From an uncultured Flavobacteriaceae bacterium (lineage in GTDB: Bacteria > Bacteroidota > Bacteroidia > Flavobacteriales > Flavobacteriaceae), in assembly GCA_947487895.1 (NCBI GenBank), contig CANKYF010000001.1, forward strand, positions 1 through 64,000: DNA of 64,000 nucleotides, in the 5' to 3' direction. Made by a program: the position numbers and the translations under genes. The notes under the pieces were generated by a model. That model did not search any database. It saw nothing but the letters and a program-made list of their open reading frames with translations, and was not told where the DNA came from. Positions 1 through 64,000 of the stretch are shown one piece after another (the first letter of the stretch is position 1; each line of letters opens with the position of its first letter).

Positions 1-60
1 CTACAGGTGTAAAGGCAGTAATGTCATAGCCGAGTAGTACTAATAACCCATAGGCTTATT
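1..60 (+). rRNA. rrl: 23S ribosomal RNA, 3' end (partial)
   Basis: The first bases carry the conserved 23S tail (GAGTAGTACTAATAACCCAT followed by AGGCTTATT), in the form common in flavobacteria. The gene enters from the left edge. The exact 3' end is uncertain by a few bases. About 210 bases of AT-rich spacer without a tRNA separate it from the 5S gene. Confidence 0.9.
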
Positions 61-271
61 GTACGCCTGTTTTTTTACGCTTCGAGAGCCTCAACGGCCA
101 GAAGCAATGAGTTTTATTTTATTAAATGTTTATAATTTTTATGTAGTGACCTTTAAGGTCTTTTTCAATATGTTAAGATATTTGCGCAGAGCGCAGTTAA
201 TAGTGTTCAGTCATAGTTTACAGTATATAAGTTACTGCTAACTGATTACTGAGACTGCTAACTTAAAACTT

Positions 272-376
272 AAGGTGGTTATAGCGATGGGGCTCACCTC
301 TTACCATTCCGAACAGAGAAGTTAAGCCCATTAGCGCCGATGGTACTACAATTGTGGGAGAGTAGGTCGTTGCCTT
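272..376 (+). rRNA. rrf: 5S ribosomal RNA
   Basis: The stretch has the 5S core: GGTGGTTATAGCGATGGGG near the 5' end, then ACCATTCCGAACAGAGAAG, TTAAGCCCATTAGCGCCGAT and TGGGAGAGTAGGTCG. The ends pair weakly through AGGTGG and the GTTGCCT at the 3' side. It lies directly downstream of the 23S tail and just before a strong terminator, so it is the last gene of an rRNA operon. Ends are estimated from the closing stem. Confidence 0.95.
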
Positions 377-381
377 TTTTG

Positions 382-416
382 AATCCCGATTCTTTTTAGA
401 ATCGGGATTTTTTTTG
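382..416 (+). terminator. Rho-independent terminator of the rRNA operon
   Basis: A perfect 12-bp stem (AATCCCGATTCT with its complement at 398-409) closes a TTTT loop and is followed by a run of T. It stands six bases after the 5S gene. Confidence 0.93.
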
Positions 417-506
417 TTTATACTCAGGGGGATTTCTTTTTTTAATAAAATTCTTTCAAACGTTTCGTAATTTAGTATATTCAAGTTTTATTAATTATAC
501 CTTTTA

Positions 507-2942
507 ATGGCTCTAAATACAGAACTTGATTTAGCGTGGGACTTTGTTAATAACACAGATAGAAATGTGTTTTTAACAGGTAAAGCAGGTACTGGTAAAA
601 CTACATTTTTGCATAAACTTAAAATGCAAAGTTTAAAGCGTATGGTTGTGGTGGCTCCTACTGGTGTTGCTGCTATTAATGCAAAGGGAGTTACAATACA
701 TTCTTTTTTTCAGATGCCTTTTGGACCTATTTTACCTGATACCGATTTAAATGCTGGTAAAGGGTTTAATAGAAAGTTTAATAAAACTAAAATCAATATC
801 ATAAAATCTATGGATTTATTGGTCATTGATGAGATTAGTATGGTACGGGCAGACTTATTAGACGGTATTGATAAAACCTTGCGTCGGTTTAGAGATAAAA
901 ACAAAGTGTTTGGTGGTGTACAGCTTTTAATGATTGGAGATTTACAACAATTATCGCCAGTTATTAAAGAAGACGAGTGGCAATTATTAAGTAAGTATTA
1001 TAAAAACGGTTTCTTTTTTAGTAGTCATGCTTATGCAGCTTGTAATGCAATTACGGTAGAGTTGAAACATATTTATAGACAGGATAATCCTAAGTTTATT
1101 ACCATTTTAAATGAAATACGAAATAATGCTTTAACTCAAGCATCTGCTGATGAGTTGAACAAACGTTATTTACCCAATTTTGTTCCTGAAGAAGGTGACG
1201 GTTATATAGCATTAACCACCCATAACAATAGAGCTGAAAAAACAAATTACAGTGAGCTTGATAAATTAACCACCAAGAAAAAAACGTATAAGGCTAAAAT
1301 AGAAGGTAAGTTTCCTGAGTTCGCTTACCCAAATAAAGACGAACTTACTTTAAAAGTTGGTGCGCAAGTCATGTTTATTAAGAACGATAGTTCTGCAGAA
1401 AAACGTTATTTTAATGGTAAGATTGGTAAGGTCATTTTATTAGATAAAGATGAAGTGGTGGTGAAATGCCCTGATGACGAATATAATATTGTAACCACTC
1501 CCGAAATTTGGGAAAATATAAACTACACGGTTGATAAAGAAACAAATGCCATTACCGAAAACAAGATTGGATCTTATACACAAATGCCATTACGTTTGGC
1601 TTGGTCTATAACCATTCATAAAAGCCAAGGGTTAACGTTTGAGAAAGCCATTATTGATGCCCAAGGTGCTTTTGCGCATGGACAAACTTATGTTGCCTTG
1701 AGTAGATGTAAGTCTTTAGAAGGCTTAGTACTTAAGAGTAAGATTGATTCTAGTCAAATAATTAGTGATGCTAATGTGCTGTCTTTTAACAAAGATACAG
1801 CCGAAAATCAGCCTAATGAAAATGATTTACAAGCGAGTAAAACTGAATTTCAGTTGAATTTAATTTCAGAAGTTTTTGAGTTTTATAAATTCTTATATCC
1901 CATTAGTAGAATACTTGATTTATTTTATAAAAATAGAACCATTGTAGAGGGTAATATGGAAGCACCTTTACTAAAAATGAAAGAAGGTGTTGCTAATTTA
2001 TTAAAGGTAAGTAATGGATTTAAGGCACAGTTAAAAGAATTATCCAAATCTGGAGAATTACCTGAGTTTAGTGAAGAAATTCAGGAGCGTTTTATAAAAG
2101 GCATTACTTATTTTAGTGCGCAAACTAAAGAGTATATTAGTGAACCTTTTAAAGTCTTAGGATTTACTACAGATAATAAAACGGTTGAGAAAGATATTAA
2201 TAAACCGCTTGATAGTATTGAAGCCTTTTTAGCTACTAAACTATTGTATTTTGAAGGTTTAAAGGAAGGCTTTAAAAGTGAGGCATTTTTGAAGTTGCGT
2301 GCTAAGTCTGTCTTTATGGCGAAGGAAAAGCCTAAGAAACCTAGAAAAACTGTGATTGATGGCACAACGAATGTTGAGTTGTTTGAATTGCTACGTGTAC
2401 TTAGAAATGATATTGCCCAGGCTAATGATTTGATACATTACCAAGTATTTACACAAAAAGCACTCTACGAGATTTGCGAAACTTTACCAACCAACAAAGC
2501 TGAATTACTAAAAGTAAATGGCATGGGTAAAACACGTGTTGAGAAATACGGAACTGCCATTTTAGAGGTGATTATTGAGTTTTGTGATGAGAATGATATT
2601 GAGACTTCTTCTGATATTGATATTTTTGAACCTGAAAAGCCAAAACGAAAAAAAGGAGATACTAAAAAAGAATCTCTAGCACTTTTTAAAGAAGGAAAAA
2701 CTGCGGAGCAGATTGCCGATGTACGTGAACTTAACGTGAATACCATTATAGGGCATTTGGCAAGTTTTATACCTACAGGTGAAGTGAAAATTACAGATTT
2801 AATTTCTGAAGCACATTACGAAGAATTGAAAATACTTATTCCTAAAACTAAATTTGATAACTTATCAAGTTTAAAGCATCAGTTAGACGATAAATATACT
2901 TTTGGCGAATTGCGATTGGTTTTAGATGATTTAAGTTTATAG
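507..2942 (+). CDS. PIF1/RecD-like superfamily 1 helicase with HRDC and HTH tail
   Basis: ATP-dependent DNA helicase of the SF1B PIF1 type, expected to act on replication forks or DNA structures. Visible motifs are Walker A GKAGTGKT (25-32), Walker B DEISM (108-112), GDLQQLSPV in motif III, a UvrD-C-like HKSQGLTFEKAIID stretch and the final QTYVALSRC motif. An HRDC domain (about 624-690, with VNGMGKTRVEKYG) and a winged-helix HTH_40 segment (about 718-811) follow; both are known from RecQ C-termini. At 811 residues it matches the long bacteroidetal PIF1 form. It is the first gene after the rRNA operon. The start is the ATG that best precedes the Walker A core; no Shine-Dalgarno is visible. 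Confidence 0.9.
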   Translation: MALNTELDLAWDFVNNTDRNVFLTGKAGTGKTTFLHKLKMQSLKRMVVVAPTGVAAINAKGVTIHSFFQMPFGPILPDTDLNAGKGFNRKFNKTKINIIKSMDLLVIDEISMVRADLLDGIDKTLRRFRDKNKVFGGVQLLMIGDLQQLSPVIKEDEWQLLSKYYKNGFFFSSHAYAACNAITVELKHIYRQDNPKFITILNEIRNNALTQASADELNKRYLPNFVPEEGDGYIALTTHNNRAEKTNYSELDKLTTKKKTYKAKIEGKFPEFAYPNKDELTLKVGAQVMFIKNDSSAEKRYFNGKIGKVILLDKDEVVVKCPDDEYNIVTTPEIWENINYTVDKETNAITENKIGSYTQMPLRLAWSITIHKSQGLTFEKAIIDAQGAFAHGQTYVALSRCKSLEGLVLKSKIDSSQIISDANVLSFNKDTAENQPNENDLQASKTEFQLNLISEVFEFYKFLYPISRILDLFYKNRTIVEGNMEAPLLKMKEGVANLLKVSNGFKAQLKELSKSGELPEFSEEIQERFIKGITYFSAQTKEYISEPFKVLGFTTDNKTVEKDINKPLDSIEAFLATKLLYFEGLKEGFKSEAFLKLRAKSVFMAKEKPKKPRKTVIDGTTNVELFELLRVLRNDIAQANDLIHYQVFTQKALYEICETLPTNKAELLKVNGMGKTRVEKYGTAILEVIIEFCDENDIETSSDIDIFEPEKPKRKKGDTKKESLALFKEGKTAEQIADVRELNVNTIIGHLASFIPTGEVKITDLISEAHYEELKILIPKTKFDNLSSLKHQLDDKYTFGELRLVLDDLSL

Positions 2943-3072
2943 CCGTTTGTGGAATTATTCATTAGTTTTTGAGTTCATATAATTTTTTTAAAAAAAGAGT
3001 AAGCTCTGTGTGTAATAAATGACTAACAAACAAAAATTTTAGAATTCAAATTATTTAGTTATTTTAGTTACT

Positions 3073-3576
3073 ATGAATATTATCATCGAGTCTTCTCTTA
3101 GAACCCTTCAAAAATCTAGATTTTTATTAGAACAACTTAGCGATGATGAACTTAGTAATGCCTCGATTTCACCTTATTATTCCAGTATAGGGTGTCATTT
3201 AAGACATATTCTGGATTTTTATGACTGTATTTTTAATGCAGATGAAAATAGTAATACCATAGACTTAACTGCAAGAAGTAGAAATAAAGAAGTGGAATGT
3301 AAATGTTGTAAGGCTATCTCTTATTTAGATACTATAGAAGAAAAGTTAAAATCTTTAAATTCTAAAATGGATAAGTTGGTTACAGTAATTGATGATTTAG
3401 GTCTTGGTAAAGTAGAAATGCAATATACTATGGCTTCATTATTCTCTCAGGCTAACAGTCATACCATACATCATTACGCCATTATAAACTACATTCTTGA
3501 AGGCCTAAAAATCAGCTTTGAAGATTCAGATTTTGGATATAATCCAACAACTCCAAAAGCTGTGGTTGAAAATTAG
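3073..3576 (+). CDS. DinB-like metal-binding four-helix protein
   Basis: 167-residue soluble protein of the DinB/YfiT type. The scattered metal-ligand histidines are present: H42 and H45 in GCHLRHILDF, and H130, H133 and H134 in SHTIHHYAI near the C-terminus. It also carries an unusual C-K-C-C cluster (76-79) in the middle. Members of this fold are thiol-dependent transferases or uncharacterised; the substrate here is unknown. The stop overlaps the stop of the convergent DUF6095 gene by four bases. Confidence 0.7.
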   Translation: MNIIIESSLRTLQKSRFLLEQLSDDELSNASISPYYSSIGCHLRHILDFYDCIFNADENSNTIDLTARSRNKEVECKCCKAISYLDTIEEKLKSLNSKMDKLVTVIDDLGLGKVEMQYTMASLFSQANSHTIHHYAIINYILEGLKISFEDSDFGYNPTTPKAVVEN

Positions 3577-3812
3577 GAGCTTTTCTTTTTAAACATACTG
3601 TTCATTATCGTTTTTATTCCTTTAAACATCATTATTACTGCCATAACACATATTGCACAGCCAATAATAAGTAATGGCAAATAAAGAGGAGCATCTGGTT
3701 TACTATAAGCAAAACTTAATAGTATTGGCCCCATAAATAAGCTACCAACAGCGAACAATAATGTTTTAATACCTTTAAATAATTCTTTTTTGTCAGTTTT
3801 ATTTTCTTCCAT
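3573..3812 (-). CDS. DUF6095-like small inner-membrane protein
   Basis: A 79-residue protein starting MEENKTDKKELFKG. It has two hydrophobic segments (LLFAVGSLFMGPILLSFAY and LPLLIIGCAICVMAVIMMF) and a lysine-rich tail. I chose the internal ATG at 3812 because the reading frame upstream of it runs through the end of murQ and looks random; the remaining overlap with murQ is 14 bases. It resembles the short DUF6095 proteins that follow murQ in flavobacteria. Function unknown; co-transcription with murQ suggests an envelope role, which is inference. Confidence 0.72.
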   Translation of the reverse strand: MEENKTDKKELFKGIKTLLFAVGSLFMGPILLSFAYSKPDAPLYLPLLIIGCAICVMAVIMMFKGIKTIMNSMFKKKSS

Positions 3813-4620
3813 TTTTATAATTTTCAATTGCTGAACGTACATTACCAAATTCCTTTAAGAGGCATTGAGCTTGTTTTTCTGGTATGTTTAATTCATTCAT
3901 TATCATTTTGGTTCCTCTATCAACTAGTTTATTATTACTTAGTTGCATATCAACCATTTTATTTCCTTTAATATGCCCCAGTTGTATCATAGTTGATGTA
4001 GTAATCATATTCAAAACTAATTTTTGGGCGGTGCCTGCTTTCATTCTAGAGCTACCAGTTACAAACTCTGGACCTACAATAACTTCTATAGGAAATTGAG
4101 CCGTTTGTGATAACGGACTATTATGATTACAAGTAATACACCCTGTAATAATACTATTGTCATTACACATTTTTAGAGCTGAAATTACATAAGGCGTTGT
4201 GCCAGAAGCAGCAATACCTATTACTACATCTTTATGTGAAATGTCATGTTTTTTTAAATCTTCCCAACCTAATGTTGTAGAGTCTTCAGCAAATTCAACA
4301 GCCTTTCTTATGGCAGAATCACCACCAGCAATAAGCCCTACCACTAACTCATGAGGTACTCCAAAAGTTGGAGGACATTCTGAGGCATCAACTATGCCCA
4401 ATCTACCACTAGTGCCAGCACCAATATAAAATAACCTTCCACCAGATTTTAATTTGTTTACTACTTGCGTTATTAATACTTCTATTTGCGGTAGTGCTTT
4501 TTCAACAGCAAGAGGTACAGTTTTATCTTCATTATTAATATTAGAGAGTAATTCACCAACACTCATGTTTTCTAAGTGGTTGTAATGCGAATCTTGCTCA
4601 GTAGTTTTTGTAAAGCTCAT
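3799..4620 (-). CDS. murQ: N-acetylmuramic acid 6-phosphate etherase
   Basis: Cleaves the lactyl ether of MurNAc-6-phosphate to give GlcNAc-6-phosphate and D-lactate in peptidoglycan recycling. The SIS sugar-isomerase fold is shown by GAGTSGRLG (67-75), directly followed by DASECPPTFG with the conserved glutamate E81, plus GSSRMKAGTAQKLVLN. The conserved NNEDKTVPLAVE stretch (29-40) fixes the N-terminal region. At 273 residues it is slightly shorter than the E. coli enzyme. The start codon lies only four bases after a perfect -7 promoter element, suggesting a leaderless message. Confidence 0.94.
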   Translation of the reverse strand: MSFTKTTEQDSHYNHLENMSVGELLSNINNEDKTVPLAVEKALPQIEVLITQVVNKLKSGGRLFYIGAGTSGRLGIVDASECPPTFGVPHELVVGLIAGGDSAIRKAVEFAEDSTTLGWEDLKKHDISHKDVVIGIAASGTTPYVISALKMCNDNSIITGCITCNHNSPLSQTAQFPIEVIVGPEFVTGSSRMKAGTAQKLVLNMITTSTMIQLGHIKGNKMVDMQLSNNKLVDRGTKMIMNELNIPEKQAQCLLKEFGNVRSAIENYKNGRK

Positions 4621-4624
4621 GCAT

Positions 4625-4632
4625 CAAAAGTA
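4625..4632 (-). promoter_or_regulatory. -7 promoter element of murQ
   Basis: Read on the minus strand the bases are TACTTTTG, a full match to TAnnTTTG. No TTG stands at the usual -33 distance. Only four bases separate it from the murQ ATG, so transcription would start at or beside the start codon. Confidence 0.55.
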
Positions 4633-4649
4633 TAAATAAATATACACTT

Positions 4650-6110
4650 CTAATCATAAACGATGTCTTCTACTTCTATTTTTTTATTATTGATAAAATC
4701 ATAAAGTGTTAACTGTCTTAAAATATAGTAGTTTTGCCAAAATTTTTGAAGAGAATCTAAATATTGAAAAATGGCTCTATCTTTTTCTTGAAGTGCTATG
4801 TTTAAATCTGTAATTGTGATTTTTCCTAATATGTAGCGTTTTTTAGAAATATCATATCTTTTAAGTGCTACTTCTTTTGCTTTTTCAGAAGTGAATAAAA
4901 AATCTCTTTGATTAGACCAATTTAAAACGTGTAGATAGATTTCTTGTTCAAATTCTTGCTTGTCTTGTTTTATGTTATTGTTGGTAAGATCTAAATTTGC
5001 CTCTGCCATTTTTCGCTTGGATTTAGAAACTCCCCAATCAAAAATGGGTATTTCAAGCGAGACTCTTACATTTTGTTGTTTATTAAAATTATTGAATAAA
5101 CTGTTAAACTCGTCACCATTTTGAGATATTCCAAAATTAGCAACAATACCAAGGTTCAACCTATTATTACCTTTTTGAAAAGCAACTTCTTTTTCGGCTT
5201 GAAGCCTTTTGCGTCTAAATTCAATCACAGCTTTTCGGTTATTGTTGGCTTCTTCAAGTGCTTTATCTAAGTCTACTTCAAAAAGTGGTAATTTTTCAGG
5301 GATATCTAATTCTATATCTTCAGTTTCTAATTCTAAGTATCTTGCTAAATTTTGCGAGGTTCTTTTTAATTCTATAGTTCTAGAAGTTACATTGTTTTTT
5401 GAATTAAGTAAGGTTAATTCCATTTGAAGTAAATCGTTTTCAGCAATTTTCCCCATTTTATATCTACCTGCTGAAATTTTATATAAAGTATCTTGGTTAG
5501 ATAAATTAGTATTAGCTATTTCTAATTGTTTTTGTGCTTTTAGTAATTGAAAATAGCGTCTACAAGTACTTACCGAAATTTGTTCCATATTCTCAACAAA
5601 CTCTCTTCTAGATTCTTCATACATTAAAGGCTCTATTTTTTTATCCCATTTAAAACTATTAAATAATAAAGAGTTTTGACTATAGCGAAGTGTAAAAGGA
5701 ATGATTGAATAGCCTATATTATCGTCTAAGCCAAAAAGTTCTACGCGCTCTAAATTTGAATTTACAGATAGTGTACCTCCTGTATAAGGTATATTTTGAG
5801 AGATAGATAAACCACCTTCTAAAAGTAATTGATTTTGATTTACAAAAATGTCTTGCCCCACATCATTAGTGATTCTTCTAACGGCATTTCTATATTCAGG
5901 TAGTGTAGCATTTAGCCTTAATTCAGGTAAAAAACTAGCCCTATAATTTCTAAATTGCCAATAACTTCTTTCATTTCTGTTTAGGTTTATTTTATAGTCT
6001 GGAGATTTCTTTTTCGCTATTTCAATGGCTTGATTTAACGTCACTTTTTTTGACTGAGAATAATTAATTAATGGAAAAATAAAGATTATTAGAAAGATTA
6101 ATTTTTTCAC
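4650..6110 (-). CDS. TolC-family outer membrane efflux protein
   Basis: Outer-membrane channel of a tripartite export system. A signal peptide (MKKLIFLIIFIFPLINYSQS) precedes about 465 residues with the repeated alpha-helical OEP layout. Typical pieces are VTLNQAIEIAKKKSPDYKIN at the start of the mature protein, the KMGKIAENDLLQMELTLLNS stretch in the middle, and YILGKITITDLNIALQEKDR near the end of the second repeat. Length (486) is normal. It is the last gene of the adaptor-permease-TolC operon, 36 bases after the permease. Confidence 0.92.
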   Translation of the reverse strand: MKKLIFLIIFIFPLINYSQSKKVTLNQAIEIAKKKSPDYKINLNRNERSYWQFRNYRASFLPELRLNATLPEYRNAVRRITNDVGQDIFVNQNQLLLEGGLSISQNIPYTGGTLSVNSNLERVELFGLDDNIGYSIIPFTLRYSQNSLLFNSFKWDKKIEPLMYEESRREFVENMEQISVSTCRRYFQLLKAQKQLEIANTNLSNQDTLYKISAGRYKMGKIAENDLLQMELTLLNSKNNVTSRTIELKRTSQNLARYLELETEDIELDIPEKLPLFEVDLDKALEEANNNRKAVIEFRRKRLQAEKEVAFQKGNNRLNLGIVANFGISQNGDEFNSLFNNFNKQQNVRVSLEIPIFDWGVSKSKRKMAEANLDLTNNNIKQDKQEFEQEIYLHVLNWSNQRDFLFTSEKAKEVALKRYDISKKRYILGKITITDLNIALQEKDRAIFQYLDSLQKFWQNYYILRQLTLYDFINNKKIEVEDIVYD

Positions 6111-6146
6111 AGGATTACTTTGTTTAATTGATTGATGAACGGTTTT

Positions 6147-7502
6147 TTATTCAGATCTTAAAGCTTCAATAGGTCTTTTTTTAGCGGCAGATTTAGCAGG
6201 AAGAATTCCGAAAACTAACCCTATAGTAACAGCTATAAAAAAGGAGATTAGTATTGAGCTTAACGATAAAATAGTTTCTATTCCAGAAAATATTTCAATA
6301 AGATAGGCTCCAATAATACCAACTATAATTCCAATGATACCACCTCCCAAACTAATTAGTGTAGATTCTGATAAGAATTGTAATATCACATCTTCTTGAG
6401 TGGCTCCTATTGCTCTAATAATACCTATTTCTTTTGTGCGTTCTAAAACTGATGCAAGCATGATATTCATGATGCCAATTCCACCAATTAATAGGGATAT
6501 GCCAGCTATAATACTCAAAACTATATTGAAAATTTGTTTTGTTTTTTGTTGTTGTTTGAGAAGTTGAATAGGAATAGTGATTTCAAAGTCTAGTACATCA
6601 TTATGTCTTCTTTTAAGCATTTTACTTAATACTTCAGCAGTAGCCTTTAGTTCGTTAGAATTATTTACTTGTACTGTAAGTTTATCAATTTGATGATAAT
6701 TACCTCTAGGAATTCTTTTTTTAGGACCATTATTTCTATTTCTTCTGGCATTAAGATTATCGGTTATAACTTTTCTATCTTTATATCTAACCAAGAAAGT
6801 CTTTATTGGAATATAAACATCTTGATTGAGATCTCGTATACCAAGGTTTTCTTGAGCTTTATCAGAAATTAATTTTTCTTCAATCACTCCAACTACTTGT
6901 AACCAAACGTCTTTAACTTTAATACGTTTGCCAATGGCACTTTCGCCAGTAAATACTTTTTTCTCTACTTTTCTACCAATTATACATACGGGCAATGCAT
7001 TTTTAGATTGATATTCTGAAAAAAAATGTCCTTTATCTATTTGAATATTTGAAGTTTTAAAAAAGTTAGAACTTACACCTATAAGTTTAACAGAATTTTG
7101 CTTTCCGTTATTAATAACATAGGTATTCATTATAATTTCTGAACTAACTACCTTAACACTTGGTATGTTTTTTTTAACGCTTTCTGCATCAAGAATATCG
7201 AGTCCTTTAGAAAACTTTTTTGTTTCTTTATTGCTGCTTTCATCATCATCATTATTTTCATTATCAGGATTCGTTTTGTCATGAATTGGTGTGACAACTA
7301 TATTATTAACTCCTACTAATTCTAATTGTGATAAAATTTCTTTTTCAGCACCATTTCCTATTGCAAGCATTGTTATTACAGCTGCTACTCCAAAAATGAT
7401 CCCTAAAGCAGTGAGAAAGGTTCTAAATTTATTAGCGCTAATTAATCTAAAAGCTTCAGAAAAGTTAGATTTAAGTTTTTCTAAAAGTATTTTGTCTATC
7501 AT
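6147..7502 (-). CDS. ABC transporter permease, MacB/FtsX type (no ATPase domain)
   Basis: Inner-membrane subunit of a macrolide-exporter-type ABC system. A first membrane segment near residues 28-48 (FLTALGIIFGVAAVITMLAI) is followed by a periplasmic MacB_PCD domain and three C-terminal FtsX segments, including SLLIGGIGIMNIMLASVLER and the TKEIGIIRAIGA loop. Unlike full MacB it has no nucleotide-binding domain, and none is encoded nearby. Its ATG overlaps the adaptor stop by one base (TAATG), indicating translational coupling. A charged stretch around 70-90 (DNENNDDDESSNKETKK) is low complexity. Confidence 0.9.
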   Translation of the reverse strand: MIDKILLEKLKSNFSEAFRLISANKFRTFLTALGIIFGVAAVITMLAIGNGAEKEILSQLELVGVNNIVVTPIHDKTNPDNENNDDDESSNKETKKFSKGLDILDAESVKKNIPSVKVVSSEIIMNTYVINNGKQNSVKLIGVSSNFFKTSNIQIDKGHFFSEYQSKNALPVCIIGRKVEKKVFTGESAIGKRIKVKDVWLQVVGVIEEKLISDKAQENLGIRDLNQDVYIPIKTFLVRYKDRKVITDNLNARRNRNNGPKKRIPRGNYHQIDKLTVQVNNSNELKATAEVLSKMLKRRHNDVLDFEITIPIQLLKQQQKTKQIFNIVLSIIAGISLLIGGIGIMNIMLASVLERTKEIGIIRAIGATQEDVILQFLSESTLISLGGGIIGIIVGIIGAYLIEIFSGIETILSLSSILISFFIAVTIGLVFGILPAKSAAKKRPIEALRSE

Positions 7503-8749
7503 TATTCGTCTAATAACTTTATACTTTTTTCTTCTAACCCTTCTGGTTTACTTAAGAATACGGTTTCATTTTCTTTTAGTCCTTTTTCTATGATAGCCAC
7601 TTCATTGTTTGCCATACCTAGTTTTACTTGTTTCTTTTGAGCAGAATATCCAGATTTAGAGTAAACATAACTTATAGAGTCTTTGGTGAATATAGATTCT
7701 AAAGGTACCATAAGTACATCATCAATTTCATCTGTTTTAATTCTATTAGAAGTGGTCATACCTGGTCTTATATTTTCATTGGTTCCATTTAGTTTAATTA
7801 AAACTTGAAAAAGCTTAATATCAGATCCTCTTTTATTTTCTCCAATGTTAGCAACACTTGTAACTTCTCCTGTTAGTTCAATTTCAGGAAAAGCGTCGAA
7901 ACCAATAATTACAGTTTGTCCTTCCTTAATTTTTCTTATATCTACTTCATTGCTATACGTTTTTGATTCCATTTTAGTTAAATCTGGTAAACTTGCAATT
8001 GCAGGTTCCCAAGGTGAAATGGTAGAGCCTACTTTCTTTTTGTTTCCATTCCAGTCTTTAACATAGGTAACCATTCCTTCATCATCAGAATGAATAGTGA
8101 ATTGCTTTTGTAGTTGACCTAGTTCTTCAATCTTCTTTTTAATTTTTGCAACCTCTGTGCCTACTTGAACCATTTTAGCAACCGCTTTTCTCTTCTTTAT
8201 AGAGTAATCTTCTTTTTTTTCTTTTAAATCCCTTTCATTTTTTTCAATATTAATTTCTAATTTTTTAATGGTAGTTGGAGGTTCGTATATTGAGCTTTTT
8301 AGTTCAAGTTTATCGTCTTCTATTTTAAATTGAAGGTCTTTTATAGTGTTGCGTTCTTGCTTTAAAGTAAGTGTAGTATCAAGTTGTTGTTGCGTGTATT
8401 TAGATTGAGCACTTTCTAAATTAAGCATGGCATCATTTATTTTACCGTTTACTTCAGAAGGGTCTAGTTTGCCTATATAACCGCCTTTTTTTACTACGGT
8501 GCCTTCTGGAACTAAATCCTGTATTTTTAATTGATATATTTGATACCTTCTAGTACCTGTAGGCCCTAATATTTTTTTTGAACTAGTAGATTGAGCTTCC
8601 CCAGAAATGTATACTTCATTTATAAAAGTACCTTTTTCAACTTGGGTGGTAAGCGAAATATCATCTTCACCACTAACGCCAAAATAATAATAACCAATAA
8701 TTAATAAGATGATTGCACTAGCTATTAAAACTATTTTTTTTCTACTCAT
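7502..8749 (-). CDS. HlyD/MacA-type periplasmic adaptor protein
   Basis: Membrane-fusion protein that bridges the inner-membrane permease and the TolC channel. It has an N-terminal anchor (VLIASAIILLIIGYYYFG), a lipoyl half (VPEGTVVKKGGYIGKLDPSE), a long coiled-coil hairpin (about 95-215, rich in K and E), then the second lipoyl half and beta-barrel (TISPWEPAIASLPDLTKMES, RPGMTTSNRI). 415 residues is normal. It is the first gene of a three-gene operon. A -7 element lies about 40 bases upstream. Confidence 0.9.
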   Translation of the reverse strand: MSRKKIVLIASAIILLIIGYYYFGVSGEDDISLTTQVEKGTFINEVYISGEAQSTSSKKILGPTGTRRYQIYQLKIQDLVPEGTVVKKGGYIGKLDPSEVNGKINDAMLNLESAQSKYTQQQLDTTLTLKQERNTIKDLQFKIEDDKLELKSSIYEPPTTIKKLEINIEKNERDLKEKKEDYSIKKRKAVAKMVQVGTEVAKIKKKIEELGQLQKQFTIHSDDEGMVTYVKDWNGNKKKVGSTISPWEPAIASLPDLTKMESKTYSNEVDIRKIKEGQTVIIGFDAFPEIELTGEVTSVANIGENKRGSDIKLFQVLIKLNGTNENIRPGMTTSNRIKTDEIDDVLMVPLESIFTKDSISYVYSKSGYSAQKKQVKLGMANNEVAIIEKGLKENETVFLSKPEGLEEKSIKLLDE

Positions 8750-8790
8750 ATATAACTTTTTAGTAGTTGGTAATTAGGTTGATAACTACC

Positions 8791-8798
8791 CAAAGTTA
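8791..8798 (-). promoter_or_regulatory. -7 promoter element of the adaptor-permease-TolC operon
   Basis: The minus strand reads TAACTTTG, a full TAnnTTTG match, about 40 bases before the adaptor start. No clear TTG at -33 was found. Confidence 0.45.
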
Positions 8799-8897
8799 AA
8801 GTTTGTAAGATTAGTTTTAGTTAAAGAACACTTAAAATATTATATTATTGTAAATGCAATATTTTGCGCATAGTATTAATAGTATGTGAGCTAAGTT

Positions 8898-9707
8898 TTA
8901 CTGTACAGTATAATGAAAAACATCTGTTTCAGTAAGCCTAAAATACCCTAAAGGGAAGTTGTTTTGGTTCGTTTGGTTAACACAATTACCTCTTACAGTT
9001 GCAGGTTGGGTTTCAAAAGGATCTCCTGTTTCTTCATCAGTTTGTTGTAGCAAAATGTTAACGTATTCAAAGCAACGCTGAGATACACCAGATATTTTTA
9101 TTCTCAGAACATCTCCTTTTTCTAGATCTTCGTCCATGTAAAACCCAAAAATTTGATTGCCATTATTAAATTCATCATCATATACTTCAAGAGTGGGGGC
9201 ATCTCCTTCATTACCAAATTCAAATAGGTAATAGTTTTCTTCATCTTCAGGGTCCGTATAATAAGCTTTTAGTTCAATGGAATCTCCAGAAAAACCTCCA
9301 TTGTTATTTTGCTCTACAAAATCAATAGGGACAACAGATTTTAAAGTTTCTATAGCAGTATATGTTTCACCTTCATATGTAACAGTTAATGTATATTCTC
9401 CATCTATTTCAGGAATAAAAGAATAATTTCTATAGTATCCCTGTTGTTCTTCGTTAAAAACAAAAACATTATCATGTGTGTCAGCTACCGTAACTATTGC
9501 GCCTGAGGCAGGAGGAATGGTTCTGTTAAAATAAGGAGCAGTAAGGCTTAGTTTTATTTCCTGAATATTACCGAAAGTTTCTTTTTCCCAAGCTAATGAA
9601 GCATCTATGACTAATCTTGGTGGAGCGGTATCTAAATCAACATCAATAACATCTTCACAGGAAAATAAAAAACAACTTAATAAGAATATGTAGATAAAAT
9701 GTTTCAT
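8898..9707 (-). CDS. DUF4249 family lipoprotein
   Basis: Surface or periplasmic lipoprotein: a short hydrophobic signal ends in the lipobox LFSC with C17 as the lipidated residue. The mature part starts EDVIDVDLDTAPPRLVIDA, the usual opening of DUF4249, with a beta-rich body (VTVADTHDNVFVFNEEQQGY, DGEYTLTVTYEGETYTAIE). 269 residues is the family norm. It starts four bases after the TonB-dependent receptor stop, so the two form an operon; such pairs are common in flavobacteria, and the lipoprotein is thought to act with the receptor. Substrate unknown. Confidence 0.88.
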   Translation of the reverse strand: MKHFIYIFLLSCFLFSCEDVIDVDLDTAPPRLVIDASLAWEKETFGNIQEIKLSLTAPYFNRTIPPASGAIVTVADTHDNVFVFNEEQQGYYRNYSFIPEIDGEYTLTVTYEGETYTAIETLKSVVPIDFVEQNNNGGFSGDSIELKAYYTDPEDEENYYLFEFGNEGDAPTLEVYDDEFNNGNQIFGFYMDEDLEKGDVLRIKISGVSQRCFEYVNILLQQTDEETGDPFETQPATVRGNCVNQTNQNNFPLGYFRLTETDVFHYTVQ

Positions 9708-9711
9708 ATGC

Positions 9712-12087
9712 TTAGAATTTAAAATTGTATGAAATAGAGGGGACTATACCAAAAATGGCTAATCTTGTGGCTTCATTAACACGTTTTTCAAAGTTTTTTC
9801 CAAAGGAAATTGAAGCCGCATTTTTTCTGTTATAAATATTATACACACTTAACACCCAATTACCTTTCAATTTTTTATCACGTTTTTGCTTAGGTGTATA
9901 GGTCATTGCTACATCTAATCTGTTGTATGATGGCAGTCTATTTTGATTTCTTAGACCAAAGTTTGGAATATTAACGCCATTGTATTCATACTGACTATTA
10001 GGAAAAGTGACTGGTTGCCCTGTTTGAAACAAAAAATTAGCGTTTAATTTTATACGTTCACTTAAATCATAACTGGAGGTAATTGAAATGTCATGTGTTT
10101 TATCAAATGGTGTTCTATACCATTCACCATTGTTAATTCCGGTTTCAGTTGGTGTTCTTCCTTTGGTTTGTTGTTCAGATTTTGAAAGTGTATATGCTAT
10201 CCAGCCTTTTAGTCGCCCTTCATTTTTTCTAAAAAGAAACTCTAATCCATGAGCTCTGGCTTCTCCACTTAAAATAACTTGTTCTATGGCGTTATTAGCT
10301 ATTAAATCTGCTCCATCAATGTAATCAATTCTATTTTTTATGGTTTTATAGAAACTTTCTATTTCTAAAGAGTACAAATTATCATTAAAATTTTTGAAAA
10401 AACCAACAGCAAATTGGTGTAGTGATTGTGGTTTTATATACTTTCCACTAGGTGTCCAAATATCTAGAGGAGTTGGAGCATTGGTATTTGAAAGTAAGTG
10501 TAAATATTGATACATTTTGTTGTAACTGGCCTTTACGGAGCTATTATCATTTAATTGGTATGCCAAAGAAAATCTAGGTTCTAGATTATGAAAACTTTCA
10601 ATAACATCACCACGTTTAAAGGTTTCTGTACTAATGGGATCTGCCATTTCGTAAATTTGTAGATTTTCATTAAAAGCAACAGCATGATCGTTTTCATAGA
10701 TGTTAAGTTCATCTTGTCCTAATCTTAAAAATGAACTTAACCTCAAACCATATGAAAGTGATAGTTTTTGAGAAACTTTATGCTCGACATCTAGATAAAT
10801 AGCATTTTCAAACGCATATTTATCAATGAGTTTAAAAGGGTTGATTCCTGATGTTTCAGAAGTTGGATTTATTTCACCAGGATTGAACTTATAGTAAATA
10901 CTATTTAAACCATATTGAAGCTTAAATTTATTGTTCAAGTAATGTTTTAAGTCATATTTCACATTGAAGTTTCTAATGCCAGAAACCCAATCAAACTCCA
11001 CAAAATTAAGCGTTAAATTATAGTCGTAATCAGAATAAATTAAAGATAAGTTAGAAAAAAGCTTATCTGAAAATAGATGATTCCACCTAAAATTTAGTAC
11101 AGTATTTCCGTATGAATTTTCGAATGTATCTTCAATTCTAAAAACATCTCTTCCGAAGTACCCCGAAAGATAAATATTGTTCTTGTCGTTTAGTTTATAA
11201 CTCAACTTGGTATTTAAGTCATAAAAAAGTGCAATATTATCAATATCAAAAAGCGGTAAGAATAAATGCGCATAACTAGATCTTCCACCAAATAAAAAGG
11301 AACCTTTATTCTTTTTTAGAGGACCTTCAGCAAGTAGTCTGCTGGATACTAGACCAATGCCGCCATTCATATGGAATTCTTTACTGTTGCCTTCTTTTTG
11401 ATAGATATCTAAAACTGAAGATACGCGACCCCCATACCTGGCAGGAATACCACCTTTATATAAACTTAAGTCTTTGATAGCATCTGGATTAAACACAGAA
11501 AATAATCCAAATAAATGCGAAGAATTATATATGGTTGCTTCGTCAAGCAGGATAAGGTTTTGATCTGCTGCACCACCTCTCACGTTAAAACCAGAAGCAC
11601 TTTCACCAGCACTTGTAACACCAGGTAATAATGTAATTGCTTTTATAATATCTGATTCACCAAGAACCACTGGGATTTCTTTTATAGTTTTAGAAGAGAG
11701 TTTATTAACGCTCATTTGAGGTTTTTTTATATTCAATCTTTCAACATTTTCTGTAATAACTACTTCTTCTAAATTTTCAATAGAATTTATTAAACTGTAA
11801 TTTTTAGTGATATTTGTATTAAGCTCAATAATTTCAGATACAGATGAAAATCCCATAGAACTTATAACCATTTTATAAGTGCCTTTAGGTAATGTTATAG
11901 AATAGAATCCGTACTCATTAGTTGTGGCACCAGATTGTAATTCAGGAAATATAATGTTTACACCAATTAGGGTTTCATTACTTTTTTCTTCAGTAATAAC
12001 ACCACTTAAGGTAAATCTCTCTTGTGCATTTAGTGAAGTAATACTAAAAAACAATAACGAAAGAAACCACAAGTATGAGGATTTCAT
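9712..12087 (-). CDS. TonB-dependent receptor with carboxypeptidase-like domain
   Basis: Outer-membrane transporter. After the signal peptide (ending SLNAQ) comes a carboxypeptidase D regulatory-like domain (FTLSGVITEEKSNETLIGVN), then the plug domain with VVLGESDIIKAITLLPGV and GFNVRGGAADQNLILLDEA, and a beta-barrel that ends in the terminal aromatic (SISYNFKF). 791 residues fits this class. Its partner is the DUF4249 lipoprotein downstream. The ligand cannot be read from sequence. It begins shortly after the icd terminator. Confidence 0.93.
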   Translation of the reverse strand: MKSSYLWFLSLLFFSITSLNAQERFTLSGVITEEKSNETLIGVNIIFPELQSGATTNEYGFYSITLPKGTYKMVISSMGFSSVSEIIELNTNITKNYSLINSIENLEEVVITENVERLNIKKPQMSVNKLSSKTIKEIPVVLGESDIIKAITLLPGVTSAGESASGFNVRGGAADQNLILLDEATIYNSSHLFGLFSVFNPDAIKDLSLYKGGIPARYGGRVSSVLDIYQKEGNSKEFHMNGGIGLVSSRLLAEGPLKKNKGSFLFGGRSSYAHLFLPLFDIDNIALFYDLNTKLSYKLNDKNNIYLSGYFGRDVFRIEDTFENSYGNTVLNFRWNHLFSDKLFSNLSLIYSDYDYNLTLNFVEFDWVSGIRNFNVKYDLKHYLNNKFKLQYGLNSIYYKFNPGEINPTSETSGINPFKLIDKYAFENAIYLDVEHKVSQKLSLSYGLRLSSFLRLGQDELNIYENDHAVAFNENLQIYEMADPISTETFKRGDVIESFHNLEPRFSLAYQLNDNSSVKASYNKMYQYLHLLSNTNAPTPLDIWTPSGKYIKPQSLHQFAVGFFKNFNDNLYSLEIESFYKTIKNRIDYIDGADLIANNAIEQVILSGEARAHGLEFLFRKNEGRLKGWIAYTLSKSEQQTKGRTPTETGINNGEWYRTPFDKTHDISITSSYDLSERIKLNANFLFQTGQPVTFPNSQYEYNGVNIPNFGLRNQNRLPSYNRLDVAMTYTPKQKRDKKLKGNWVLSVYNIYNRKNAASISFGKNFEKRVNEATRLAIFGIVPSISYNFKF

Positions 12088-12110
12088 GCAATAACAATTT
12101 TTTATAAATG

Positions 12111-12141
12111 TAAAAAAAAAGCTCCTAAAATAGGAGCTTTT
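12111..12141 (-). terminator. Rho-independent terminator downstream of icd
   Basis: An 11-bp perfect stem (AAAAGCTCCTA with TAGGAGCTTTT) with a three-base loop. On the minus strand it is followed by an unbroken T run, so it ends icd transcription before the TonB-dependent receptor gene. The plus strand has only four T. Confidence 0.9.
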
Positions 12142-12163
12142 AACAAGTTTGTTAGGTTTTTGT

Positions 12164-14416
<2,253 letters not shown>

Positions 14417-14477
14417 TTAAATGAGTGCTAAAAAATGTTTAAAAAACAGAAGATTAATTTTTAGCGATGCGAATATA

Positions 14478-14485
14478 CAAAAATA
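14478..14485 (-). promoter_or_regulatory. -7 promoter element of icd
   Basis: The minus strand reads TATTTTTG, a full TAnnTTTG match. It predicts a 5' leader of roughly 75 bases. No clear TTG at -33. Confidence 0.5.
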
Positions 14486-15200
14486 GACAATGATAATTAT
14501 CTTAAAGCTAAACGAAAAGTGTTAAGAAATACATAATTGTTAGAATTTTAAAAAAGAGATAGACCACTACGAATTTAATAAAAAAACAAACCTCGAAGTT
14601 ATTAAAATACAAAAGCCATATCACAACAGAACTTAATCTACTTTGACATGGCTTTTTTTGAAATACCATTACTTAATCTATTACCATTGCTGCTAATCAA
14701 CTTAAATTTACTTTAAGTTTTTTCAATTTAGCACTGCTATTTCAAAGGAAACATCTGTTTAATTTTCAAAATGTATTGACCTAATTCTACAAATGTTTCA
14801 ATAATTGTTTTTCTTGATGCCATCAATCTAAATCTTTCGTTTGCACGTTAAATTTGTTTAAAGCATTACTCTATTAACAACCTTCACTTTCGTTTGGGTA
14901 ATCTTTTCAAGCTTTCAACTGTACTAGTTGCTGTCTGTTTGCACATACAGGACTTTTTACAGCATCAAGATTTCTCTATTTTCCACGCATACACATGGTA
15001 CTTCAAAATCTCAAAAAACAATTATAAATAAAGAACGTTACCTTATTAGAAATACCATTAATTCTTACAAATTGAAAACAATTATTAAAGAGTTATTGTT
15101 AATTCTTCTGCTAATATAGAGCCAGATATTAAAAAATCAAACTTTTTAAAGTGTTTAATATCAACTGCTTATGAACCATAGTTATTAACTATTGTTAATA
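14486..15200. other. Gene-poor stretch with short minus-strand open frames, possible relics
   Basis: No full gene is visible. On the minus strand two short frames look protein-like: 14884-14946 (MCKQTATSTVESLKRLPKRK) and 14737-14823 (28 codons, MASRKTIIETFVELGQYILK then IKQMFPLK). The second ATG overlaps the stop of another short frame ending NVQTKDLD. An imperfect hairpin with AAAAGCCATATCA at 14610-14622 and its partner near 14644-14656 could end such transcripts on the plus strand (seven T) or, more weakly, on the minus strand. The decamer ACTTAATCTA occurs twice beside it (14631 and 14671). I recognise none of this; a decayed gene or mobile element is one reading, chance another. Confidence 0.3.
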
Positions 15201-15203
15201 ACT

Positions 15204-15235
15204 AAAAAAGCCTTGATTTTCAATCAAGGCTTTTA
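15204..15235 (-). terminator. Rho-independent terminator of rplS
   Basis: A 12-bp stem (AAAAGCCTTGAT at 15206-15217 with its complement at 15223-15234) and a five-base loop, followed on the minus strand by six T, about 25 bases after the rplS stop. Confidence 0.88.
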
Positions 15236-15258
15236 ATGTATTGTATTTAAGTGTATTA

Positions 15259-15609
15259 CTAGCTTCTGCGCTCTTTAATTCTAGCTTTCTTACCAGTAAG
15301 ACCTCTAAAGTAGAAAATACGAGCTCTACGTACTTTACCACGTTTGTTAACTTCAATTTTTTGTAATGCTGGTAAGTTTATTGGGAAAATACGCTCTACA
15401 CCAATAGAACCAGACATTTTTCTAATTGTAAAAGTTTCTGAAGTTCCAGATCCTCTACGTTGAATAACAACACCTTTAAAGAACTGTGTTCTAGTTTTGT
15501 TACCCTCTTTAATTTCGTAATAAACTGTAATAGTATCACCAGCTCCAAATTCTGGTAAATCTTTTCTTGTTACAAATTCGTCTTGTACAAATTTTACTAA
15601 AGATTCCAT
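15259..15609 (-). CDS. rplS: 50S ribosomal protein L19
   Basis: Large-subunit protein at the interface with the 30S subunit. The 116-residue sequence shows the L19 signature throughout: PEFGAGDTITVYYEIKEGNK, FKGVVIQRRGSGTSETFTIR, GVERIFPINLPALQKIEVNK and the basic tail RRARIFYFRGLTGKKARIKE. It is usually directly downstream of trmD; here a 2.1-kb unrelated gene lies between them. A good -7 element just upstream gives it its own transcript with a leader of about 75 bases that contains a small CCCGATTTCGGG hairpin. Confidence 0.98.
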   Translation of the reverse strand: MESLVKFVQDEFVTRKDLPEFGAGDTITVYYEIKEGNKTRTQFFKGVVIQRRGSGTSETFTIRKMSGSIGVERIFPINLPALQKIEVNKRGKVRRARIFYFRGLTGKKARIKERRS

Positions 15610-15683
15610 TTTATAAAATTTAATAATGGTTAGTTCGAAATAACATTCACGATTCTCGCCAGAGGTTAACCCGAAATCGGGTG

Positions 15684-15691
15684 CAAATATA
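15684..15691 (-). promoter_or_regulatory. -7 promoter element of rplS
   Basis: The minus strand reads TATATTTG, a full TAnnTTTG match, between the ATP-grasp gene and rplS. No exact TTG at -33, but TTTAG lies near that distance. Confidence 0.5.
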
Positions 15692-15727
15692 CGTAAAAAG
15701 TTGTAAGCTAAAAGTGTTTATTTAAAA

Positions 15728-17863
15728 TTAATTTAACGTTGGAAAAACAGCTGTTCTATAAGCTACAGGATTATCATTTTTATCATAATTCATGGTTATT
15801 GGAGGCTTTTCAGCAAATTTAGCTTCTAAAGCAACGCACTTACCATTAATTACATAAGCTCCAAGTATAAAACTCCAATTATGCCAGTCTAAGCCATTTT
15901 TAGTTTTTATAGGGACTAATGATTTACCATGTTCTAGCTTTTTTTGTAAAATATATCCGTTATTAATTTGTTTGAGAAAAGTACCTTTAATATCAGAATC
16001 TTTTCCTCCCATAACAAATTCTTTAGAACCAAAACCTGTAAAAGATTTAATAATAAAGGAATCTATTTTATCCATTATGGTTTGTTTTTCAACATATTTG
16101 TCACTCCATATATAAGTTTCAGGAATATTATTTTTTATGATTTCTTTTTCTGATTTTAATAATTCTATATTATTTTCTTTGAGTTCTTTTTCAAACGAAT
16201 CAGTTTTCATAACAGCAAGCGATAATTTATTCCCCGCAAGCCATGAATTTAAAGAATTAACCATACAAACAGAGTTGTTTTTATATGCTTTAAAAAATGG
16301 ATTGTTGTTAACTTCAATTTTAGATTTGTTTTCATACTCAAAAAAGTCATTCCAAAGGACTCTTTTATATACTAAATCAATTTTCTTTTTGGTTTTTCTA
16401 ACGACCAAATTCCCATCAATAAAGTCTAATTCATCAGGTTCATAAATATCGGTGTCATAGTTTTCACTAATCAATAAATTTTTGAAATGTTCAAATTCAG
16501 TTCTAGTAGCCCATGTTTTCCAATTCTTTTCTACAATTGCAATTACTTTAAGTTGTTTGTTCTCATTTCTTTTCAAATTAAAATTTTGCCAACATTGGTT
16601 CAAGGCAGCTACTATTGAATTACATAAATCTTTTTCGCTTTCTAGAAGATTTAAATCTAGATCTATATTATTGCTAAGTCCAGCATCATTTAAAAATTCT
16701 TTTTGCTTTTTGATAAGACAATCTAAATGAAACATACCTCCCGGACTATCTGTGTTAATTTCGAATATGTTAATCTCATTATTTGAAAGGCAAATGTCTA
16801 CTCTTGTAATTTCTGGAAGTTCACGTGTGTTAAAATAATTTTGAGAAGCCATATCAAAACAAGAATTGCTATAGCCGCTAAGTTTTTTATAAGATTTGTT
16901 ATTGCCAATGAGGTCTAACGTTTTTTTAGATAAACTAATAGCTGCTTCAGATATTTTAATGATTTCTTTAAATACCTCTCTATTTAAAATTAAAGGTAGA
17001 GCAGCTGAGGGAATAGGCATTTCATCTCCTTTATGATACCTAACACAATTATTACTAAATAGATATTTATTAAGGCTAGAATTTATGGCATCAATTTTAG
17101 AATTATTTTTAAATATTGAATTTATTTTAGAATCTGGATATTGCGTTTTAACAATTTTACTACTAGTCTCAATTAAGTTTCCTTTAAAACCGAGACATTT
17201 TAATGATTTTTTTATTGAATTATAATATTCTTGTCTTATTACAAAATGTTCGTTAGAGCTTGAGTTGTCTGATACAAAAGCAAATACATCCTGATTAAAG
17301 TCAATTTTATATTTGGGTGTTACATCTGTAGTTATATTTTTGTATTTATAGTTTTTTTCTCGATTTTTTATATGCTCTAATTCGTTGTTAGAAACTTGAA
17401 TTACAGCTCCATATACTTTATCTGATATTTTATTAGTTTTTACAATATTAAGAGCTCCGTAATTTTTATTTTCAGAGCTATTCCAATCATTATCAACCAT
17501 ATTAAGCTTAATGCCAGAATTAATCCAAGAGAGTTTATAGCCAGAAACAATAGCAGGAATATATTCTATGAATTTACTTTCTCTTTCCTCAATAGTTCTA
17601 AATAAACTATCAGGGTTTAAGAGACTGCCATAAACAAAGATCATATTGGGCTTAGTGGTTTTTTTTATAGAAAAGGTTTTAACTTTTTTAAAATGAGGTA
17701 TTTTACAACGCCAAGAAAGAATATTTTTCTTTACTAGGTAATATGTTATTCCAATAGGTATAACAATTAAAAAATAGAGAGACTCTTTAAAGGCAAAAAT
17801 TATGGAAAGAATTAGTGCAATTACATTGAATGTCTTTTCTAGTAATTTTAAATCTATTTTCAT
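15728..17863 (-). CDS. Membrane-anchored gamma-glutamylcyclotransferase-like / ATP-grasp fusion
   Basis: 711 residues in three parts. Two hydrophobic segments (about 12-26 and 28-44) anchor the N-terminus. Residues about 74-205 look like a GGCT/AIG2 domain: MIFVYGSLLNPDSL with YGSLL at 78-82, and VYGAVIQVSNNELEHIKNRE with E169 where the family keeps its catalytic glutamate. The rest resembles the permuted ATP-grasp ligases of the glutathionylspermidine synthase kind: EINTDSPGGM (about 366-375), the late IIKSFTGFGSKEFVMGG stretch (about 601-617) and a C-terminal ALEAKFAEKPPITMNYD block. Ligase and cyclotransferase activities on one gamma-glutamyl-type product are inference; substrate unknown. 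The gene sits between trmD and rplS and has its own promoter. Confidence 0.6.
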   Translation of the reverse strand: MKIDLKLLEKTFNVIALILSIIFAFKESLYFLIVIPIGITYYLVKKNILSWRCKIPHFKKVKTFSIKKTTKPNMIFVYGSLLNPDSLFRTIEERESKFIEYIPAIVSGYKLSWINSGIKLNMVDNDWNSSENKNYGALNIVKTNKISDKVYGAVIQVSNNELEHIKNREKNYKYKNITTDVTPKYKIDFNQDVFAFVSDNSSSNEHFVIRQEYYNSIKKSLKCLGFKGNLIETSSKIVKTQYPDSKINSIFKNNSKIDAINSSLNKYLFSNNCVRYHKGDEMPIPSAALPLILNREVFKEIIKISEAAISLSKKTLDLIGNNKSYKKLSGYSNSCFDMASQNYFNTRELPEITRVDICLSNNEINIFEINTDSPGGMFHLDCLIKKQKEFLNDAGLSNNIDLDLNLLESEKDLCNSIVAALNQCWQNFNLKRNENKQLKVIAIVEKNWKTWATRTEFEHFKNLLISENYDTDIYEPDELDFIDGNLVVRKTKKKIDLVYKRVLWNDFFEYENKSKIEVNNNPFFKAYKNNSVCMVNSLNSWLAGNKLSLAVMKTDSFEKELKENNIELLKSEKEIIKNNIPETYIWSDKYVEKQTIMDKIDSFIIKSFTGFGSKEFVMGGKDSDIKGTFLKQINNGYILQKKLEHGKSLVPIKTKNGLDWHNWSFILGAYVINGKCVALEAKFAEKPPITMNYDKNDNPVAYRTAVFPTLN

Positions 17864-18019
17864 GTTTTCTTAAAGGATTTAGAGTATGAGTAATATTCTA
17901 AACAAACAATAAGAAACTTAAGTTTTTTGATAGATTTTGGATATGATTTAGAGATGAAAAAACATAAAAATAATGTAAGAAACCTCTTTTGTAAAATTGC
18001 AAAAATTAACTGTAAAAAA

Positions 18020-18047
18020 CAAAGATAAATTATTAGTCCTCTAACAA
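18020..18047 (-). promoter_or_regulatory. Promoter of the cyclotransferase/ATP-grasp gene, overlapping trmD 3' end
   Basis: On the minus strand TTTG (TTG at 18045-18047) is followed after 17 bases by TATCTTTG, a full match to the Bacteroidota promoter TTG-N17..20-TAnnTTTG. The -33 part lies in the last codons of trmD. The predicted leader is about 150 bases. Confidence 0.65.
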
Positions 18048-18710
18048 ATCTGGTCTACGCTCTTTTGTACGTTCATAGGCTTGGTCTTCACGCCATTTTT
18101 CAATCTCAGGAAAATTACCACTAAATAATACTTCGGGAACGTTCCAACCTTTATACTCTCTTGGTCTTGTATAAATAGGAGGTGCTAATAAATTATCTTG
18201 AAAGGAATCTGTTAGGGCAGAAGTTTCGTTACCTAATACGCCAGGAATTAATCTAATAACAGCATCACATAAAACTGCAGCACCAAGTTCGCCACCTGAG
18301 AGTACATAATCCCCAATAGATATTTCTTTGGTTATAAAATGATCTCTTACACGTTGGTCTACACCTTTATAATGTCCGCAAAGGATTATAATATTCTCTT
18401 TTAATGATAATTGATTAGCAATACCTTGATTTAGAGTTGCGCCATCAGGTGTCATATAGATAATTTCGTCATAATCTCTTTCTGCCTTTAAACCAGATAT
18501 ACATTTATCAATAGGTTCAATCATCATTACCATACCAGCACCACCACCAAATTGATAATCGTCTATACTTTTATAATTATCTGTAGTGTAGTCTCTTAAA
18601 TTATGAAAATGTACTTCAACTAAATTAGCATCTATGGCACGTTTTAAAATAGAAGCTTCAAACGGACTTTTAAGTAATTCTGGTAAAACAGTAATAATAT
18701 CTATGCGCAT
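18033..18710 (-). CDS. trmD: tRNA (guanine37-N1)-methyltransferase
   Basis: SPOUT-class enzyme that methylates G37 next to the anticodon, preventing frameshifts. The trefoil-knot motifs are clear: [37 protein letters not shown] and [20 protein letters not shown] followed by [17 protein letters not shown]. The C-terminal [18 protein letters not shown] is standard. 225 residues is normal. Divergent from the TAXI-like gene, with a 78-base intergenic region. Confidence 0.97.
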
Positions 18711-18788
18711 TGATCTTTATAAAAATAACGGCGTAAAGATAGCTTATTGATATTGCTTTTTTTTAAGAGATAATAAAGTTTCTTAAAA

Positions 18789-20408
18789 ATGTATATATTT
18801 AGAAAACTAATCTTACAAAAGATCAATATGTTAAAAAGTACTTTATCTTCTTTTATTAAGAGTCAATATTTTGGGTTTAGAGGTTTTATAGTTTTATTGG
18901 GAATAATCACTTCTGTGGCGGTTTACTATTATATTGTAGATTTTTATAATCCTGAAAGTAATATTTTCAATAAACTTAAATTTAAACCAGAACGCTTTGC
19001 GTTTTATTCTGGAGGAGAAGGAGGTTTTTATATTAGAATTGGAAAATCTCTTCAAGAAAATACGAAAAGGAAAAAGGACAAAATTATAATAGAAAATTAT
19101 GAAACGGCTGGAGGATCTGAAAATGCAATTAAAGTCCTTACAACTCCATCTTCTTTTGGTTTGGTGCAAGAAGAAACGATAAAAGAAAATGATTTTATTA
19201 GAGATAATTTAAATTACGTTGCTCCTTTATATATGGAAAGGATGCATATTTTATATAAGAAATCTTCTTATAAAAAAATTACAGGTTCTTCATTAAAGCA
19301 TCAACGGTTACATTTGTCTTCAAATTGTAGTAAAGATATATTAAAGTTTTTTTCAAAAGCAAAAATTAATACAGGCCCTGTAGGTAGTGGTACCAGAATC
19401 ATTTCAAGTTATATTATTAATGAAATAAATAGTCAATTAAATAATAATGATAATTCAATAGACCAAAAAATTAATAGTGAAAAAACCTTAAATGCAATAA
19501 ATAAACTCAAATCTGAAAACTCGAACGAATTAGATATTATGTTTATAATATCTGGTGCTCCAACCAAAGAAGTGTCTGATATACTTAAAAATAATGACGA
19601 TATTGATTTGATTAGTGTTGATCCTTCTTTTATAGCCCAAATTAATAACGAGTATAAGGTTAATTTAAGAATGTCTGATTTTAAAACTATTTATGAAGGA
19701 GCTAATGATGTAACAACTATTGGTTCATATGCTTTTTTGATAGCTTCTCCAGATGTAAAAGGTTCAAATATTAGCCTTTTAATGAAAACATTAAATGAGA
19801 ACAAAGGAAATATACAAAAAGAAATGGGAGTTAAGACCAGTAATCATTTTCAACTAGATGAATTTGATTTTTATAATTCTTACCAAAGTAAATATGAAAA
19901 GTCTAGGTTTTCTTTGTGGAGAGATTTCTTGCTTTTTATTGTGGCTGTTTCTAGTTCTTCAGCAATAATAATAGCTTTTTTGTTATGGTTGATTTCTACT
20001 ATAAAAACGAATTCGTACTTTGATGATATCACCAAAATATTTAGTGACAATAAAATTTTTAGTGTCAATTTTGAAGAAAATAAAAAACATCTTTTAACTC
20101 CGCTCCTTAAAATTAATCAGAGTAATTTCATTGAGAATCTATTAAAAAGTATTAATTCACTTAATGAATTAAAACTAAAAATATATAAAGATTACAATTC
20201 TGGTGGAATAACAGAATCGCACCATAAATACTTAATAGATAATTTAAATTTAGTTAAAGAAGAATTAAAAGAAACCTTAGGTCAAAGACTCTATCATCAT
20301 TTTAGTTTTAACAAACAAATTCTTAGGGAAGAGACATTGCATTTATATTATTCTAGTGGTTTTATTGATCATAATGATTACGTTGAAATAAAAAAAATAA
20401 TTATATAA
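18789..20408 (+). CDS. TAXI-type solute-binding protein with two membrane anchors
   Basis: The extracytoplasmic part (about 55-375) resembles TAXI binding subunits of TRAP transporters: FYSGGEGGFYIRIGKSLQE corresponds to the glycine-rich ligand loop, and ETAGGSENAIKVL and GPVGSGTRIISSYII to later conserved stretches. A membrane segment precedes it (GFIVLLGIITSVAVYYYIV, about 32-50) and a second follows (about 378-402), leaving a lysine- and asparagine-rich tail of about 135 residues that should be cytoplasmic. No TRAP permease genes are nearby, so a sensor or a partner of another membrane protein is more likely than a classical transporter; this is inference. An alternative start is the ATG 39 bases downstream. 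Confidence 0.65.
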   Translation: MYIFRKLILQKINMLKSTLSSFIKSQYFGFRGFIVLLGIITSVAVYYYIVDFYNPESNIFNKLKFKPERFAFYSGGEGGFYIRIGKSLQENTKRKKDKIIIENYETAGGSENAIKVLTTPSSFGLVQEETIKENDFIRDNLNYVAPLYMERMHILYKKSSYKKITGSSLKHQRLHLSSNCSKDILKFFSKAKINTGPVGSGTRIISSYIINEINSQLNNNDNSIDQKINSEKTLNAINKLKSENSNELDIMFIISGAPTKEVSDILKNNDDIDLISVDPSFIAQINNEYKVNLRMSDFKTIYEGANDVTTIGSYAFLIASPDVKGSNISLLMKTLNENKGNIQKEMGVKTSNHFQLDEFDFYNSYQSKYEKSRFSLWRDFLLFIVAVSSSSAIIIAFLLWLISTIKTNSYFDDITKIFSDNKIFSVNFEENKKHLLTPLLKINQSNFIENLLKSINSLNELKLKIYKDYNSGGITESHHKYLIDNLNLVKEELKETLGQRLYHHFSFNKQILREETLHLYYSSGFIDHNDYVEIKKIII

Positions 20409-20856
20409 AATAGTAAAGAGTTTATTTTTAATAATGTTTAAACCTTTTCAAAGACAATACTATTTTCTCTGTTGTTGTAGTTATATCTAGTTTTTAAGTT
20501 CAAAATTTATCTTCTACTTTAGTTATTTTATTTCACTTATCAGTAAAGTGAATTACTTTTTAACTTTCTGTGATGTTATAACTAATTTCGTCACCATTAT
20601 TATTTTGGGAATTGTATAATGAGCATGCAATAATTATTACAATTAGTGAAGTTTTGTGTGAAATAGAATAAGTTATAACATTTTTTATTTCTAGATGTAG
20701 AATACATTTTTTTGTTGCGTATAATGTAACATAAAAATTTTAAAACACACTTTAGAGTATAGAACTTAGAACAGGAAAAAAGAAATAAATTTAATAGCAC
20801 AATTTAATTTATAAAAAGTAGTTAAAAGGATTATGTTTAACACAACGTTAAACCCC
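20409..20856. other. AT-rich intergenic stretch without a gene
   Basis: No convincing coding frame on either strand. A 7-bp inverted repeat (TTCACTT at 20532-20538 with AAGTGAA at 20546-20552) followed by a T-rich stretch could be a weak terminator for the TAXI-like gene. The right end leads into the promoter of the PPIase operon. Confidence 0.4.
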
Positions 20857-20886
20857 TTGCATAAAAGCTATATATTAGTATTTTTG
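20857..20886 (+). promoter_or_regulatory. Promoter of the PPIase-MoxR operon
   Basis: TTG at 20857-20859, then 19 bases, then TATTTTTG at 20879-20886: both elements of the Bacteroidota promoter at proper spacing. The predicted leader is about 20 bases. Confidence 0.7.
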
Positions 20887-20911
20887 TAGCCACTTGAATA
20901 ATTTTTAATCC

Positions 20912-22864
20912 ATGAAATTAAGACATTTACTTACCCTTACAGCAATACTTTATGTATCTGTGTTTAATGCACAATCATCAAAAGACGAAGTTCTTTTTTC
21001 TGTAGCAGAAGATCCTATTTATGTATCTGAATTTTTAAGAGTTTATAACAAAAATTTAGATTTAGTACAAGATGCATCTCAAAGAGATGTAGATGAGTAT
21101 CTAAAACTTTATACTACATATAAGTTAAAGTTAAAAGAAGCCTTAGCCTTAAAACTTAATGAAAAACCAAGTTACATAAAAGAGTTAGGGAAATATCAAA
21201 AACAATTAGCTTCTAGTTTTATGACTGATTCTAAGGTTACTGATGCCTTGATAGAAGAAGCGTACCAAAGAGTATCTTATGATATAAAAGCAAATCATAT
21301 CTTAATAAAAATTGATGCTAATGCTAACCCTCAAGATACTTTAAAGGTTTACAATGACTTATTAAAAATAAGAGAACGTACATTAAATGAAGGTTTTGAA
21401 AAAGTTAGAAAAGAAGTACATAACGGTAAAACGGTTTTTGGTGAAGAATTAGGTTTTTTTACGGGTTTTAAAATGGTTTATGCATTTGAAAATGAAGCTT
21501 ATAATACACCTGTAGGAGAGATATCTAAACCTTTTAGAACACGTTTTGGATACCATATAGTAAATGTGTTAGAAAAAAGAAAATCGCAAGGAGAACGCTC
21601 TGTAGCTCATATTATGGTGGTAAATAAAAAAGAAGACACTATAAACAAATCAGAAGAACGCATTCAAGAAATTTACAACAAATTTAAGCAAGGCGAAGAT
21701 TTTGAAGCTTTAGCGAAGCAATTTTCTGATGATAAAAATTCAGCGCCAAGGGGCGGAAAATTAGCGCCTTTTACTAGAGGGCAATTGAGAGCAGAAAAGT
21801 TTGAAGATGTTGCATTTTCTTTAGAAAATGAAGGAGATGTTTCAGAACCATTACAGTCTGCTTACGGATGGCATATTGTTAAGTTGTTAAATAAGAAATT
21901 GATACCTCCGTTTGAGGATATGAAATCTGAATTAGAAGCTAAGGTAAAGCGTGATGATCGTTCTAAATTAATAAACGAAGCTTTATACAATTCTCTTAAA
22001 AAGCAATATGATATTAAAGAGAACTTACAAGCTGTAGACTATTTTACGTCTATTTTAAATGAAGATTATTTTAAGAGAAGCTGGACTTTACCAGAAGATT
22101 TTAAGAGTAATGACAAATTGGTTAAAATTGGAGAAAAACAATTTACCTATAAAGATTTTGGAGATTATCTTCTAGAAAAACAAAAAGGGCGCATTATTAA
22201 AAAGCCTTTAAAGGCTTTTGCTAAAGATAATTATGACACTTTTTTAAATGAAAATTTAATTAAGTATAAAGAAGCAAATTTAGAAAAAGAGAATGAAGAA
22301 TATGCTCATATTTTAGGTGAATATAGAGATGGTTTATTATTGTTCGATTTAATGGAAAATACTATCTGGAATACTTCAAAAACAGATTCTACAGAAATCA
22401 AACAGTTTTATGAAACTAATAAAGAGAATTATAAAACTAAGGAAAAAGTTGATGCTATTGTAGCTTCATCTGCTAAGCAAAAAGTCCTTAAAAAAGTGTC
22501 TAAGCTATTAGAAAAAGGCATTGCCTTAGATGATATAAAAAAGCAAATTAATAATAAGGAAACCACCGAAGTTATTTTTACTGTAGATACAATGGATGCA
22601 TCTAATAAAGCATTGCCTAAGGGGCTTCAATTTAAAAAAGGAGTTTCTAAAATCTACAAGCACAACAATACATTTACATTAGTTAGTATAAAAGACATTT
22701 TACCACAGGAACAAAAATCTTTTGATGATGCTAAAGGAAATGTAATAAGTGATTACCAAACCTTTAAAGAAGATAATTGGATAAATACCTTAAGAGAAAA
22801 GTATAATGTAGTGGTTAATAATGAGGTTTTAAAAAAGGTAAAATCTCAAATAAGAAAGCAATAA
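20912..22864 (+). CDS. Periplasmic peptidyl-prolyl isomerase with two parvulin domains
   Basis: Secreted folding factor: a signal peptide (MKLRHLLTLTAILYVSVFNA) leads 630 residues. Two parvulin rotamase modules are visible, about 125-230 (KANHILIKIDANANPQDTL to RTRFGYHIVNVLEKR) and 235-335 (RSVAHIMVV, FSDDKNSAPRGGKLAPFTRG, SAYGWHIVKLL). The flanking helical parts resemble SurA/PpiD chaperone regions. First gene of an operon of three related proteins, presumably aiding outer-membrane protein assembly; clients unknown. Confidence 0.9.
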   Translation: MKLRHLLTLTAILYVSVFNAQSSKDEVLFSVAEDPIYVSEFLRVYNKNLDLVQDASQRDVDEYLKLYTTYKLKLKEALALKLNEKPSYIKELGKYQKQLASSFMTDSKVTDALIEEAYQRVSYDIKANHILIKIDANANPQDTLKVYNDLLKIRERTLNEGFEKVRKEVHNGKTVFGEELGFFTGFKMVYAFENEAYNTPVGEISKPFRTRFGYHIVNVLEKRKSQGERSVAHIMVVNKKEDTINKSEERIQEIYNKFKQGEDFEALAKQFSDDKNSAPRGGKLAPFTRGQLRAEKFEDVAFSLENEGDVSEPLQSAYGWHIVKLLNKKLIPPFEDMKSELEAKVKRDDRSKLINEALYNSLKKQYDIKENLQAVDYFTSILNEDYFKRSWTLPEDFKSNDKLVKIGEKQFTYKDFGDYLLEKQKGRIIKKPLKAFAKDNYDTFLNENLIKYKEANLEKENEEYAHILGEYRDGLLLFDLMENTIWNTSKTDSTEIKQFYETNKENYKTKEKVDAIVASSAKQKVLKKVSKLLEKGIALDDIKKQINNKETTEVIFTVDTMDASNKALPKGLQFKKGVSKIYKHNNTFTLVSIKDILPQEQKSFDDAKGNVISDYQTFKEDNWINTLREKYNVVVNNEVLKKVKSQIRKQ

Positions 22865-22871
22865 ATATTTA

Positions 22872-23723
22872 GTGAGGTTAAAATTTGTCATATTAATAGG
22901 AGTACTGTTTTTAGTATCATGTAAATTTTTTAAAGATACTGAAGAAGAGCAAGTTATTGCAAGGGTAAATGAGTCTTATTTATTTTTTAATGATATAAAA
23001 GATTTAGTGAAAAAAGGAACAAGCGAGGCAGATAGTACGCTTATTGTTCAAAATTTTATAAACCGTTGGGCAACACAACAATTATTAGTTGATGGGGCTA
23101 AAGTAAATTTAAGTGAAACTAAACAGGAAGATTTTAATAAGTTAGTTAATCAATATAAAACAGATTTATATACTAAGGCTTACATGGAAGCTTTAGTAAA
23201 AAAAAGTATAGATACTGTAGTGTCTTCAAACGAAGCAAAAGACTATTACAGGAATAATAAAGAAGCGTTTAAATTGAATGAAGAGCTTATAAAATTTAGA
23301 TACATTCATGTAAGTGAAAGTATCAATGATTTTGACGCGATTAAAGAAAAGTTTAAACGTTTTGAAGCTGAAGATAAAAAAGAGCTAGATTCCATATCGT
23401 TACAGTTTAACTCATATTCGTTAAATGATTCCATCTGGATAAAACAAAGTCAAGTACTTGAAAAAATTCCTGTAGTAACATCTGAAAATAAAGAGGAACT
23501 GTTAAAAAAATCTAATTTTGTGCAACTCAAAGATTCATTAGGAGTATATTTGATGCAAATTAATGATGTGCTGTATAGAAATAATACTGCACCACTTGAA
23601 TATGTAAAGCCTACCATAGATCAAATAGTTATTAATAAACGAAAATTAGAGCTAATAAGGCAGTTAGAAAAAGATATTACCAAAGATGCTATTAAAAACA
23701 AACAATTTGAAATTTATAAATAA
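22872..23723 (+). CDS. SurA-like lipoprotein without a recognisable rotamase domain
   Basis: 283 residues starting at a GTG seven bases after the preceding stop. The signal ends in the lipobox LVSC (lipidated cysteine 17). The first 130 mature residues look like the SurA N-terminal chaperone domain (VIARVNESYLFFNDIKDLVK, a long helical stretch NRWATQQLLVDGAKVN), and DAKDY-type motifs follow. I see no parvulin GxxGW or GYHIV-like strand, so the catalytic module appears absent. Likely a membrane-tethered chaperone working with the neighbouring PPIases; function inferred from context. Confidence 0.75.
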   Translation: MRLKFVILIGVLFLVSCKFFKDTEEEQVIARVNESYLFFNDIKDLVKKGTSEADSTLIVQNFINRWATQQLLVDGAKVNLSETKQEDFNKLVNQYKTDLYTKAYMEALVKKSIDTVVSSNEAKDYYRNNKEAFKLNEELIKFRYIHVSESINDFDAIKEKFKRFEAEDKKELDSISLQFNSYSLNDSIWIKQSQVLEKIPVVTSENKEELLKKSNFVQLKDSLGVYLMQINDVLYRNNTAPLEYVKPTIDQIVINKRKLELIRQLEKDITKDAIKNKQFEIYK

Positions 23724-25143
23724 TTCAAAATCCTTAAGGCTTTTATTTTTAGCCTTACTTACCATAAATTTAATTTCTGCTCAAGAAATTATAGAAGAAA
23801 AAAAAGAAGAAACCCCAGTTAAGAAAAAAGATACTGTTACTGGAGCATTTAAAGCATTAAAAGTAGATGGTGTTGCTGCTGTAGTAGGAGATTATATTAT
23901 TCTAGAATCTGATATTCCAAAAGAAAGAGAACAAATTTTAGCGGCAGGAGGTAACCTAGATGGTGTTACAAATTGTCAATTAATGGGATCTCTTTTAGAA
24001 AACAAGTTATATGCACATCATGCTATACAAGATAGTATACAAGTGGCTGATGCCGAAATTAGGCAACAAGTAGATTATCAAATGCAACAATTTTTACAAT
24101 ATTTTGGAGGTTCTATGGATAAGCTTTTAAAATATTATAAAAAAGATGATGAGGTAAGTTTTAGAGAGGAAATGTTTGAAATAAATAAAAACAATGCACT
24201 AGCTTCTAGAATGAGATCTAAAATTGTAGAAGAGATTGAAATTACTCCAGAAGAGGTTCGTGAATACTTTGATAAAATACCCGTAGATAAACGTCCAACA
24301 TTTGGAACAGAGTTAAAAGTAGCACAAATTGTTGCAGAACCAAAAGTATCAAAAGAAGAAGAGCAAAGAATCATTGAAAGGCTTAAAGGTTTTAAAGAAG
24401 ATGTTGAAGTAAGAGGTGCTAGTTTTAGATCTAAAGCTGTATTATATGGAGAAGATCCAGGACTTAAACAATCTGGTTACATTTATGCCTTAGATAGAAA
24501 AAAACCTAGAATGGTTAAAGAGTTTAGGCAAGCTGCTTTTGCATTACAAGAAGGAGAAGTATCAGAACCATTCAAAACAGAATTTGGTTACCATATAGTG
24601 TATTGTCAAAAAATTAGAGGGCAACAGTACGATGTAAGTCATGTACTTATGAAGCCTAAAGTATCTGATCAAGCTATTGAGGATGCTAAAGAGCGATTAG
24701 AAAAGGTAAGGCAACGTATCTCTGAAGGTGAAATTACGTTTGCTGATGCTGCAAGAGAAGCAAGTGATGAAAAGGAAACTAAAAAAGATGGTGGACAACT
24801 TATAAACCCATCTACGCAAGATTACAATTTTGAATTAACAAGAATGGACACAGAGTTATATTCTCAAATTCAGAATTTAAAAGACAATGAAATAAGTTTA
24901 GTTTTAAAAGAGCAGGATAGATCTGGGTCTACTAAATTTAAGATTTTAACAGTTACAGATAGAGTTGATGAGCATAAAGCAGACTATGCTAGAGATTTTC
25001 TTAAAATAAAAGAATTAGCACTTAAAGAAAAGCAATTAAAAGCCGTTGAAAAATGGACTGAAGAAAAAATAATAGACACTTATATAAAAATTAGTGGTGA
25101 ATTTAGAGATTGTGAATTTTCTGGTAACTGGTTAAAAAAATAA
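23686..25143 (+). CDS. SurA-like periplasmic peptidyl-prolyl isomerase
   Basis: Chaperone/isomerase: after a signal sequence ending ISAQ comes a SurA N-domain (VDGVAAVVGDYIILESDIPK), then parvulin-type modules at about 205-300 (FGTELKVAQIVAEPKVSKEE ... EFGYHIVYCQKI) and 305-410 (YDVSHVLMKPKVSDQAIEDA ... KKDGGQLINPST). The ATG used overlaps the upstream gene by 38 bases. A TTG at 23707, seven codons later, would give a more ordinary signal peptide and less overlap, so the start is uncertain. Third PPIase-type gene of the operon. Confidence 0.88.
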   Translation: MLLKTNNLKFINNSKSLRLLFLALLTINLISAQEIIEEKKEETPVKKKDTVTGAFKALKVDGVAAVVGDYIILESDIPKEREQILAAGGNLDGVTNCQLMGSLLENKLYAHHAIQDSIQVADAEIRQQVDYQMQQFLQYFGGSMDKLLKYYKKDDEVSFREEMFEINKNNALASRMRSKIVEEIEITPEEVREYFDKIPVDKRPTFGTELKVAQIVAEPKVSKEEEQRIIERLKGFKEDVEVRGASFRSKAVLYGEDPGLKQSGYIYALDRKKPRMVKEFRQAAFALQEGEVSEPFKTEFGYHIVYCQKIRGQQYDVSHVLMKPKVSDQAIEDAKERLEKVRQRISEGEITFADAAREASDEKETKKDGGQLINPSTQDYNFELTRMDTELYSQIQNLKDNEISLVLKEQDRSGSTKFKILTVTDRVDEHKADYARDFLKIKELALKEKQLKAVEKWTEEKIIDTYIKISGEFRDCEFSGNWLKK

Positions 25144-25148
25144 TACAT

Positions 25149-26102
25149 ATGTCTGATGTAGCAACAATTGAACAATTTGTAAAAAAGCATAAAGAGTTAA
25201 AACAAGAAATTGCAAAAGCAATAGTTGGTCAAGACCAAGTTGTAAATCAGATATTAATCTCCATTTTTTCAGGTGGACACTCTCTTTTAATTGGGGTTCC
25301 TGGGTTGGCTAAAACTCTAATGGTAAATACCATAGCACAAGCATTAGGGTTAGATTTTAAGCGTATACAGTTTACACCAGATCTAATGCCAAGTGATATT
25401 TTAGGTAGTGAAATCCTAGATGAAGACCGTCATTTCAAGTTTGTAAAAGGGCCTATTTTTGCTAATATCATTTTAGCAGATGAGATTAACAGAACGCCAC
25501 CAAAAACACAGGCAGCACTTTTAGAAGCCATGCAAGAAAGAGCCGTAACGGTAGCAGGTCATCATTATAAATTAGACTTACCTTATTTTGTATTAGCTAC
25601 ACAAAACCCTATTGAGCAAGAAGGGACATACCCTTTACCAGAAGCTCAATTAGATAGGTTTATGTTTGCAATTAATTTAGAATATCCTTCATTTGAAGAA
25701 GAAGTTCAGGTTGTTAAAACAACAACTAATAATGATAAGCCAACAATTAATGCTCTGTTTACGGCAAACGAGATTACTAATTATCAAGAAGTAATTAGAA
25801 GAATCCCTGTTGCAGACAATGTAATTGAATATGCTGTAAATATGGTAGGTAAAACAAGACCTAATAGTGATGCAGCTGCAGATTTGGTTAAGCAGTATAT
25901 TGATTGGGGAGCAGGACCAAGAGCGTCTCAAAACTTAATTTTAGCAGCTAAAACACATGCAGCCATAAACGGTAAATTCTCACCAGATATTGAAGATGTT
26001 CAAGCCGTTGCTTACAGTATTCTTCGTCATAGAATAATTAAAAATTATAAAGCAGAAGCAGAAGGTGTTTCTGAGAATGATATTATAAGCAGTTTATTTT
26101 AG
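25149..26102 (+). CDS. MoxR-family AAA+ ATPase
   Basis: Chaperone-like ATPase with Walker A GVPGLAKT (49-56), Walker B IILADEINRTPPKTQAALLE, sensor 1 ATQNPIEQEGTYPLPEAQLD and a C-terminal lid with GAGPRASQNLI. MoxR proteins usually work with VWA or DUF58 partners on assembly of metal or envelope complexes. Neither partner is encoded directly after it here; only a 67-residue membrane protein follows, coupled by TAGTG. Confidence 0.92.
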   Translation: MSDVATIEQFVKKHKELKQEIAKAIVGQDQVVNQILISIFSGGHSLLIGVPGLAKTLMVNTIAQALGLDFKRIQFTPDLMPSDILGSEILDEDRHFKFVKGPIFANIILADEINRTPPKTQAALLEAMQERAVTVAGHHYKLDLPYFVLATQNPIEQEGTYPLPEAQLDRFMFAINLEYPSFEEEVQVVKTTTNNDKPTINALFTANEITNYQEVIRRIPVADNVIEYAVNMVGKTRPNSDAAADLVKQYIDWGAGPRASQNLILAAKTHAAINGKFSPDIEDVQAVAYSILRHRIIKNYKAEAEGVSENDIISSLF

Positions 26103-26305
26103 TGAAATTAAAACCGTTTATAGTTCCAATCATAGTTTTTCTCATTGGTTGGGCAATCACATATATTGGTGCTTTATTTAAAATTATTCATTTTGAAATA
26201 GGACTTTTAACAGGTAATAAGCTTCTTATTTTTGCAACAATTATTAAAGTTTTAGCTATAATAATTGCGATAATCAAACTTATTATCTTATACAAAAAGA
26301 AGTAG
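26102..26305 (+). CDS. GldL-like mini membrane protein
   Basis: 67 residues starting at GTG that overlaps the moxR stop by one base. Two membrane segments (FIVPIIVFLIGWAITYIGAL and LLIFATIIKVLAIIIAIIKL) and a KKK end. The stretch IGALFKIIHFEIGLLTGNKL resembles the short loop between the two N-terminal helices of the gliding/T9SS motor protein GldL (IGALFKI-H...), but the long cytoplasmic part of GldL is missing. Function unknown; the resemblance is from motif memory, not a search. Confidence 0.6.
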   Translation: MKLKPFIVPIIVFLIGWAITYIGALFKIIHFEIGLLTGNKLLIFATIIKVLAIIIAIIKLIILYKKK

Positions 26306-26706
26306 TTTCTAAATGGGCTATTGACCTTAAGTCAAAAATATCATACACGTATTTAGAAAAACCTTTAATAGATATAAGAGACTGAGCAAAAATTTTACAA
26401 TTTTACACTTAAGAATTTAGTAAATCCTTAATTTAAATCTCTTATTTGTATTAAAAATACAATCATTTAATTTAATAATGATACTATAATAATTAAGTAT
26501 AATTACTTATTCTAATCTCATTTTTAGTTTTAGATCTTTGCATTAAATTCGTATTTTGCGCTGCTTTTTGAAATAAAATTTAATATTGCTTTTTGGAGTT
26601 GTAGTATTGATATAATTAAATAGTTATAAGGTCTGAATAACTAGGCTATGTATTGTTTAATTGTTATAAATCTTCAAACCAATTTAACATTGAAATAACG
26701 TCTTTT
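26306..26706. other. AT-rich upstream region of acnB
   Basis: About 400 bases without a gene. A possible degenerate -7 element (TATTTTG at 26552-26558) would give a leader of about 145 bases. The in-frame TTG at 26653 could extend acnB by 18 residues, but those residues do not resemble aconitase and the ATG at 26707 is preferred. Confidence 0.35.
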
Positions 26707-29481
26707 ATGAACTATACCGATTACATCAAGGAAATCGAAGAAAGAAAAGCTCAGGGATTACACCCTAAGCCAATTGATGGTGCTGAATTATTAAGCGAAA
26801 TTATTTCGCAAATAAAAGATTCAGGTAATACTCATCGTGAAGATTCTCTTAAATTCTTTATCTATAATACGCTACCCGGTACTACAAGTGCAGCAGGAGT
26901 AAAAGCGAAATTTTTAAAGGAAATTATTCTTGGTGAGTCTGTTTTAGCAGAAATTACACCAGCTTTTGCATTTGAGCAATTATCTCATATGAAAGGAGGT
27001 CCTTCAATTGAAGTATTATTAGACTTAGCTTTAGGAAATGATGCTGGCATTGCTGCAGAAGCTGCTAAAGTTTTAAAAACTCAGGTATTCCTTTATGAAG
27101 CTGACACAGATCGTATAGAGGAAGCAATGAAAGCAGGAAGTGCTATTGCAAAAGAGATTATAGAGAGTTATGCGCAAGCAGAATTCTTTACAAAACTTCC
27201 AGAAGTAGAAGAAGAAATTGAAATAGTAACATATATTGCTGGCGTTGGAGATATTTCTACAGATTTATTATCACCAGGTGCAGATGCACACTCAAGATCA
27301 GATAGAGAGTTACATGGTCAGTGTATGTTTGAGCATAATAAAGACATGCAAAAAGAAGTGTTGGCTTTAAAAGAGCAGCACCCTGATAAACGTGTCATGC
27401 TAATCGCGGAAAAAGGCACCATGGGAGTGGGATCTTCAAGAATGTCTGGTGTAAATAACGTAGCGTTATGGACAGGAGTTTCTTCTAGTCCTTATGTGCC
27501 GTTCATAAATATAGCACCAGTTATTGCTGGTACTAATGGTATTGCGCCAATTTTCTTAACAACAGTTGGGGTAACTGGTGGTATTGGTATTGATCTTAAA
27601 AACTGGGTTACTAAAAAAGACGAAAGCGGTAAAACCGTTTATGATGCAGACGGAGAACCAGTTTTAGAGCAAGTATATACTGTAGATACGGGTACTGTTC
27701 TTACTATTAATACAAAAGAGAAAAAATTATATAAAAACGGTAAAGCCGTTAAAGATATTTCTACAGCATTAACACCTCCAAAAATGGAGTTTATTAAAGC
27801 AGGAGGATCATACGCCGTTGTTTTCGGTAAAAAATTACAAACTTTTGCATGTAAAGCTTTAGGGATAGATGTTCCTCAAGTATATGCTACTGCAAAGGAA
27901 GTTTCTATAGAAGGCCAAGGTTTAACTGCCGTTGAAAAAATATTCAACAAAAATGCTGTTGGAACCACGCCAGGAAAAACATTACATGCTGGGTCTAATG
28001 TTAGAGTAGAAGTTAATATTGTAGGTTCGCAGGATACTACAGGATTAATGACCTCTCAGGAATTAGAGATGATGGCAGCAACCGTTATTTCTCCTATTGT
28101 AGATGCAGGTTACCAATCGGGTTGTCATACAGCGTCGGTTTGGGATGATAAGTCTAAAGCTAATATTCCAAGGTTAATGAGTTTTATGAACGACTTTGGT
28201 TTAATCACAGGTCGTGATCCAAAAGGAAAGTATTTTCCAATGACCGATGTAATTCATAAAGTATTAAATGATATTGCTGTAGATGATTGGGATGTAATTA
28301 TCGGAGGAGATTCGCATACACGTATGGCGAAAGGAGTAGCATTTGGAGCAGATTCAGGAACAGTTGCATTAGCATTAGCAACAGGTGAAGCTACTATGCC
28401 AATTCCGCAGTCTGTAAAAGTGACTTTTAAAGGAAATATGAAACCATACATGGACTTCCGTGATGTGGTACATGCTACACAAGAGCAGATGTTAAATCAG
28501 TTTGGCGGAGAGAATGTATTCCAAGGAAGAATCATTGAGGTTCATATAGGTACCTTAACTTCAGATGAAGCCTTTACATTTACAGATTGGACGGCTGAGA
28601 TGAAAGCAAAAGCATCTATCTGTATATCTGAAGACGATACATTAGCAGAATCATTAGTAATTTCTAGAGATCGTATCCAAATTATGTTAGATAAAGGTAT
28701 GGATAACGATAAGAAAGTATTGCAAGGATTAGTAGATAAAGCAAACAAGCGTATTGCAGAGTTAAAATCTGGTGAAAGACCAGCTTTAAAACCAGATGCA
28801 GATGCGGAGTACCATGCAGAAGTGGTGATTGACTTAGACAAGATTGTGGAGCCAATGATTGCGGATCCAGATGTAAACAACGAAGATGTATCTAAGCGTT
28901 ATACACACGATAACATTCAGCCATTATCTTTCTATGGAGGTACTAAAAAAGTAGACTTAGGATTTATTGGGTCTTGTATGATTCATAAAGGTGATATGAA
29001 GATTTTAGCACAAATGCTAAAGAATGTAGAAGCACAGCAAGGAGAAGTAGTATTTAAAGCACCTTTAGTAGTCGCACCACCAACATACAATATTGTAGAT
29101 GAGCTAAAAGAAGAAGGCGACTGGGAAATATTAGAAAAATACTCTGGTTTTGTGTTTGATGATAGTGCACCAAAAGGATTAGCACGTACTAAGTATGAAA
29201 ACATGTTATACTTAGAGCGTCCTGGATGTAACTTATGTATGGGTAACCAGGAAAAAGCTGAACCAGGAGATACGGTAATGGCAACATCTACACGTTTATT
29301 CCAAGGACGCGTTGTGAGAGATGCTGCAGAGAAAAAAGGGGAGTCTTTATTATCATCAACCCCTGTAGTTGTATTATCAACTATTTTAGGAAGAACACCA
29401 ACTATGGAAGAGTACGAAGCAGCTGTAGAAGGTATTGTATTAACTAAGTTTAAGCCATCACAGAAGCAATTAGTAAGCTAA
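26707..29481 (+). CDS. acnB: Aconitate hydratase B
   Basis: Isomerises citrate and isocitrate through cis-aconitate. 924 residues from the ATG preceding NYTDYIKEIEERKAQGLHPK, the standard AcnB opening. The HEAT-like N-domain comes first (GPSIEVLLDLALGNDAGIAA), then the swivel and catalytic domains with GVGSSRMSGVNNVALW, GGDSHTRMAKGVAFGADSGT, FIGSCMIHKGDMKI and RPGCNLCMGNQEKAEPGDT, the latter two holding Fe-S cluster cysteines. A perfect terminator follows. A second, unrelated-type aconitase is encoded about 3 kb downstream. Confidence 0.96.
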   Translation: MNYTDYIKEIEERKAQGLHPKPIDGAELLSEIISQIKDSGNTHREDSLKFFIYNTLPGTTSAAGVKAKFLKEIILGESVLAEITPAFAFEQLSHMKGGPSIEVLLDLALGNDAGIAAEAAKVLKTQVFLYEADTDRIEEAMKAGSAIAKEIIESYAQAEFFTKLPEVEEEIEIVTYIAGVGDISTDLLSPGADAHSRSDRELHGQCMFEHNKDMQKEVLALKEQHPDKRVMLIAEKGTMGVGSSRMSGVNNVALWTGVSSSPYVPFINIAPVIAGTNGIAPIFLTTVGVTGGIGIDLKNWVTKKDESGKTVYDADGEPVLEQVYTVDTGTVLTINTKEKKLYKNGKAVKDISTALTPPKMEFIKAGGSYAVVFGKKLQTFACKALGIDVPQVYATAKEVSIEGQGLTAVEKIFNKNAVGTTPGKTLHAGSNVRVEVNIVGSQDTTGLMTSQELEMMAATVISPIVDAGYQSGCHTASVWDDKSKANIPRLMSFMNDFGLITGRDPKGKYFPMTDVIHKVLNDIAVDDWDVIIGGDSHTRMAKGVAFGADSGTVALALATGEATMPIPQSVKVTFKGNMKPYMDFRDVVHATQEQMLNQFGGENVFQGRIIEVHIGTLTSDEAFTFTDWTAEMKAKASICISEDDTLAESLVISRDRIQIMLDKGMDNDKKVLQGLVDKANKRIAELKSGERPALKPDADAEYHAEVVIDLDKIVEPMIADPDVNNEDVSKRYTHDNIQPLSFYGGTKKVDLGFIGSCMIHKGDMKILAQMLKNVEAQQGEVVFKAPLVVAPPTYNIVDELKEEGDWEILEKYSGFVFDDSAPKGLARTKYENMLYLERPGCNLCMGNQEKAEPGDTVMATSTRLFQGRVVRDAAEKKGESLLSSTPVVVLSTILGRTPTMEEYEAAVEGIVLTKFKPSQKQLVS

Positions 29482-29506
29482 TCACGTGATGATTTTATAA
29501 TATTTT

Positions 29507-29536
29507 AAAAGTCCGAGTTTTAAACTCGGACTTTTT
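29507..29536 (+). terminator. Rho-independent terminator of acnB
   Basis: A near-perfect palindrome (AAAGTCCGAGTTT and its complement) with a minimal loop, followed by TTTTTG, about 25 bases after the acnB stop. Confidence 0.9.
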
Positions 29537-29537
29537 G

Positions 29538-29740
29538 TTTTTTAATGTCACTGTTCTGTCACTTCGAGTGTCCCGAACTTGCTTTGGGATGTATCGAGAA
29601 GTTGGGCGTTACCCTCATTTGGTCAGGTCTGGCTTGGAGTTCATCCTGAGCGTAGCCGAGGCTATATCTTTTTTTAACGTCATTGCGAGGCGGCGTTGTA
29701 TTGAGCTTGTCGAAATGAGGTACAGACGCCTATCAATCTG
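29538..29740. repeat. Dispersed imperfect palindromic repeat, copy A
   Basis: Relatively GC-rich block with pieces such as CTGAGCGTAGCCGAGG (29646), TTGAGCTTGTCGAAATGAGG (29701) and GTCATTGCGAGG. The second matches CTGAGCTTGCTGAAGTGAGG at 34835 in 16 of 20 positions. Related blocks occur at 34802-35145 and 39800-40028. Looks like a mosaic of decayed short repeats. No coding frame here is credible. Confidence 0.6.
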
Positions 29741-29850
29741 TTAATTTATAGTCTGCCCTACCTTCTAATCTTAATGTTTTGTCAACAAAAAGAGGATGTC
29801 ACTACAATCCCTAACACTTGTTTTCAGAAAGTAATTTATATAATTAAAAG

Positions 29851-29884
29851 AATAGCGATTTGAATTATTACTCAAATCGCTATT
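29851..29884 (-). terminator. Terminator of the AraC/NTF2/YHS/SPW group
   Basis: 13-bp stem AATAGCGATTTGA with its complement, eight-base loop. On the minus strand it is followed by CTTTTAATTAT. It stands about 40 bases after the last gene of the minus-strand group. Confidence 0.75.
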
Positions 29885-29925
29885 TATTGATAAACGTTTT
29901 TAACAAACGTTAATTTCAATGATAT

Positions 29926-30279
29926 TTACATTCTTGCCTCTGATTTATGTAAACTCACTACAACTAGAACTGCAATTCCATTTATCCAATAGTAATAGGC
30001 ATCTATTCCCTCGAATGAAAAAATAAACGGTGTAATAATAAACACTATTGCGACAAAAAAATCTACAATTAAATGTATTTTATATGAAATCACTTTAAAT
30101 ACTCCTAAATGATGGTCTGTTAGTAATGTTAAAATAAAAGCAGCTATTCCTGTTGCAACTGAAAGTTGTAAAGCTAAAGGATTTGAATTTCCTAGTCCAA
30201 GTAGAAAGGGAAGTACAGCTAGTGCTATTGCTACAGGGTAATCTAAAAAAGCGTGTATTCTTTTGGTTATAAATTTCAT
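29926..30279 (-). CDS. SPW-repeat-like four-helix membrane protein
   Basis: 117 residues with four hydrophobic segments and an internal duplication: each half has an aspartate before a helix (HAFLDYPVAIALAVLPFLLG and HLIVDFFVAIVFIITPFIFS), a proline near the helix middle and a second helix (YYYWINGIAVLVVVSLH in the last). This resembles the SPW repeat of small bacterial membrane proteins. Function unknown. It lies 11 bases after the YHS gene and is the last gene of a minus-strand group headed by an AraC regulator. Confidence 0.65.
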   Translation of the reverse strand: MKFITKRIHAFLDYPVAIALAVLPFLLGLGNSNPLALQLSVATGIAAFILTLLTDHHLGVFKVISYKIHLIVDFFVAIVFIITPFIFSFEGIDAYYYWINGIAVLVVVSLHKSEARM

Positions 30280-30290
30280 AATTTCAGTAT

Positions 30291-30764
30291 TTAATTGTGA
30301 GTCTTGCTAAGCTTTTTCCAATTTTTATCAGCAACACTTTTTAATTTAGTATGATTGTTTTCAGCTAACCAAAGTTGTTTTGCATCGAGTTCAACATTGT
30401 TTAAATACAAATAGTATTTTCCATCTTCTACTAAAAATTTGTTTGGATCAACTCTAAATTTTGCTCCTGCATAACATCCAAATGCACAAAAACCACCATA
30501 CTGAGGGAGATATTTCTCTGGATTATTATCAAATGTTGCTTTTTGTTCTGAAGATGTGAAGTAGTAAACTACTTTATTGTATTCCGATTTATAAGCTTTG
30601 TTGCCATATTGAGCTAATCCTAAATCTAGGTATGAAACAGGACTGTAACCTTCTAATGCTATATTACTATTATCAATGTTATTTGCCATTTTATCTTGAG
30701 CAAATACTACTGAATTTATTATTAATACTAATCCTAAAACTGCTGTTTTTATTAAATTTTTCAT
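30291..30764 (-). CDS. Exported YHS-domain protein
   Basis: Signal peptide (MKNLIKTAVLGLVLIINSVV to AQ), then a YHS domain: NIALEGYSPVSYLDLGLAQY, YYFTSSEQKATFDNNPEKYL and PQYGGFCAFGCYAGAKFRVD. The two cysteines in GGFCAFGC fit the metal-binding role proposed for YHS domains. 157 residues is the usual length of secreted flavobacterial YHS proteins. The role of metal is inference. Confidence 0.85.
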   Translation of the reverse strand: MKNLIKTAVLGLVLIINSVVFAQDKMANNIDNSNIALEGYSPVSYLDLGLAQYGNKAYKSEYNKVVYYFTSSEQKATFDNNPEKYLPQYGGFCAFGCYAGAKFRVDPNKFLVEDGKYYLYLNNVELDAKQLWLAENNHTKLKSVADKNWKKLSKTHN

Positions 30765-30855
30765 TTTACTATTTTTTATTGTTATTTATTATCCAAAGCT
30801 TCATCGCTGGCTCTTCATTAAAATTGTCCACAGGACAATTTCTTAACATTCAACC

Positions 30856-31209
30856 CTATTCTGCATTGAAGTATTCTTCTTGAATTACTTTTCCTTCATC
30901 ATTCCAAATTCTACGAATGATTTCGTGCCAGTAAATCTTACTGCCGTCTTTCATTTCGAAATCGAATGTAAATTCTGATGCTGATACATTTCTATCTATA
31001 ATAGAATGATGATGTGTTATACCATTTACTTTTGCAATTGAACTGGCAAAACTTTCCATTTTTGTAATCATTTCTGGTTTGCCTGTAGTTCCTCCATTAC
31101 CGTAATCTGAGGTGTTAGCATTATTGGCAAAGAATTCTTTTACAGCATCGACAATAGCACCTTGAGAAACTACTGCATCCATTTTTAGTACTTGTTCTTT
31201 AATATTCAT
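30856..31209 (-). CDS. NTF2/SnoaL-like fold protein
   Basis: 117 residues from the ATG before NIKEQVLKMDAVVSQG; the frame extends ten codons further upstream but those residues are not family-like. An N-terminal helix (GAIVDAVKEFFANN), a loop with histidines (GITHHHSIIDRNVSAS) and beta strands (FDFEMKDGSKIYWHEIIRRI) suggest the cone-shaped SnoaL fold. No catalytic residues can be assigned. The bases CATCTTTG upstream are close to, but not, a -7 element. Confidence 0.7.
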   Translation of the reverse strand: MNIKEQVLKMDAVVSQGAIVDAVKEFFANNANTSDYGNGGTTGKPEMITKMESFASSIAKVNGITHHHSIIDRNVSASEFTFDFEMKDGSKIYWHEIIRRIWNDEGKVIQEEYFNAE

Positions 31210-31280
31210 CTTGATTGTTTTTATCATTATACAATGCAAAGATGCGAGAGATATGAAATTTAAATGCTACAAAAAAAGGA

Positions 31281-32339
31281 CTAAGAATTGTACTTTTTCA
31301 ATTTGAATTCCGTGGGTGTGATTTTGGAATAATGTTTAAAGAATCTCGAAAAATGATTTGGTTCTTCAAACCCTAATTGTCTAGAAATTGACGCAATGGA
31401 CTGTCCTTCTAAAATCATTAATTTAGCAGAATTGATCAATTCTAAACGTATGAGCTGCCCTAAAGAAGTATTCATTTTAGCTTGAACTTTATTAGATAAT
31501 ACTTTTATTGAAATGTTCATTTTATTAGCATAAAACTCAAGTGATCTTTCTTGTGTATGATATTTTTGTAGAAGTTCTAAAATATCTTGTGAGAATAAAT
31601 CTCTATTTTTAAAATCGAAATTTTTTCTAAATTGTTTTGGTGTTTGACCTACTGAATTTTTAAAAACTCTATTGAAATAAGCGTCATCTTTATATCCTAA
31701 ATCATAAGAAATCTCTTGAATATTTTTATTAGTGAATGCAACTTCTTTAAGACTTTCTTGAAGCTTTTTGGATGTCATTAAATTTTTTACTGTTAAACCA
31801 ACTTTATTTTTGATTAATGACTGGGCATTATATCCTCTGTCATTAATAAGGTTTACTAAGTCATTGCTAGTTAAATTATTGTAATATTCTTTGTCAATAA
31901 TATCCTTAGTGTCAAAAATAACTTGGTATTCTTCTTTATTTGCCTTAAAAGGGTTTTGCCAAAACCATTGTTTAGAAGATATATCAATGATATCAGCTGA
32001 ATTTTCCGTTAATGCCGTTTCAGAGAGGAAAGTGTTACATTCCTCACATTCTAATAAGTCAATATAACCTAAAGAAATTAGGTGTTTAAACAATACTCTT
32101 ACGTCATTATTATAAAACTTGTTTTCATTTGAGAATTCAATTCTCCTGACAATAAAATTATCAGACAAGAATTTAATGTATTGTCCTTTTTCTAAAAAAA
32201 ATGCTTTTTCTTGCCAGTCAAAATAATTTTTAAAATCAACCTGAATGCTTCCTTTTCCAGAAAGAATATGAAATAGAGTATGACACTCTATAAAGTATAC
32301 TTTATTAATTTCTGGTGTAATTTTTTCTACTTTTTGCAT
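31281..32339 (-). CDS. AraC-family regulator with two HTH domains
   Basis: 352 residues. The N-terminus (about 1-100) is cupin-like and starts MQKVEKITPEINKVYFIECH. Two AraC-type DNA-binding regions follow: about 160-240 (IQEISYDLGYKDDAYFNRVF, KNSVGQTPKQFRKNF) and about 250-352 (IASISRQLGFEEPNHFSRFF, KHYSKITPTEFKLKK). Most AraC proteins have a single such domain. It is divergent from acnA and heads a minus-strand group of three small genes, which it probably controls; two short palindromes lie in the shared upstream region. Confidence 0.85.
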   Translation of the reverse strand: MQKVEKITPEINKVYFIECHTLFHILSGKGSIQVDFKNYFDWQEKAFFLEKGQYIKFLSDNFIVRRIEFSNENKFYNNDVRVLFKHLISLGYIDLLECEECNTFLSETALTENSADIIDISSKQWFWQNPFKANKEEYQVIFDTKDIIDKEYYNNLTSNDLVNLINDRGYNAQSLIKNKVGLTVKNLMTSKKLQESLKEVAFTNKNIQEISYDLGYKDDAYFNRVFKNSVGQTPKQFRKNFDFKNRDLFSQDILELLQKYHTQERSLEFYANKMNISIKVLSNKVQAKMNTSLGQLIRLELINSAKLMILEGQSIASISRQLGFEEPNHFSRFFKHYSKITPTEFKLKKYNS

Positions 32340-32407
32340 TCAGTTTGGTAATGTTTACTAATGATTGTTAAACGAAGTTCGATAATTTTTCTGATAAAGT
32401 CAAGTTG

Positions 32408-32431
32408 CTCATATGAGGTAGATGAGTCATC
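32408..32431. promoter_or_regulatory. Paired palindromes between araC-type gene and acnA
   Basis: CTCATATGAG (32408-32417) is a perfect 10-bp palindrome and GATGAGTCATC (32421-32431) a perfect one around a central G, three bases apart. Position between divergent genes suggests an operator, for example for the AraC regulator; this is inference. Confidence 0.35.
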
Positions 32432-32533
32432 TCTTGATAAAAACCTCTAAAAATTGTGCTTTCCAATCCCTCACATATTTTGTATCTTAGAAAGCATTTT
32501 AAAAAGAGACAAAACTTAAACAAAATAAATTCT

Positions 32534-34801
32534 ATGACATTTGATATTGATATGATAAAAAGTGTTTACGCAAGAATGAAAGACCGCGTAGATGCAGCCC
32601 GAAACGTTGTTGGAAAACCACTAACACTTTCTGAAAAAATATTATATAATCACCTTTGGGACGGAACCCCAACTAAAGCATTTTCACGTGGTAAAGACTA
32701 TGTAGATTTTGCTCCAGACCGTATTGCATGTCAAGACGCCACAGCGCAAATGGCGTTGCTACAGTTCATGCAAGCTGGAAAAAATAAGGTGGCAGTACCA
32801 ACAACAGTACACTGTGATCACCTTATCCAAGCTAAAGAAGGCGCATCTAAAGATTTAAAAAGAGCTAACGATGTAAGTAGTGAAGTCTTTGATTTTTTAG
32901 CCTCTGTATCCAATAAATATGGGATAGGGTTTTGGAAACCAGGCGCAGGGATTATCCATCAAGTAGTATTAGAAAATTATGCATTTCCTGGAGGGATGAT
33001 GATAGGTACAGACTCACATACTGTGAATGCAGGCGGATTAGGCATGGTTGCTATAGGTGTTGGAGGCGCAGACGCAGTAGATGTTATGGCAGGTATGGCT
33101 TGGGAGTTGAAGTTTCCAAAGTTGATAGGAGTAAAATTAACAGGTAAATTATCTGGTTGGACGGCACCAAAAGATGTGATTTTAAAAGTAGCCGAAATTC
33201 TAACTGTAAAAGGAGGAACAGATGCTATTGTAGAATATTTTGGACCTGGAGCCATAGCCATGTCATGTACAGGAAAAGGGACCATTTGTAATATGGGAGC
33301 TGAAATAGGTGCTACTACATCAACCTTTGGTTATGATGAATCAATGGACAGATATTTACGTGCTACAGATAGAGAAGGTGTTGCAGATGCCGCTAATGAG
33401 GTAGCCGCTTATTTAACAGCCGATCCAGAAGTATATAAAAATCCAGAGCACTATTTTGATCAGGTTATTGAGATTAATTTATCTGAATTAGGCCCATTAT
33501 TAAACGGCCCATTCACACCAGATTTATCTACAGAAGTTGGTTTAGCAATGACAGAGAAAGCTACAACGAATGAATGGCCATTACAAGTAGAATGGGGGCT
33601 AATCGGGTCTTGTACCAATTCCTCTTACGAAGACTTATCACGTGCATCATCTATAGCACAACAAGCCTTAGATAAAGGCTTAAAAACAAAAGCCGAATTT
33701 GGTATCAATCCAGGCTCTGAGCAAGTACGTTATACAGCGGAACGCGATGGTATTTTAGAAGTATTTGAAAAACTAGATGCAAAAATATTTACGAATGCCT
33801 GCGGACCATGTATTGGGCAATGGGCAAGATATTCAGATCCTAAAAATGCACCTAAAAACAGTATTGTACATTCATTTAATAGAAACTTTGCAAAGCGTGC
33901 CGATGGTAACCCAAATACACATGCTTTTGTAGCTTCCCCAGAGTTAACAGCTGCTATTGCTATTGCAGGTCGTTTAGATTTTAATCCGCTAACAGATAAA
34001 CTTATTAATGAGAATGGAGAAGAAGTGATGTTAGATGAACCAACTGGATGGGAATTACCGCCAAAAGGCTTTGAGGTAAAAGACAATGGATATGTAGATC
34101 CATTAGCAGATGGTAGTGGGGTAGAAGTAACTGTAAATCCAACATCTGAAAGGTTACAATTGTTAACACCTTTTGAGCCAATAGGAAGCGACATTAAAGG
34201 CGCTAAACTGTTAATTAAAGCTTTTGGGAAATGTACAACAGACCATATTTCTATGGCTGGACCTTGGTTGCGCTTTAGAGGACATTTAGATAACATTTCA
34301 AATAACTGTCTAATAGGAGCAGTAAATGCCTTTGGAAAGAAAACTAACTTTGTTAAAAATCAATTAACAGGAGAATTTGGAGGCGTTCCAGATACGGCTA
34401 GAGCGTATAAAGCAGCAAATGTATGGACTATAGTTGTAGGAGATCATAATTACGGCGAAGGTTCTTCTCGTGAGCACGCAGCCATGGAACCTCGCCATTT
34501 AGGTGTTGCCGCAGTGATTGTAAAATCGTTTGCACGTATTCATGAAACAAACTTGAAGAAACAAGGTATGTTAGGATTAACCTTTGCGAATGAAAACGAT
34601 TACGATTTAATTAAGGAAGACGATACGTTTAACTTCTTAGATTTAAACGAATTTTCTCAAGGAAAGCAATTAACATTAGAGGTGGTTCATACAGATGGGA
34701 GTAAAGACACCATTAAATTAAATCATACCTATAATACTTCCCAAATTGAGTGGTTTAAAGAAGGCTCTGCGCTAAATTTGATTAAAAAAGAAAATGCTTA
34801 A
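32534..34801 (+). CDS. acn: Aconitate hydratase, AcnA/mitochondrial type
   Basis: 755 residues from the ATG before [19 protein letters not shown]; an upstream frame extension of 26 codons is not family-like. Fe-S ligands are in [18 protein letters not shown] and [19 protein letters not shown]. Substrate motifs include [20 protein letters not shown] and [20 protein letters not shown]. It resembles mitochondrial aconitase rather than AcnB. Probably the main TCA enzyme or the complementing isoform to acnB; which is expressed when cannot be told. Confidence 0.96.
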
Positions 34802-34870
34802 ATTGTCATTCACACTCGGTCACTGAGTGTCACACTGAGCTTGCTGAAGTGAGGAAGGGAGAATTTTAAA
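34802..34870. repeat. Dispersed repeat, copy B part 1
   Basis: Contains GTCATTCACACTCGG, an ACTCGGTCACTGAGT imperfect palindrome and CTGAGCTTGCTGAAGTGAGG, which resembles the piece at 29701. Confidence 0.5.
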
Positions 34871-34874
34871 ATTA

Positions 34875-34904
34875 AAAATCCAACGCGAAAGTGTTGGATT
34901 TTTT
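34875..34904 (+). terminator. Rho-independent terminator of acnA
   Basis: Twelve-bp stem AAAATCCAACGC with GTGTTGGATTTT (one G-T wobble) closing a GAAA tetraloop, followed by T residues. It lies inside the repeat-rich gap, about 75 bases after the stop. Confidence 0.85.
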
Positions 34905-34920
34905 GTTTAATCGAAAAGAA

Positions 34921-35145
34921 TTCCTCGACGCTCTGCGTCGGGGTTTCCGAAGAAGTTGTCATTCCCGTGAAATCGAAGATTCATGAATACAAAAATTTGA
35001 AATAGTTATTAATGAATAAAACGGGAATCTAAATAGTGAAATTTCGGTTTTTGACCCTAATGTCAAAAAGAAACGAGCGAAACCTGTGCTGAGCGCAGTC
35101 GAAGTATACCCCTATGGTTCTGCCTCGGGGATAGTTCGTTTCAAG
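34921..35145. repeat. Dispersed repeat, copy B part 2
   Basis: Begins with a strong hairpin (CCTCGACGC at 34923 with GCGTCGGGG at 34935). Later CTGAGCGCAGTCGAAG (35089-35104) is the reverse complement, with one mismatch, of CTTCAACTGCGCTCAG at 39981-39996. GAAACGAG near 35070 and TTCGTTTC near 35138 form outer arms. The remainder up to the sigma factor gene (35323) is AT-rich with no gene. Confidence 0.55.
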
Positions 35146-35322
35146 AAATTTTTTATTCTAGAAAATTATCATAACAAAATTTCACTTCGGAGCATGGTTA
35201 ATTAGACATTACATAATAACGTAGTATCAAAATCAGGATTAATAAAAATTAGATTTCTTTAGAATAAATTGTCATATTTTGAAAACTATTGTAACTAAAT
35301 ATAGTAGAAAGCACTTTTAAAA

Positions 35323-35829
35323 ATGAAACAAGAAAGGGAAACTCTATTTCTTTCAGCTTTAGAGCAAAATCGACAGAAACTATATAGAATTTGCTCAATA
35401 TATTCCGAAGATGATGAAGATTCCAAAGATCTTTTTCAGGAAGTTTTGATTCAAATTTGGAAGTCTATGCCTTCATTTAGAGGGAAGTCATCTATGAGTA
35501 CTTGGATGTTTAGAGTAGCATTAAACGTATGCCTCCGTTTTAAATCTAAATACTCTAAAAATCAAAATCGATTTACAAGGTTAAATAGTGTAACTATTAG
35601 TAATTTCAAAACAGAAGAAAATAATAATGAAGATAGTGAAAAACTAAAAGCGTTAAGAATATGTATTAAAAAGCTGAATAAAGGAGACAAGGCAATAGTG
35701 GCACTATACCTAGAAGGCTTAGCTTATAAAGAAATTTCAAGCATAGTGGGGTTGTCTGAAAACCATATAGCCGTGAAAATTAAACGAATTAAATCGAAAT
35801 TGTTTAACTGTATAAATAAAGTATTATGA
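35323..35829 (+). CDS. ECF-type RNA polymerase sigma factor
   Basis: 168-residue sigma-70 family protein of the extracytoplasmic function class. Region 2 shows SKDLFQEVLIQIWKSMPSFR and STWMFRVALNVCL; region 4 shows LNKGDKAIVALYLEGLAYKE and IVGLSENHIAVKIKRIKSKL. The next gene overlaps its stop by four bases and encodes a membrane protein, the usual place of an anti-sigma factor. Confidence 0.92.
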   Translation: MKQERETLFLSALEQNRQKLYRICSIYSEDDEDSKDLFQEVLIQIWKSMPSFRGKSSMSTWMFRVALNVCLRFKSKYSKNQNRFTRLNSVTISNFKTEENNNEDSEKLKALRICIKKLNKGDKAIVALYLEGLAYKEISSIVGLSENHIAVKIKRIKSKLFNCINKVL

Positions 35830-36422
35830 TTGAAGATGAATTCATTAAAATATGGCAATCATCCAATAATCAGGAGCGTATAAAATTCGAGAAATCTAAA
35901 TTGATGATAGAATTACAATCAAGTTTGGGGCGTTTAGATAGGTGGTGGCATTATATGGAGCTTGTAGAGGTCACTTTAGCTGTAATAGGGATTTTGTTGT
36001 CTGGTTTTTTAGCATATATAATTCCTGTTATTCTGTTAAAGGTAGTGATGATTTTGATTGCAATTTTAGCCATTTATCTGACAAGTAAATATCAAGGTAT
36101 TAAAAAGTATAAACCAAATGATTTAGAAGAAAATTATCTCGAATATCTTAAAAAAAACAGGAAGTATCTTGAGGTCCAAAAGAACTTTCTCAAAACGTAT
36201 ATTAATTGGGGGATTTTACCAATTTATCCTATAATGCTACTATTTGTTATTGGTATTTGGAGTAAAGTATCAGCATATTTTATCTTAATTATTTTTATAA
36301 ATGTGGCAGCAATAATAATTGGAGGGTATGGTTATTTTCTTAATCAAAAAAGAGTGAAAAAGAAAATCAACCCAAGATTGAAAAAGATCAATACATTAAT
36401 AAAATTAATTGAAGAGGATTAA
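35826..36422 (+). CDS. Four-helix membrane protein coupled to the ECF sigma factor (putative anti-sigma)
   Basis: 198 residues. A hydrophilic N-terminus of about 45 residues (FIKIWQSSNNQERIKFEKSK) is followed by two membrane segments (VTLAVIGILLSGFLAYIIPV, KVVMILIAILAIYLTSKY), a charged cytoplasmic loop with YLEYLKKNRKYLEVQKNF, two more segments and a basic tail. There is no ZAS zinc motif (HxxxCxxC). The ATGA overlap with the sigma gene indicates co-translation. Anti-sigma function is inferred from position only. Confidence 0.6.
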   Translation: MIEDEFIKIWQSSNNQERIKFEKSKLMIELQSSLGRLDRWWHYMELVEVTLAVIGILLSGFLAYIIPVILLKVVMILIAILAIYLTSKYQGIKKYKPNDLEENYLEYLKKNRKYLEVQKNFLKTYINWGILPIYPIMLLFVIGIWSKVSAYFILIIFINVAAIIIGGYGYFLNQKRVKKKINPRLKKINTLIKLIEED

Positions 36423-36450
36423 TATTATAATTATTTAAAGTTTTAAGAGA

Positions 36451-36591
36451 ATGAATTTACCAGATGAGTTTTATCATATTATTATTCTGTGCATTGTAAT
36501 TGGAATAGCTATGAGCTTTGTTAGCTACTGGACAAAAAGTAGCAGAAATTTCAGGAATAGTAGAAATAGAAAAGCAAGAAAGAATATTTAA
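36451..36591 (+). CDS. 46-residue single-span basic membrane peptide
   Basis: A short frame, MNLPDEFYHIIILCIVIGIA continuing MSFVSYWTKSSRNFR and a tail of R, N and K residues. One membrane helix (about 8-27) is followed by a strongly basic cytoplasmic end. It begins 28 bases after the putative anti-sigma gene with AAGAGA just before the ATG, and ends before the convergent T9SS gene. Its layout makes chance less likely, but no family is recognised. Confidence 0.5.
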   Translation: MNLPDEFYHIIILCIVIGIAMSFVSYWTKSSRNFRNSRNRKARKNI

Positions 36592-36616
36592 TGTCTTTTA
36601 ATAGTTAGAACAAGCC

Positions 36617-38761
36617 TTAATTTTTTTTAATCAGTTTCTTAGTATCAATTACCGCATTGTTATTCATTATTTTAACAACGTAAATACCAGATGATAGATT
36701 TTGAATATCTATGATGCCTTTATCTTTAATGTTTGGCAATTGCATAACAACTTTACCAAAAATATCTGTAATGCTAATATTGTTTTCAGAACTATTTAAG
36801 CCAGATAACATTATAAATTCATTTGAAGGGTTAGGATGCATAGTTATTTTTTGTGTATCTAAGTTTGTCTCATTAGTTGATAAAGAGCCACTGTGGGTGA
36901 GTTCAATTATTCCCCAAAAAGAATCGAAAGTGCCTATGTTTAGCGTTGTTAAACCAGAATTATCAGTTTCTAGTACCAAATCTAAAGACGTTTTATTAGG
37001 CCTATGCAGTTTAGCTCCAGTTATAGTATTAGGAAATGTAGCTTCAGGTATTTTTATAGAAATATTATTATGTGTTTGAGCCTCGTCATCACTAGAGTTA
37101 TATTTACGATTAAGCAGATGAAGAGCATAAGGCGCTGCATCATTTTTAGAGGACTTTCTTGGTAAAGCAGATATAAGGTTGTTACTAACTGTATTACCAC
37201 TTAGTACATCTATTTTCCAAGATAGACGTTGTGTTATTGCATTTGGGGTATTAATAGAAACTACTTTAGCGCCTGCACTATTCAAAATGGCATTTTGATT
37301 CGTTGTAAGATATTGCACATCGCTATCAGTAACAACAGCATCATACGGTTCTAACTGTTCTGTTGTTGGTGCAATTGGTTGGTCTGGGTCACCAAAAATT
37401 TTTAAATCAAATGAAATGTTATCTTCTACAAGATTCTGTAAAGTTTGGCGTGAAGTAGGACTACCATCCATACTGGATTCTAGTAGCGATGCATAAACAG
37501 AATACGCAAGAGCTACATTAGAAACCGCTTTGTAATCATCAAGTAATTCACTATTGTCACTAACAAACTCATATAAATCTGCATAGACTTGCCACCCTGG
37601 ACTCCATACTGGGTATCCACCTCCAAGCCATATATTTTCTGGTATTGTGAATATGGATCCCATAGCATAGGCTTGCGCTATCCAACCACGTGCTTGTCTT
37701 GGAGCACTTCTATCATATAGTGCTGCAAATGCATCTGGATAGGGAAAATAAATTAAGGTTTTATCTAATGCTTCAGCTGCTTTAAAGTGCAACATGGGTC
37801 TAAATGGAGGGCTTGTATTGGCATCGTGAAGATGAAAAAATTCGCCAGCTAAATAAGTTTGTCTTTCTGAAAAAATAAAACCTCGAGGTTCAATAAGATT
37901 GGTTGTAGCACCTATTGCAATGCCAGGTCTTTTTGTGTCTATGTAGTCAAACAATTCATCCATAACGTTATTCAATGCTTGACGTTGAAAGTAAACAAAA
38001 TCGTGGTATAAAGGAATGTTTCCAGCAATACTAAGCGCTTGTTGTTTATAACTGTTAAGCGTATAGCCTTTACCAACCAAGAAGTTACGATAATTGAAAT
38101 TATCAATATCATTGATGTCTAAAGCACTTAACTCAGCTGTAGTATATTTGTCTTTTAGGTAATCCCTAAAATTATTCATTGAATGCACAGAAAAATCTCC
38201 TCCTAACCAATGCAAAGTTCTAGAGGCGGAGGTTTGAGAGTCTATCATTAGGTGGGTAATTGGAGCAAGGTCTATTCTATCTACCTGATACTTGAGCCAT
38301 TCTAAAAACTCAGGACCATGATGACTTTGCCAGCTATGAGCTTGCCCATTGTGAATGATTCCAGACCAGAGAATATTGTTGCCATTCAAATCCTGTGCCC
38401 AGTAGGACCCTGGATCATTCATAAAGTCTATCATCCATCTCCAACCCCAATCAAACTCTATACGACCAAAAAAGTATTCACCGTTTGTTACGCGGTTCTC
38501 AACATCAGCAGCCCAATTATTCATGGCAACATCTGAATCAATACTATTGTGAATCATGTGGCCCCAGAAAACACCATCTGCCATATATTTATCATAATTG
38601 AAAGAATTAGCACTTGATTTCTGAGTAAACAGAACCAGAGATTTTTTAATAGGACCATTTTCAACAGTTGTAGTTTGGCTATTTCCCTTTATTGAAAAAA
38701 ACGCAATTAAAAAAAATAGAATGGAGGAGAGAGGTAATATGTTTTTCATTAGTCTAGTCAA
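36617..38761 (-). CDS. T9SS-exported glycoside-hydrolase-like protein
   Basis: 714 residues: signal peptide (to about residue 29, GNSQ), a catalytic-like TIM-barrel region rich in aromatic and acidic residues (RIEFDWGWRWMIDFMNDPGS, LAPITHLMIDSQTSAS, YHDFVYFQRQALNNVMDELF), a beta domain, then a type A T9SS sorting domain (about 640-714: MHPNPSNEFIMLSG, ISITDIFGKVVMQLP, LSSGIYVVKIMNNNAVID). It should be secreted or bound at the cell surface. The fold resembles GH42-like or uncharacterised glycosidase groups; substrate unknown. A second ATG four codons downstream is equally possible as start. Confidence 0.75.
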   Translation of the reverse strand: MTRLMKNILPLSSILFFLIAFFSIKGNSQTTTVENGPIKKSLVLFTQKSSANSFNYDKYMADGVFWGHMIHNSIDSDVAMNNWAADVENRVTNGEYFFGRIEFDWGWRWMIDFMNDPGSYWAQDLNGNNILWSGIIHNGQAHSWQSHHGPEFLEWLKYQVDRIDLAPITHLMIDSQTSASRTLHWLGGDFSVHSMNNFRDYLKDKYTTAELSALDINDIDNFNYRNFLVGKGYTLNSYKQQALSIAGNIPLYHDFVYFQRQALNNVMDELFDYIDTKRPGIAIGATTNLIEPRGFIFSERQTYLAGEFFHLHDANTSPPFRPMLHFKAAEALDKTLIYFPYPDAFAALYDRSAPRQARGWIAQAYAMGSIFTIPENIWLGGGYPVWSPGWQVYADLYEFVSDNSELLDDYKAVSNVALAYSVYASLLESSMDGSPTSRQTLQNLVEDNISFDLKIFGDPDQPIAPTTEQLEPYDAVVTDSDVQYLTTNQNAILNSAGAKVVSINTPNAITQRLSWKIDVLSGNTVSNNLISALPRKSSKNDAAPYALHLLNRKYNSSDDEAQTHNNISIKIPEATFPNTITGAKLHRPNKTSLDLVLETDNSGLTTLNIGTFDSFWGIIELTHSGSLSTNETNLDTQKITMHPNPSNEFIMLSGLNSSENNISITDIFGKVVMQLPNIKDKGIIDIQNLSSGIYVVKIMNNNAVIDTKKLIKKN

Positions 38762-38959
38762 TTTTGAATGTAATCTAATGAAAAAATGAGGGAATCAAGA
38801 AAAAATGACCTTGATAAATTATTGACAATGCGTAATTTAAGTGGTTTATATTGTTAAGGAAGCTGTTAGTATTATACTTTGTTTAATAATGAATAACTTT
38901 TAAAACTTTAGTATTCCTTCTAGACTATCAAAATTGTATTTTTACGCAAAACACAATAT

Positions 38960-39745
38960 ATGAATTCTAGAAAAGATCAGCTAAAAGCTTTTGATAGATT
39001 GTTAACCATAATGGATGAGTTGCGAGAACAGTGTCCGTGGGATAAAAAGCAAACTATGGAAACCTTACGTCATTTAACTATTGAGGAAACTTATGAGTTG
39101 GGAGATGCCATTTTAGATAAGGATTTAGAAGAGGTTAAAAAGGAGTTGGGTGATGTGTTACTTCATATTATATTCTATTCTAAAATAGGCAGTGAAACCA
39201 AAGATTTTGATATTGCCGATGTATGTAATGGAATTTGTGAAAAGTTGATAAATAGACACCCTCATATTTACGGAGATGTTGATGTTGAAAATGAAGAAGA
39301 TGTAAAACGAAATTGGGAAAATTTAAAACTGAAAGAAGGTAAAAAAAGTGTGTTGGAAGGTGTCCCAAGAAGTTTGCCAGCATTGGTAAAAGCAAATAGA
39401 ATTCAGGAAAAAGTAGCTGGTGTAGGTTTTGATTGGGAAAAGCCAGAACAGGTTTGGGAAAAATTACAAGAAGAATTACAAGAATTTCAGTATGAAATAA
39501 AGGTTGGTAATCAAGACGCTATGGAAAGTGAATTTGGAGATGTGATGTTTTCTATGGTTAATTATGCACGTTTTCTAGATATTAATCCTGAGAATGCCTT
39601 AGAACGTACCAATAAAAAGTTCACAAAACGTTTTCAGTATTTAGAAGAGAAAGCAAAATCATTGAACAAGCCATTAAAAGATATGACTCTAGCAGAAATG
39701 GATGTGTTTTGGGAAGAGGCTAAGCAATTACAACTACCAAAATAA
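38960..39745 (+). CDS. mazG: Nucleoside triphosphate pyrophosphohydrolase MazG
   Basis: House-cleaning enzyme that hydrolyses NTPs or dNTPs to monophosphates. 261 residues with two MazG domains; the first has REQCPWDKKQTMETLRHLTI and the metal-binding EETYEL plus KKELGDVLLHIIFYSK; the second has LQEELQEFQYEIK and ESEFGDVMFSMVNYARF. The link EGVPRSLPALVKANRIQEK is typical. Single-gene unit, followed by repeat-rich sequence. Confidence 0.95.
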   Translation: MNSRKDQLKAFDRLLTIMDELREQCPWDKKQTMETLRHLTIEETYELGDAILDKDLEEVKKELGDVLLHIIFYSKIGSETKDFDIADVCNGICEKLINRHPHIYGDVDVENEEDVKRNWENLKLKEGKKSVLEGVPRSLPALVKANRIQEKVAGVGFDWEKPEQVWEKLQEELQEFQYEIKVGNQDAMESEFGDVMFSMVNYARFLDINPENALERTNKKFTKRFQYLEEKAKSLNKPLKDMTLAEMDVFWEEAKQLQLPK

Positions 39746-39799
39746 ATATTGGAAAATCTGTGATTTTCAAATACTAAAATGGTAAGAGACTGAATAGTT

Positions 39800-40028
39800 A
39801 TAACGTCATTCTGAGCGAGGTATGAGCGTAAGAATCTGTAGATTTAGCTAACTGGATTTTTGTTTATGATTGATGATGAGATTGTCACGTCGCTTCGCTT
39901 CTCACAATGACGGTTTATTTGCTGTGTTTCGTCATTCTGAACGAAGGACTAGTGTGATAATCTTTTACTGCGACTTAGCACTTCAACTGCGCTCAGTGTG
40001 ATACTTCTGCAGGGGTTACTTTGAATGA
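39800..40028. repeat. Dispersed repeat, copy C
   Basis: Several related pieces: GTCATTCTGAGCGAGG (about 39805), GTCATTCTGAACGAAGG (about 39931), CACGTCGCTTCGCTTCTCAC (about 39886) and CTTCAACTGCGCTCAG (39981), ending in GAATGACA. Same vocabulary as the blocks at 29.5 and 34.8 kb, here with the core inverted. No gene. Confidence 0.55.
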
Positions 40029-40030
40029 CA

Positions 40031-40060
40031 TAAAAAAAGAGCTTTTAATAAAGCTCTTTA
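40031..40060 (-). terminator. Terminator overlapping the end of the DUF349 gene
   Basis: Ten-bp stem AAAGAGCTTT (40036-40045) with AAAGCTCTTT (40050-40059) and a four-base loop. On the minus strand seven T follow. The stem contains the last codons and the stop codon of the DUF349 gene. Confidence 0.88.
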
Positions 40061-42033
40061 ATTTTTTGAAGTTTATTTTTCCAAAGTTGTAGAGATTCCT
40101 CGTGTGCTTTTATATTGTTATGCACTTCTTTAACTAACGGGTTATCATCATCAACATTGGTGAAGAATTGTAAATTATTTTCAAGCTGATTTATTTTACT
40201 CTTAACTTCATCAATTTTCTTTCTAATAAAATTGCGTTCGTTATCTAAATCTCTGGTATTTTGAGAAGTGTCAATATTACCAAGTCTATTTTCAAACTTA
40301 ATCATTTCAACTTCATTTTTCTCTACTTCTAAACTAGAGAATAACTCATCTATGGCTTTCTGGAATTTCCCTTCTATATAACGTTTGTCATTAGGTACTC
40401 TAGCTAAAGAGTTCCATTGAGCAATTTGAGCTTTTACAGCTTTTATGTTTTCTTCTTTAGAGCCTTCTAATTTTAAATCTTTTAAGCCATTTAAAAGCTC
40501 ATTTTTCTTATTGAATGCATCCAAATTCTCTTTATTTGCTGCATTTCTATTAGCATGAAGTTTGTCAAAATAAGCATTACAAGCAGCTTTAAATTGTTTC
40601 CAGATTTTATCACTATCTTTTCTAGGAACATGACCAATTTTTTTCCAATCTGCCTGAATTTTTTTCATTAAAGGCGTTATTGTATCATAATCTTCACTGT
40701 CCTTATTGTCTTCAGCTATTTTTATGAGGTCTAATTTCTTCTGAAGATTGGTGTATTGTTCCTTTTTTAAGTCTTTATAAAAGGCATTTTTCTTCCTATT
40801 GAAGGTTCTAACAGACTCTTTGAATTTAGCCCAAGTATCTTCGTTTACTTTAATTGGTACTTTACCTGCATTGAAGAAATCGTTCCTTAAGCCTTCAATT
40901 TCTCTAATTTTCTTTTGCCAAGTATTGTGTGTGGTGGTTTCGTTTTGAGCCGTTATAGCATCTATATTAGCTATGATTTCAAGTTTTCTTTCTAAGTTTT
41001 TCTCGTAAACTTTATCTATTTCTTTAAAATAAACTTGTCTTTTATCATTTATAACTTTAGTAGCTGCTTTAAAGCGTTCCCAAACAGTTTCTCTATGCTC
41101 TTTTCCAACTGGCCCCAACTCTTCTTTCCACATTTTGTGAAGCTCTTGAAGTTCTCTAAAAGCATGCATTACATCTGTTTCTTTGGCTAATTCTTCAGCA
41201 CGCTCAATAATTTTGAGTTTTTTCTCAAGATTATGTTTAAAATCCAAATCACGTAAGTCTCTGTTTAAATGCAGAAAGTCATAAAAAATTTCAACATGGT
41301 GATGGTAACTATTCCAAGCGTTGTTGTATTTATCTCTTGGAATTGGTCCTGTATTTCTCCAGCGTTCTTGTAATTCTTTAAAGTGATTATAGGTAGTATT
41401 TATATTTTCATCAACATTGATTAAGCCTTTTAATTCCTCAATAATTTCTAATTTCTTAGTTAAATTATCTTTTAGGTTTTTTTCAATATTTTGATAATGT
41501 TCATTAAGTTTTTTTCTGTAGTCTTTATAAGCCTCTTTGAATCTTTTTTGAACAGGTGAAGAGTAGTAGAAGTCGATTTCATTACCACCATCATTAATAA
41601 ACTCTTCTTTTTTCTCGTCTATTAAAGCTTGAAACTTAGTTTTGAAAACACCATTTATTTTGTCTACATGAGACCTAATGGCCTGCACCTTTTCATTCTT
41701 TAGAAGTTTTTCTAATTCAATAGCTAAGGCTTCTAAAGACATGGTGTCATAATCTTTCTCTACAATTTTATGCCTGTCTTTATTGCCTTCATCTTCAGCA
41801 TCTTCGGCATTAGCCTCTTCAATCTCATTTAATACTTCTTCTTCAGAATCATTAGTAGTTTCTGAAATTTCAGATTGTACTTCAACGTCATTAGCAACTT
41901 CAAGTTGACTTGTAGTTTCTTCAATTTTTTCTTCAGTATTTTCTACTGATGAATTGTTTTCTGAAGTGCTAGTTTCGTTTAAACTGCTATTATCAATTCC
42001 TTCTGTGTTTGGCAGGTTATTAGTGTCAGACAT
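40045..42033 (-). CDS. DUF349 repeat protein
   Basis: 662 residues. The first 90 are acidic and low in complexity (many S, N, E, T). From about 95 on, six or so helical DUF349 repeats of about 70-75 residues follow, each with a W-x-x-x-G-P/V-P core (ERWRNTGPIPRDKYNNAWNS, HKMWKEELGPVGKEHRETVW, DWKKIGHVPRKDSDKIWKQF), then a C-terminal coiled coil (NRLGNIDTSQNTRDLDNERN onward). The family is general in Bacteroidota; cellular role unknown. It is separated from aroE by 160 bases holding its own promoter. Confidence 0.93.
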   Translation of the reverse strand: MSDTNNLPNTEGIDNSSLNETSTSENNSSVENTEEKIEETTSQLEVANDVEVQSEISETTNDSEEEVLNEIEEANAEDAEDEGNKDRHKIVEKDYDTMSLEALAIELEKLLKNEKVQAIRSHVDKINGVFKTKFQALIDEKKEEFINDGGNEIDFYYSSPVQKRFKEAYKDYRKKLNEHYQNIEKNLKDNLTKKLEIIEELKGLINVDENINTTYNHFKELQERWRNTGPIPRDKYNNAWNSYHHHVEIFYDFLHLNRDLRDLDFKHNLEKKLKIIERAEELAKETDVMHAFRELQELHKMWKEELGPVGKEHRETVWERFKAATKVINDKRQVYFKEIDKVYEKNLERKLEIIANIDAITAQNETTTHNTWQKKIREIEGLRNDFFNAGKVPIKVNEDTWAKFKESVRTFNRKKNAFYKDLKKEQYTNLQKKLDLIKIAEDNKDSEDYDTITPLMKKIQADWKKIGHVPRKDSDKIWKQFKAACNAYFDKLHANRNAANKENLDAFNKKNELLNGLKDLKLEGSKEENIKAVKAQIAQWNSLARVPNDKRYIEGKFQKAIDELFSSLEVEKNEVEMIKFENRLGNIDTSQNTRDLDNERNFIRKKIDEVKSKINQLENNLQFFTNVDDDNPLVKEVHNNIKAHEESLQLWKNKLQKIKELY

Positions 42034-42070
42034 TTTTAAAAATGTTAAGGTTCAATATTGCTTTAGACAT

Positions 42071-42102
42071 TAAAGATAGTAACAACAAGATAGAATAACA
42101 AA
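42071..42102 (-). promoter_or_regulatory. Promoter of the DUF349 gene
   Basis: On the minus strand TTTG, 20 bases, then TATCTTTA, a one-mismatch form of the -7 element at proper spacing. Confidence 0.45.
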
Positions 42103-42193
42103 GAATAGAATGTTGTTTTATCTTTTTTGTGAGGGAATTCGGTTAGTAGATATCGACCAAAATTTTCAAAAATGCAACTTAGTAAAAATATAT

Positions 42194-42934
42194 TTACTCT
42201 AAATTCCAGATAGACCAAGCTTTTTCAGCTTGGAGCTGTAGCATTTTTAAACCGTTTATTAATGTTGCTCCTTTTTGCTTTCCAAAGTTTAAAAACTTTG
42301 TTTCTTCAGGATTATAAATTAAATCGAATAAAATATGCTTGTCTGTAATGCTAGAATAGGGAATATCTGGGTAATTTTCAATATTAGGGAATGTTCCTAA
42401 TGGCGTACAGTTTATAATAATAGTATGGTTTTCTATATCTTTTTCGTCTAGAGTATCATAAGTAAAACCAATACCTTTAGACATTCTTCTTGAAACATAT
42501 TTAAATTCTATACCTAGATTTTTTAAAGAATAAGCAACAGCTTTACTAGCACCTCCCGTTCCAAGAATTAATGCTTTTTTATGATGTGGTTTTAAAAGTG
42601 GTTTGATGGATTCTTTAAAACCGTAACAATCTGTATTGTAGCCTATTAATTCACCGTCTTTTGTAACCTTAATAGTATTAACAGCACCAATTTCAGCAGC
42701 TTGTTCATTTATATCATCAAGAAAAGGCATAACTTCTTCTTTATAAGGAATGGTAACATTCATGCCTTCTAGTCCTTTAGTGTTTTTTACTAAATCTGAG
42801 AATAGGTCTATAGATTCAATATCGAAATTTTCATAAGATGTATCTGTAATCTCTTCTTTTTCAAACTTTTCTTTAAAGTATGATCTTGAGAAGGAGTATG
42901 AAATATTTTTACCTAAAAGTCCTAATTTCTTCAT
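42194..42934 (-). CDS. aroE: Shikimate dehydrogenase
   Basis: Reduces 3-dehydroshikimate to shikimate with NADPH in aromatic amino acid synthesis. 246 residues; start chosen at the ATG before KKLGLLGKNISYSFSRSYF because it overlaps the stop of the upstream DUF368 gene as ATGA. Substrate motifs SYSFS, NVTIPYKEEV (lysine), NTDCYGF (aspartate), nucleotide loop GTGGASKAV and C-terminal NGLKMLQLQAEKAW are all present. Confidence 0.95.
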   Translation of the reverse strand: MKKLGLLGKNISYSFSRSYFKEKFEKEEITDTSYENFDIESIDLFSDLVKNTKGLEGMNVTIPYKEEVMPFLDDINEQAAEIGAVNTIKVTKDGELIGYNTDCYGFKESIKPLLKPHHKKALILGTGGASKAVAYSLKNLGIEFKYVSRRMSKGIGFTYDTLDEKDIENHTIIINCTPLGTFPNIENYPDIPYSSITDKHILFDLIYNPEETKFLNFGKQKGATLINGLKMLQLQAEKAWSIWNLE

Positions 42935-43950
42935 GATTTTATGCGTCTTGTTTTTTGTCCGTACCATTCAAGCGCCAATACTATTAAAATTCCAACAATT
43001 GTAAAACCAATTGCTAAAAAAGTTTCACTATTTATTTCAGGAAGGAACCTTTGGTAATTTTCAATTACTTTCTCTCCATTGGAATCTAAAATATATGCCC
43101 CATCAATCTCTGTTTTGTAATTGGTTTTTTTCCAAGGCCAAACAACACCTAAAGACCCAATAATAAAGCCCATTAATAAAGAAAGTGTGATGTCTCTATA
43201 GCGCTTTAAAACATAGCTTAATATATGCGAAAATGTTACCAAGCCTGCTACTGAACCTAAAGTAAAAACGGCTAAAACTTTTAGCATGCGTATACGTTCG
43301 GCATTATCAATAAATGTGAAATCCCCCGTAAAAACATCAATTAAAGTATCGTATAATGCATTGACTGAATCTACCAGTAGTAATACATAATTACCCAAAA
43401 GAATAAGAATGAATGAACCAGACAACCCAGGAAGTGTCATGCCAGATACGGAAATCATTCCGCAGAAAAATACAAACAGTAGATGATCGTTTTCTCTTGC
43501 TGGATCTAAAAAACTAATGCTCAGCCCTATAATAATACCAATTGCCAATGATACATAAGCTTTAGTACACCAGCCTTTAAAGTCTTTGCTAATGTAATAA
43601 ATGGAGCCAATTATCATTCCGAAGAATACACTCCAAACATAAAGTTGATAATGAATGATGAGGTAGTCTAATAGTTTAGAAATACTGAAATAACTAATAA
43701 TCATTCCTAGAAAAAGCAAACTTATAAATCTACCATTAATATATCTGTAAAAGCTTTTAAAACGCCCATTGAATAAGAGTTTAAATGCTTTTCCATTAAA
43801 TTTTTGTAGAGAATAAATAAACTCTTCATAGAAACCAGAAACAAAAGCTACTACACCACCAGAAACACCAGGAACCTTATTAGCAGCTCCCATACCGAGT
43901 CCTTTTAAAACTAAAAAGATTCTATCTGTAAGTGTTCTAGTGTTTTGCAT
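42931..43950 (-). CDS. DUF368/PopT-family undecaprenyl phosphate translocase, copy 2
   Basis: Polytopic protein, 339 residues. GMGAANKVPGVSGGVVAFVS and the mirror motif SGMTLPGLSGSFILILLGNY are the DUF368 hallmarks: the related GxxPGxSG repeats in the two inverted halves. The family was shown in recent years to return C55 lipid carrier across the membrane. A C-terminal loop before the last helix is longer and hydrophilic. Its ATG overlaps the stop of the other DUF368 gene by one base; aroE follows by ATGA overlap. Confidence 0.92.
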   Translation of the reverse strand: MQNTRTLTDRIFLVLKGLGMGAANKVPGVSGGVVAFVSGFYEEFIYSLQKFNGKAFKLLFNGRFKSFYRYINGRFISLLFLGMIISYFSISKLLDYLIIHYQLYVWSVFFGMIIGSIYYISKDFKGWCTKAYVSLAIGIIIGLSISFLDPARENDHLLFVFFCGMISVSGMTLPGLSGSFILILLGNYVLLLVDSVNALYDTLIDVFTGDFTFIDNAERIRMLKVLAVFTLGSVAGLVTFSHILSYVLKRYRDITLSLLMGFIIGSLGVVWPWKKTNYKTEIDGAYILDSNGEKVIENYQRFLPEINSETFLAIGFTIVGILIVLALEWYGQKTRRIKS

Positions 43951-44885
43951 TATTCATTTTTAGATCCTATTTTTTCCAGTACAAAGATAGTGGCAAAACC
44001 AAGAACCATTAAAATTATGGCAAATACTAATTGATTGTCACCGTTAAAATTAAAAGGAGATATACTATCTTGAATAAGAGGCATTTTTTCTCCTTTAGAA
44101 TTTGTAAACCAACTTAATGTTTTTTTCCAAGGCCATACTTTTTTTAAAGAGCCAAAAATAAATCCTGTTAAAATAGCTAAGGTTATGTTATGGTAGTTTT
44201 TAAATAACCATTTTAATAAGTGACTAAAGCTTAGTAAACCAACAAGAGCCCCTAATGAAAATATGATTAATTTTTTGATATCTATATCATGAATGGCATC
44301 ACTAAGCATTTTGTAAGCTCCTAGAATTATCAATATGAAAGATCCTGAAATACCAGGTAATATCATAGCGCAAATGGCTATAGAACCAGCAATGAATAAG
44401 AAATAATTACTGCCACTATTTTCCATTGAAGGAAGTGTGGATATGAAAAAAGCAATAGCAGCTCCTAAAATTAAAGCTATGATAGTGCCAACACTCCATT
44501 TGGTAATTTGTTTACCTACAAAGTATATGCTAGCTATAATTAAGCCGAAGAAAAATGACCAGATAAGAACTGGATGGTTTTCTAAGAGGTATTTAGCGAG
44601 TTTCATAAAAGAGACAAAGCTCACAATAATACCAGAAACGAGTGCAAGTAAAAAATTCCCATTTAGGGCTTTCCAAAAAGGTTTTAGACCTTCTTTAAAT
44701 AATGTCTTAAAAAGCGGAGGTTTAATATTACTTATGGTAGATATTAATTCTTCATAAATACCGGAAATAAAAGCAATGGTTCCACCAGAAACTCCTGGAA
44801 CTGCGTCTGCAGCTCCCATGGCTAAACCTTTTAGGGAAATTACTAAATAATCTGATAAACGTCTTTTCATTTGATTTGGTTGCAT
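43950..44885 (-). CDS. DUF368/PopT-family undecaprenyl phosphate translocase, copy 1
   Basis: 311 residues. Shows GMGA-type opening as MGAADAVPGVSGGTIAFISG and second half CAMILPGISGSFILIILGAY. Similar in length, motifs and even the FGSLKKVWPWKK stretch (FIIGSLGVVWPWKK in the neighbour), so the pair arose by tandem duplication. Predicted to recycle undecaprenyl phosphate for peptidoglycan or O-antigen export. A -7 element lies 18 bases upstream. Confidence 0.92.
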   Translation of the reverse strand: MQPNQMKRRLSDYLVISLKGLAMGAADAVPGVSGGTIAFISGIYEELISTISNIKPPLFKTLFKEGLKPFWKALNGNFLLALVSGIIVSFVSFMKLAKYLLENHPVLIWSFFFGLIIASIYFVGKQITKWSVGTIIALILGAAIAFFISTLPSMENSGSNYFLFIAGSIAICAMILPGISGSFILIILGAYKMLSDAIHDIDIKKLIIFSLGALVGLLSFSHLLKWLFKNYHNITLAILTGFIFGSLKKVWPWKKTLSWFTNSKGEKMPLIQDSISPFNFNGDNQLVFAIILMVLGFATIFVLEKIGSKNE

Positions 44886-44903
44886 ATAATTTTTAAACTA
44901 AAC

Positions 44904-44911
44904 CAAAGGTA
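44904..44911 (-). promoter_or_regulatory. -7 promoter element of the DUF368-DUF368-aroE operon
   Basis: Minus strand TACCTTTG, a full TAnnTTTG match, 18 bases before the start codon. Confidence 0.5.
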
Positions 44912-44936
44912 GGAATTTTAATGTAACGTTTTTAGA

Positions 44937-46331
44937 TTATAAACTTTGTCTTATAATGTTTTTTACAAGAATTTTGTTTGATACTTCAGGGAATAGCTCT
45001 TCAATTATAAACGTGTATTCTTCGTTGTATTTTAAACCATTTTTTAAATGAAATTTACCTTTATTATTTTCATTTAGCGAAAAATATAAACCCGCAAGCC
45101 TGTATTCTAATTCGGCGTTTTCTGGATAAAACTCAGCGGCTTGTTCAAAATTATAAATAGCAGCTTCAAGTTCGCCTAGTTTTATAAGTAAATCTCCTCT
45201 TGAAAGCCAGGTGTTTAATTCGTAATTACCAAGTTCTAAGGTTCTTTTGAAACCACGCTCAGCTTCTTCATAAAAATTAAGCCTTTGATTTATTTGAGAA
45301 TAGAGTTTCCAATAGTTAACGTTTTCAGAATCGATATTAATGGCCTTGTTAATATAATACAGAGCCTTTTGGTAGTTTTTCTTTTTATTGTAAAATTTAG
45401 TAATAGCAATCCACCCTTTGTCTAATAAAGGGTCTTCATGAACCGTTTGGTAGTAATACTGAACAGCAAGTTCATTATTCCCTAATTTTTCATAACAAGA
45501 TCCTATTCTTAAAAGCGCAAAAGATGTTGGTTCATCTAGCTTTAAAGTAATGCTGTAATTTTCTATGGCTTCTTCATAACGCTTTAATTGTTCTAAAACT
45601 TTTCCTCTTTCGAGATAAGCACCCACAAAACTATCATCAGAAATAATAGCAAAATCGAAAGCTGTTAAGGCTTTTTGGTGTTTTTTAAGAACAACATATT
45701 GTTTTCCTAATTGATGCCATGCAACTTCGCAATATGGATTCTTATCTAAGAAAACATTTAAATAAGATATAGCGTCTTCATTCTGGTTTAAAAACTCGAA
45801 ACAATAAATAACATTGTAGAGCGCAGAGTAATCCTCAATATCTTCTTCTAAGCATTTCATGAAGTACATTTTTGCGTCTTCATATTGATCGAGAAATAAG
45901 TACTCCATACCTATTAGCGAGTATAAATCAACTAAATCATCAGTTAAATCAATAGCTTTTTTAAGAACATCTATAGCCTTTTCATGATTGTCTTTTTTAG
46001 AGAGAATGTTTGCCTTTTGAATGTAAATTTCTTCATTCATTGGGTCTATGCTATGCAGTTGGTTAAGTAAATCTTCTGCTTCAGAAAGTTTGTCTTCAAA
46101 AACATAAACTTCAACTTTAAAAAGTCTTAAATTAATAGATGTAGGGTGCTGATCTAAACCTAATTTAATGGCTTTTTTTGCAAGTGCTATTTTACCTTGA
46201 TTAAGGTAATGATGAATAATGTTTTCAAATTCTTCAGAATCAAAGAATAAAACATGATTTGTTTTTAACATTGATTCAAACTTAGAAAGAGGCAAGTTGT
46301 TGTTGTCATTATGACTAAACTCCATAAGCAC
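44937..46331 (-). CDS. Tetratricopeptide repeat protein
   Basis: 464 residues made almost entirely of TPR helix pairs, about 11-12, e.g. AYLERGKVLEQLKRYEEAIE, SFALLRIGSCYEKLGNNELA, KQYVVLKKHQKALTAFDFAI. No signal peptide or membrane segment, so a cytosolic scaffold. Partner unknown. The first ATG gives MLMEFSHND; the ATG two codons later is also possible. It lies 52 bases upstream of the DUF368 pair on the same strand, but that pair has its own -7 element. Confidence 0.9.
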   Translation of the reverse strand: MLMEFSHNDNNNLPLSKFESMLKTNHVLFFDSEEFENIIHHYLNQGKIALAKKAIKLGLDQHPTSINLRLFKVEVYVFEDKLSEAEDLLNQLHSIDPMNEEIYIQKANILSKKDNHEKAIDVLKKAIDLTDDLVDLYSLIGMEYLFLDQYEDAKMYFMKCLEEDIEDYSALYNVIYCFEFLNQNEDAISYLNVFLDKNPYCEVAWHQLGKQYVVLKKHQKALTAFDFAIISDDSFVGAYLERGKVLEQLKRYEEAIENYSITLKLDEPTSFALLRIGSCYEKLGNNELAVQYYYQTVHEDPLLDKGWIAITKFYNKKKNYQKALYYINKAINIDSENVNYWKLYSQINQRLNFYEEAERGFKRTLELGNYELNTWLSRGDLLIKLGELEAAIYNFEQAAEFYPENAELEYRLAGLYFSLNENNKGKFHLKNGLKYNEEYTFIIEELFPEVSNKILVKNIIRQSL

Positions 46332-46481
46332 ATTTGTAAGTGTTCTTCATTTATAAATTTAAGCTTCTAAACACTTAATTAACTATTTTCACTTTAAATG
46401 TTTTTAACAAAGTAATGAACACTTATATTTTAGGGCGATAGACTCTTTTGTTATTTGATTATTAGTTAGTTGCAGAGAGGT

Positions 46482-47663
46482 TTACGGTTCTAAGTTATTT
46501 AAAACGTCTATAATAATAGAACAACCTTTAATAATTTCTTCTTCAGAAATGGTTAAGGGAGGCGTAATTCTAACAGCACGAGGTTCAAAAAGTAACCAAA
46601 ATAGAATTAAACCTAAATCTTGAGATTTAAGGATTAGTTGATTTGCAATCTCATCAGTTTCCATGATTAACGCAAGCATTAACCCTTTGCCTCGTATTTC
46701 TTTTATTAAGGGGTGAACAAGATGTTTTCTAAATAATTTTTCTTTTTCAAGAGTTTGCTCTATGAGTTTACTTTCGGTAATTTCTTTTAATGTAGCGAGT
46801 GCTGAAGCTGCAATTACGGGGTGACCACCAAAGGTTGTAATATGACCTAATTTAGGGCCATCCATAAGTAAATCCATTAATTCACTTGAAGCTGTAAAAG
46901 CACCAATTGGCATACCGCCACCTAGCGCTTTTCCTGTTACTAAAATATCTGGAATACAATTATAATGTTCAAAACCAAAAAGCTTTCCTGTTCTTCCAAT
47001 ACCAGGTTGAATTTCATCTAAAATTAAAAGTGCTCCAACCTCATTGCAACGTTTTCTAACTTTTTGTAAGTAGTTGTTTTTGGGTTCAATAAAGCCAGCA
47101 CCACCTTGAATGGTTTCTAAAATCACACAGGCTGTTTTATTGGTTATTTGTTGTAAATCTTTTTCAGAATTAAAATCAATGAACTTAACATCTGGCAGTA
47201 AAGGTCTAAAAGCTTGTTTCCTTTCTTCGTACCCCATTACACTCATAGAACCCATGGTATTACCGTGATACGCTTTATTGGCTGAAATAATTTCACTTCT
47301 TCCAGTAGCGCGTTTGGCTAATTTTAAAGCGCCTTCAATAGCTTCTGTACCCGAATTTGTTAAATATGTTTTTCCAAGAGGGTAGGGTAAATTTTTAGCT
47401 AATAATTTAGTAAGTTCTACAGCTGGTTTTTGAATGTACTCACCATAAACCATTACGTGTAAATACTTGTCAATCTGACTTTTAATGGCATTAACCACTT
47501 TTTCATGCCCATGGCCTAGGGGTGTCGCCGAAACGCCTGCTACAAAATCTAAAAAGGCTTTATTTTCTGTATTGTATATGTAAGATCCTTTTGCATGAGA
47601 CACTTCCATTGCTAAAGGGTGTGGTGTGGTTTGCGCTTGATATTTTAGGAAGTTTGAGATCAT
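46482..47663 (-). CDS. Class III PLP aminotransferase (acetylornithine/ornithine type)
   Basis: 393 residues. Motifs: TNSGTEAIEGALKLAKRATG, AYHGNTMGSMSVMGYEERKQ, LILDEIQPGIGRTGKLFGFE and the PLP lysine in TGKALGGGMPIGAFTAS (about residue 244). Annotated in relatives as aspartate aminotransferase family; substrate among omega-amino acids cannot be fixed. Downstream of the OstA-like gene on the same strand, 64 bases apart. Confidence 0.9.
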   Translation of the reverse strand: MISNFLKYQAQTTPHPLAMEVSHAKGSYIYNTENKAFLDFVAGVSATPLGHGHEKVVNAIKSQIDKYLHVMVYGEYIQKPAVELTKLLAKNLPYPLGKTYLTNSGTEAIEGALKLAKRATGRSEIISANKAYHGNTMGSMSVMGYEERKQAFRPLLPDVKFIDFNSEKDLQQITNKTACVILETIQGGAGFIEPKNNYLQKVRKRCNEVGALLILDEIQPGIGRTGKLFGFEHYNCIPDILVTGKALGGGMPIGAFTASSELMDLLMDGPKLGHITTFGGHPVIAASALATLKEITESKLIEQTLEKEKLFRKHLVHPLIKEIRGKGLMLALIMETDEIANQLILKSQDLGLILFWLLFEPRAVRITPPLTISEEEIIKGCSIIIDVLNNLEP

Positions 47664-47727
47664 TAAGCGAGTTTATTTGTTGAATTCATTTTTTAGTGAT
47701 TCCAACAAACTATACATTTTAAAGTTA

Positions 47728-49941
47728 TTATTTTAACTTTTTAATCAAATTAACCAAATCATTATTGCAAACAAAGAAAGGATCGTACTTTCTTTTTCCA
47801 TTTACTTCAACTTCTTTTACATTATATAATAAGCTGTTAGAATTCAGGCTTATATAATGGTTGGGTTTGAAGTATTTTTTAATTAAACGCCCTGGTATAA
47901 ATATTTCTTTGTTTTTATAGGATATTAAAATGGATTTTATTTTAACAGTGTTTTGTTTACGGTTAGTACCTATATCTAATCTAAGCTTCTCAGCAACTGT
48001 TCCTTTAGGTAATTCGAATTCAATTTTTTGATAGCTCCCTTTACCCTTAAACTTTTTTATTATTGAGTTAGGCTCTGTAAAGTTTGAAGTATTGTTTTTT
48101 GTGTAAAATAGTTGAAAACTGTCTTCCTTTGTAACTAGGGTACTAACGGTTACTTTAAAAATCTCTTTTACTTTTTCTACGGAAGTGATATTTTTTACTT
48201 CTGCTTTTGTAGATAGTTTCTTTTTTTCAACATTATCTATAATAATGTTTTCTGATGCACGACTTCCTGCTCTATTTATTCTTTCAATTAAATCTTCATC
48301 AAAAAACTCTTTAGGAGGCACATAATCTTCTAAACCTTTAATAATGGGTAATTCAAGCGGAGGATCGTCTTTAAATAAATCATCAACACTTGTTAAACGC
48401 TCTTCTTCTCTCCAATCGAAACCTTTTAATATTTTGTCTCTATCTGGAAATTGAGATTGGGGTGTTAATGTACCATCTACTTGGTTTAATCTTGTGTATT
48501 CTTCAATAGCTCCCTGATCAAAAAGAATAGAAATACTACCAGATTTAGCTTTATCAATGCCTATTAGTTCTTGTTCTTCATTTCTAGCGTAAAAAATAGA
48601 TTGTGCATTTCTGGTAATATCTACTTGTCTTAACTGATTTTCTTCATTAAACAAGCCTCTTAAATGCATACCATTTATTTGGTTATAATTGTTTTCGGCA
48701 ATTGTATCTTTACTTATGATAAAGGCATTTTCAAACACTAATAACGAGTCTATTTTTTCAGATTCTGGATTAGAAATTAAATGAATGGTATCTCCCGTCA
48801 TTTGATTTTCTAAATTCCACATGATTGGTTTTCGTAGTGTAGAAAATCTATCGGAAGATTTAAATTTATCTATATTGATAAGCTTAGTAATTCCTGTTTG
48901 TTGATCTGAATGTATAGAATCTGACTTTCCGCATAAATCTGACTTATAAATTTTAGCCTTATAATAGGCTTTTACAATTCTATGCTCTGGCTTGCCTGTT
49001 ACCATGATTTTATCGGCATGTATGTAAATAGAATCTTTTTCTTGTACGGTGATCGCTAACGCTTTTTTGGTAATAAAAACCGAATCTTTTTCTTCGCCTC
49101 TATACACTTCGGCATAATGGCCTTTTATAATACTATGGTTTAGAGTATCTGTAACCTTTATATTATTGGTTGCAGACGCAAAATTCTTTGCATTATCCAT
49201 ATAAAGACTATCTCCTTCAATGATTCTATCATCGTAATCAATTCTGGCATTTTTTAGAACATATCCTGTTTCATTTTCAGTATCATAAAACCCTTTTTCG
49301 CAGTAGGTTTTACTTTCTGGTGTTGTTATGGTTGAGGGACCAAATAAATAAGCATGACCAGTATCTGAGAAATAATCAAAATAGTTAGACTTTATGGTAG
49401 AACTATCGCTCACCATCACCACATCTTCAATAAATTTCATTTTATTTTCTTGCATGTAATGCCTGCCTATTTTACTGGTAATGGTTACAGTAGTATCCTT
49501 AACCACCGTACCGCCACTTCTGTAAAAAGCTTCTTGTTTTAGTCTGTCAAAGTATATAGTGTCTGAAGATACTGTAGTGTTTGGGTCCGTTAAAACCACC
49601 TCGCCACGTGCTAATGCTAATTGTGTAATACCACTATATTCAATGTATTTAGAGGTCATGTTTACAGTATCGGCTTGTTTCATTTTTACATTACCATAAG
49701 CTTCAATAAAGTTTTCTGAACCATAATGAATAGCTCTATCACACCATAAATCAATACTTTCATGACCTATATGTACTTGTTGAGACTCATCTCTAGTTAG
49801 AATTCTAGCACCTGGGTATTTTTCTTCATCTACATTTAATCTACCAGCGTATTTGATTTCTATTTTCTTTTTTTCTTGAGCAGTTAAAGTTGAAATTAAG
49901 CCAAAGAATAATAAAGAGTATATAAGAAGTTGTTTATTCAA
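47728..49941 (-). CDS. OstA-like protein with an extra C-terminal domain
   Basis: Periplasmic protein of the LptA/OstA type, thought to take part in LPS transport. The start is set at TTG (LNKQLLIYSLLFFGLISTLT, signal peptide). The upstream ATG at 49986 cannot be used by the likely transcript because it lies inside the -33 element. Residues about 40-560 have repeated beta strands (ESIDLWCDRAIHYGSENFIE, AYGNVKMKQADTVNMTSKYI). The last 145 or so (FKVTVSTLVTKEDSFQLFY, KIEFELPKGTVAEKLRLDIG) look like a separate beta-sandwich not expected in the family. Confidence 0.8.
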   Translation of the reverse strand: MNKQLLIYSLLFFGLISTLTAQEKKKIEIKYAGRLNVDEEKYPGARILTRDESQQVHIGHESIDLWCDRAIHYGSENFIEAYGNVKMKQADTVNMTSKYIEYSGITQLALARGEVVLTDPNTTVSSDTIYFDRLKQEAFYRSGGTVVKDTTVTITSKIGRHYMQENKMKFIEDVVMVSDSSTIKSNYFDYFSDTGHAYLFGPSTITTPESKTYCEKGFYDTENETGYVLKNARIDYDDRIIEGDSLYMDNAKNFASATNNIKVTDTLNHSIIKGHYAEVYRGEEKDSVFITKKALAITVQEKDSIYIHADKIMVTGKPEHRIVKAYYKAKIYKSDLCGKSDSIHSDQQTGITKLINIDKFKSSDRFSTLRKPIMWNLENQMTGDTIHLISNPESEKIDSLLVFENAFIISKDTIAENNYNQINGMHLRGLFNEENQLRQVDITRNAQSIFYARNEEQELIGIDKAKSGSISILFDQGAIEEYTRLNQVDGTLTPQSQFPDRDKILKGFDWREEERLTSVDDLFKDDPPLELPIIKGLEDYVPPKEFFDEDLIERINRAGSRASENIIIDNVEKKKLSTKAEVKNITSVEKVKEIFKVTVSTLVTKEDSFQLFYTKNNTSNFTEPNSIIKKFKGKGSYQKIEFELPKGTVAEKLRLDIGTNRKQNTVKIKSILISYKNKEIFIPGRLIKKYFKPNHYISLNSNSLLYNVKEVEVNGKRKYDPFFVCNNDLVNLIKKLK

Positions 49942-49958
49942 AATGAAAATGTTTGTGG

Positions 49959-49986
49959 CAAAAATAACGATTATTATGATGTGCAA
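49959..49986 (-). promoter_or_regulatory. Promoter of the OstA-like gene
   Basis: Minus strand TTG (49984-49986), 17 bases, TATTTTTG (49959-49966), a full match to both elements. Transcription should begin near 49952-49955, some 11-14 bases before the TTG start codon. Confidence 0.7.
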
Positions 49987-50000
49987 TTATTTAGAAACGA

Positions 50001-50033
50001 AAAACGCTCCAAAATATTTTTGGAACGTTTTTT
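50001..50033 (-). terminator. Terminator of the yefM-yoeB operon
   Basis: Stem AAAACGCTCCAAA with TTTGGAACGTTTT (one G-T pair on the minus strand), followed on the minus strand by five T. Directly after yoeB. Confidence 0.7.
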
Positions 50034-50045
50034 AGCAAAATTATT

Positions 50046-50306
50046 TTACTTTCCGTAGTGGTAACGACAGGCAGCAATAAATAATTGGTCTTTTTCGTAT
50101 TTATAAACTAATCGATGTTCAGATGTTATACGTCTTGACCAATAACCTTGCAGATCACCTTTTAATGCTTCAGGTTTGCCTATACCCTCTAGAGGTGTTC
50201 GCATACAACTTTTAATGAGCTCGTTAATGCGTTTTACCATTTTCTTATCAACTTTCTGCCAATACAAATAATCTTCCCAAGAGGTAATAGACCAAGTTAA
50301 CTTCAT
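50046..50306 (-). CDS. yoeB: YoeB/Txe-type endoribonuclease toxin
   Basis: 86-residue RelE-superfamily toxin that cleaves mRNA on the ribosome. Signature pieces are WEDYLYWQKVDKKMVKRINE, IGKPEALKGDLQGYWSRRIT, EHRLVYKYE and the C-terminal ACRYHYGK; the glutamate of KPEALKG, arginine of EHRLVY and histidine of YHYGK correspond to the E. coli catalytic residues. The start overlaps the antitoxin stop by four bases. Confidence 0.95.
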   Translation of the reverse strand: MKLTWSITSWEDYLYWQKVDKKMVKRINELIKSCMRTPLEGIGKPEALKGDLQGYWSRRITSEHRLVYKYEKDQLFIAACRYHYGK

Positions 50307-50554
50307 TCTTCTATTAAATCTTGTTGGATACCTTTACCAGCCTCTAGTTCTTTGATAGATTTTAATAGAATATCTCTGTTTTTTCCTGTGAGTAGGTAAG
50401 TAGTTTCTTTTAACGAATTATACTCGTCTAATGATATTAAAACAAGGTCTTTACCGCCTTTACGTTTTATAATAATATCACTTACATCGTTGATGACTTT
50501 ATCAAACCAATGTTTAAGGTTTGAACGAAAGTCTGTATAGTTTACTGTTTCCAT
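50303..50554 (-). CDS. yefM: YefM/Phd-type antitoxin
   Basis: 83 residues from the ATG before ETVNYTDFRSNLKHWFDKVI; longer frames extend into the upstream hairpin. The Phd/YefM DNA-binding half has IIIKRKGGKDLVLISLDEYN and the C-terminal half the toxin-binding SIKELEAGKGIQQDLIEE. First gene of the toxin-antitoxin operon. The start is four bases after a perfect -7 element. Confidence 0.93.
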   Translation of the reverse strand: METVNYTDFRSNLKHWFDKVINDVSDIIIKRKGGKDLVLISLDEYNSLKETTYLLTGKNRDILLKSIKELEAGKGIQQDLIEE

Positions 50555-50558
50555 ATTA

Positions 50559-50566
50559 CAAAAATA
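50559..50566 (-). promoter_or_regulatory. -7 promoter element of yefM-yoeB
   Basis: Minus strand TATTTTTG, exactly four bases before the yefM start codon, predicting a leaderless or nearly leaderless message. Confidence 0.55.
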
Positions 50567-50568
50567 AT

Positions 50569-50605
50569 AAAAAGTACTCAAAAAAGAACTTTTTTAAGTA
50601 CTTTT
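50569..50605 (-). terminator. Hairpin ending the upstream membrane-protein gene, possible yefM operator
   Basis: Arms AAAAGTACTCAAAAAA and TTTTTTAAGTACTTTT with one mismatch, three-base loop. It lies 12 bases after the stop of the gene at 50618 and partly overlaps the -33 region of the yefM promoter. Confidence 0.65.
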
Positions 50606-50617
50606 ATAGGAGGGTAA

Positions 50618-51052
50618 TTAATATGAACTGTTTTTCTTGTTTTTATATAATTTATAAATCACAAAGAAAGATAGTGATAAGTATAAAGAAATAGATAATA
50701 AGAACCACCATTGTTTTTTATAATATTCATAAACTTTTGCATCGTAGAGTAAATAAAAAATTTCTATGAATGATAGAATATAACCAATAAGAACTAAAAT
50801 ACTTTTTTTATAGTGTTCATATTTAATGTATAGTAAGAGGCATATTATACCAGAAAAAGAAAGTAAAGGTATAATTGCATAAATAAAGTCTTCAAAAGCA
50901 AAATAAATTATAGAAAAAGGGAGCAAAAAAAACATAGGAATAGATACATGGTCTCCACTTTTTGTAATAGTTGAATAAATAATAATAGATATAATTATTA
51001 AGTAATTGATTTGTTTATGTTGAAGTATCATTTTCTTAGAAAATAGTATCAT
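50618..51052 (-). CDS. Hypothetical membrane protein
   Basis: 144 residues with five hydrophobic segments (YLIIISIIIYSTITK, IPMFFLLPFSIIYFAFEDFI, IPLLSFSGIICLLLYI, ILVLIGYILSFIEIFYLLY, WWFLLSISLYLSLSFFVIY) and a short lysine-rich end. No family recognised. Start overlaps the M28 peptidase stop by four bases, so they are translated together. Confidence 0.7.
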   Translation of the reverse strand: MILFSKKMILQHKQINYLIIISIIIYSTITKSGDHVSIPMFFLLPFSIIYFAFEDFIYAIIPLLSFSGIICLLLYIKYEHYKKSILVLIGYILSFIEIFYLLYDAKVYEYYKKQWWFLLSISLYLSLSFFVIYKLYKNKKNSSY

Positions 51053-51978
51053 TCTAAATTCTTAATACTATAAAATAATTGCTCTATTACTGCTCCCATT
51101 TTATCTAAATTTAAAGTCTCAATAGTATCATTTTTTGTATGATAGTTTTTATTTCTATAGAAAGATGTATTTGTTATCATTATGGCAGGAAAATCAAATT
51201 TCCAATAGTTTAAATGATCTGAGTAGTCTACTCCAGAGATTGAACTAGAACCTTTAAAAGAAATGGTTTTAATGAGATTTTGGTTTTTCATAGAGGTAGC
51301 AATTTGATTACCAAATTCTCCACTTTTTTCACTTTGTACTACCGCAATAAAATCTGCGACATTACCATACATTAAAGCCATATTACTTACTGGATATTGT
51401 TGCGAATTTTCTTTATCACTATAATAACCAATCATTTCTAAGCTCATCATACCTTTTACGTTAATACTTTTGCTTTTTAGGTAGTTAGCATGTATATAAC
51501 TTCCCATTTGTTGAGTTCTAAAAAAAGGTGGTTCTTCTAAGGTATATGCTACAAAATCTATTCTGTAATTTAATGATTCTTTAGAGAGTAAACGGGCTAG
51601 TTCTAACAAACCTGCTACACCACTTGCATTATCATCTGCGCCTTGTTGATTACCGCAAACATCATAATGAGCGCCAATAATAATTCGTTCTTTATGGTTT
51701 AAACCTATAGAGCCAATGACATTTTTATAAGTCTTTTTGTCTAATAAGAATGGTTGAAAAGCAACAGAGTCACAAACTTTTGCTAAGTCGTTTTTAATGT
51801 AATTAGCAACAGTGTTTAGTGTTTTTATGTTTTGAAAGTTTCTACTTTTTTGTGTTTTGGTAATTTGAATTAAATCTGTGTTTAACCTTTTTTTGTTTAT
51901 ATAGTTTAAACTAGAGTTTTGGGAACAGATACTTAAATAGGAAAATAAGAATAATAATTGAGTTAAAAGATACTTCAT
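51049..51978 (-). CDS. Exported M28-family metallopeptidase
   Basis: 309 residues. Signal peptide (MKYLLTQLLFLFSYLSICSQ), then the zinc aminopeptidase core: IIIGAHYDVCGNQQGADDNA with the HxD and second aspartate ligands, VAYTLEEPPFFRTQQMGS with the catalytic glutamate, MSLEMIGYYSD and SGVDYSDHLNYW with the last histidine. It probably degrades peptides in the periplasm or outside. Its start is four bases after a perfect -7 element. Confidence 0.93.
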   Translation of the reverse strand: MKYLLTQLLFLFSYLSICSQNSSLNYINKKRLNTDLIQITKTQKSRNFQNIKTLNTVANYIKNDLAKVCDSVAFQPFLLDKKTYKNVIGSIGLNHKERIIIGAHYDVCGNQQGADDNASGVAGLLELARLLSKESLNYRIDFVAYTLEEPPFFRTQQMGSYIHANYLKSKSINVKGMMSLEMIGYYSDKENSQQYPVSNMALMYGNVADFIAVVQSEKSGEFGNQIATSMKNQNLIKTISFKGSSSISGVDYSDHLNYWKFDFPAIMITNTSFYRNKNYHTKNDTIETLNLDKMGAVIEQLFYSIKNLE

Positions 51979-51982
51979 AATA

Positions 51983-51990
51983 CAAATATA
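51983..51990 (-). promoter_or_regulatory. -7 promoter element of the M28 peptidase operon
   Basis: Minus strand TATATTTG, four bases before the start codon, immediately after the purA terminator. Confidence 0.55.
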
Positions 51991-51993
51991 AAG

Positions 51994-52023
51994 AAAAAGA
52001 CTACTTATTTAAGTAGTCTTTTT
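51994..52023 (-). terminator. Rho-independent terminator of purA
   Basis: Perfect 13-bp stem AAAAAGACTACTT with its complement and a four-base loop; on the minus strand the T run continues. About 30 bases after the purA stop. Confidence 0.92.
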
Positions 52024-52050
52024 GAATTGTATATATGAGAAAAAGTAATT

Positions 52051-53325
52051 TTATTTCCTAAAAATAGTTTGTTTTCTATCTGGTCCTACAGAAACAATAG
52101 TAATAGGAATTTCTAATGCTTTTTCTAAAAAGTCTATATAATCATTTAATTCCTGTGGGAATTGTGAAGCGTCTGTCATTTCAGTTAAATCTGCTTCCCA
52201 ACCTTTTATTTCTTTGTAGATTGGTTCTACATTTTCTGCTTCAATATTATATGGTAAATGCTCTATAGTTTCACCTTTGTAGTTGTAAGCAGTACATACT
52301 TTTAATGTTTTAAAACCTGATAGTACATCAGCTTTCATCATGTTAAGTTGTGTAACACCATTTACTTGGCAAGCATATTTTAAGGCTACTAGATCTAACC
52401 AACCACAACGTCTTTTACGACCCGTGGTAGCTCCAAATTCATTACCAACACGTCCCATAGTTTCTCCATCTTCATCAAATAATTCTGTAGGGAATGGACC
52501 AGAACCAACTCTTGTTGTATAAGCTTTAAAAATACCAAATACATCTTTAATTTTATTTGGTGCTACACCTAAACCAGTACATGCACCAGCTGCGGTAGTA
52601 TTACTAGAAGTTACAAATGGGTATGTTCCAAAATCTATATCTAGTAAAGAGCCTTGAGCACCTTCAGCTAAAATAGTTTTTCCGCTTTTTTGTGCTTGGT
52701 ATACATATTCTTCAGAATCTATAAACGTTAACGATTTTAAAACGTCTACAGCTTTAAAGAACTCTTCTTCTAACTCCGCTAAATCGTATTCAATATCAAC
52801 ATTATAATAAGCAATCATAGACTCATGCTTATCAGCAAGCGTTCTATAACGTTCTTTCCAATCTGCTAATTCTAAATCGCCAACTCTAATACCGTTTCTA
52901 CCCGTTTTATCCATGTAAGTTGGACCAATACCTTTTAAGGTAGAACCAATTTTGGCTTTTCCTTTAGAAGCTTCACTGGCAGCATCTAATAACCTGTGCG
53001 TTGGTAAAATGATATGTGCTTTACGAGAAATTAATAAAGATTTTTTATAATCTACATCTTGCTCAGCCAATTTATCAAGTTCTCCTTTAAAAATAACAGG
53101 ATCTATAACTACTCCGTTACCAACTAAGTTGGTAGCATCATCATGAAAAATACCTGACGGAATGGTGTGCAACACATGTTTTTTGCCGTTAAAAACTAAG
53201 GTGTGTCCTGCATTAGGACCTCCTTGAAAACGAGCGATAATATTATAGTTATTTGTAAGTACGTCAACAATTTTTCCTTTGCCTTCGTCCCCCCATTGTA
53301 GTCCTAGTAGTAAATCTACTGCCAT
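52051..53325 (-). CDS. purA: Adenylosuccinate synthase
   Basis: Joins IMP and aspartate with GTP in AMP synthesis. 424 residues; P-loop GDEGKGK (12-18), IMP-binding QGGPNAGHTLVFNGKKHVLH, IGSTLKGIGPTYMDKTGRNG, FVTSSNTTAAGACTGLGVAP and GRKRRCGWLDLVALKYA are all visible. It follows fur by 12 bases and ends at a strong terminator, closing the rdgB-spoT-fur-purA run. Confidence 0.97.
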   Translation of the reverse strand: MAVDLLLGLQWGDEGKGKIVDVLTNNYNIIARFQGGPNAGHTLVFNGKKHVLHTIPSGIFHDDATNLVGNGVVIDPVIFKGELDKLAEQDVDYKKSLLISRKAHIILPTHRLLDAASEASKGKAKIGSTLKGIGPTYMDKTGRNGIRVGDLELADWKERYRTLADKHESMIAYYNVDIEYDLAELEEEFFKAVDVLKSLTFIDSEEYVYQAQKSGKTILAEGAQGSLLDIDFGTYPFVTSSNTTAAGACTGLGVAPNKIKDVFGIFKAYTTRVGSGPFPTELFDEDGETMGRVGNEFGATTGRKRRCGWLDLVALKYACQVNGVTQLNMMKADVLSGFKTLKVCTAYNYKGETIEHLPYNIEAENVEPIYKEIKGWEADLTEMTDASQFPQELNDYIDFLEKALEIPITIVSVGPDRKQTIFRK

Positions 53326-53337
53326 TGTAAAAATTAG

Positions 53338-53790
53338 TTATTTTGTTGATTTTCTGTTTCCGTAGAAATAAAGAGAATGATTACTAATCTCTATATCGAA
53401 AACTTCTTCGATGGTTTTTTTAATTGATTGAATTCTAGGGTCGCAAAACTCTATAACTTCACCAGTATCGGTTAAAATTACATGATCATGCTGTTTGTCA
53501 AAATACGACTTTTCATAGTGCGCTTGAGATTGTCCAAACTGGTGCTTTCTTACCAAACCACATTCTAGAAGTAATTCTATGGTGTTGTATAATGTAGCGC
53601 GAGAGACTCTATACTTTTTGTTTTTCATTATAAGATATAGAGATTCTATATCAAAATGATCATTATTATTGTAAATTTCTTGGAGTATAGCGTAACGTTC
53701 GGGTGTTTTGCGGTGCCCGTTGGTTTCTAAAAAGCTTGTGAATACGCTTTTTACTATCTCTTGATTCTTATTATCTGTGTTTGAACTCAT
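53338..53790 (-). CDS. Fur-family transcriptional regulator
   Basis: 150 residues. Winged-helix part with [20 protein letters not shown] and [20 protein letters not shown]; metal part with [18 protein letters not shown] and [12 protein letters not shown]. The CxxC pairs of the structural zinc site are absent (a single C in FCDP), as in several bacteroidetal Fur/PerR proteins. Regulon unknown. A -7 element is found just upstream at the end of spoT. Confidence 0.92.
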
Positions 53791-53800
53791 AAACGCGACG

Positions 53801-53808
53801 CAAATTTA
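53801..53808 (-). promoter_or_regulatory. -7 promoter element of fur-purA
   Basis: Minus strand TAAATTTG, full TAnnTTTG match, in the short gap between spoT and fur. Confidence 0.5.
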
Positions 53809-53816
53809 CACTTTTT

Positions 53817-56039
53817 TTACAGTCTGGTAACCTTATCTATACCATTAATTTTTTTAAGTTTCTCAATTAGCTTTTTTATGATGGTATTATTTTTTACAAC
53901 AAGGTGTATTTTTCCTGAGAAAAGCCCATCATCACTTTCAAAGTTAAGGCTTCTCATATTAACATGCATATTTGATGAAATAATTTGAGTAATCTCATTG
54001 ACCAAGCCTATGTTATCAATTCCAGAGATGGATATTTTAGCTAAAAATTCTTGTTGCGAAGAATCGATCCATTTTGCAGGCATGATTCTATAAGCGTAGT
54101 TAGACTGCAAACTTAAAGCATTAGGGCAATTCTTTTTGTGAACTTTTATACCATCTGATACCGTTAAGAACCCAAATACTTGATCACCAGGTATAGGGTT
54201 GCAACAATTAGATAGTTTATAATCTAGCTTTTCTTCTTCTTTACCAAAAACAAGAGAGTCATAATTAGCGGTAACTTCTTCTCGTTCTATATCCTCTTTT
54301 TTAACATGAGGTTTTCTGTTAATTCTATTTTTAATAAAACTCATTAACGCATTGCTTCTAGAGGAAGCAAAGTTTTTGAGCATGGTATTATCTATGGTAC
54401 CAATACCAACTCTGTAAAAAAGATCGAGACTTGTTTTAAGTTTAAAATAGCTAACTAGTTCATTGGTTGAAGACTCATTAAGCGTTATTTTAAGTTGCTT
54501 TAGTTTTCTTCTAAGAATTTCTTTTCCGTCTTCACCAATACGTTTTTTATCTTCTCGTAAAGCAGATTTAATTTTACTTCTGGCTCTGGCGGTAGAGGTG
54601 TAATCTAGCCAGTTTGAATTAGGTTTAGCTGTTTCAGAAGTTAAAATATCTACTTGATCACCACTTTGTAATTCATGGCTTAAAGGCACTAATTTACCAT
54701 TAACTCTAGCTCCTCTAGTTTTCATACCTACCTCGGTATGAATATTAAAAGCAAAATCTAAAGCGGTTGCTCCTTTTGGTAACGATTTTAAATCTCCTTT
54801 GGGTGTAAAAACAAATATTTCTTTTGAATATAGGTTGAGTTTAAACTGTTCAACAAAATCTACAGCATTGGTTTCAGGGTTTTCTAAAGCTTCTTGAAGT
54901 CTGTTAATCCAAGTATCAAGATTATCTTCTTTTTCGTTGCCTTGTTTGTATTTGTAATGAGCTGCATAGCCTTTTTCAGCTATTTCATTCATGCGCTCAC
55001 TTCTTATTTGAACTTCAACCCAACGACCTTTTGGTCCCATAACGGTGATATGAAGTGCTTCATATCCCGTAGATTTTGGAGAAGAAATCCAGTCTCTTAA
55101 TCTGGTAGGGTTGGGTCTAAAGTGATCTGTGACTATGGAATAAATTTTCCAAGCATAGAATTTTTCATTTTCAACATCACTATTATAAATAATTCTAATA
55201 GCGAATTTATCATAGACTTCATCAAAAGAAACCCCTTGTTTCATCATTTTTCTTCTAATAGAAAAAATAGACTTTGGTCTTCCTTTAATATTATAATTGA
55301 ATTGTTCTTTGTCTAAAGACTTTTTTATAACATCTGTAAACTGCTCTATGTATTGATCTTGCTCCTCTTTACTTTCTTGAATTTTGTCTAATATATCAAA
55401 ATACACATCTGGCTCAGTGTACTTTAAACCTAAATCTTCAAGTTCTGTTTTAATATTGTAGAGCCCAATTCTATGAGCTAAAGGGGCATAGATATAGAGT
55501 GTTTCAGAGGCTATTTTTTCTTGCTTGTCAGGACGCATAGCATCCATAGTTTGCATGTTGTGAAGTCTATCCGCAATTTTAATAATGATAACACGTACAT
55601 CATCATTAAGTGTCAACAGCATTTTTCTGAAATTTTCTGCTTGTAAAGACACATCCATGTCTTTTTCTTTACTTAAAGATGAAATTTTAGTTAACCCATC
55701 TACAATGGTAGCTACGGTGTTCCCGAAACGTTTTTCAATATCTTCAATTTCATAATCAGGGCTATCTTCAACTACATCATGCAATAGGGCAGCAGCTATA
55801 GAAGTACCGTCAAGACCAATTTCTTGTGCTACTATTTTAGCAACGGCAAGCGGATGAAAAATATAGGCTTCACCAGATTTTCTACGTTGGGTTTTATGAC
55901 CATCTAAAGCAACTTCAAAGGCACTTCTAATTAGCTTTTTATCTTCATTAGAAAGTGTGGTGTAACTAACTTGTAGTAATTCTTTGTAGGCTTTGGCTAT
56001 GGCTGCATTTTCCTTTTCAATATCTTCGGCTGTCATCAT
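53817..56039 (-). CDS. spoT: Bifunctional (p)ppGpp synthetase/hydrolase
   Basis: 740-residue RelA/SpoT homologue. HD hydrolase domain with FHPLAVAKIV, LLHDVVEDSP (HD at 87-88), KIADRLHNMQTM; synthetase domain with GRPKSIFSIRRKMMKQGVSF, KSTGYEALHITVMGPKGRWV, QIRSERMNEIAEKGYAAHYK; TGS domain FVFTPKGDLKSLPKGATALD; C-terminal ACT domain ISGIDNIGLVNEITQIISS. Hydrolase residues are intact, so both activities are expected. MMTAEDIE could start at either methionine. Confidence 0.96.
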   Translation of the reverse strand: MMTAEDIEKENAAIAKAYKELLQVSYTTLSNEDKKLIRSAFEVALDGHKTQRRKSGEAYIFHPLAVAKIVAQEIGLDGTSIAAALLHDVVEDSPDYEIEDIEKRFGNTVATIVDGLTKISSLSKEKDMDVSLQAENFRKMLLTLNDDVRVIIIKIADRLHNMQTMDAMRPDKQEKIASETLYIYAPLAHRIGLYNIKTELEDLGLKYTEPDVYFDILDKIQESKEEQDQYIEQFTDVIKKSLDKEQFNYNIKGRPKSIFSIRRKMMKQGVSFDEVYDKFAIRIIYNSDVENEKFYAWKIYSIVTDHFRPNPTRLRDWISSPKSTGYEALHITVMGPKGRWVEVQIRSERMNEIAEKGYAAHYKYKQGNEKEDNLDTWINRLQEALENPETNAVDFVEQFKLNLYSKEIFVFTPKGDLKSLPKGATALDFAFNIHTEVGMKTRGARVNGKLVPLSHELQSGDQVDILTSETAKPNSNWLDYTSTARARSKIKSALREDKKRIGEDGKEILRRKLKQLKITLNESSTNELVSYFKLKTSLDLFYRVGIGTIDNTMLKNFASSRSNALMSFIKNRINRKPHVKKEDIEREEVTANYDSLVFGKEEEKLDYKLSNCCNPIPGDQVFGFLTVSDGIKVHKKNCPNALSLQSNYAYRIMPAKWIDSSQQEFLAKISISGIDNIGLVNEITQIISSNMHVNMRSLNFESDDGLFSGKIHLVVKNNTIIKKLIEKLKKINGIDKVTRL

Positions 56040-56102
56040 AAATTAAAAGTAACATAAAGAATGTTAAGAATCAATATCAATTAGATTTTTTGTAGAGGTT
56101 TA

Positions 56103-56675
56103 TTAAGTTAAAAAATCTATAAGCTGTGTAATAGCTTTTCCTCTGTGACCAATTTTGTTCTTAAGGCTTAAATCCATCTCAGCAAAAGTGTCTTCATATC
56201 CATTTGGTCTAAAAATAGGATCATACCCAAAACCTTTTTCACCATGTTTGTTGTTTGTAATAACACCTTCACAAATACCTGTAAATGTTTTTATATCACT
56301 TCCAAGACTTAATGCTATGACTGTTTTAAAATGAGCGCTTCGGTTTTCAATATTAGTTAATGCTTCTAATAGTTTATTCATATTATCTTCAGCATTTTTT
56401 TGAGGACCAGCATATCTTGCTGAATACACTCCAGGATCTCCATTTAGAGCGTCGGTTTCTAAACCAGTATCATCTGCAAAACAATCAAAACCATAATGTG
56501 TTTTTACATATTCAGCTTTTTGAATGGCATTACCTTCAATAGTATCTTTAGTTTCAGGAATATCTTCAAAACATTCAATGTCTTTTAGACTTAAAAGCGT
56601 AATGTCTTTTGGCATTAAAGCTTGAACCTCTTTTAATTTGTTTAAGTTATTGGTGGCAAAGACTAGTTTTTTCAT
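56103..56675 (-). CDS. rdgB: Non-canonical purine NTP pyrophosphatase, RdgB/HAM1 family
   Basis: Removes ITP, dITP and XTP from nucleotide pools. 190 residues with FATNNLNKLKEVQALMPKDI, FADDTGLETDALNGDPGVYS followed by ARYAG, and KGFGYDPIFRPNGYEDTFAE. Length is normal. First gene of the run that continues with spoT. Confidence 0.95.
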   Translation of the reverse strand: MKKLVFATNNLNKLKEVQALMPKDITLLSLKDIECFEDIPETKDTIEGNAIQKAEYVKTHYGFDCFADDTGLETDALNGDPGVYSARYAGPQKNAEDNMNKLLEALTNIENRSAHFKTVIALSLGSDIKTFTGICEGVITNNKHGEKGFGYDPIFRPNGYEDTFAEMDLSLKNKIGHRGKAITQLIDFLT

Positions 56676-56737
56676 TGTTAAATATTAGAAAACTAATTAT
56701 GTTAAGATTTTTTAAGTAGTTTTATATGTTTAGAGTG

Positions 56738-56745
56738 CAAATTTA
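56738..56745 (-). promoter_or_regulatory. -7 promoter element of rdgB
   Basis: Minus strand TAAATTTG, full match, leader about 55 bases. It is shared space with the divergent gene at 56759. Confidence 0.45.
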
Positions 56746-56758
56746 AAATTAATAGATT

Positions 56759-57148
56759 ATGAAAAAATTATTAGTTGTTATTATAGTTCTCATTTTTGGT
56801 TTATCTGAAATGCAAAGTCAAAATATAAAAGCAGTACCAGTAAAAGGAAAATATGAAAACGTTTATTATAGAAGCCCTAGTACTAGTGAAGCGCCTTTTA
56901 TTGTAGACAGAATTGTGTATTCCTCTAACTATAATGGATCTAAATCAAAAAGTTCTTATCAAGTTTCTGTTTATGGCAAAGTAAAAGGAAGTAACAAGCA
57001 AGTGAATCATAATGTGCAATCTACAGACGAATTGGAGCATTATAAAAAATTATTTAATGGGAGATATAAAAAGATTTTACTTTATGAAGGAAGGCAAAAA
57101 GTAGGAAGCAAAACTTATTTTAATACTTCTATTAGTGTAGAATATTAA
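56759..57148 (+). CDS. Small exported protein of unknown function
   Basis: 129 residues with a signal peptide (MKKLLVVIIVLIFGLSEMQS, cleaved near QSQN). The mature part is basic, rich in Y, K and S, with alternating strands (YSSNYNGSKSKSSYQVSVYG, KILLYEGRQKVGSKTYFNTS). No domain recognised. Probably periplasmic; divergent from rdgB. Confidence 0.7.
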   Translation: MKKLLVVIIVLIFGLSEMQSQNIKAVPVKGKYENVYYRSPSTSEAPFIVDRIVYSSNYNGSKSKSSYQVSVYGKVKGSNKQVNHNVQSTDELEHYKKLFNGRYKKILLYEGRQKVGSKTYFNTSISVEY

Positions 57149-57196
57149 TAGATTTAACATATGATAAATGTCAGCTTTAAATGCTTTATTCTCATT

Positions 57197-57204
57197 TAAA
57201 TTTG
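57197..57204 (+). promoter_or_regulatory. -7 promoter element of the raiA-type gene
   Basis: TAAATTTG, full match, 24 bases before the start codon. Confidence 0.5.
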
Positions 57205-57228
57205 AGTATAAACTAAAAGAATTAAGGT

Positions 57229-57528
57229 ATGACAGTTAGTATTCAATATGTTCATATGCAAACCAGTGATGCAATGAGCAATTACGTGAATGAGAAATTA
57301 CAAAATCTTCATAAAAAATATGAATGGATTATTAATGCTGAAGTTCATTTTGAAGTAGAGCATAAAGCAAAACAAAAAGGTAAGATTTGTAAAATAGAGT
57401 TGAGTGCTCCTGGACCAAGAATTTTTGCAAGTTCTAATGAAGATAATTATGAAGAAGCCGTAAAACGAACCATTAAAGATTTAGAAATTCAATTAAAAAA
57501 ACGAAAACAAGTATTTAAAACATATTAA
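57229..57528 (+). CDS. hpf: Ribosome hibernation factor (short HPF/RaiA family)
   Basis: 99 residues, short form without the C-terminal dimerisation domain of long HPF. Opening MTVSIQYVHMQTSDAMSNYV, ENEKLQNLHKKYEWII-like helix, strands NAEVHFEVEHKAKQKGKICK and helix DNYEEAVKRTIKDLEIQLKK fit the beta-alpha fold that blocks the ribosomal decoding centre. Its stop overlaps the next start (TAATG). Confidence 0.92.
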   Translation: MTVSIQYVHMQTSDAMSNYVNEKLQNLHKKYEWIINAEVHFEVEHKAKQKGKICKIELSAPGPRIFASSNEDNYEEAVKRTIKDLEIQLKKRKQVFKTY

Positions 57529-57887
57529 TGAATATAGAATTATATAGAGATTATTGCTTATCAAAAAAGGGAGTTACAGAATCCATTCCGTTTCCTAAGT
57601 TGCCCAATGTGTTGGTGTTTAAAGTAAAAGGAAAAATGTTTACAGCCACAGATATTGAAACTTTTAATGGTTTTAGTATCAAATGTGTTCCTGAAACTAT
57701 TGAAGAACTAAGAGCTCAATATGATGCATTGCAAGAACCATCTTATTTTAGTAAAAAGCATTGGAGCAATGTGGTGGTTGATGGTTCTATACCAGACAAT
57801 TTATTGTATGAATGGTTAGATATTTCATATAACTTAGTAGTAGCAAAACTTACCAAAAAGGAACGATTAGAGTTAGAAGCACTTTAA
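57528..57887 (+). CDS. MmcQ/YjbR-like DNA-binding protein
   Basis: 119 residues. CyaY-like fold family: YRDYCLSKKGVTESIPFPKL, VKGKMFTATDIETFNGFSIK, EEL..YDALQEPSYFSKKHW and WLDISYNLVVAKLTKKERLE. Members bind DNA or are of unknown role. Translationally coupled to the hibernation factor; its stop is one base from the convergent rlmH stop. Confidence 0.88.
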   Translation: MNIELYRDYCLSKKGVTESIPFPKLPNVLVFKVKGKMFTATDIETFNGFSIKCVPETIEELRAQYDALQEPSYFSKKHWSNVVVDGSIPDNLLYEWLDISYNLVVAKLTKKERLELEAL

Positions 57888-57888
57888 T

Positions 57889-58362
57889 TTATCTGTGATG
57901 GTAAGGTTCGTTTCCTAAAATAGTAAAACCTCTATAAAGCTGTTCTATAAAAAATAAGCGTACCATTTGGTGTGAAAAAGTCATTTTAGATAATGATAAC
58001 TTTCCGTTAGCTCTTTTGTAAATAGCTTCAGAAAACCCATATGGACCACCAATTACGAAAATAAGTTGCTTAATACCAGAATTCATATATTTTTGTAAAT
58101 AAGAAGAAAAAGCCACAGAATCAAGCTGTTTCCCATTTTCGTCCAATAAGATTAAGGTATCCGAATTTGTTACTTTATCAAGGATAAGATTGCCTTCTTT
58201 TTCTTTTTGTTGCGTTTCACTTAAATGCTTCACTTTTTTAAGATCTGGAATAACATCAAGATTAAATTTTACATAATGCCCCAACCTTTTAGTATAATTA
58301 TCTATAAGTGACTGTAGCTCATTATTATCTGTTTTTCCTATTACAATTAGTTTTATCGTCAT
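57889..58362 (-). CDS. rlmH: 23S rRNA pseudouridine(1915) N3-methyltransferase
   Basis: 157-residue SPOUT methyltransferase acting on helix 69 of the assembled ribosome. The C-terminal block is diagnostic: LIFVIGGPYGFSEAIYKRAN, LSLSKMTFSHQMVRLFFIEQ and YRGFTILGNEPYHHR, plus the N-terminal MTIKLIVIGKTDNNELQSLI. Confidence 0.97.
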   Translation of the reverse strand: MTIKLIVIGKTDNNELQSLIDNYTKRLGHYVKFNLDVIPDLKKVKHLSETQQKEKEGNLILDKVTNSDTLILLDENGKQLDSVAFSSYLQKYMNSGIKQLIFVIGGPYGFSEAIYKRANGKLSLSKMTFSHQMVRLFFIEQLYRGFTILGNEPYHHR

Positions 58363-58462
58363 AAAATTAAAAATACTGTTTTTATGTTATGAATTTCTTA
58401 TTTAAAATAGAAATAAATAAAAAAATCATAATTCTAAAATTTAAAAAAGTAAATCTATTTAT

Positions 58463-58470
58463 TATTTTTG
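58463..58470 (+). promoter_or_regulatory. -7 promoter element of nadC
   Basis: TATTTTTG, full match, about 19 bases before the nadC start codon. Confidence 0.5.
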
Positions 58471-58489
58471 TGCGAAACCAACAAAAATT

Positions 58490-59347
58490 ATGATAACACA
58501 GGAGCAGTTTGACCAAGAAGTTAGATCTATAATTGCAAATGCCATTAGAGAAGATGTTGGAGATGGCGATCATAGTTCACTAGCATGCATTCCAGAAAAC
58601 GCCAGAGGAAAGGCAAAACTTTTAGTAAAAGACAAAGGTATTATTGGCGGTGTAAACTTTGTTAAGAAAATTTTTGCCTACGTTGATAAAAACTTAAAAC
58701 TAGATGTGCGCATTGAAGATGGTACAGAAGTTAAGTTTGGAGATGTTGTAATGTATGTAGAAGGGCCATCGCAATCTATACTAAAAGCAGAGCGTACAGT
58801 ATTAAACTCTATGCAACGTATGAGTGCTATTGCTACAAAAACCAGACACTTTGTAAATTTGGTTAAAGGCACGAATACCAAAATTTTAGATACTAGAAAA
58901 ACAACTCCAGGAATTAGAGTTCTTGAAAAATGGGCTGTGAAAATAGGGGGAGGAGAAAATCATAGATTCGCATTGTATGATATGATTATGTTAAAAGACA
59001 ATCATATAGATTTTGCAGGAGGTATCACCAAAGCCATAGAAACTTCAAAACTTTATTTAAGAGAAACAGGAAGGAATCTTCAAATTATGGTTGAAGCCAG
59101 AAACTTAAGTGAAGTTGAAGAGATACTTAGAAACGATGGTGTTTATCGTATTTTACTAGATAATTTTGATTACGAAGATACTAGAGAAGCTGTTAAAATG
59201 ATTGGAGACAAATGTTTAACAGAATCTTCAGGTAATATTAATGAGACAACTATAAGGCATTATGCAGAGTGTGGCGTGAATTATATTTCTTGTGGAGCGC
59301 TTACGCATTCTGTTCATAATATGGACTTAAGTTTAAAAGCTATGTAA
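58490..59347 (+). CDS. nadC: Nicotinate-nucleotide pyrophosphorylase (carboxylating)
   Basis: Converts quinolinate and PRPP into NaMN in NAD synthesis. 285 residues: NAIREDVGDGDHSSLACIPE, ERTVLNSMQRMSAIATKTRH, ILDTRKTTPGIRVLEKWAVK, GGGENHRFALYDMIMLKDNH and the C-terminal ESSGNINETTIRHYAECGVN fit the type II phosphoribosyltransferase. Confidence 0.96.
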   Translation: MITQEQFDQEVRSIIANAIREDVGDGDHSSLACIPENARGKAKLLVKDKGIIGGVNFVKKIFAYVDKNLKLDVRIEDGTEVKFGDVVMYVEGPSQSILKAERTVLNSMQRMSAIATKTRHFVNLVKGTNTKILDTRKTTPGIRVLEKWAVKIGGGENHRFALYDMIMLKDNHIDFAGGITKAIETSKLYLRETGRNLQIMVEARNLSEVEEILRNDGVYRILLDNFDYEDTREAVKMIGDKCLTESSGNINETTIRHYAECGVNYISCGALTHSVHNMDLSLKAM

Positions 59348-59397
59348 TAGCTTAAAAATTTTACGATTCTGCAACTCTTATCTTAGTCATAATTTAA

Positions 59398-59405
59398 TAA
59401 CTTTG
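59398..59405 (+). promoter_or_regulatory. -7 promoter element of yihY-like gene
   Basis: TAACTTTG, full match, 20 bases before the start codon. Confidence 0.5.
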
Positions 59406-59425
59406 TAGTTGAATACAAATTATTT

Positions 59426-60352
59426 ATGGCAAACCACATAGAAGACAGGCTAGAAAAAATTCCAGTTATAAATGTCTTGGTGCGGTTTCTCAAAAAAATT
59501 AAACTTCCAGGTTTAGAAGGTTTATCTTTTTACGACTTACTAGAATTATATGTTATAGGAATAGTAAAAGGGGCATTAACAACCAGAGCTAGTGCCATTG
59601 CGTTTAGCTTTTTTATGGCCTTGTTCCCGTTTTTACTATTTGTATTATTCATTATTCCATACATTCCAGTTGAAGGTTTTAAGACCGATTTCTTAGTGTT
59701 TTTAGAGTCGTTTTTACCACCCAATACATCAGACTTTTTTATCAATAATATTTTTGAAAATATAGATCAATCACAAAGAGGCGGGTTGTTATCGTCTGTT
59801 TTTGTATTGTCAATTGCATTAATGGCAAATGGTGTAAACGCCGTATTTTCTGGGTTTGAAAACTCATATCATGAGCAGCTTACGCGTAATGTGTTTAAAC
59901 AATATTTTTATGCTTTAGGAATAGCGTTAATATTGGCGTTTTTACTCATTCTCACAATTGCATTTTTAGGGTATTTTCAAATATATGTAGTTCAAGAATT
60001 ATTGGAAGTATTAGATGTGGATTCGCAAAATGTGTTTTGGGCAAATTTTGCACAATACCTCTTTTTTATTGTCATGATTTATTTGGCAATAGCTACACTT
60101 TACTATTTTGGAACACATGAAGGCAGACATTCAAAATTCTTTTCAATAGGTGCACTATTCACTACATTGTTAATTATGTTGTCTTCTTATTTGTTTGGTA
60201 TTTATATTGAAAACTTCGGACAATACAATAAACTCTATGGCTCAATAGGAGCGCTTTTAATTCTTTTGTTCTATTTATGGCTAAATGCTAATATTTTGTT
60301 ATTAGGATATGAGTTAAATGCTTCTTTAAATAAATTGCGCAAAAGATGTTAG
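59426..60352 (+). CDS. YihY/BrkB-family membrane protein
   Basis: 308 residues with six membrane segments. Family pieces are GALTTRASAIAFSFFMALFP, FLESFLPPNTSDFFINNIFE, ALMANGVNAVFSGFENSYHE and the end segment YGSIGALLILLFYLWLNANI followed by LLLGYELNA. Once thought to be RNase BN; function uncertain. The DUF2147 gene follows immediately. Confidence 0.92.
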   Translation: MANHIEDRLEKIPVINVLVRFLKKIKLPGLEGLSFYDLLELYVIGIVKGALTTRASAIAFSFFMALFPFLLFVLFIIPYIPVEGFKTDFLVFLESFLPPNTSDFFINNIFENIDQSQRGGLLSSVFVLSIALMANGVNAVFSGFENSYHEQLTRNVFKQYFYALGIALILAFLLILTIAFLGYFQIYVVQELLEVLDVDSQNVFWANFAQYLFFIVMIYLAIATLYYFGTHEGRHSKFFSIGALFTTLLIMLSSYLFGIYIENFGQYNKLYGSIGALLILLFYLWLNANILLLGYELNASLNKLRKRC

Positions 60353-60354
60353 TT

Positions 60355-60780
60355 ATGAAAAAGTTAGCTATTTATGTGATTTTATTTCTTTTACTGCCGT
60401 TTTTGGCTAGTGCACAAGATATTTTTGGGAAATGGAAAACTATTGATGATGAAACAGGTGAGGCAAAATCTATAGTAGAAATTTACAGAGATAATGGTAA
60501 GGTTTACGGTAAAATTGTAGAGATTCTTAATCCTGCTAACAAAAATGCGTTGTGTGAGAAATGTGAAGGTGAAGAAAAAAACAAACCTGTATTAGGGTTA
60601 ATTTTAATAAAGGATATGGAAAAAGAAGGGGAGTATTATAAACAAGGAATTATTTTTGATCCTGAAAGAGGAAAGAAATACAAATGTAGGCTAGGATTAA
60701 AAGATGCTAATACCCTGGAGGTAAGAGGATATATTTCTTTTTTATATGCTACACAGTATTGGAAAAGAGTTGTTAATTAA
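60355..60780 (+). CDS. Exported DUF2147 protein
   Basis: 141 residues from the ATG before KKLAIYVILFLLLPFLASAQ (signal peptide). The DUF2147 body is clear: DIFGKWKTIDDETGEAKSIV, KVYGKIVEILNPANKNALCE with a C-x-x-C (CEKC) pair, and RGYISFLYATQYWKRV. A lipocalin-like small periplasmic protein of unknown ligand. An ATG three codons earlier overlaps yihY and is less likely. Confidence 0.88.
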   Translation: MKKLAIYVILFLLLPFLASAQDIFGKWKTIDDETGEAKSIVEIYRDNGKVYGKIVEILNPANKNALCEKCEGEEKNKPVLGLILIKDMEKEGEYYKQGIIFDPERGKKYKCRLGLKDANTLEVRGYISFLYATQYWKRVVN

Positions 60781-60791
60781 TATTTCTAGAC

Positions 60792-63245
60792 TTGAGATAT
60801 TTTATAGACATCATACTCCCCATACCACTGCAAAAGTTGTTTACTTATCAAATAACCGCTGCAGAATCTGAATTTTTAAAAACTGGTATGCGTGTTGCAG
60901 TACCTTTTGGGAAAACAAAAATTTACACAGGATTAGTTTTTAGAATTCATAACCAAGCACCAACAGCCTATGATGCTAAAGAAATACATCAAATTTTAGA
61001 TGAAAGTCCTATTGTTAATCAAACGCAAATAGACCTTTGGCAATGGATGTCTAGTTATTACATGTGTACTTTAGGTGATGTGATGAGAGCAGCGTTGCCA
61101 AGTGCTTTTATTTTAGAAAGTGAAACCATAGTCACTAAAAATAATATCAAAGAAGTTGATGAGTCTATCTTAAAAGACGATGAGTTTCTAATTTACGAAG
61201 CTTTACACCATCAATCTTCTTTAAAAATTCATGATATTTCAAGCATTCTTGATAAAAAGAATGTACTGCCTGTTATAAAGAGACTTATAGAAAAAGAAGC
61301 GATTAGTGTTGAAGAAGAAGTCTACGAAAAATACAAGCCTAAGTTAGTTCGTTATGTAAAATTGCATTCAAATTTTTCTTCGGAAGAAGCTTTACAAAGT
61401 TTGTTAGAAACGTTAAGTAGAGCACCAAAACAGAGAGATGTGGTGATGACTTTATTTTCTATTTCAGCCACTACAAAAAAGCCAGTAAAAGTTACTGATT
61501 TAACTTCTGAAAGTGGGGCTTCATCTCAAATTGTTAAGGCACTGATTCATAAAGAGATTCTCGAAGAATATTTCATTCAAACGGATAGAGTACAATATGA
61601 TGGTGAAGAAAATGAAGCTTCTAAACATTTAAATGAACACCAAGAAATTGCGTTAAAAGAGGTTAAAGAATCATTTGAAACCAATAATGTTACTTTATTG
61701 TATGGGGTAACCTCCTCAGGTAAAACTGAGATTTATGTAAAATTGATTGAAAATGTGCTTGCCGCTGGCAAACAAGTTTTGTACTTATTGCCCGAAATAG
61801 CATTAACCACACAATTAGTAAATAGACTTCAGAATTACTTTGGAGATCAAGTGGCCATATATCATTCTAAATATTCAACAAACGAACGTGTTGAGGTTTG
61901 GAATAACGTTTTACAGTCTTCTGTTAAAGCAAAAATAGTTTTGGGAGCAAGATCCTCTATATTTTTACCTTTTAGCAACCTAGGATTGATAATTGTAGAT
62001 GAAGAGCATGAACAATCTTTTAAACAATTTGATCCTGCACCGCGTTATCATGCCAGAGATACAGCAGTTGTTCTAGCTGCATTGCATAAATCTAAAACCC
62101 TATTAGGCTCAGCAACACCAAGTTTAGAGAGTTATTTTAATGCTAAACAAAATAAATACGGATTTGTTGAATTAATGCACAGATACAATAATGTGTTAAT
62201 GCCAGATATTGAGTTGGTTGACATTAAAGATAAGCATAAACGCAAGAGAATGCAGGGGCATTTTAGTGATAGGCTTATTGAAGAAATAACTGAAGTTCTA
62301 GAGGAAGGAAAACAAGTAATATTGTTTCAAAACAGGCGTGGTTTTTCTCCTATTGTAGAATGTAATACATGCGGGCATTCACCTCAATGCCCTAATTGTG
62401 ATGTGAGTTTAACCTATCATCAATATAGAAGTCAGTTACGATGTCATTATTGTGGCTATGTTATGGCTATGTTGCAAGATTGTATGGCTTGTGGTAGTCA
62501 AGATTTAGATAGTAAAGGTTTTGGTACGGAACAGATAGAAGAAGAAGTGAAACTGCTATTTCCGGATTCTAAAGCAGCTAGAATGGATTTAGATACTACA
62601 AGAGGTAAATATGGCTATGAAAAGATAATAACAGCTTTAGAACAGCAGGAAATAGATATTCTGGTAGGTACTCAAATGCTAACTAAAGGATTAGATTTTA
62701 GAAATGTGAAATTAGTAGGCATTATGAATGCCGATAATATGTTGAATTTCCCAGATTTTAGAGCGCATGAACGTAGTTTTCAGTTAATGGTACAAGTATC
62801 GGGTAGGGCAGGGCGTACAGAGGAAAGAGGTAAGGTTTTAATTCAAACTTATAACCCGTACCATAACATTTTGCAGCAAGTATCTACTAATAATTATATA
62901 GAAATGTATAATGAACAAATGAACGATAGGTATAACTTTAAATATCCGCCCGTTTACAAGCAAATAAAAATTACTTTAAAGCATAAAGATTATAATAGAA
63001 CAGAAACTGCTGCTATTTGGTTTGCTAAATCATTAAGGCAATTTTTTGGAGAGTCTGTTCTTGGGCCTGAATCGCCACCAGTTGCTAGAATAAGAAATCA
63101 GTTTCATAAAAATATTTTGGTAAAGATTCCTAAGAAACAATCTTTGGCAAAAACAAAAGAAGCTATCATTAAAATAAATAATAGCTTCTCTAGTATAAAA
63201 GATTTTCGGTCGGTAAAAGTAATCTTAAATGTTGATAACTTTTAG
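60792..63245 (+). CDS. priA: Primosomal protein N' (replication restart helicase)
   Basis: 817 residues from a TTG start. The order is a 3'-DNA-binding domain (YFIDIILPIPLQKLFTYQIT), winged helix, then SF2 helicase with GVTSSGKTEIYVK (about 305-317), DEEH (about 402), a zinc region with paired cysteines (about 523-573: CNTCGHSPQCPNCD, CHYCGYVMAMLQDCMACGSQ) and FGTEQIEEEVKLLFPDSKAA, GTQMLTKGLDFRNVKLVGIM. It reloads the replisome at stalled forks. No ATG close to the N-terminus restores a better start. Confidence 0.95.
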   Translation: MRYFIDIILPIPLQKLFTYQITAAESEFLKTGMRVAVPFGKTKIYTGLVFRIHNQAPTAYDAKEIHQILDESPIVNQTQIDLWQWMSSYYMCTLGDVMRAALPSAFILESETIVTKNNIKEVDESILKDDEFLIYEALHHQSSLKIHDISSILDKKNVLPVIKRLIEKEAISVEEEVYEKYKPKLVRYVKLHSNFSSEEALQSLLETLSRAPKQRDVVMTLFSISATTKKPVKVTDLTSESGASSQIVKALIHKEILEEYFIQTDRVQYDGEENEASKHLNEHQEIALKEVKESFETNNVTLLYGVTSSGKTEIYVKLIENVLAAGKQVLYLLPEIALTTQLVNRLQNYFGDQVAIYHSKYSTNERVEVWNNVLQSSVKAKIVLGARSSIFLPFSNLGLIIVDEEHEQSFKQFDPAPRYHARDTAVVLAALHKSKTLLGSATPSLESYFNAKQNKYGFVELMHRYNNVLMPDIELVDIKDKHKRKRMQGHFSDRLIEEITEVLEEGKQVILFQNRRGFSPIVECNTCGHSPQCPNCDVSLTYHQYRSQLRCHYCGYVMAMLQDCMACGSQDLDSKGFGTEQIEEEVKLLFPDSKAARMDLDTTRGKYGYEKIITALEQQEIDILVGTQMLTKGLDFRNVKLVGIMNADNMLNFPDFRAHERSFQLMVQVSGRAGRTEERGKVLIQTYNPYHNILQQVSTNNYIEMYNEQMNDRYNFKYPPVYKQIKITLKHKDYNRTETAAIWFAKSLRQFFGESVLGPESPPVARIRNQFHKNILVKIPKKQSLAKTKEAIIKINNSFSSIKDFRSVKVILNVDNF
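63148..63189 (-). terminator. Possible terminator of the LytTR gene inside priA
   Basis: On the minus strand AGAAGCTAT and ATAGCTTCT form a 9-bp stem with a 14-base loop, followed by TTTGTTTTTG. It lies about 65 bases past the LytTR stop, antisense to the last codons of priA. Confidence 0.4.
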
Positions 63246-63255
63246 TGCAATATTT

Positions 63256-63951
63256 TTAGATATTGTTTAAAGCATCAACGAGTTGTGTCTTTTTGTTTCG
63301 GCTTAAAGGAATTTCATAAGCACCCACTTCAACATTTTTACTGTTAAATCTATCAATTTTATCAAGATTTACAATATATGATTTGTGAATTCTTAAGAAT
63401 TTACCCTCAGGTAATTCCGCTTCAAAAGCCTTCATAGTTGATAAAACAACTAAACTTGTTTCTTCGGTAACTAATTTCACATAATCACCAAGAGCTTCAA
63501 TCCATTTAATGTCTTTAATGTAAACTTTACGTTTTTTAAGGTTACTTTTAACAAAGATATGTTCACCCTCTTCTTCGTTTTGGTTCATTAATAAACGGTG
63601 GTGTTCTAAAGCTTTTTCTACAGAAGCATTAAAGCGTTCTCTGGTAATTGGTTTGTGTAAATAATCGGTAGCATCATAATTAAATGCTTTAAAAGCATAT
63701 TCTGTTTTACCGGTTACAAAGATAATTTGTGGTTTTTTGTTTAATACGTCTAAAAGTTCAAATCCATTTAGTACTGGCATTTCAATATCTAAAAAGATAA
63801 GGTCAACTTGGTGCGTATTTAATCCATTTTTCGTTTCTAAAGCACTACTGTACTCTGCAATTAAGTTAAGAGATGGGTGATTCTCAACTAACTTAACGAT
63901 AGAGAGACGTTGTATTGCTGAATCGTCTACTACTACACAGTTTAAAGTCAT
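63256..63951 (-). CDS. LytTR-type response regulator
   Basis: 231 residues. Receiver domain (1-120) with acidic pocket VVVDDS (D9, D10), phosphoacceptor D55 in LIFLDIEMP and lysine in YLHKPITRERF; LytTR DNA-binding domain (about 135-231) with VKSNLKKRKVYIKDIKWIEA, FLRIHKSYIVNLDKIDRF and EIPLSRNKKTQL. The partner histidine kinase is not in the window. Regulon unknown. The promoter would lie at the right edge. Confidence 0.93.
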   Translation of the reverse strand: MTLNCVVVDDSAIQRLSIVKLVENHPSLNLIAEYSSALETKNGLNTHQVDLIFLDIEMPVLNGFELLDVLNKKPQIIFVTGKTEYAFKAFNYDATDYLHKPITRERFNASVEKALEHHRLLMNQNEEEGEHIFVKSNLKKRKVYIKDIKWIEALGDYVKLVTEETSLVVLSTMKAFEAELPEGKFLRIHKSYIVNLDKIDRFNSKNVEVGAYEIPLSRNKKTQLVDALNNI

Positions 63952-64000
63952 AACATTTTGTATTATTTCGGTTAAGATATCGACAATAGTACAAAAAATT

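Follow-up and report, generated by a model that had tools for sequence, protein, structure and literature searches.

A divergent gamma-glutamylcyclotransferase-like domain joined to a circularly permuted ATP-grasp ligase in a putative membrane protein encoded between trmD and rplS of an uncultured Flavobacteriaceae bacterium

A single gene that joins a divergent gamma-glutamylcyclotransferase-like (GGCT) domain to a circularly permuted ATP-grasp ligase is the main finding of our analysis of a 64,000-nucleotide stretch of DNA from an uncultured Flavobacteriaceae bacterium (GenBank assembly GCA_947487895.1, contig CANKYF010000001.1, positions 1 to 64,000; here called the window). The fusion is a real combination of domains from two known families, and it was present in one genome among those sampled. 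Its product (P0001, 711 aa) carries, in this order, a predicted membrane hairpin, the GGCT domain and the ligase. The residue positions given in an earlier sequence-only reading of the window, namely Y78-G79-S80-L81-L82, E169, E368-I-N370 and K606...G612, were found to be correct when checked in the translation. The gene and its parts are located in the window as follows.

15728..17863, minus strand: GGCT/permuted ATP-grasp fusion gene, 711 aa (open reading frame list and translation)
17717..17851, minus strand: putative membrane hairpin, residues 5–49 (hydropathy and modelled helices)
17225..17641, minus strand: GGCT/GGACT domain, residues 75–213 (Pfam GGACT, broad profile and fold)
17618..17638, minus strand: FVYGSLL motif, residues 76–82 (F, V, Y, G and L invariant in 38 rows)
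17357..17359, minus strand: E169, candidate catalytic glutamate (invariant column in 38 rows)
15839..17002, minus strand: circularly permuted ATP-grasp ligase, residues 288–675 (profile, Pfam CP_ATPgrasp_1 and fold)
16754..16804, minus strand: R354-x-D356-(11)-E368-x-N370 signature, residues 354–370 (alignment with E. coli GspSA)
16046..16048, minus strand: K606, invariant column of the ligase alignment

The domain assignment of the ligase half is secure. The fusion protein scored 30 bits against Pfam CP_ATPgrasp_1 (PF04174; cut-off 23.1, E 3.4e-7) and 26 bits, below the cut-off of 32, against CP_ATPgrasp_2 (PF14403). A profile made from 37 relatives, with the fusion protein itself excluded, gave 123.4 bits over residues 288–675, the best of 2000 shuffles reaching 5.6 bits on the same profile; the underlying alignment (A4) was drawn from 80 loci, 72 of which had an ORF of 430–520 aa, with 42 left after thinning at 72% identity and 37 used. 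An AlphaFold2 model made with the ligase relatives had a pLDDT of at least 80 in 30 of the 39 ten-residue blocks between residues 291 and 680, and of 46 in the glycine-loop block (611–620). When this half was submitted to Foldseek, the top match was homoglutathione synthetase (3kal; 1.1e-17, TM-score by target 0.68), followed by yeast glutathione synthetase (1.3e-16), 3n6x (8.2e-14), GspSA (2io8; 1.2e-13), Cp1B (9cjn; 7.8e-13) and YgiC (7uka; 1.3e-12), human glutathione synthetase also being matched. Profile score and folds of the glutathione synthetase/GspSA type both bear out the permuted ATP-grasp region that had been proposed from the sequence. The alignment with E. coli GspSA places R354, D356, E368 and N370 at the spacing of its R316-x-D318-(11)-E330-x-N332, and they may have the metal- and ATP-site roles of those GspSA residues. 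K606 (presumably nucleotide-binding), G612, G619 and Q640 correspond to invariant columns of the ligase alignment, and the fusion ligase keeps R354, D356, E368, N370, K606, G612 and Q640. The glycine loop is altered, KPNDEYGGKG of the relatives reading KSFTGFGSKE in the fusion protein, and further near-invariant columns have been lost (D666>I, R682>K, N690>T, G694>D and G696>N). Since just 28 of the 66 near-invariant columns (those in which 90% or more of the 37 relatives share a residue) are retained, the fusion ligase is, as judged from its sequence, a remote and not a close member of its family.

The 38 changed columns, along with the restriction of the fusion to a single genome of those sampled, would also be expected if it were an inactive or decaying orphan gained by transfer. 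However, the frame of 711 codons is intact, with no internal stops, the R/D/E/N signature, K606 and E169 are all retained, and the gene resembles five of its neighbours in codon usage (correlation 0.952, compared with 0.950–0.966 for the neighbours against a reference that includes them); we regard such an orphan as improbable. The gene is present in one copy in its genome, and its GC content (0.269) is slightly below that of the five neighbours (0.288–0.339).

The assignment of the GGCT domain is weaker than that of the ligase, but sound. When residues 58–224 were scanned alone, Pfam GGACT (PF06094) was matched at 25.4 bits (cut-off 22.8) over model positions 1–117 of 120, with an overlapping SbsC_C match that was below its own cut-off; on the full-length protein the GGACT score was 20 bits, under the cut-off. 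A broad profile of 24 Bacteroidota and 112 viral GGCTs gave 26.7 bits for residues 58–224, a score that none of 3000 shuffles reached (best shuffle 11.4), and 21.4 bits for the whole protein (best of 2000 shuffles 9.7). A narrow profile from the 24 Bacteroidota GGCTs gave no separation from chance (7.3 bits, with 3 of 2000 shuffles higher), phmmer with residues 58–224 found no GGCT among PDB sequences (the best match, at E 0.15, was a tail fibre), and searching the same genome with Pfam GGACT in six frames detected another gene only, and not the fusion gene. The genome has a standalone GGACT match in a 132-aa frame (G000:C1:326691-327062, plus strand; 64 bits).

Both E169 and the residues of F-V-Y-G-x-L were invariant in an alignment of 38 rows (A7), for which a GGCT ORF was present at 112 of 121 loci, 101 of these being of 110–200 aa and 60 remaining after thinning at 75%, from which 48 were taken on and 37 were used together with the fusion. 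We take the position of E169 to be that of the catalytic glutamate of GGCT enzymes, and FVYGSLL to be their substrate-loop motif. The identity of the GGCT half to the rows of A7 was 12–25%, and a long insert follows its YGSL strand. A model of this half built from A7 (mean pLDDT 72.4, pTM 0.67) was matched by Foldseek with TM-scores of about 0.4–0.6; of the top 16 chains (E 1.0e-5 to 2.6e-3), eight are titled gamma-glutamyl cyclotransferase, and the other eight (At5g39720, YkqA, LOC79017, PH0828, c4763 and others), by title uncharacterised or structural-genomics entries, are presumably GGCT-like. In a model made without GGCT rows, residues 87–213 were unfolded, with pLDDT below 50. As the 37 GGCT rows guided the model, the evidence from fold and the evidence from sequence are not independent. 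The GGCT/AIG2-like domain of the sequence-only reading is nevertheless supported by the score of the isolated region, the shuffles, the invariant E169 and the GGCT folds that head the matches of a model made with GGCT rows. A lack of fold matches, which that reading had named as its refutation, was observed for neither half. The distance of this half from the catalytic relatives in A7, its sub-threshold score in the full-length scan and the long insert behind the YGSL strand would all suit an arrangement in which the ligase half is the sole enzyme and the GGCT half is a regulatory or docking domain, binding gamma-glutamyl ligands without cleaving them; but E169 and FVYGSL, the presumed catalytic glutamate and substrate loop, are both kept, and we consider such an arrangement unlikely.

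The two membrane segments claimed for the N-terminus were recovered both by hydropathy, the windows of which span residues 5–49, and in the predicted model, where a short turn connects helices 5–25 and 27–51 and a run of basic residues comes after the second. As ATP is in the cytoplasm, this modelled arrangement suggests a hairpin topology with both enzyme halves on the cytoplasmic side.

Searches with the fusion protein returned the fusion alone in its own genus (1 of 7 genomes), family (1 of 299) and order (1 of 395), at the limits used and in genome samples that overlap, so that the survey for recurrence across the Flavobacteriaceae had a negative outcome in the 299 genomes sampled. At 1e-5, 13 of the 395 genomes of the phylum sample were matched, the fusion genome included, and the 12 other matches were open frames of 454–530 aa with no GGCT match in any. 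A scan of genome contigs yielded at least 429 confirmed ligase relatives, the best 80 of which had 19–29% identity, and no GGCT match was found in four ATP-grasp relatives with long ORFs (L089, L120, L127 and L137). Conversely, Pfam GGACT was matched in 96 of 395 Bacteroidota genomes; 30 of these loci were fetched and held no CP-ATP-grasp ORF, and the remaining matches were judged by open-frame length alone, one of them (22.7 bits) lying in a 6170-aa frame. Equally divergent fusions may escape this search, since it missed the fusion protein itself. No homologue of the fusion protein was found on plasmids at E 1e-3, in phages at E 1e-2, in viral contigs (queried with the fusion protein, A1, A2 and A3) or in genome contigs when the fusion protein alone was the query. 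Plasmid matches at E up to 10 came from nine records, eight of which carry a single Moraxella/Psychrobacter ATP-grasp-like protein and the ninth a weak match, and residues 58–224 gave six plasmid matches (best E about 1); the phage search, relaxed to weak matches, gave three from Vibrio phage, the one read being a gene noted as Peptidase_M15_3. A literature search, mostly outside the subscription papers, which may describe one, found no GGCT/ATP-grasp fusion. Three other identities were tried and rejected: a phage-defence family already described (PADLOC gave no match), membership of a PHROG (weak matches only) and a viral fold (no match to the full model with E of 0.001 or lower).

Our current working hypothesis, which we hold tentatively and at a little under an even chance, is that the fusion is a bifunctional enzyme anchored to the cytoplasmic side of the inner membrane, both halves of which would act on one gamma-glutamyl amide that is probably not glutathione. 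The domain assignments and signature residues are established by the analysis; the topology, both activities and the shared substrate are what we infer. The ATP-grasp half (about residues 270–711) would activate a carboxylate with ATP and join it to an amine, in chemistry that may resemble that of glutathione synthetase, GspSA and YgiC. In the GGCT half (about residues 73–220), E169 would cyclize a gamma-glutamyl group so that 5-oxoproline leaves and the amine is freed. One half would make or extend the gamma-glutamyl amide and the other would remove the cap, the two forming a make-and-break or a protect-and-deprotect pair. Glutathione is an unlikely substrate on the evidence of the gene content, since neither of two glutamate-cysteine ligase families, GCS2 (PF04107) and Glu_cys_ligase (PF04262), was found in a search of the genome for which the E. 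coli control was positive for both.

Known make-and-break enzymes of this fold, GspSA and trypanothione synthetase (TryS), pair the ligase with a CHAP-type amidase, the breaking partner in GspSA being a CHAP amidase domain. The fusion resembles E. coli GspSA and TryS in uniting a permuted ATP-grasp synthetase with a putative amide-breaking domain and in its fold matches (2io8, 2vpm), and GspSA in the equal spacing of R, D, E and N. It differs from these enzymes in its GGCT partner, its membrane hairpin and a genome without GCS2 or Glu_cys_ligase matches; indeed, Pfam scans of the full protein and of residues 58–224 listed no CHAP domain, and listed GGACT instead. TryS has the capacity both to make and to break its product (PMC3581523). 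The nearest relatives of the ligase among the matches listed are bacterial CP_ATPgrasp proteins (L002–L013 and L060–L139; 18–32% identity), which, unlike the fusion, have no GGCT domain (12 phylum ORFs, and ORFs of at least 90 aa at the best 80 of at least 429 loci). Among solved structures the best matches are eukaryotic-type glutathione and homoglutathione synthetases (3kal, 1m0w and 8fbz), which have 10–15% identity to the fusion ligase and, to our knowledge, neither a GGCT domain nor a membrane anchor. The standalone PF06094 proteins human GGCT, GGACT and ChaC2 share with the fusion the fold, FVYGxL and the aligned glutamate; unlike standalone GGCT, GGACT and AIG2 proteins, the GGCT half of the fusion is very divergent and is joined to a ligase. 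BtrJ and BtrG of butirosin offer an analogy of working, in that a protecting gamma-glutamyl group is put on by an ATP-dependent ligase and taken off by an enzyme of the GGCT fold; unlike the fusion, they are separate proteins and use a carrier protein.

A precedent for an ATP-grasp beside a GGCT is found in the LUZ24-like phage UFV-P2, where ORF28 (ATP-grasp) and ORF29 (AIG2/GGCT) belong to one gene run; unlike the fusion, they are separate genes, of 291 and 131 aa, accompanied by an amidoligase and a glutamine amidotransferase (PMC3890496). These adjoining phage genes would also suit a sequential pathway, in which a gamma-glutamyl precursor is trimmed by the GGCT half and the ligase attaches something else to the amine so released, never making a gamma-glutamyl bond. 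Eight loci of ligase relatives, which look biosynthetic, point in the same direction: by ORF names that come from sequence reading, a second ATP-grasp-like ORF is present in six of the eight and a class-I amidotransferase-like ORF in six. However, no GGCT ORF was present, among ORFs of at least 90 aa in the DNA read, around the best 80 of at least 429 relatives, so that the wider family does not favour a GGCT partner in either role, and we allow the sequential pathway a real but minor chance. If the favoured reading, an enzyme that makes and unmakes one gamma-glutamyl amide, is true, a second and unrelated means of opening its product would have been joined to this ligase fold, and the fusion would indicate a gamma-glutamyl metabolite, as yet undescribed, in a bacterium with neither of the glutamate-cysteine ligase families searched. 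Protect/deprotect or futile-cycle chemistry would then also be available in compact form, within one protein.

The fusion gene is located between trmD and rplS, where the following features were mapped.

18033..18710, minus strand: trmD
15259..15609, minus strand: rplS
15641..15668, minus strand: L19-Flavobacteria ribosomal-protein leader of rplS (RF03130; 43 bits, gathering threshold 31.5)
15684..15691, minus strand: TATATTTG, -7-like element of rplS, its place kept in four congeners with trmD–rplS adjacency
18020..18048, minus strand: TTTG-N17-TATCTTTG, promoter-like match at chance level, overlapping the end of trmD

The gene starts 169 bp past the trmD stop, and downstream of its end lie the rplS promoter region and then the intact RF03130 leader, the upstream region of which is similar in four congeners. 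The distance from trmD to rplS is 161–502 bp in four of the six congeners, with no ORF of at least 90 aa between the two genes in G213 and G302 and one of 106 or 110 aa in G301 and G303; in G299 and G300, rplS was outside the stretch read and another gene follows trmD. On the other flank of trmD, before the next shared gene, G301 and G303 have no ORF of at least 90 aa, G302 has one of 427 aa and G213 one of 826 aa. Within the genus, lineage-specific genes have entered the flanks of trmD, a possible insertion-prone site. Given the differing ORFs beside trmD among the congeners, an insertion fits this variability, and the fusion gene was likely inserted between trmD and rplS, breaking their adjacency as had been claimed, with the promoter region and the leader of rplS preserved. 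The ‘perfect promoter’ from which the addition of the gene had also been argued did not withstand scrutiny: one match to TTTG-N17-TATCTTTG was found against 0.85 expected, and 57 of 100 shuffles had at least one, so that the match is at chance frequency and the argument was rejected.

The other flank of trmD is occupied by a gene divergent from the fusion gene.

18789..20408, plus strand: TAXI-type (NMT1_3) binding protein, 539 aa, with two hydrophobic segments (Pfam and hydropathy)

The TAXI/NMT1_3 domain of this protein (63 bits, cut-off 27) lies between hydrophobic segments 27–53 and 376–411, and a C-terminal part extends beyond the second. The gene was found in its own genome alone (1 of 7 genomes of the genus, 1 of 238 of the phylum); the protein had no match on plasmids and weak, short matches only in phages. 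The product of GGCTs, 5-oxoproline, is pyroglutamate. Among TAXI proteins, VcGluP has L-glutamate as a ligand and shows weaker binding of glutamine and pyroglutamate (PMC11574862). The protein encoded at 18789–20408 could be a glutamate/pyroglutamate sensor, and it may instead serve in transport, since two DctM-type TRAP permeases are encoded elsewhere in the genome. From position and rarity we hypothesize a link between this neighbour and the fusion. In its fullest form, the fusion would make and unmake a non-glutathione gamma-glutamyl amide, releasing 5-oxoproline, and the neighbour would be its outward-facing TAXI sensor of glutamate/pyroglutamate, anchored by two segments; this joint reading is a long shot, drawn from the two genes flanking trmD and from neither being found in the other genomes sampled.

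ATP-grasp-like proteins were also observed in other settings. An ATP-grasp-like protein of about 430 aa, encoded at L028:4764-6053 on a Moraxella osloensis plasmid and matched on 34 plasmid records, has no Pfam match above cut-off, although some annotated relatives are longer, and around the ATP site it has motifs similar to those of the fusion. Its gene lies in islands of metal-resistance genes: in nine of ten regions chosen from the 34 records it adjoins genes annotated for copper, mercury or other heavy metals, and in the tenth, from Acidovorax, it is beside RND efflux genes. The protein may make a metal-binding or protective peptide. At the Bacteroidota ligase loci (L003 and L007–L012 among the eight), an esterase-like ORF, named from sequence reading, is next to the ligase in two of the eight.
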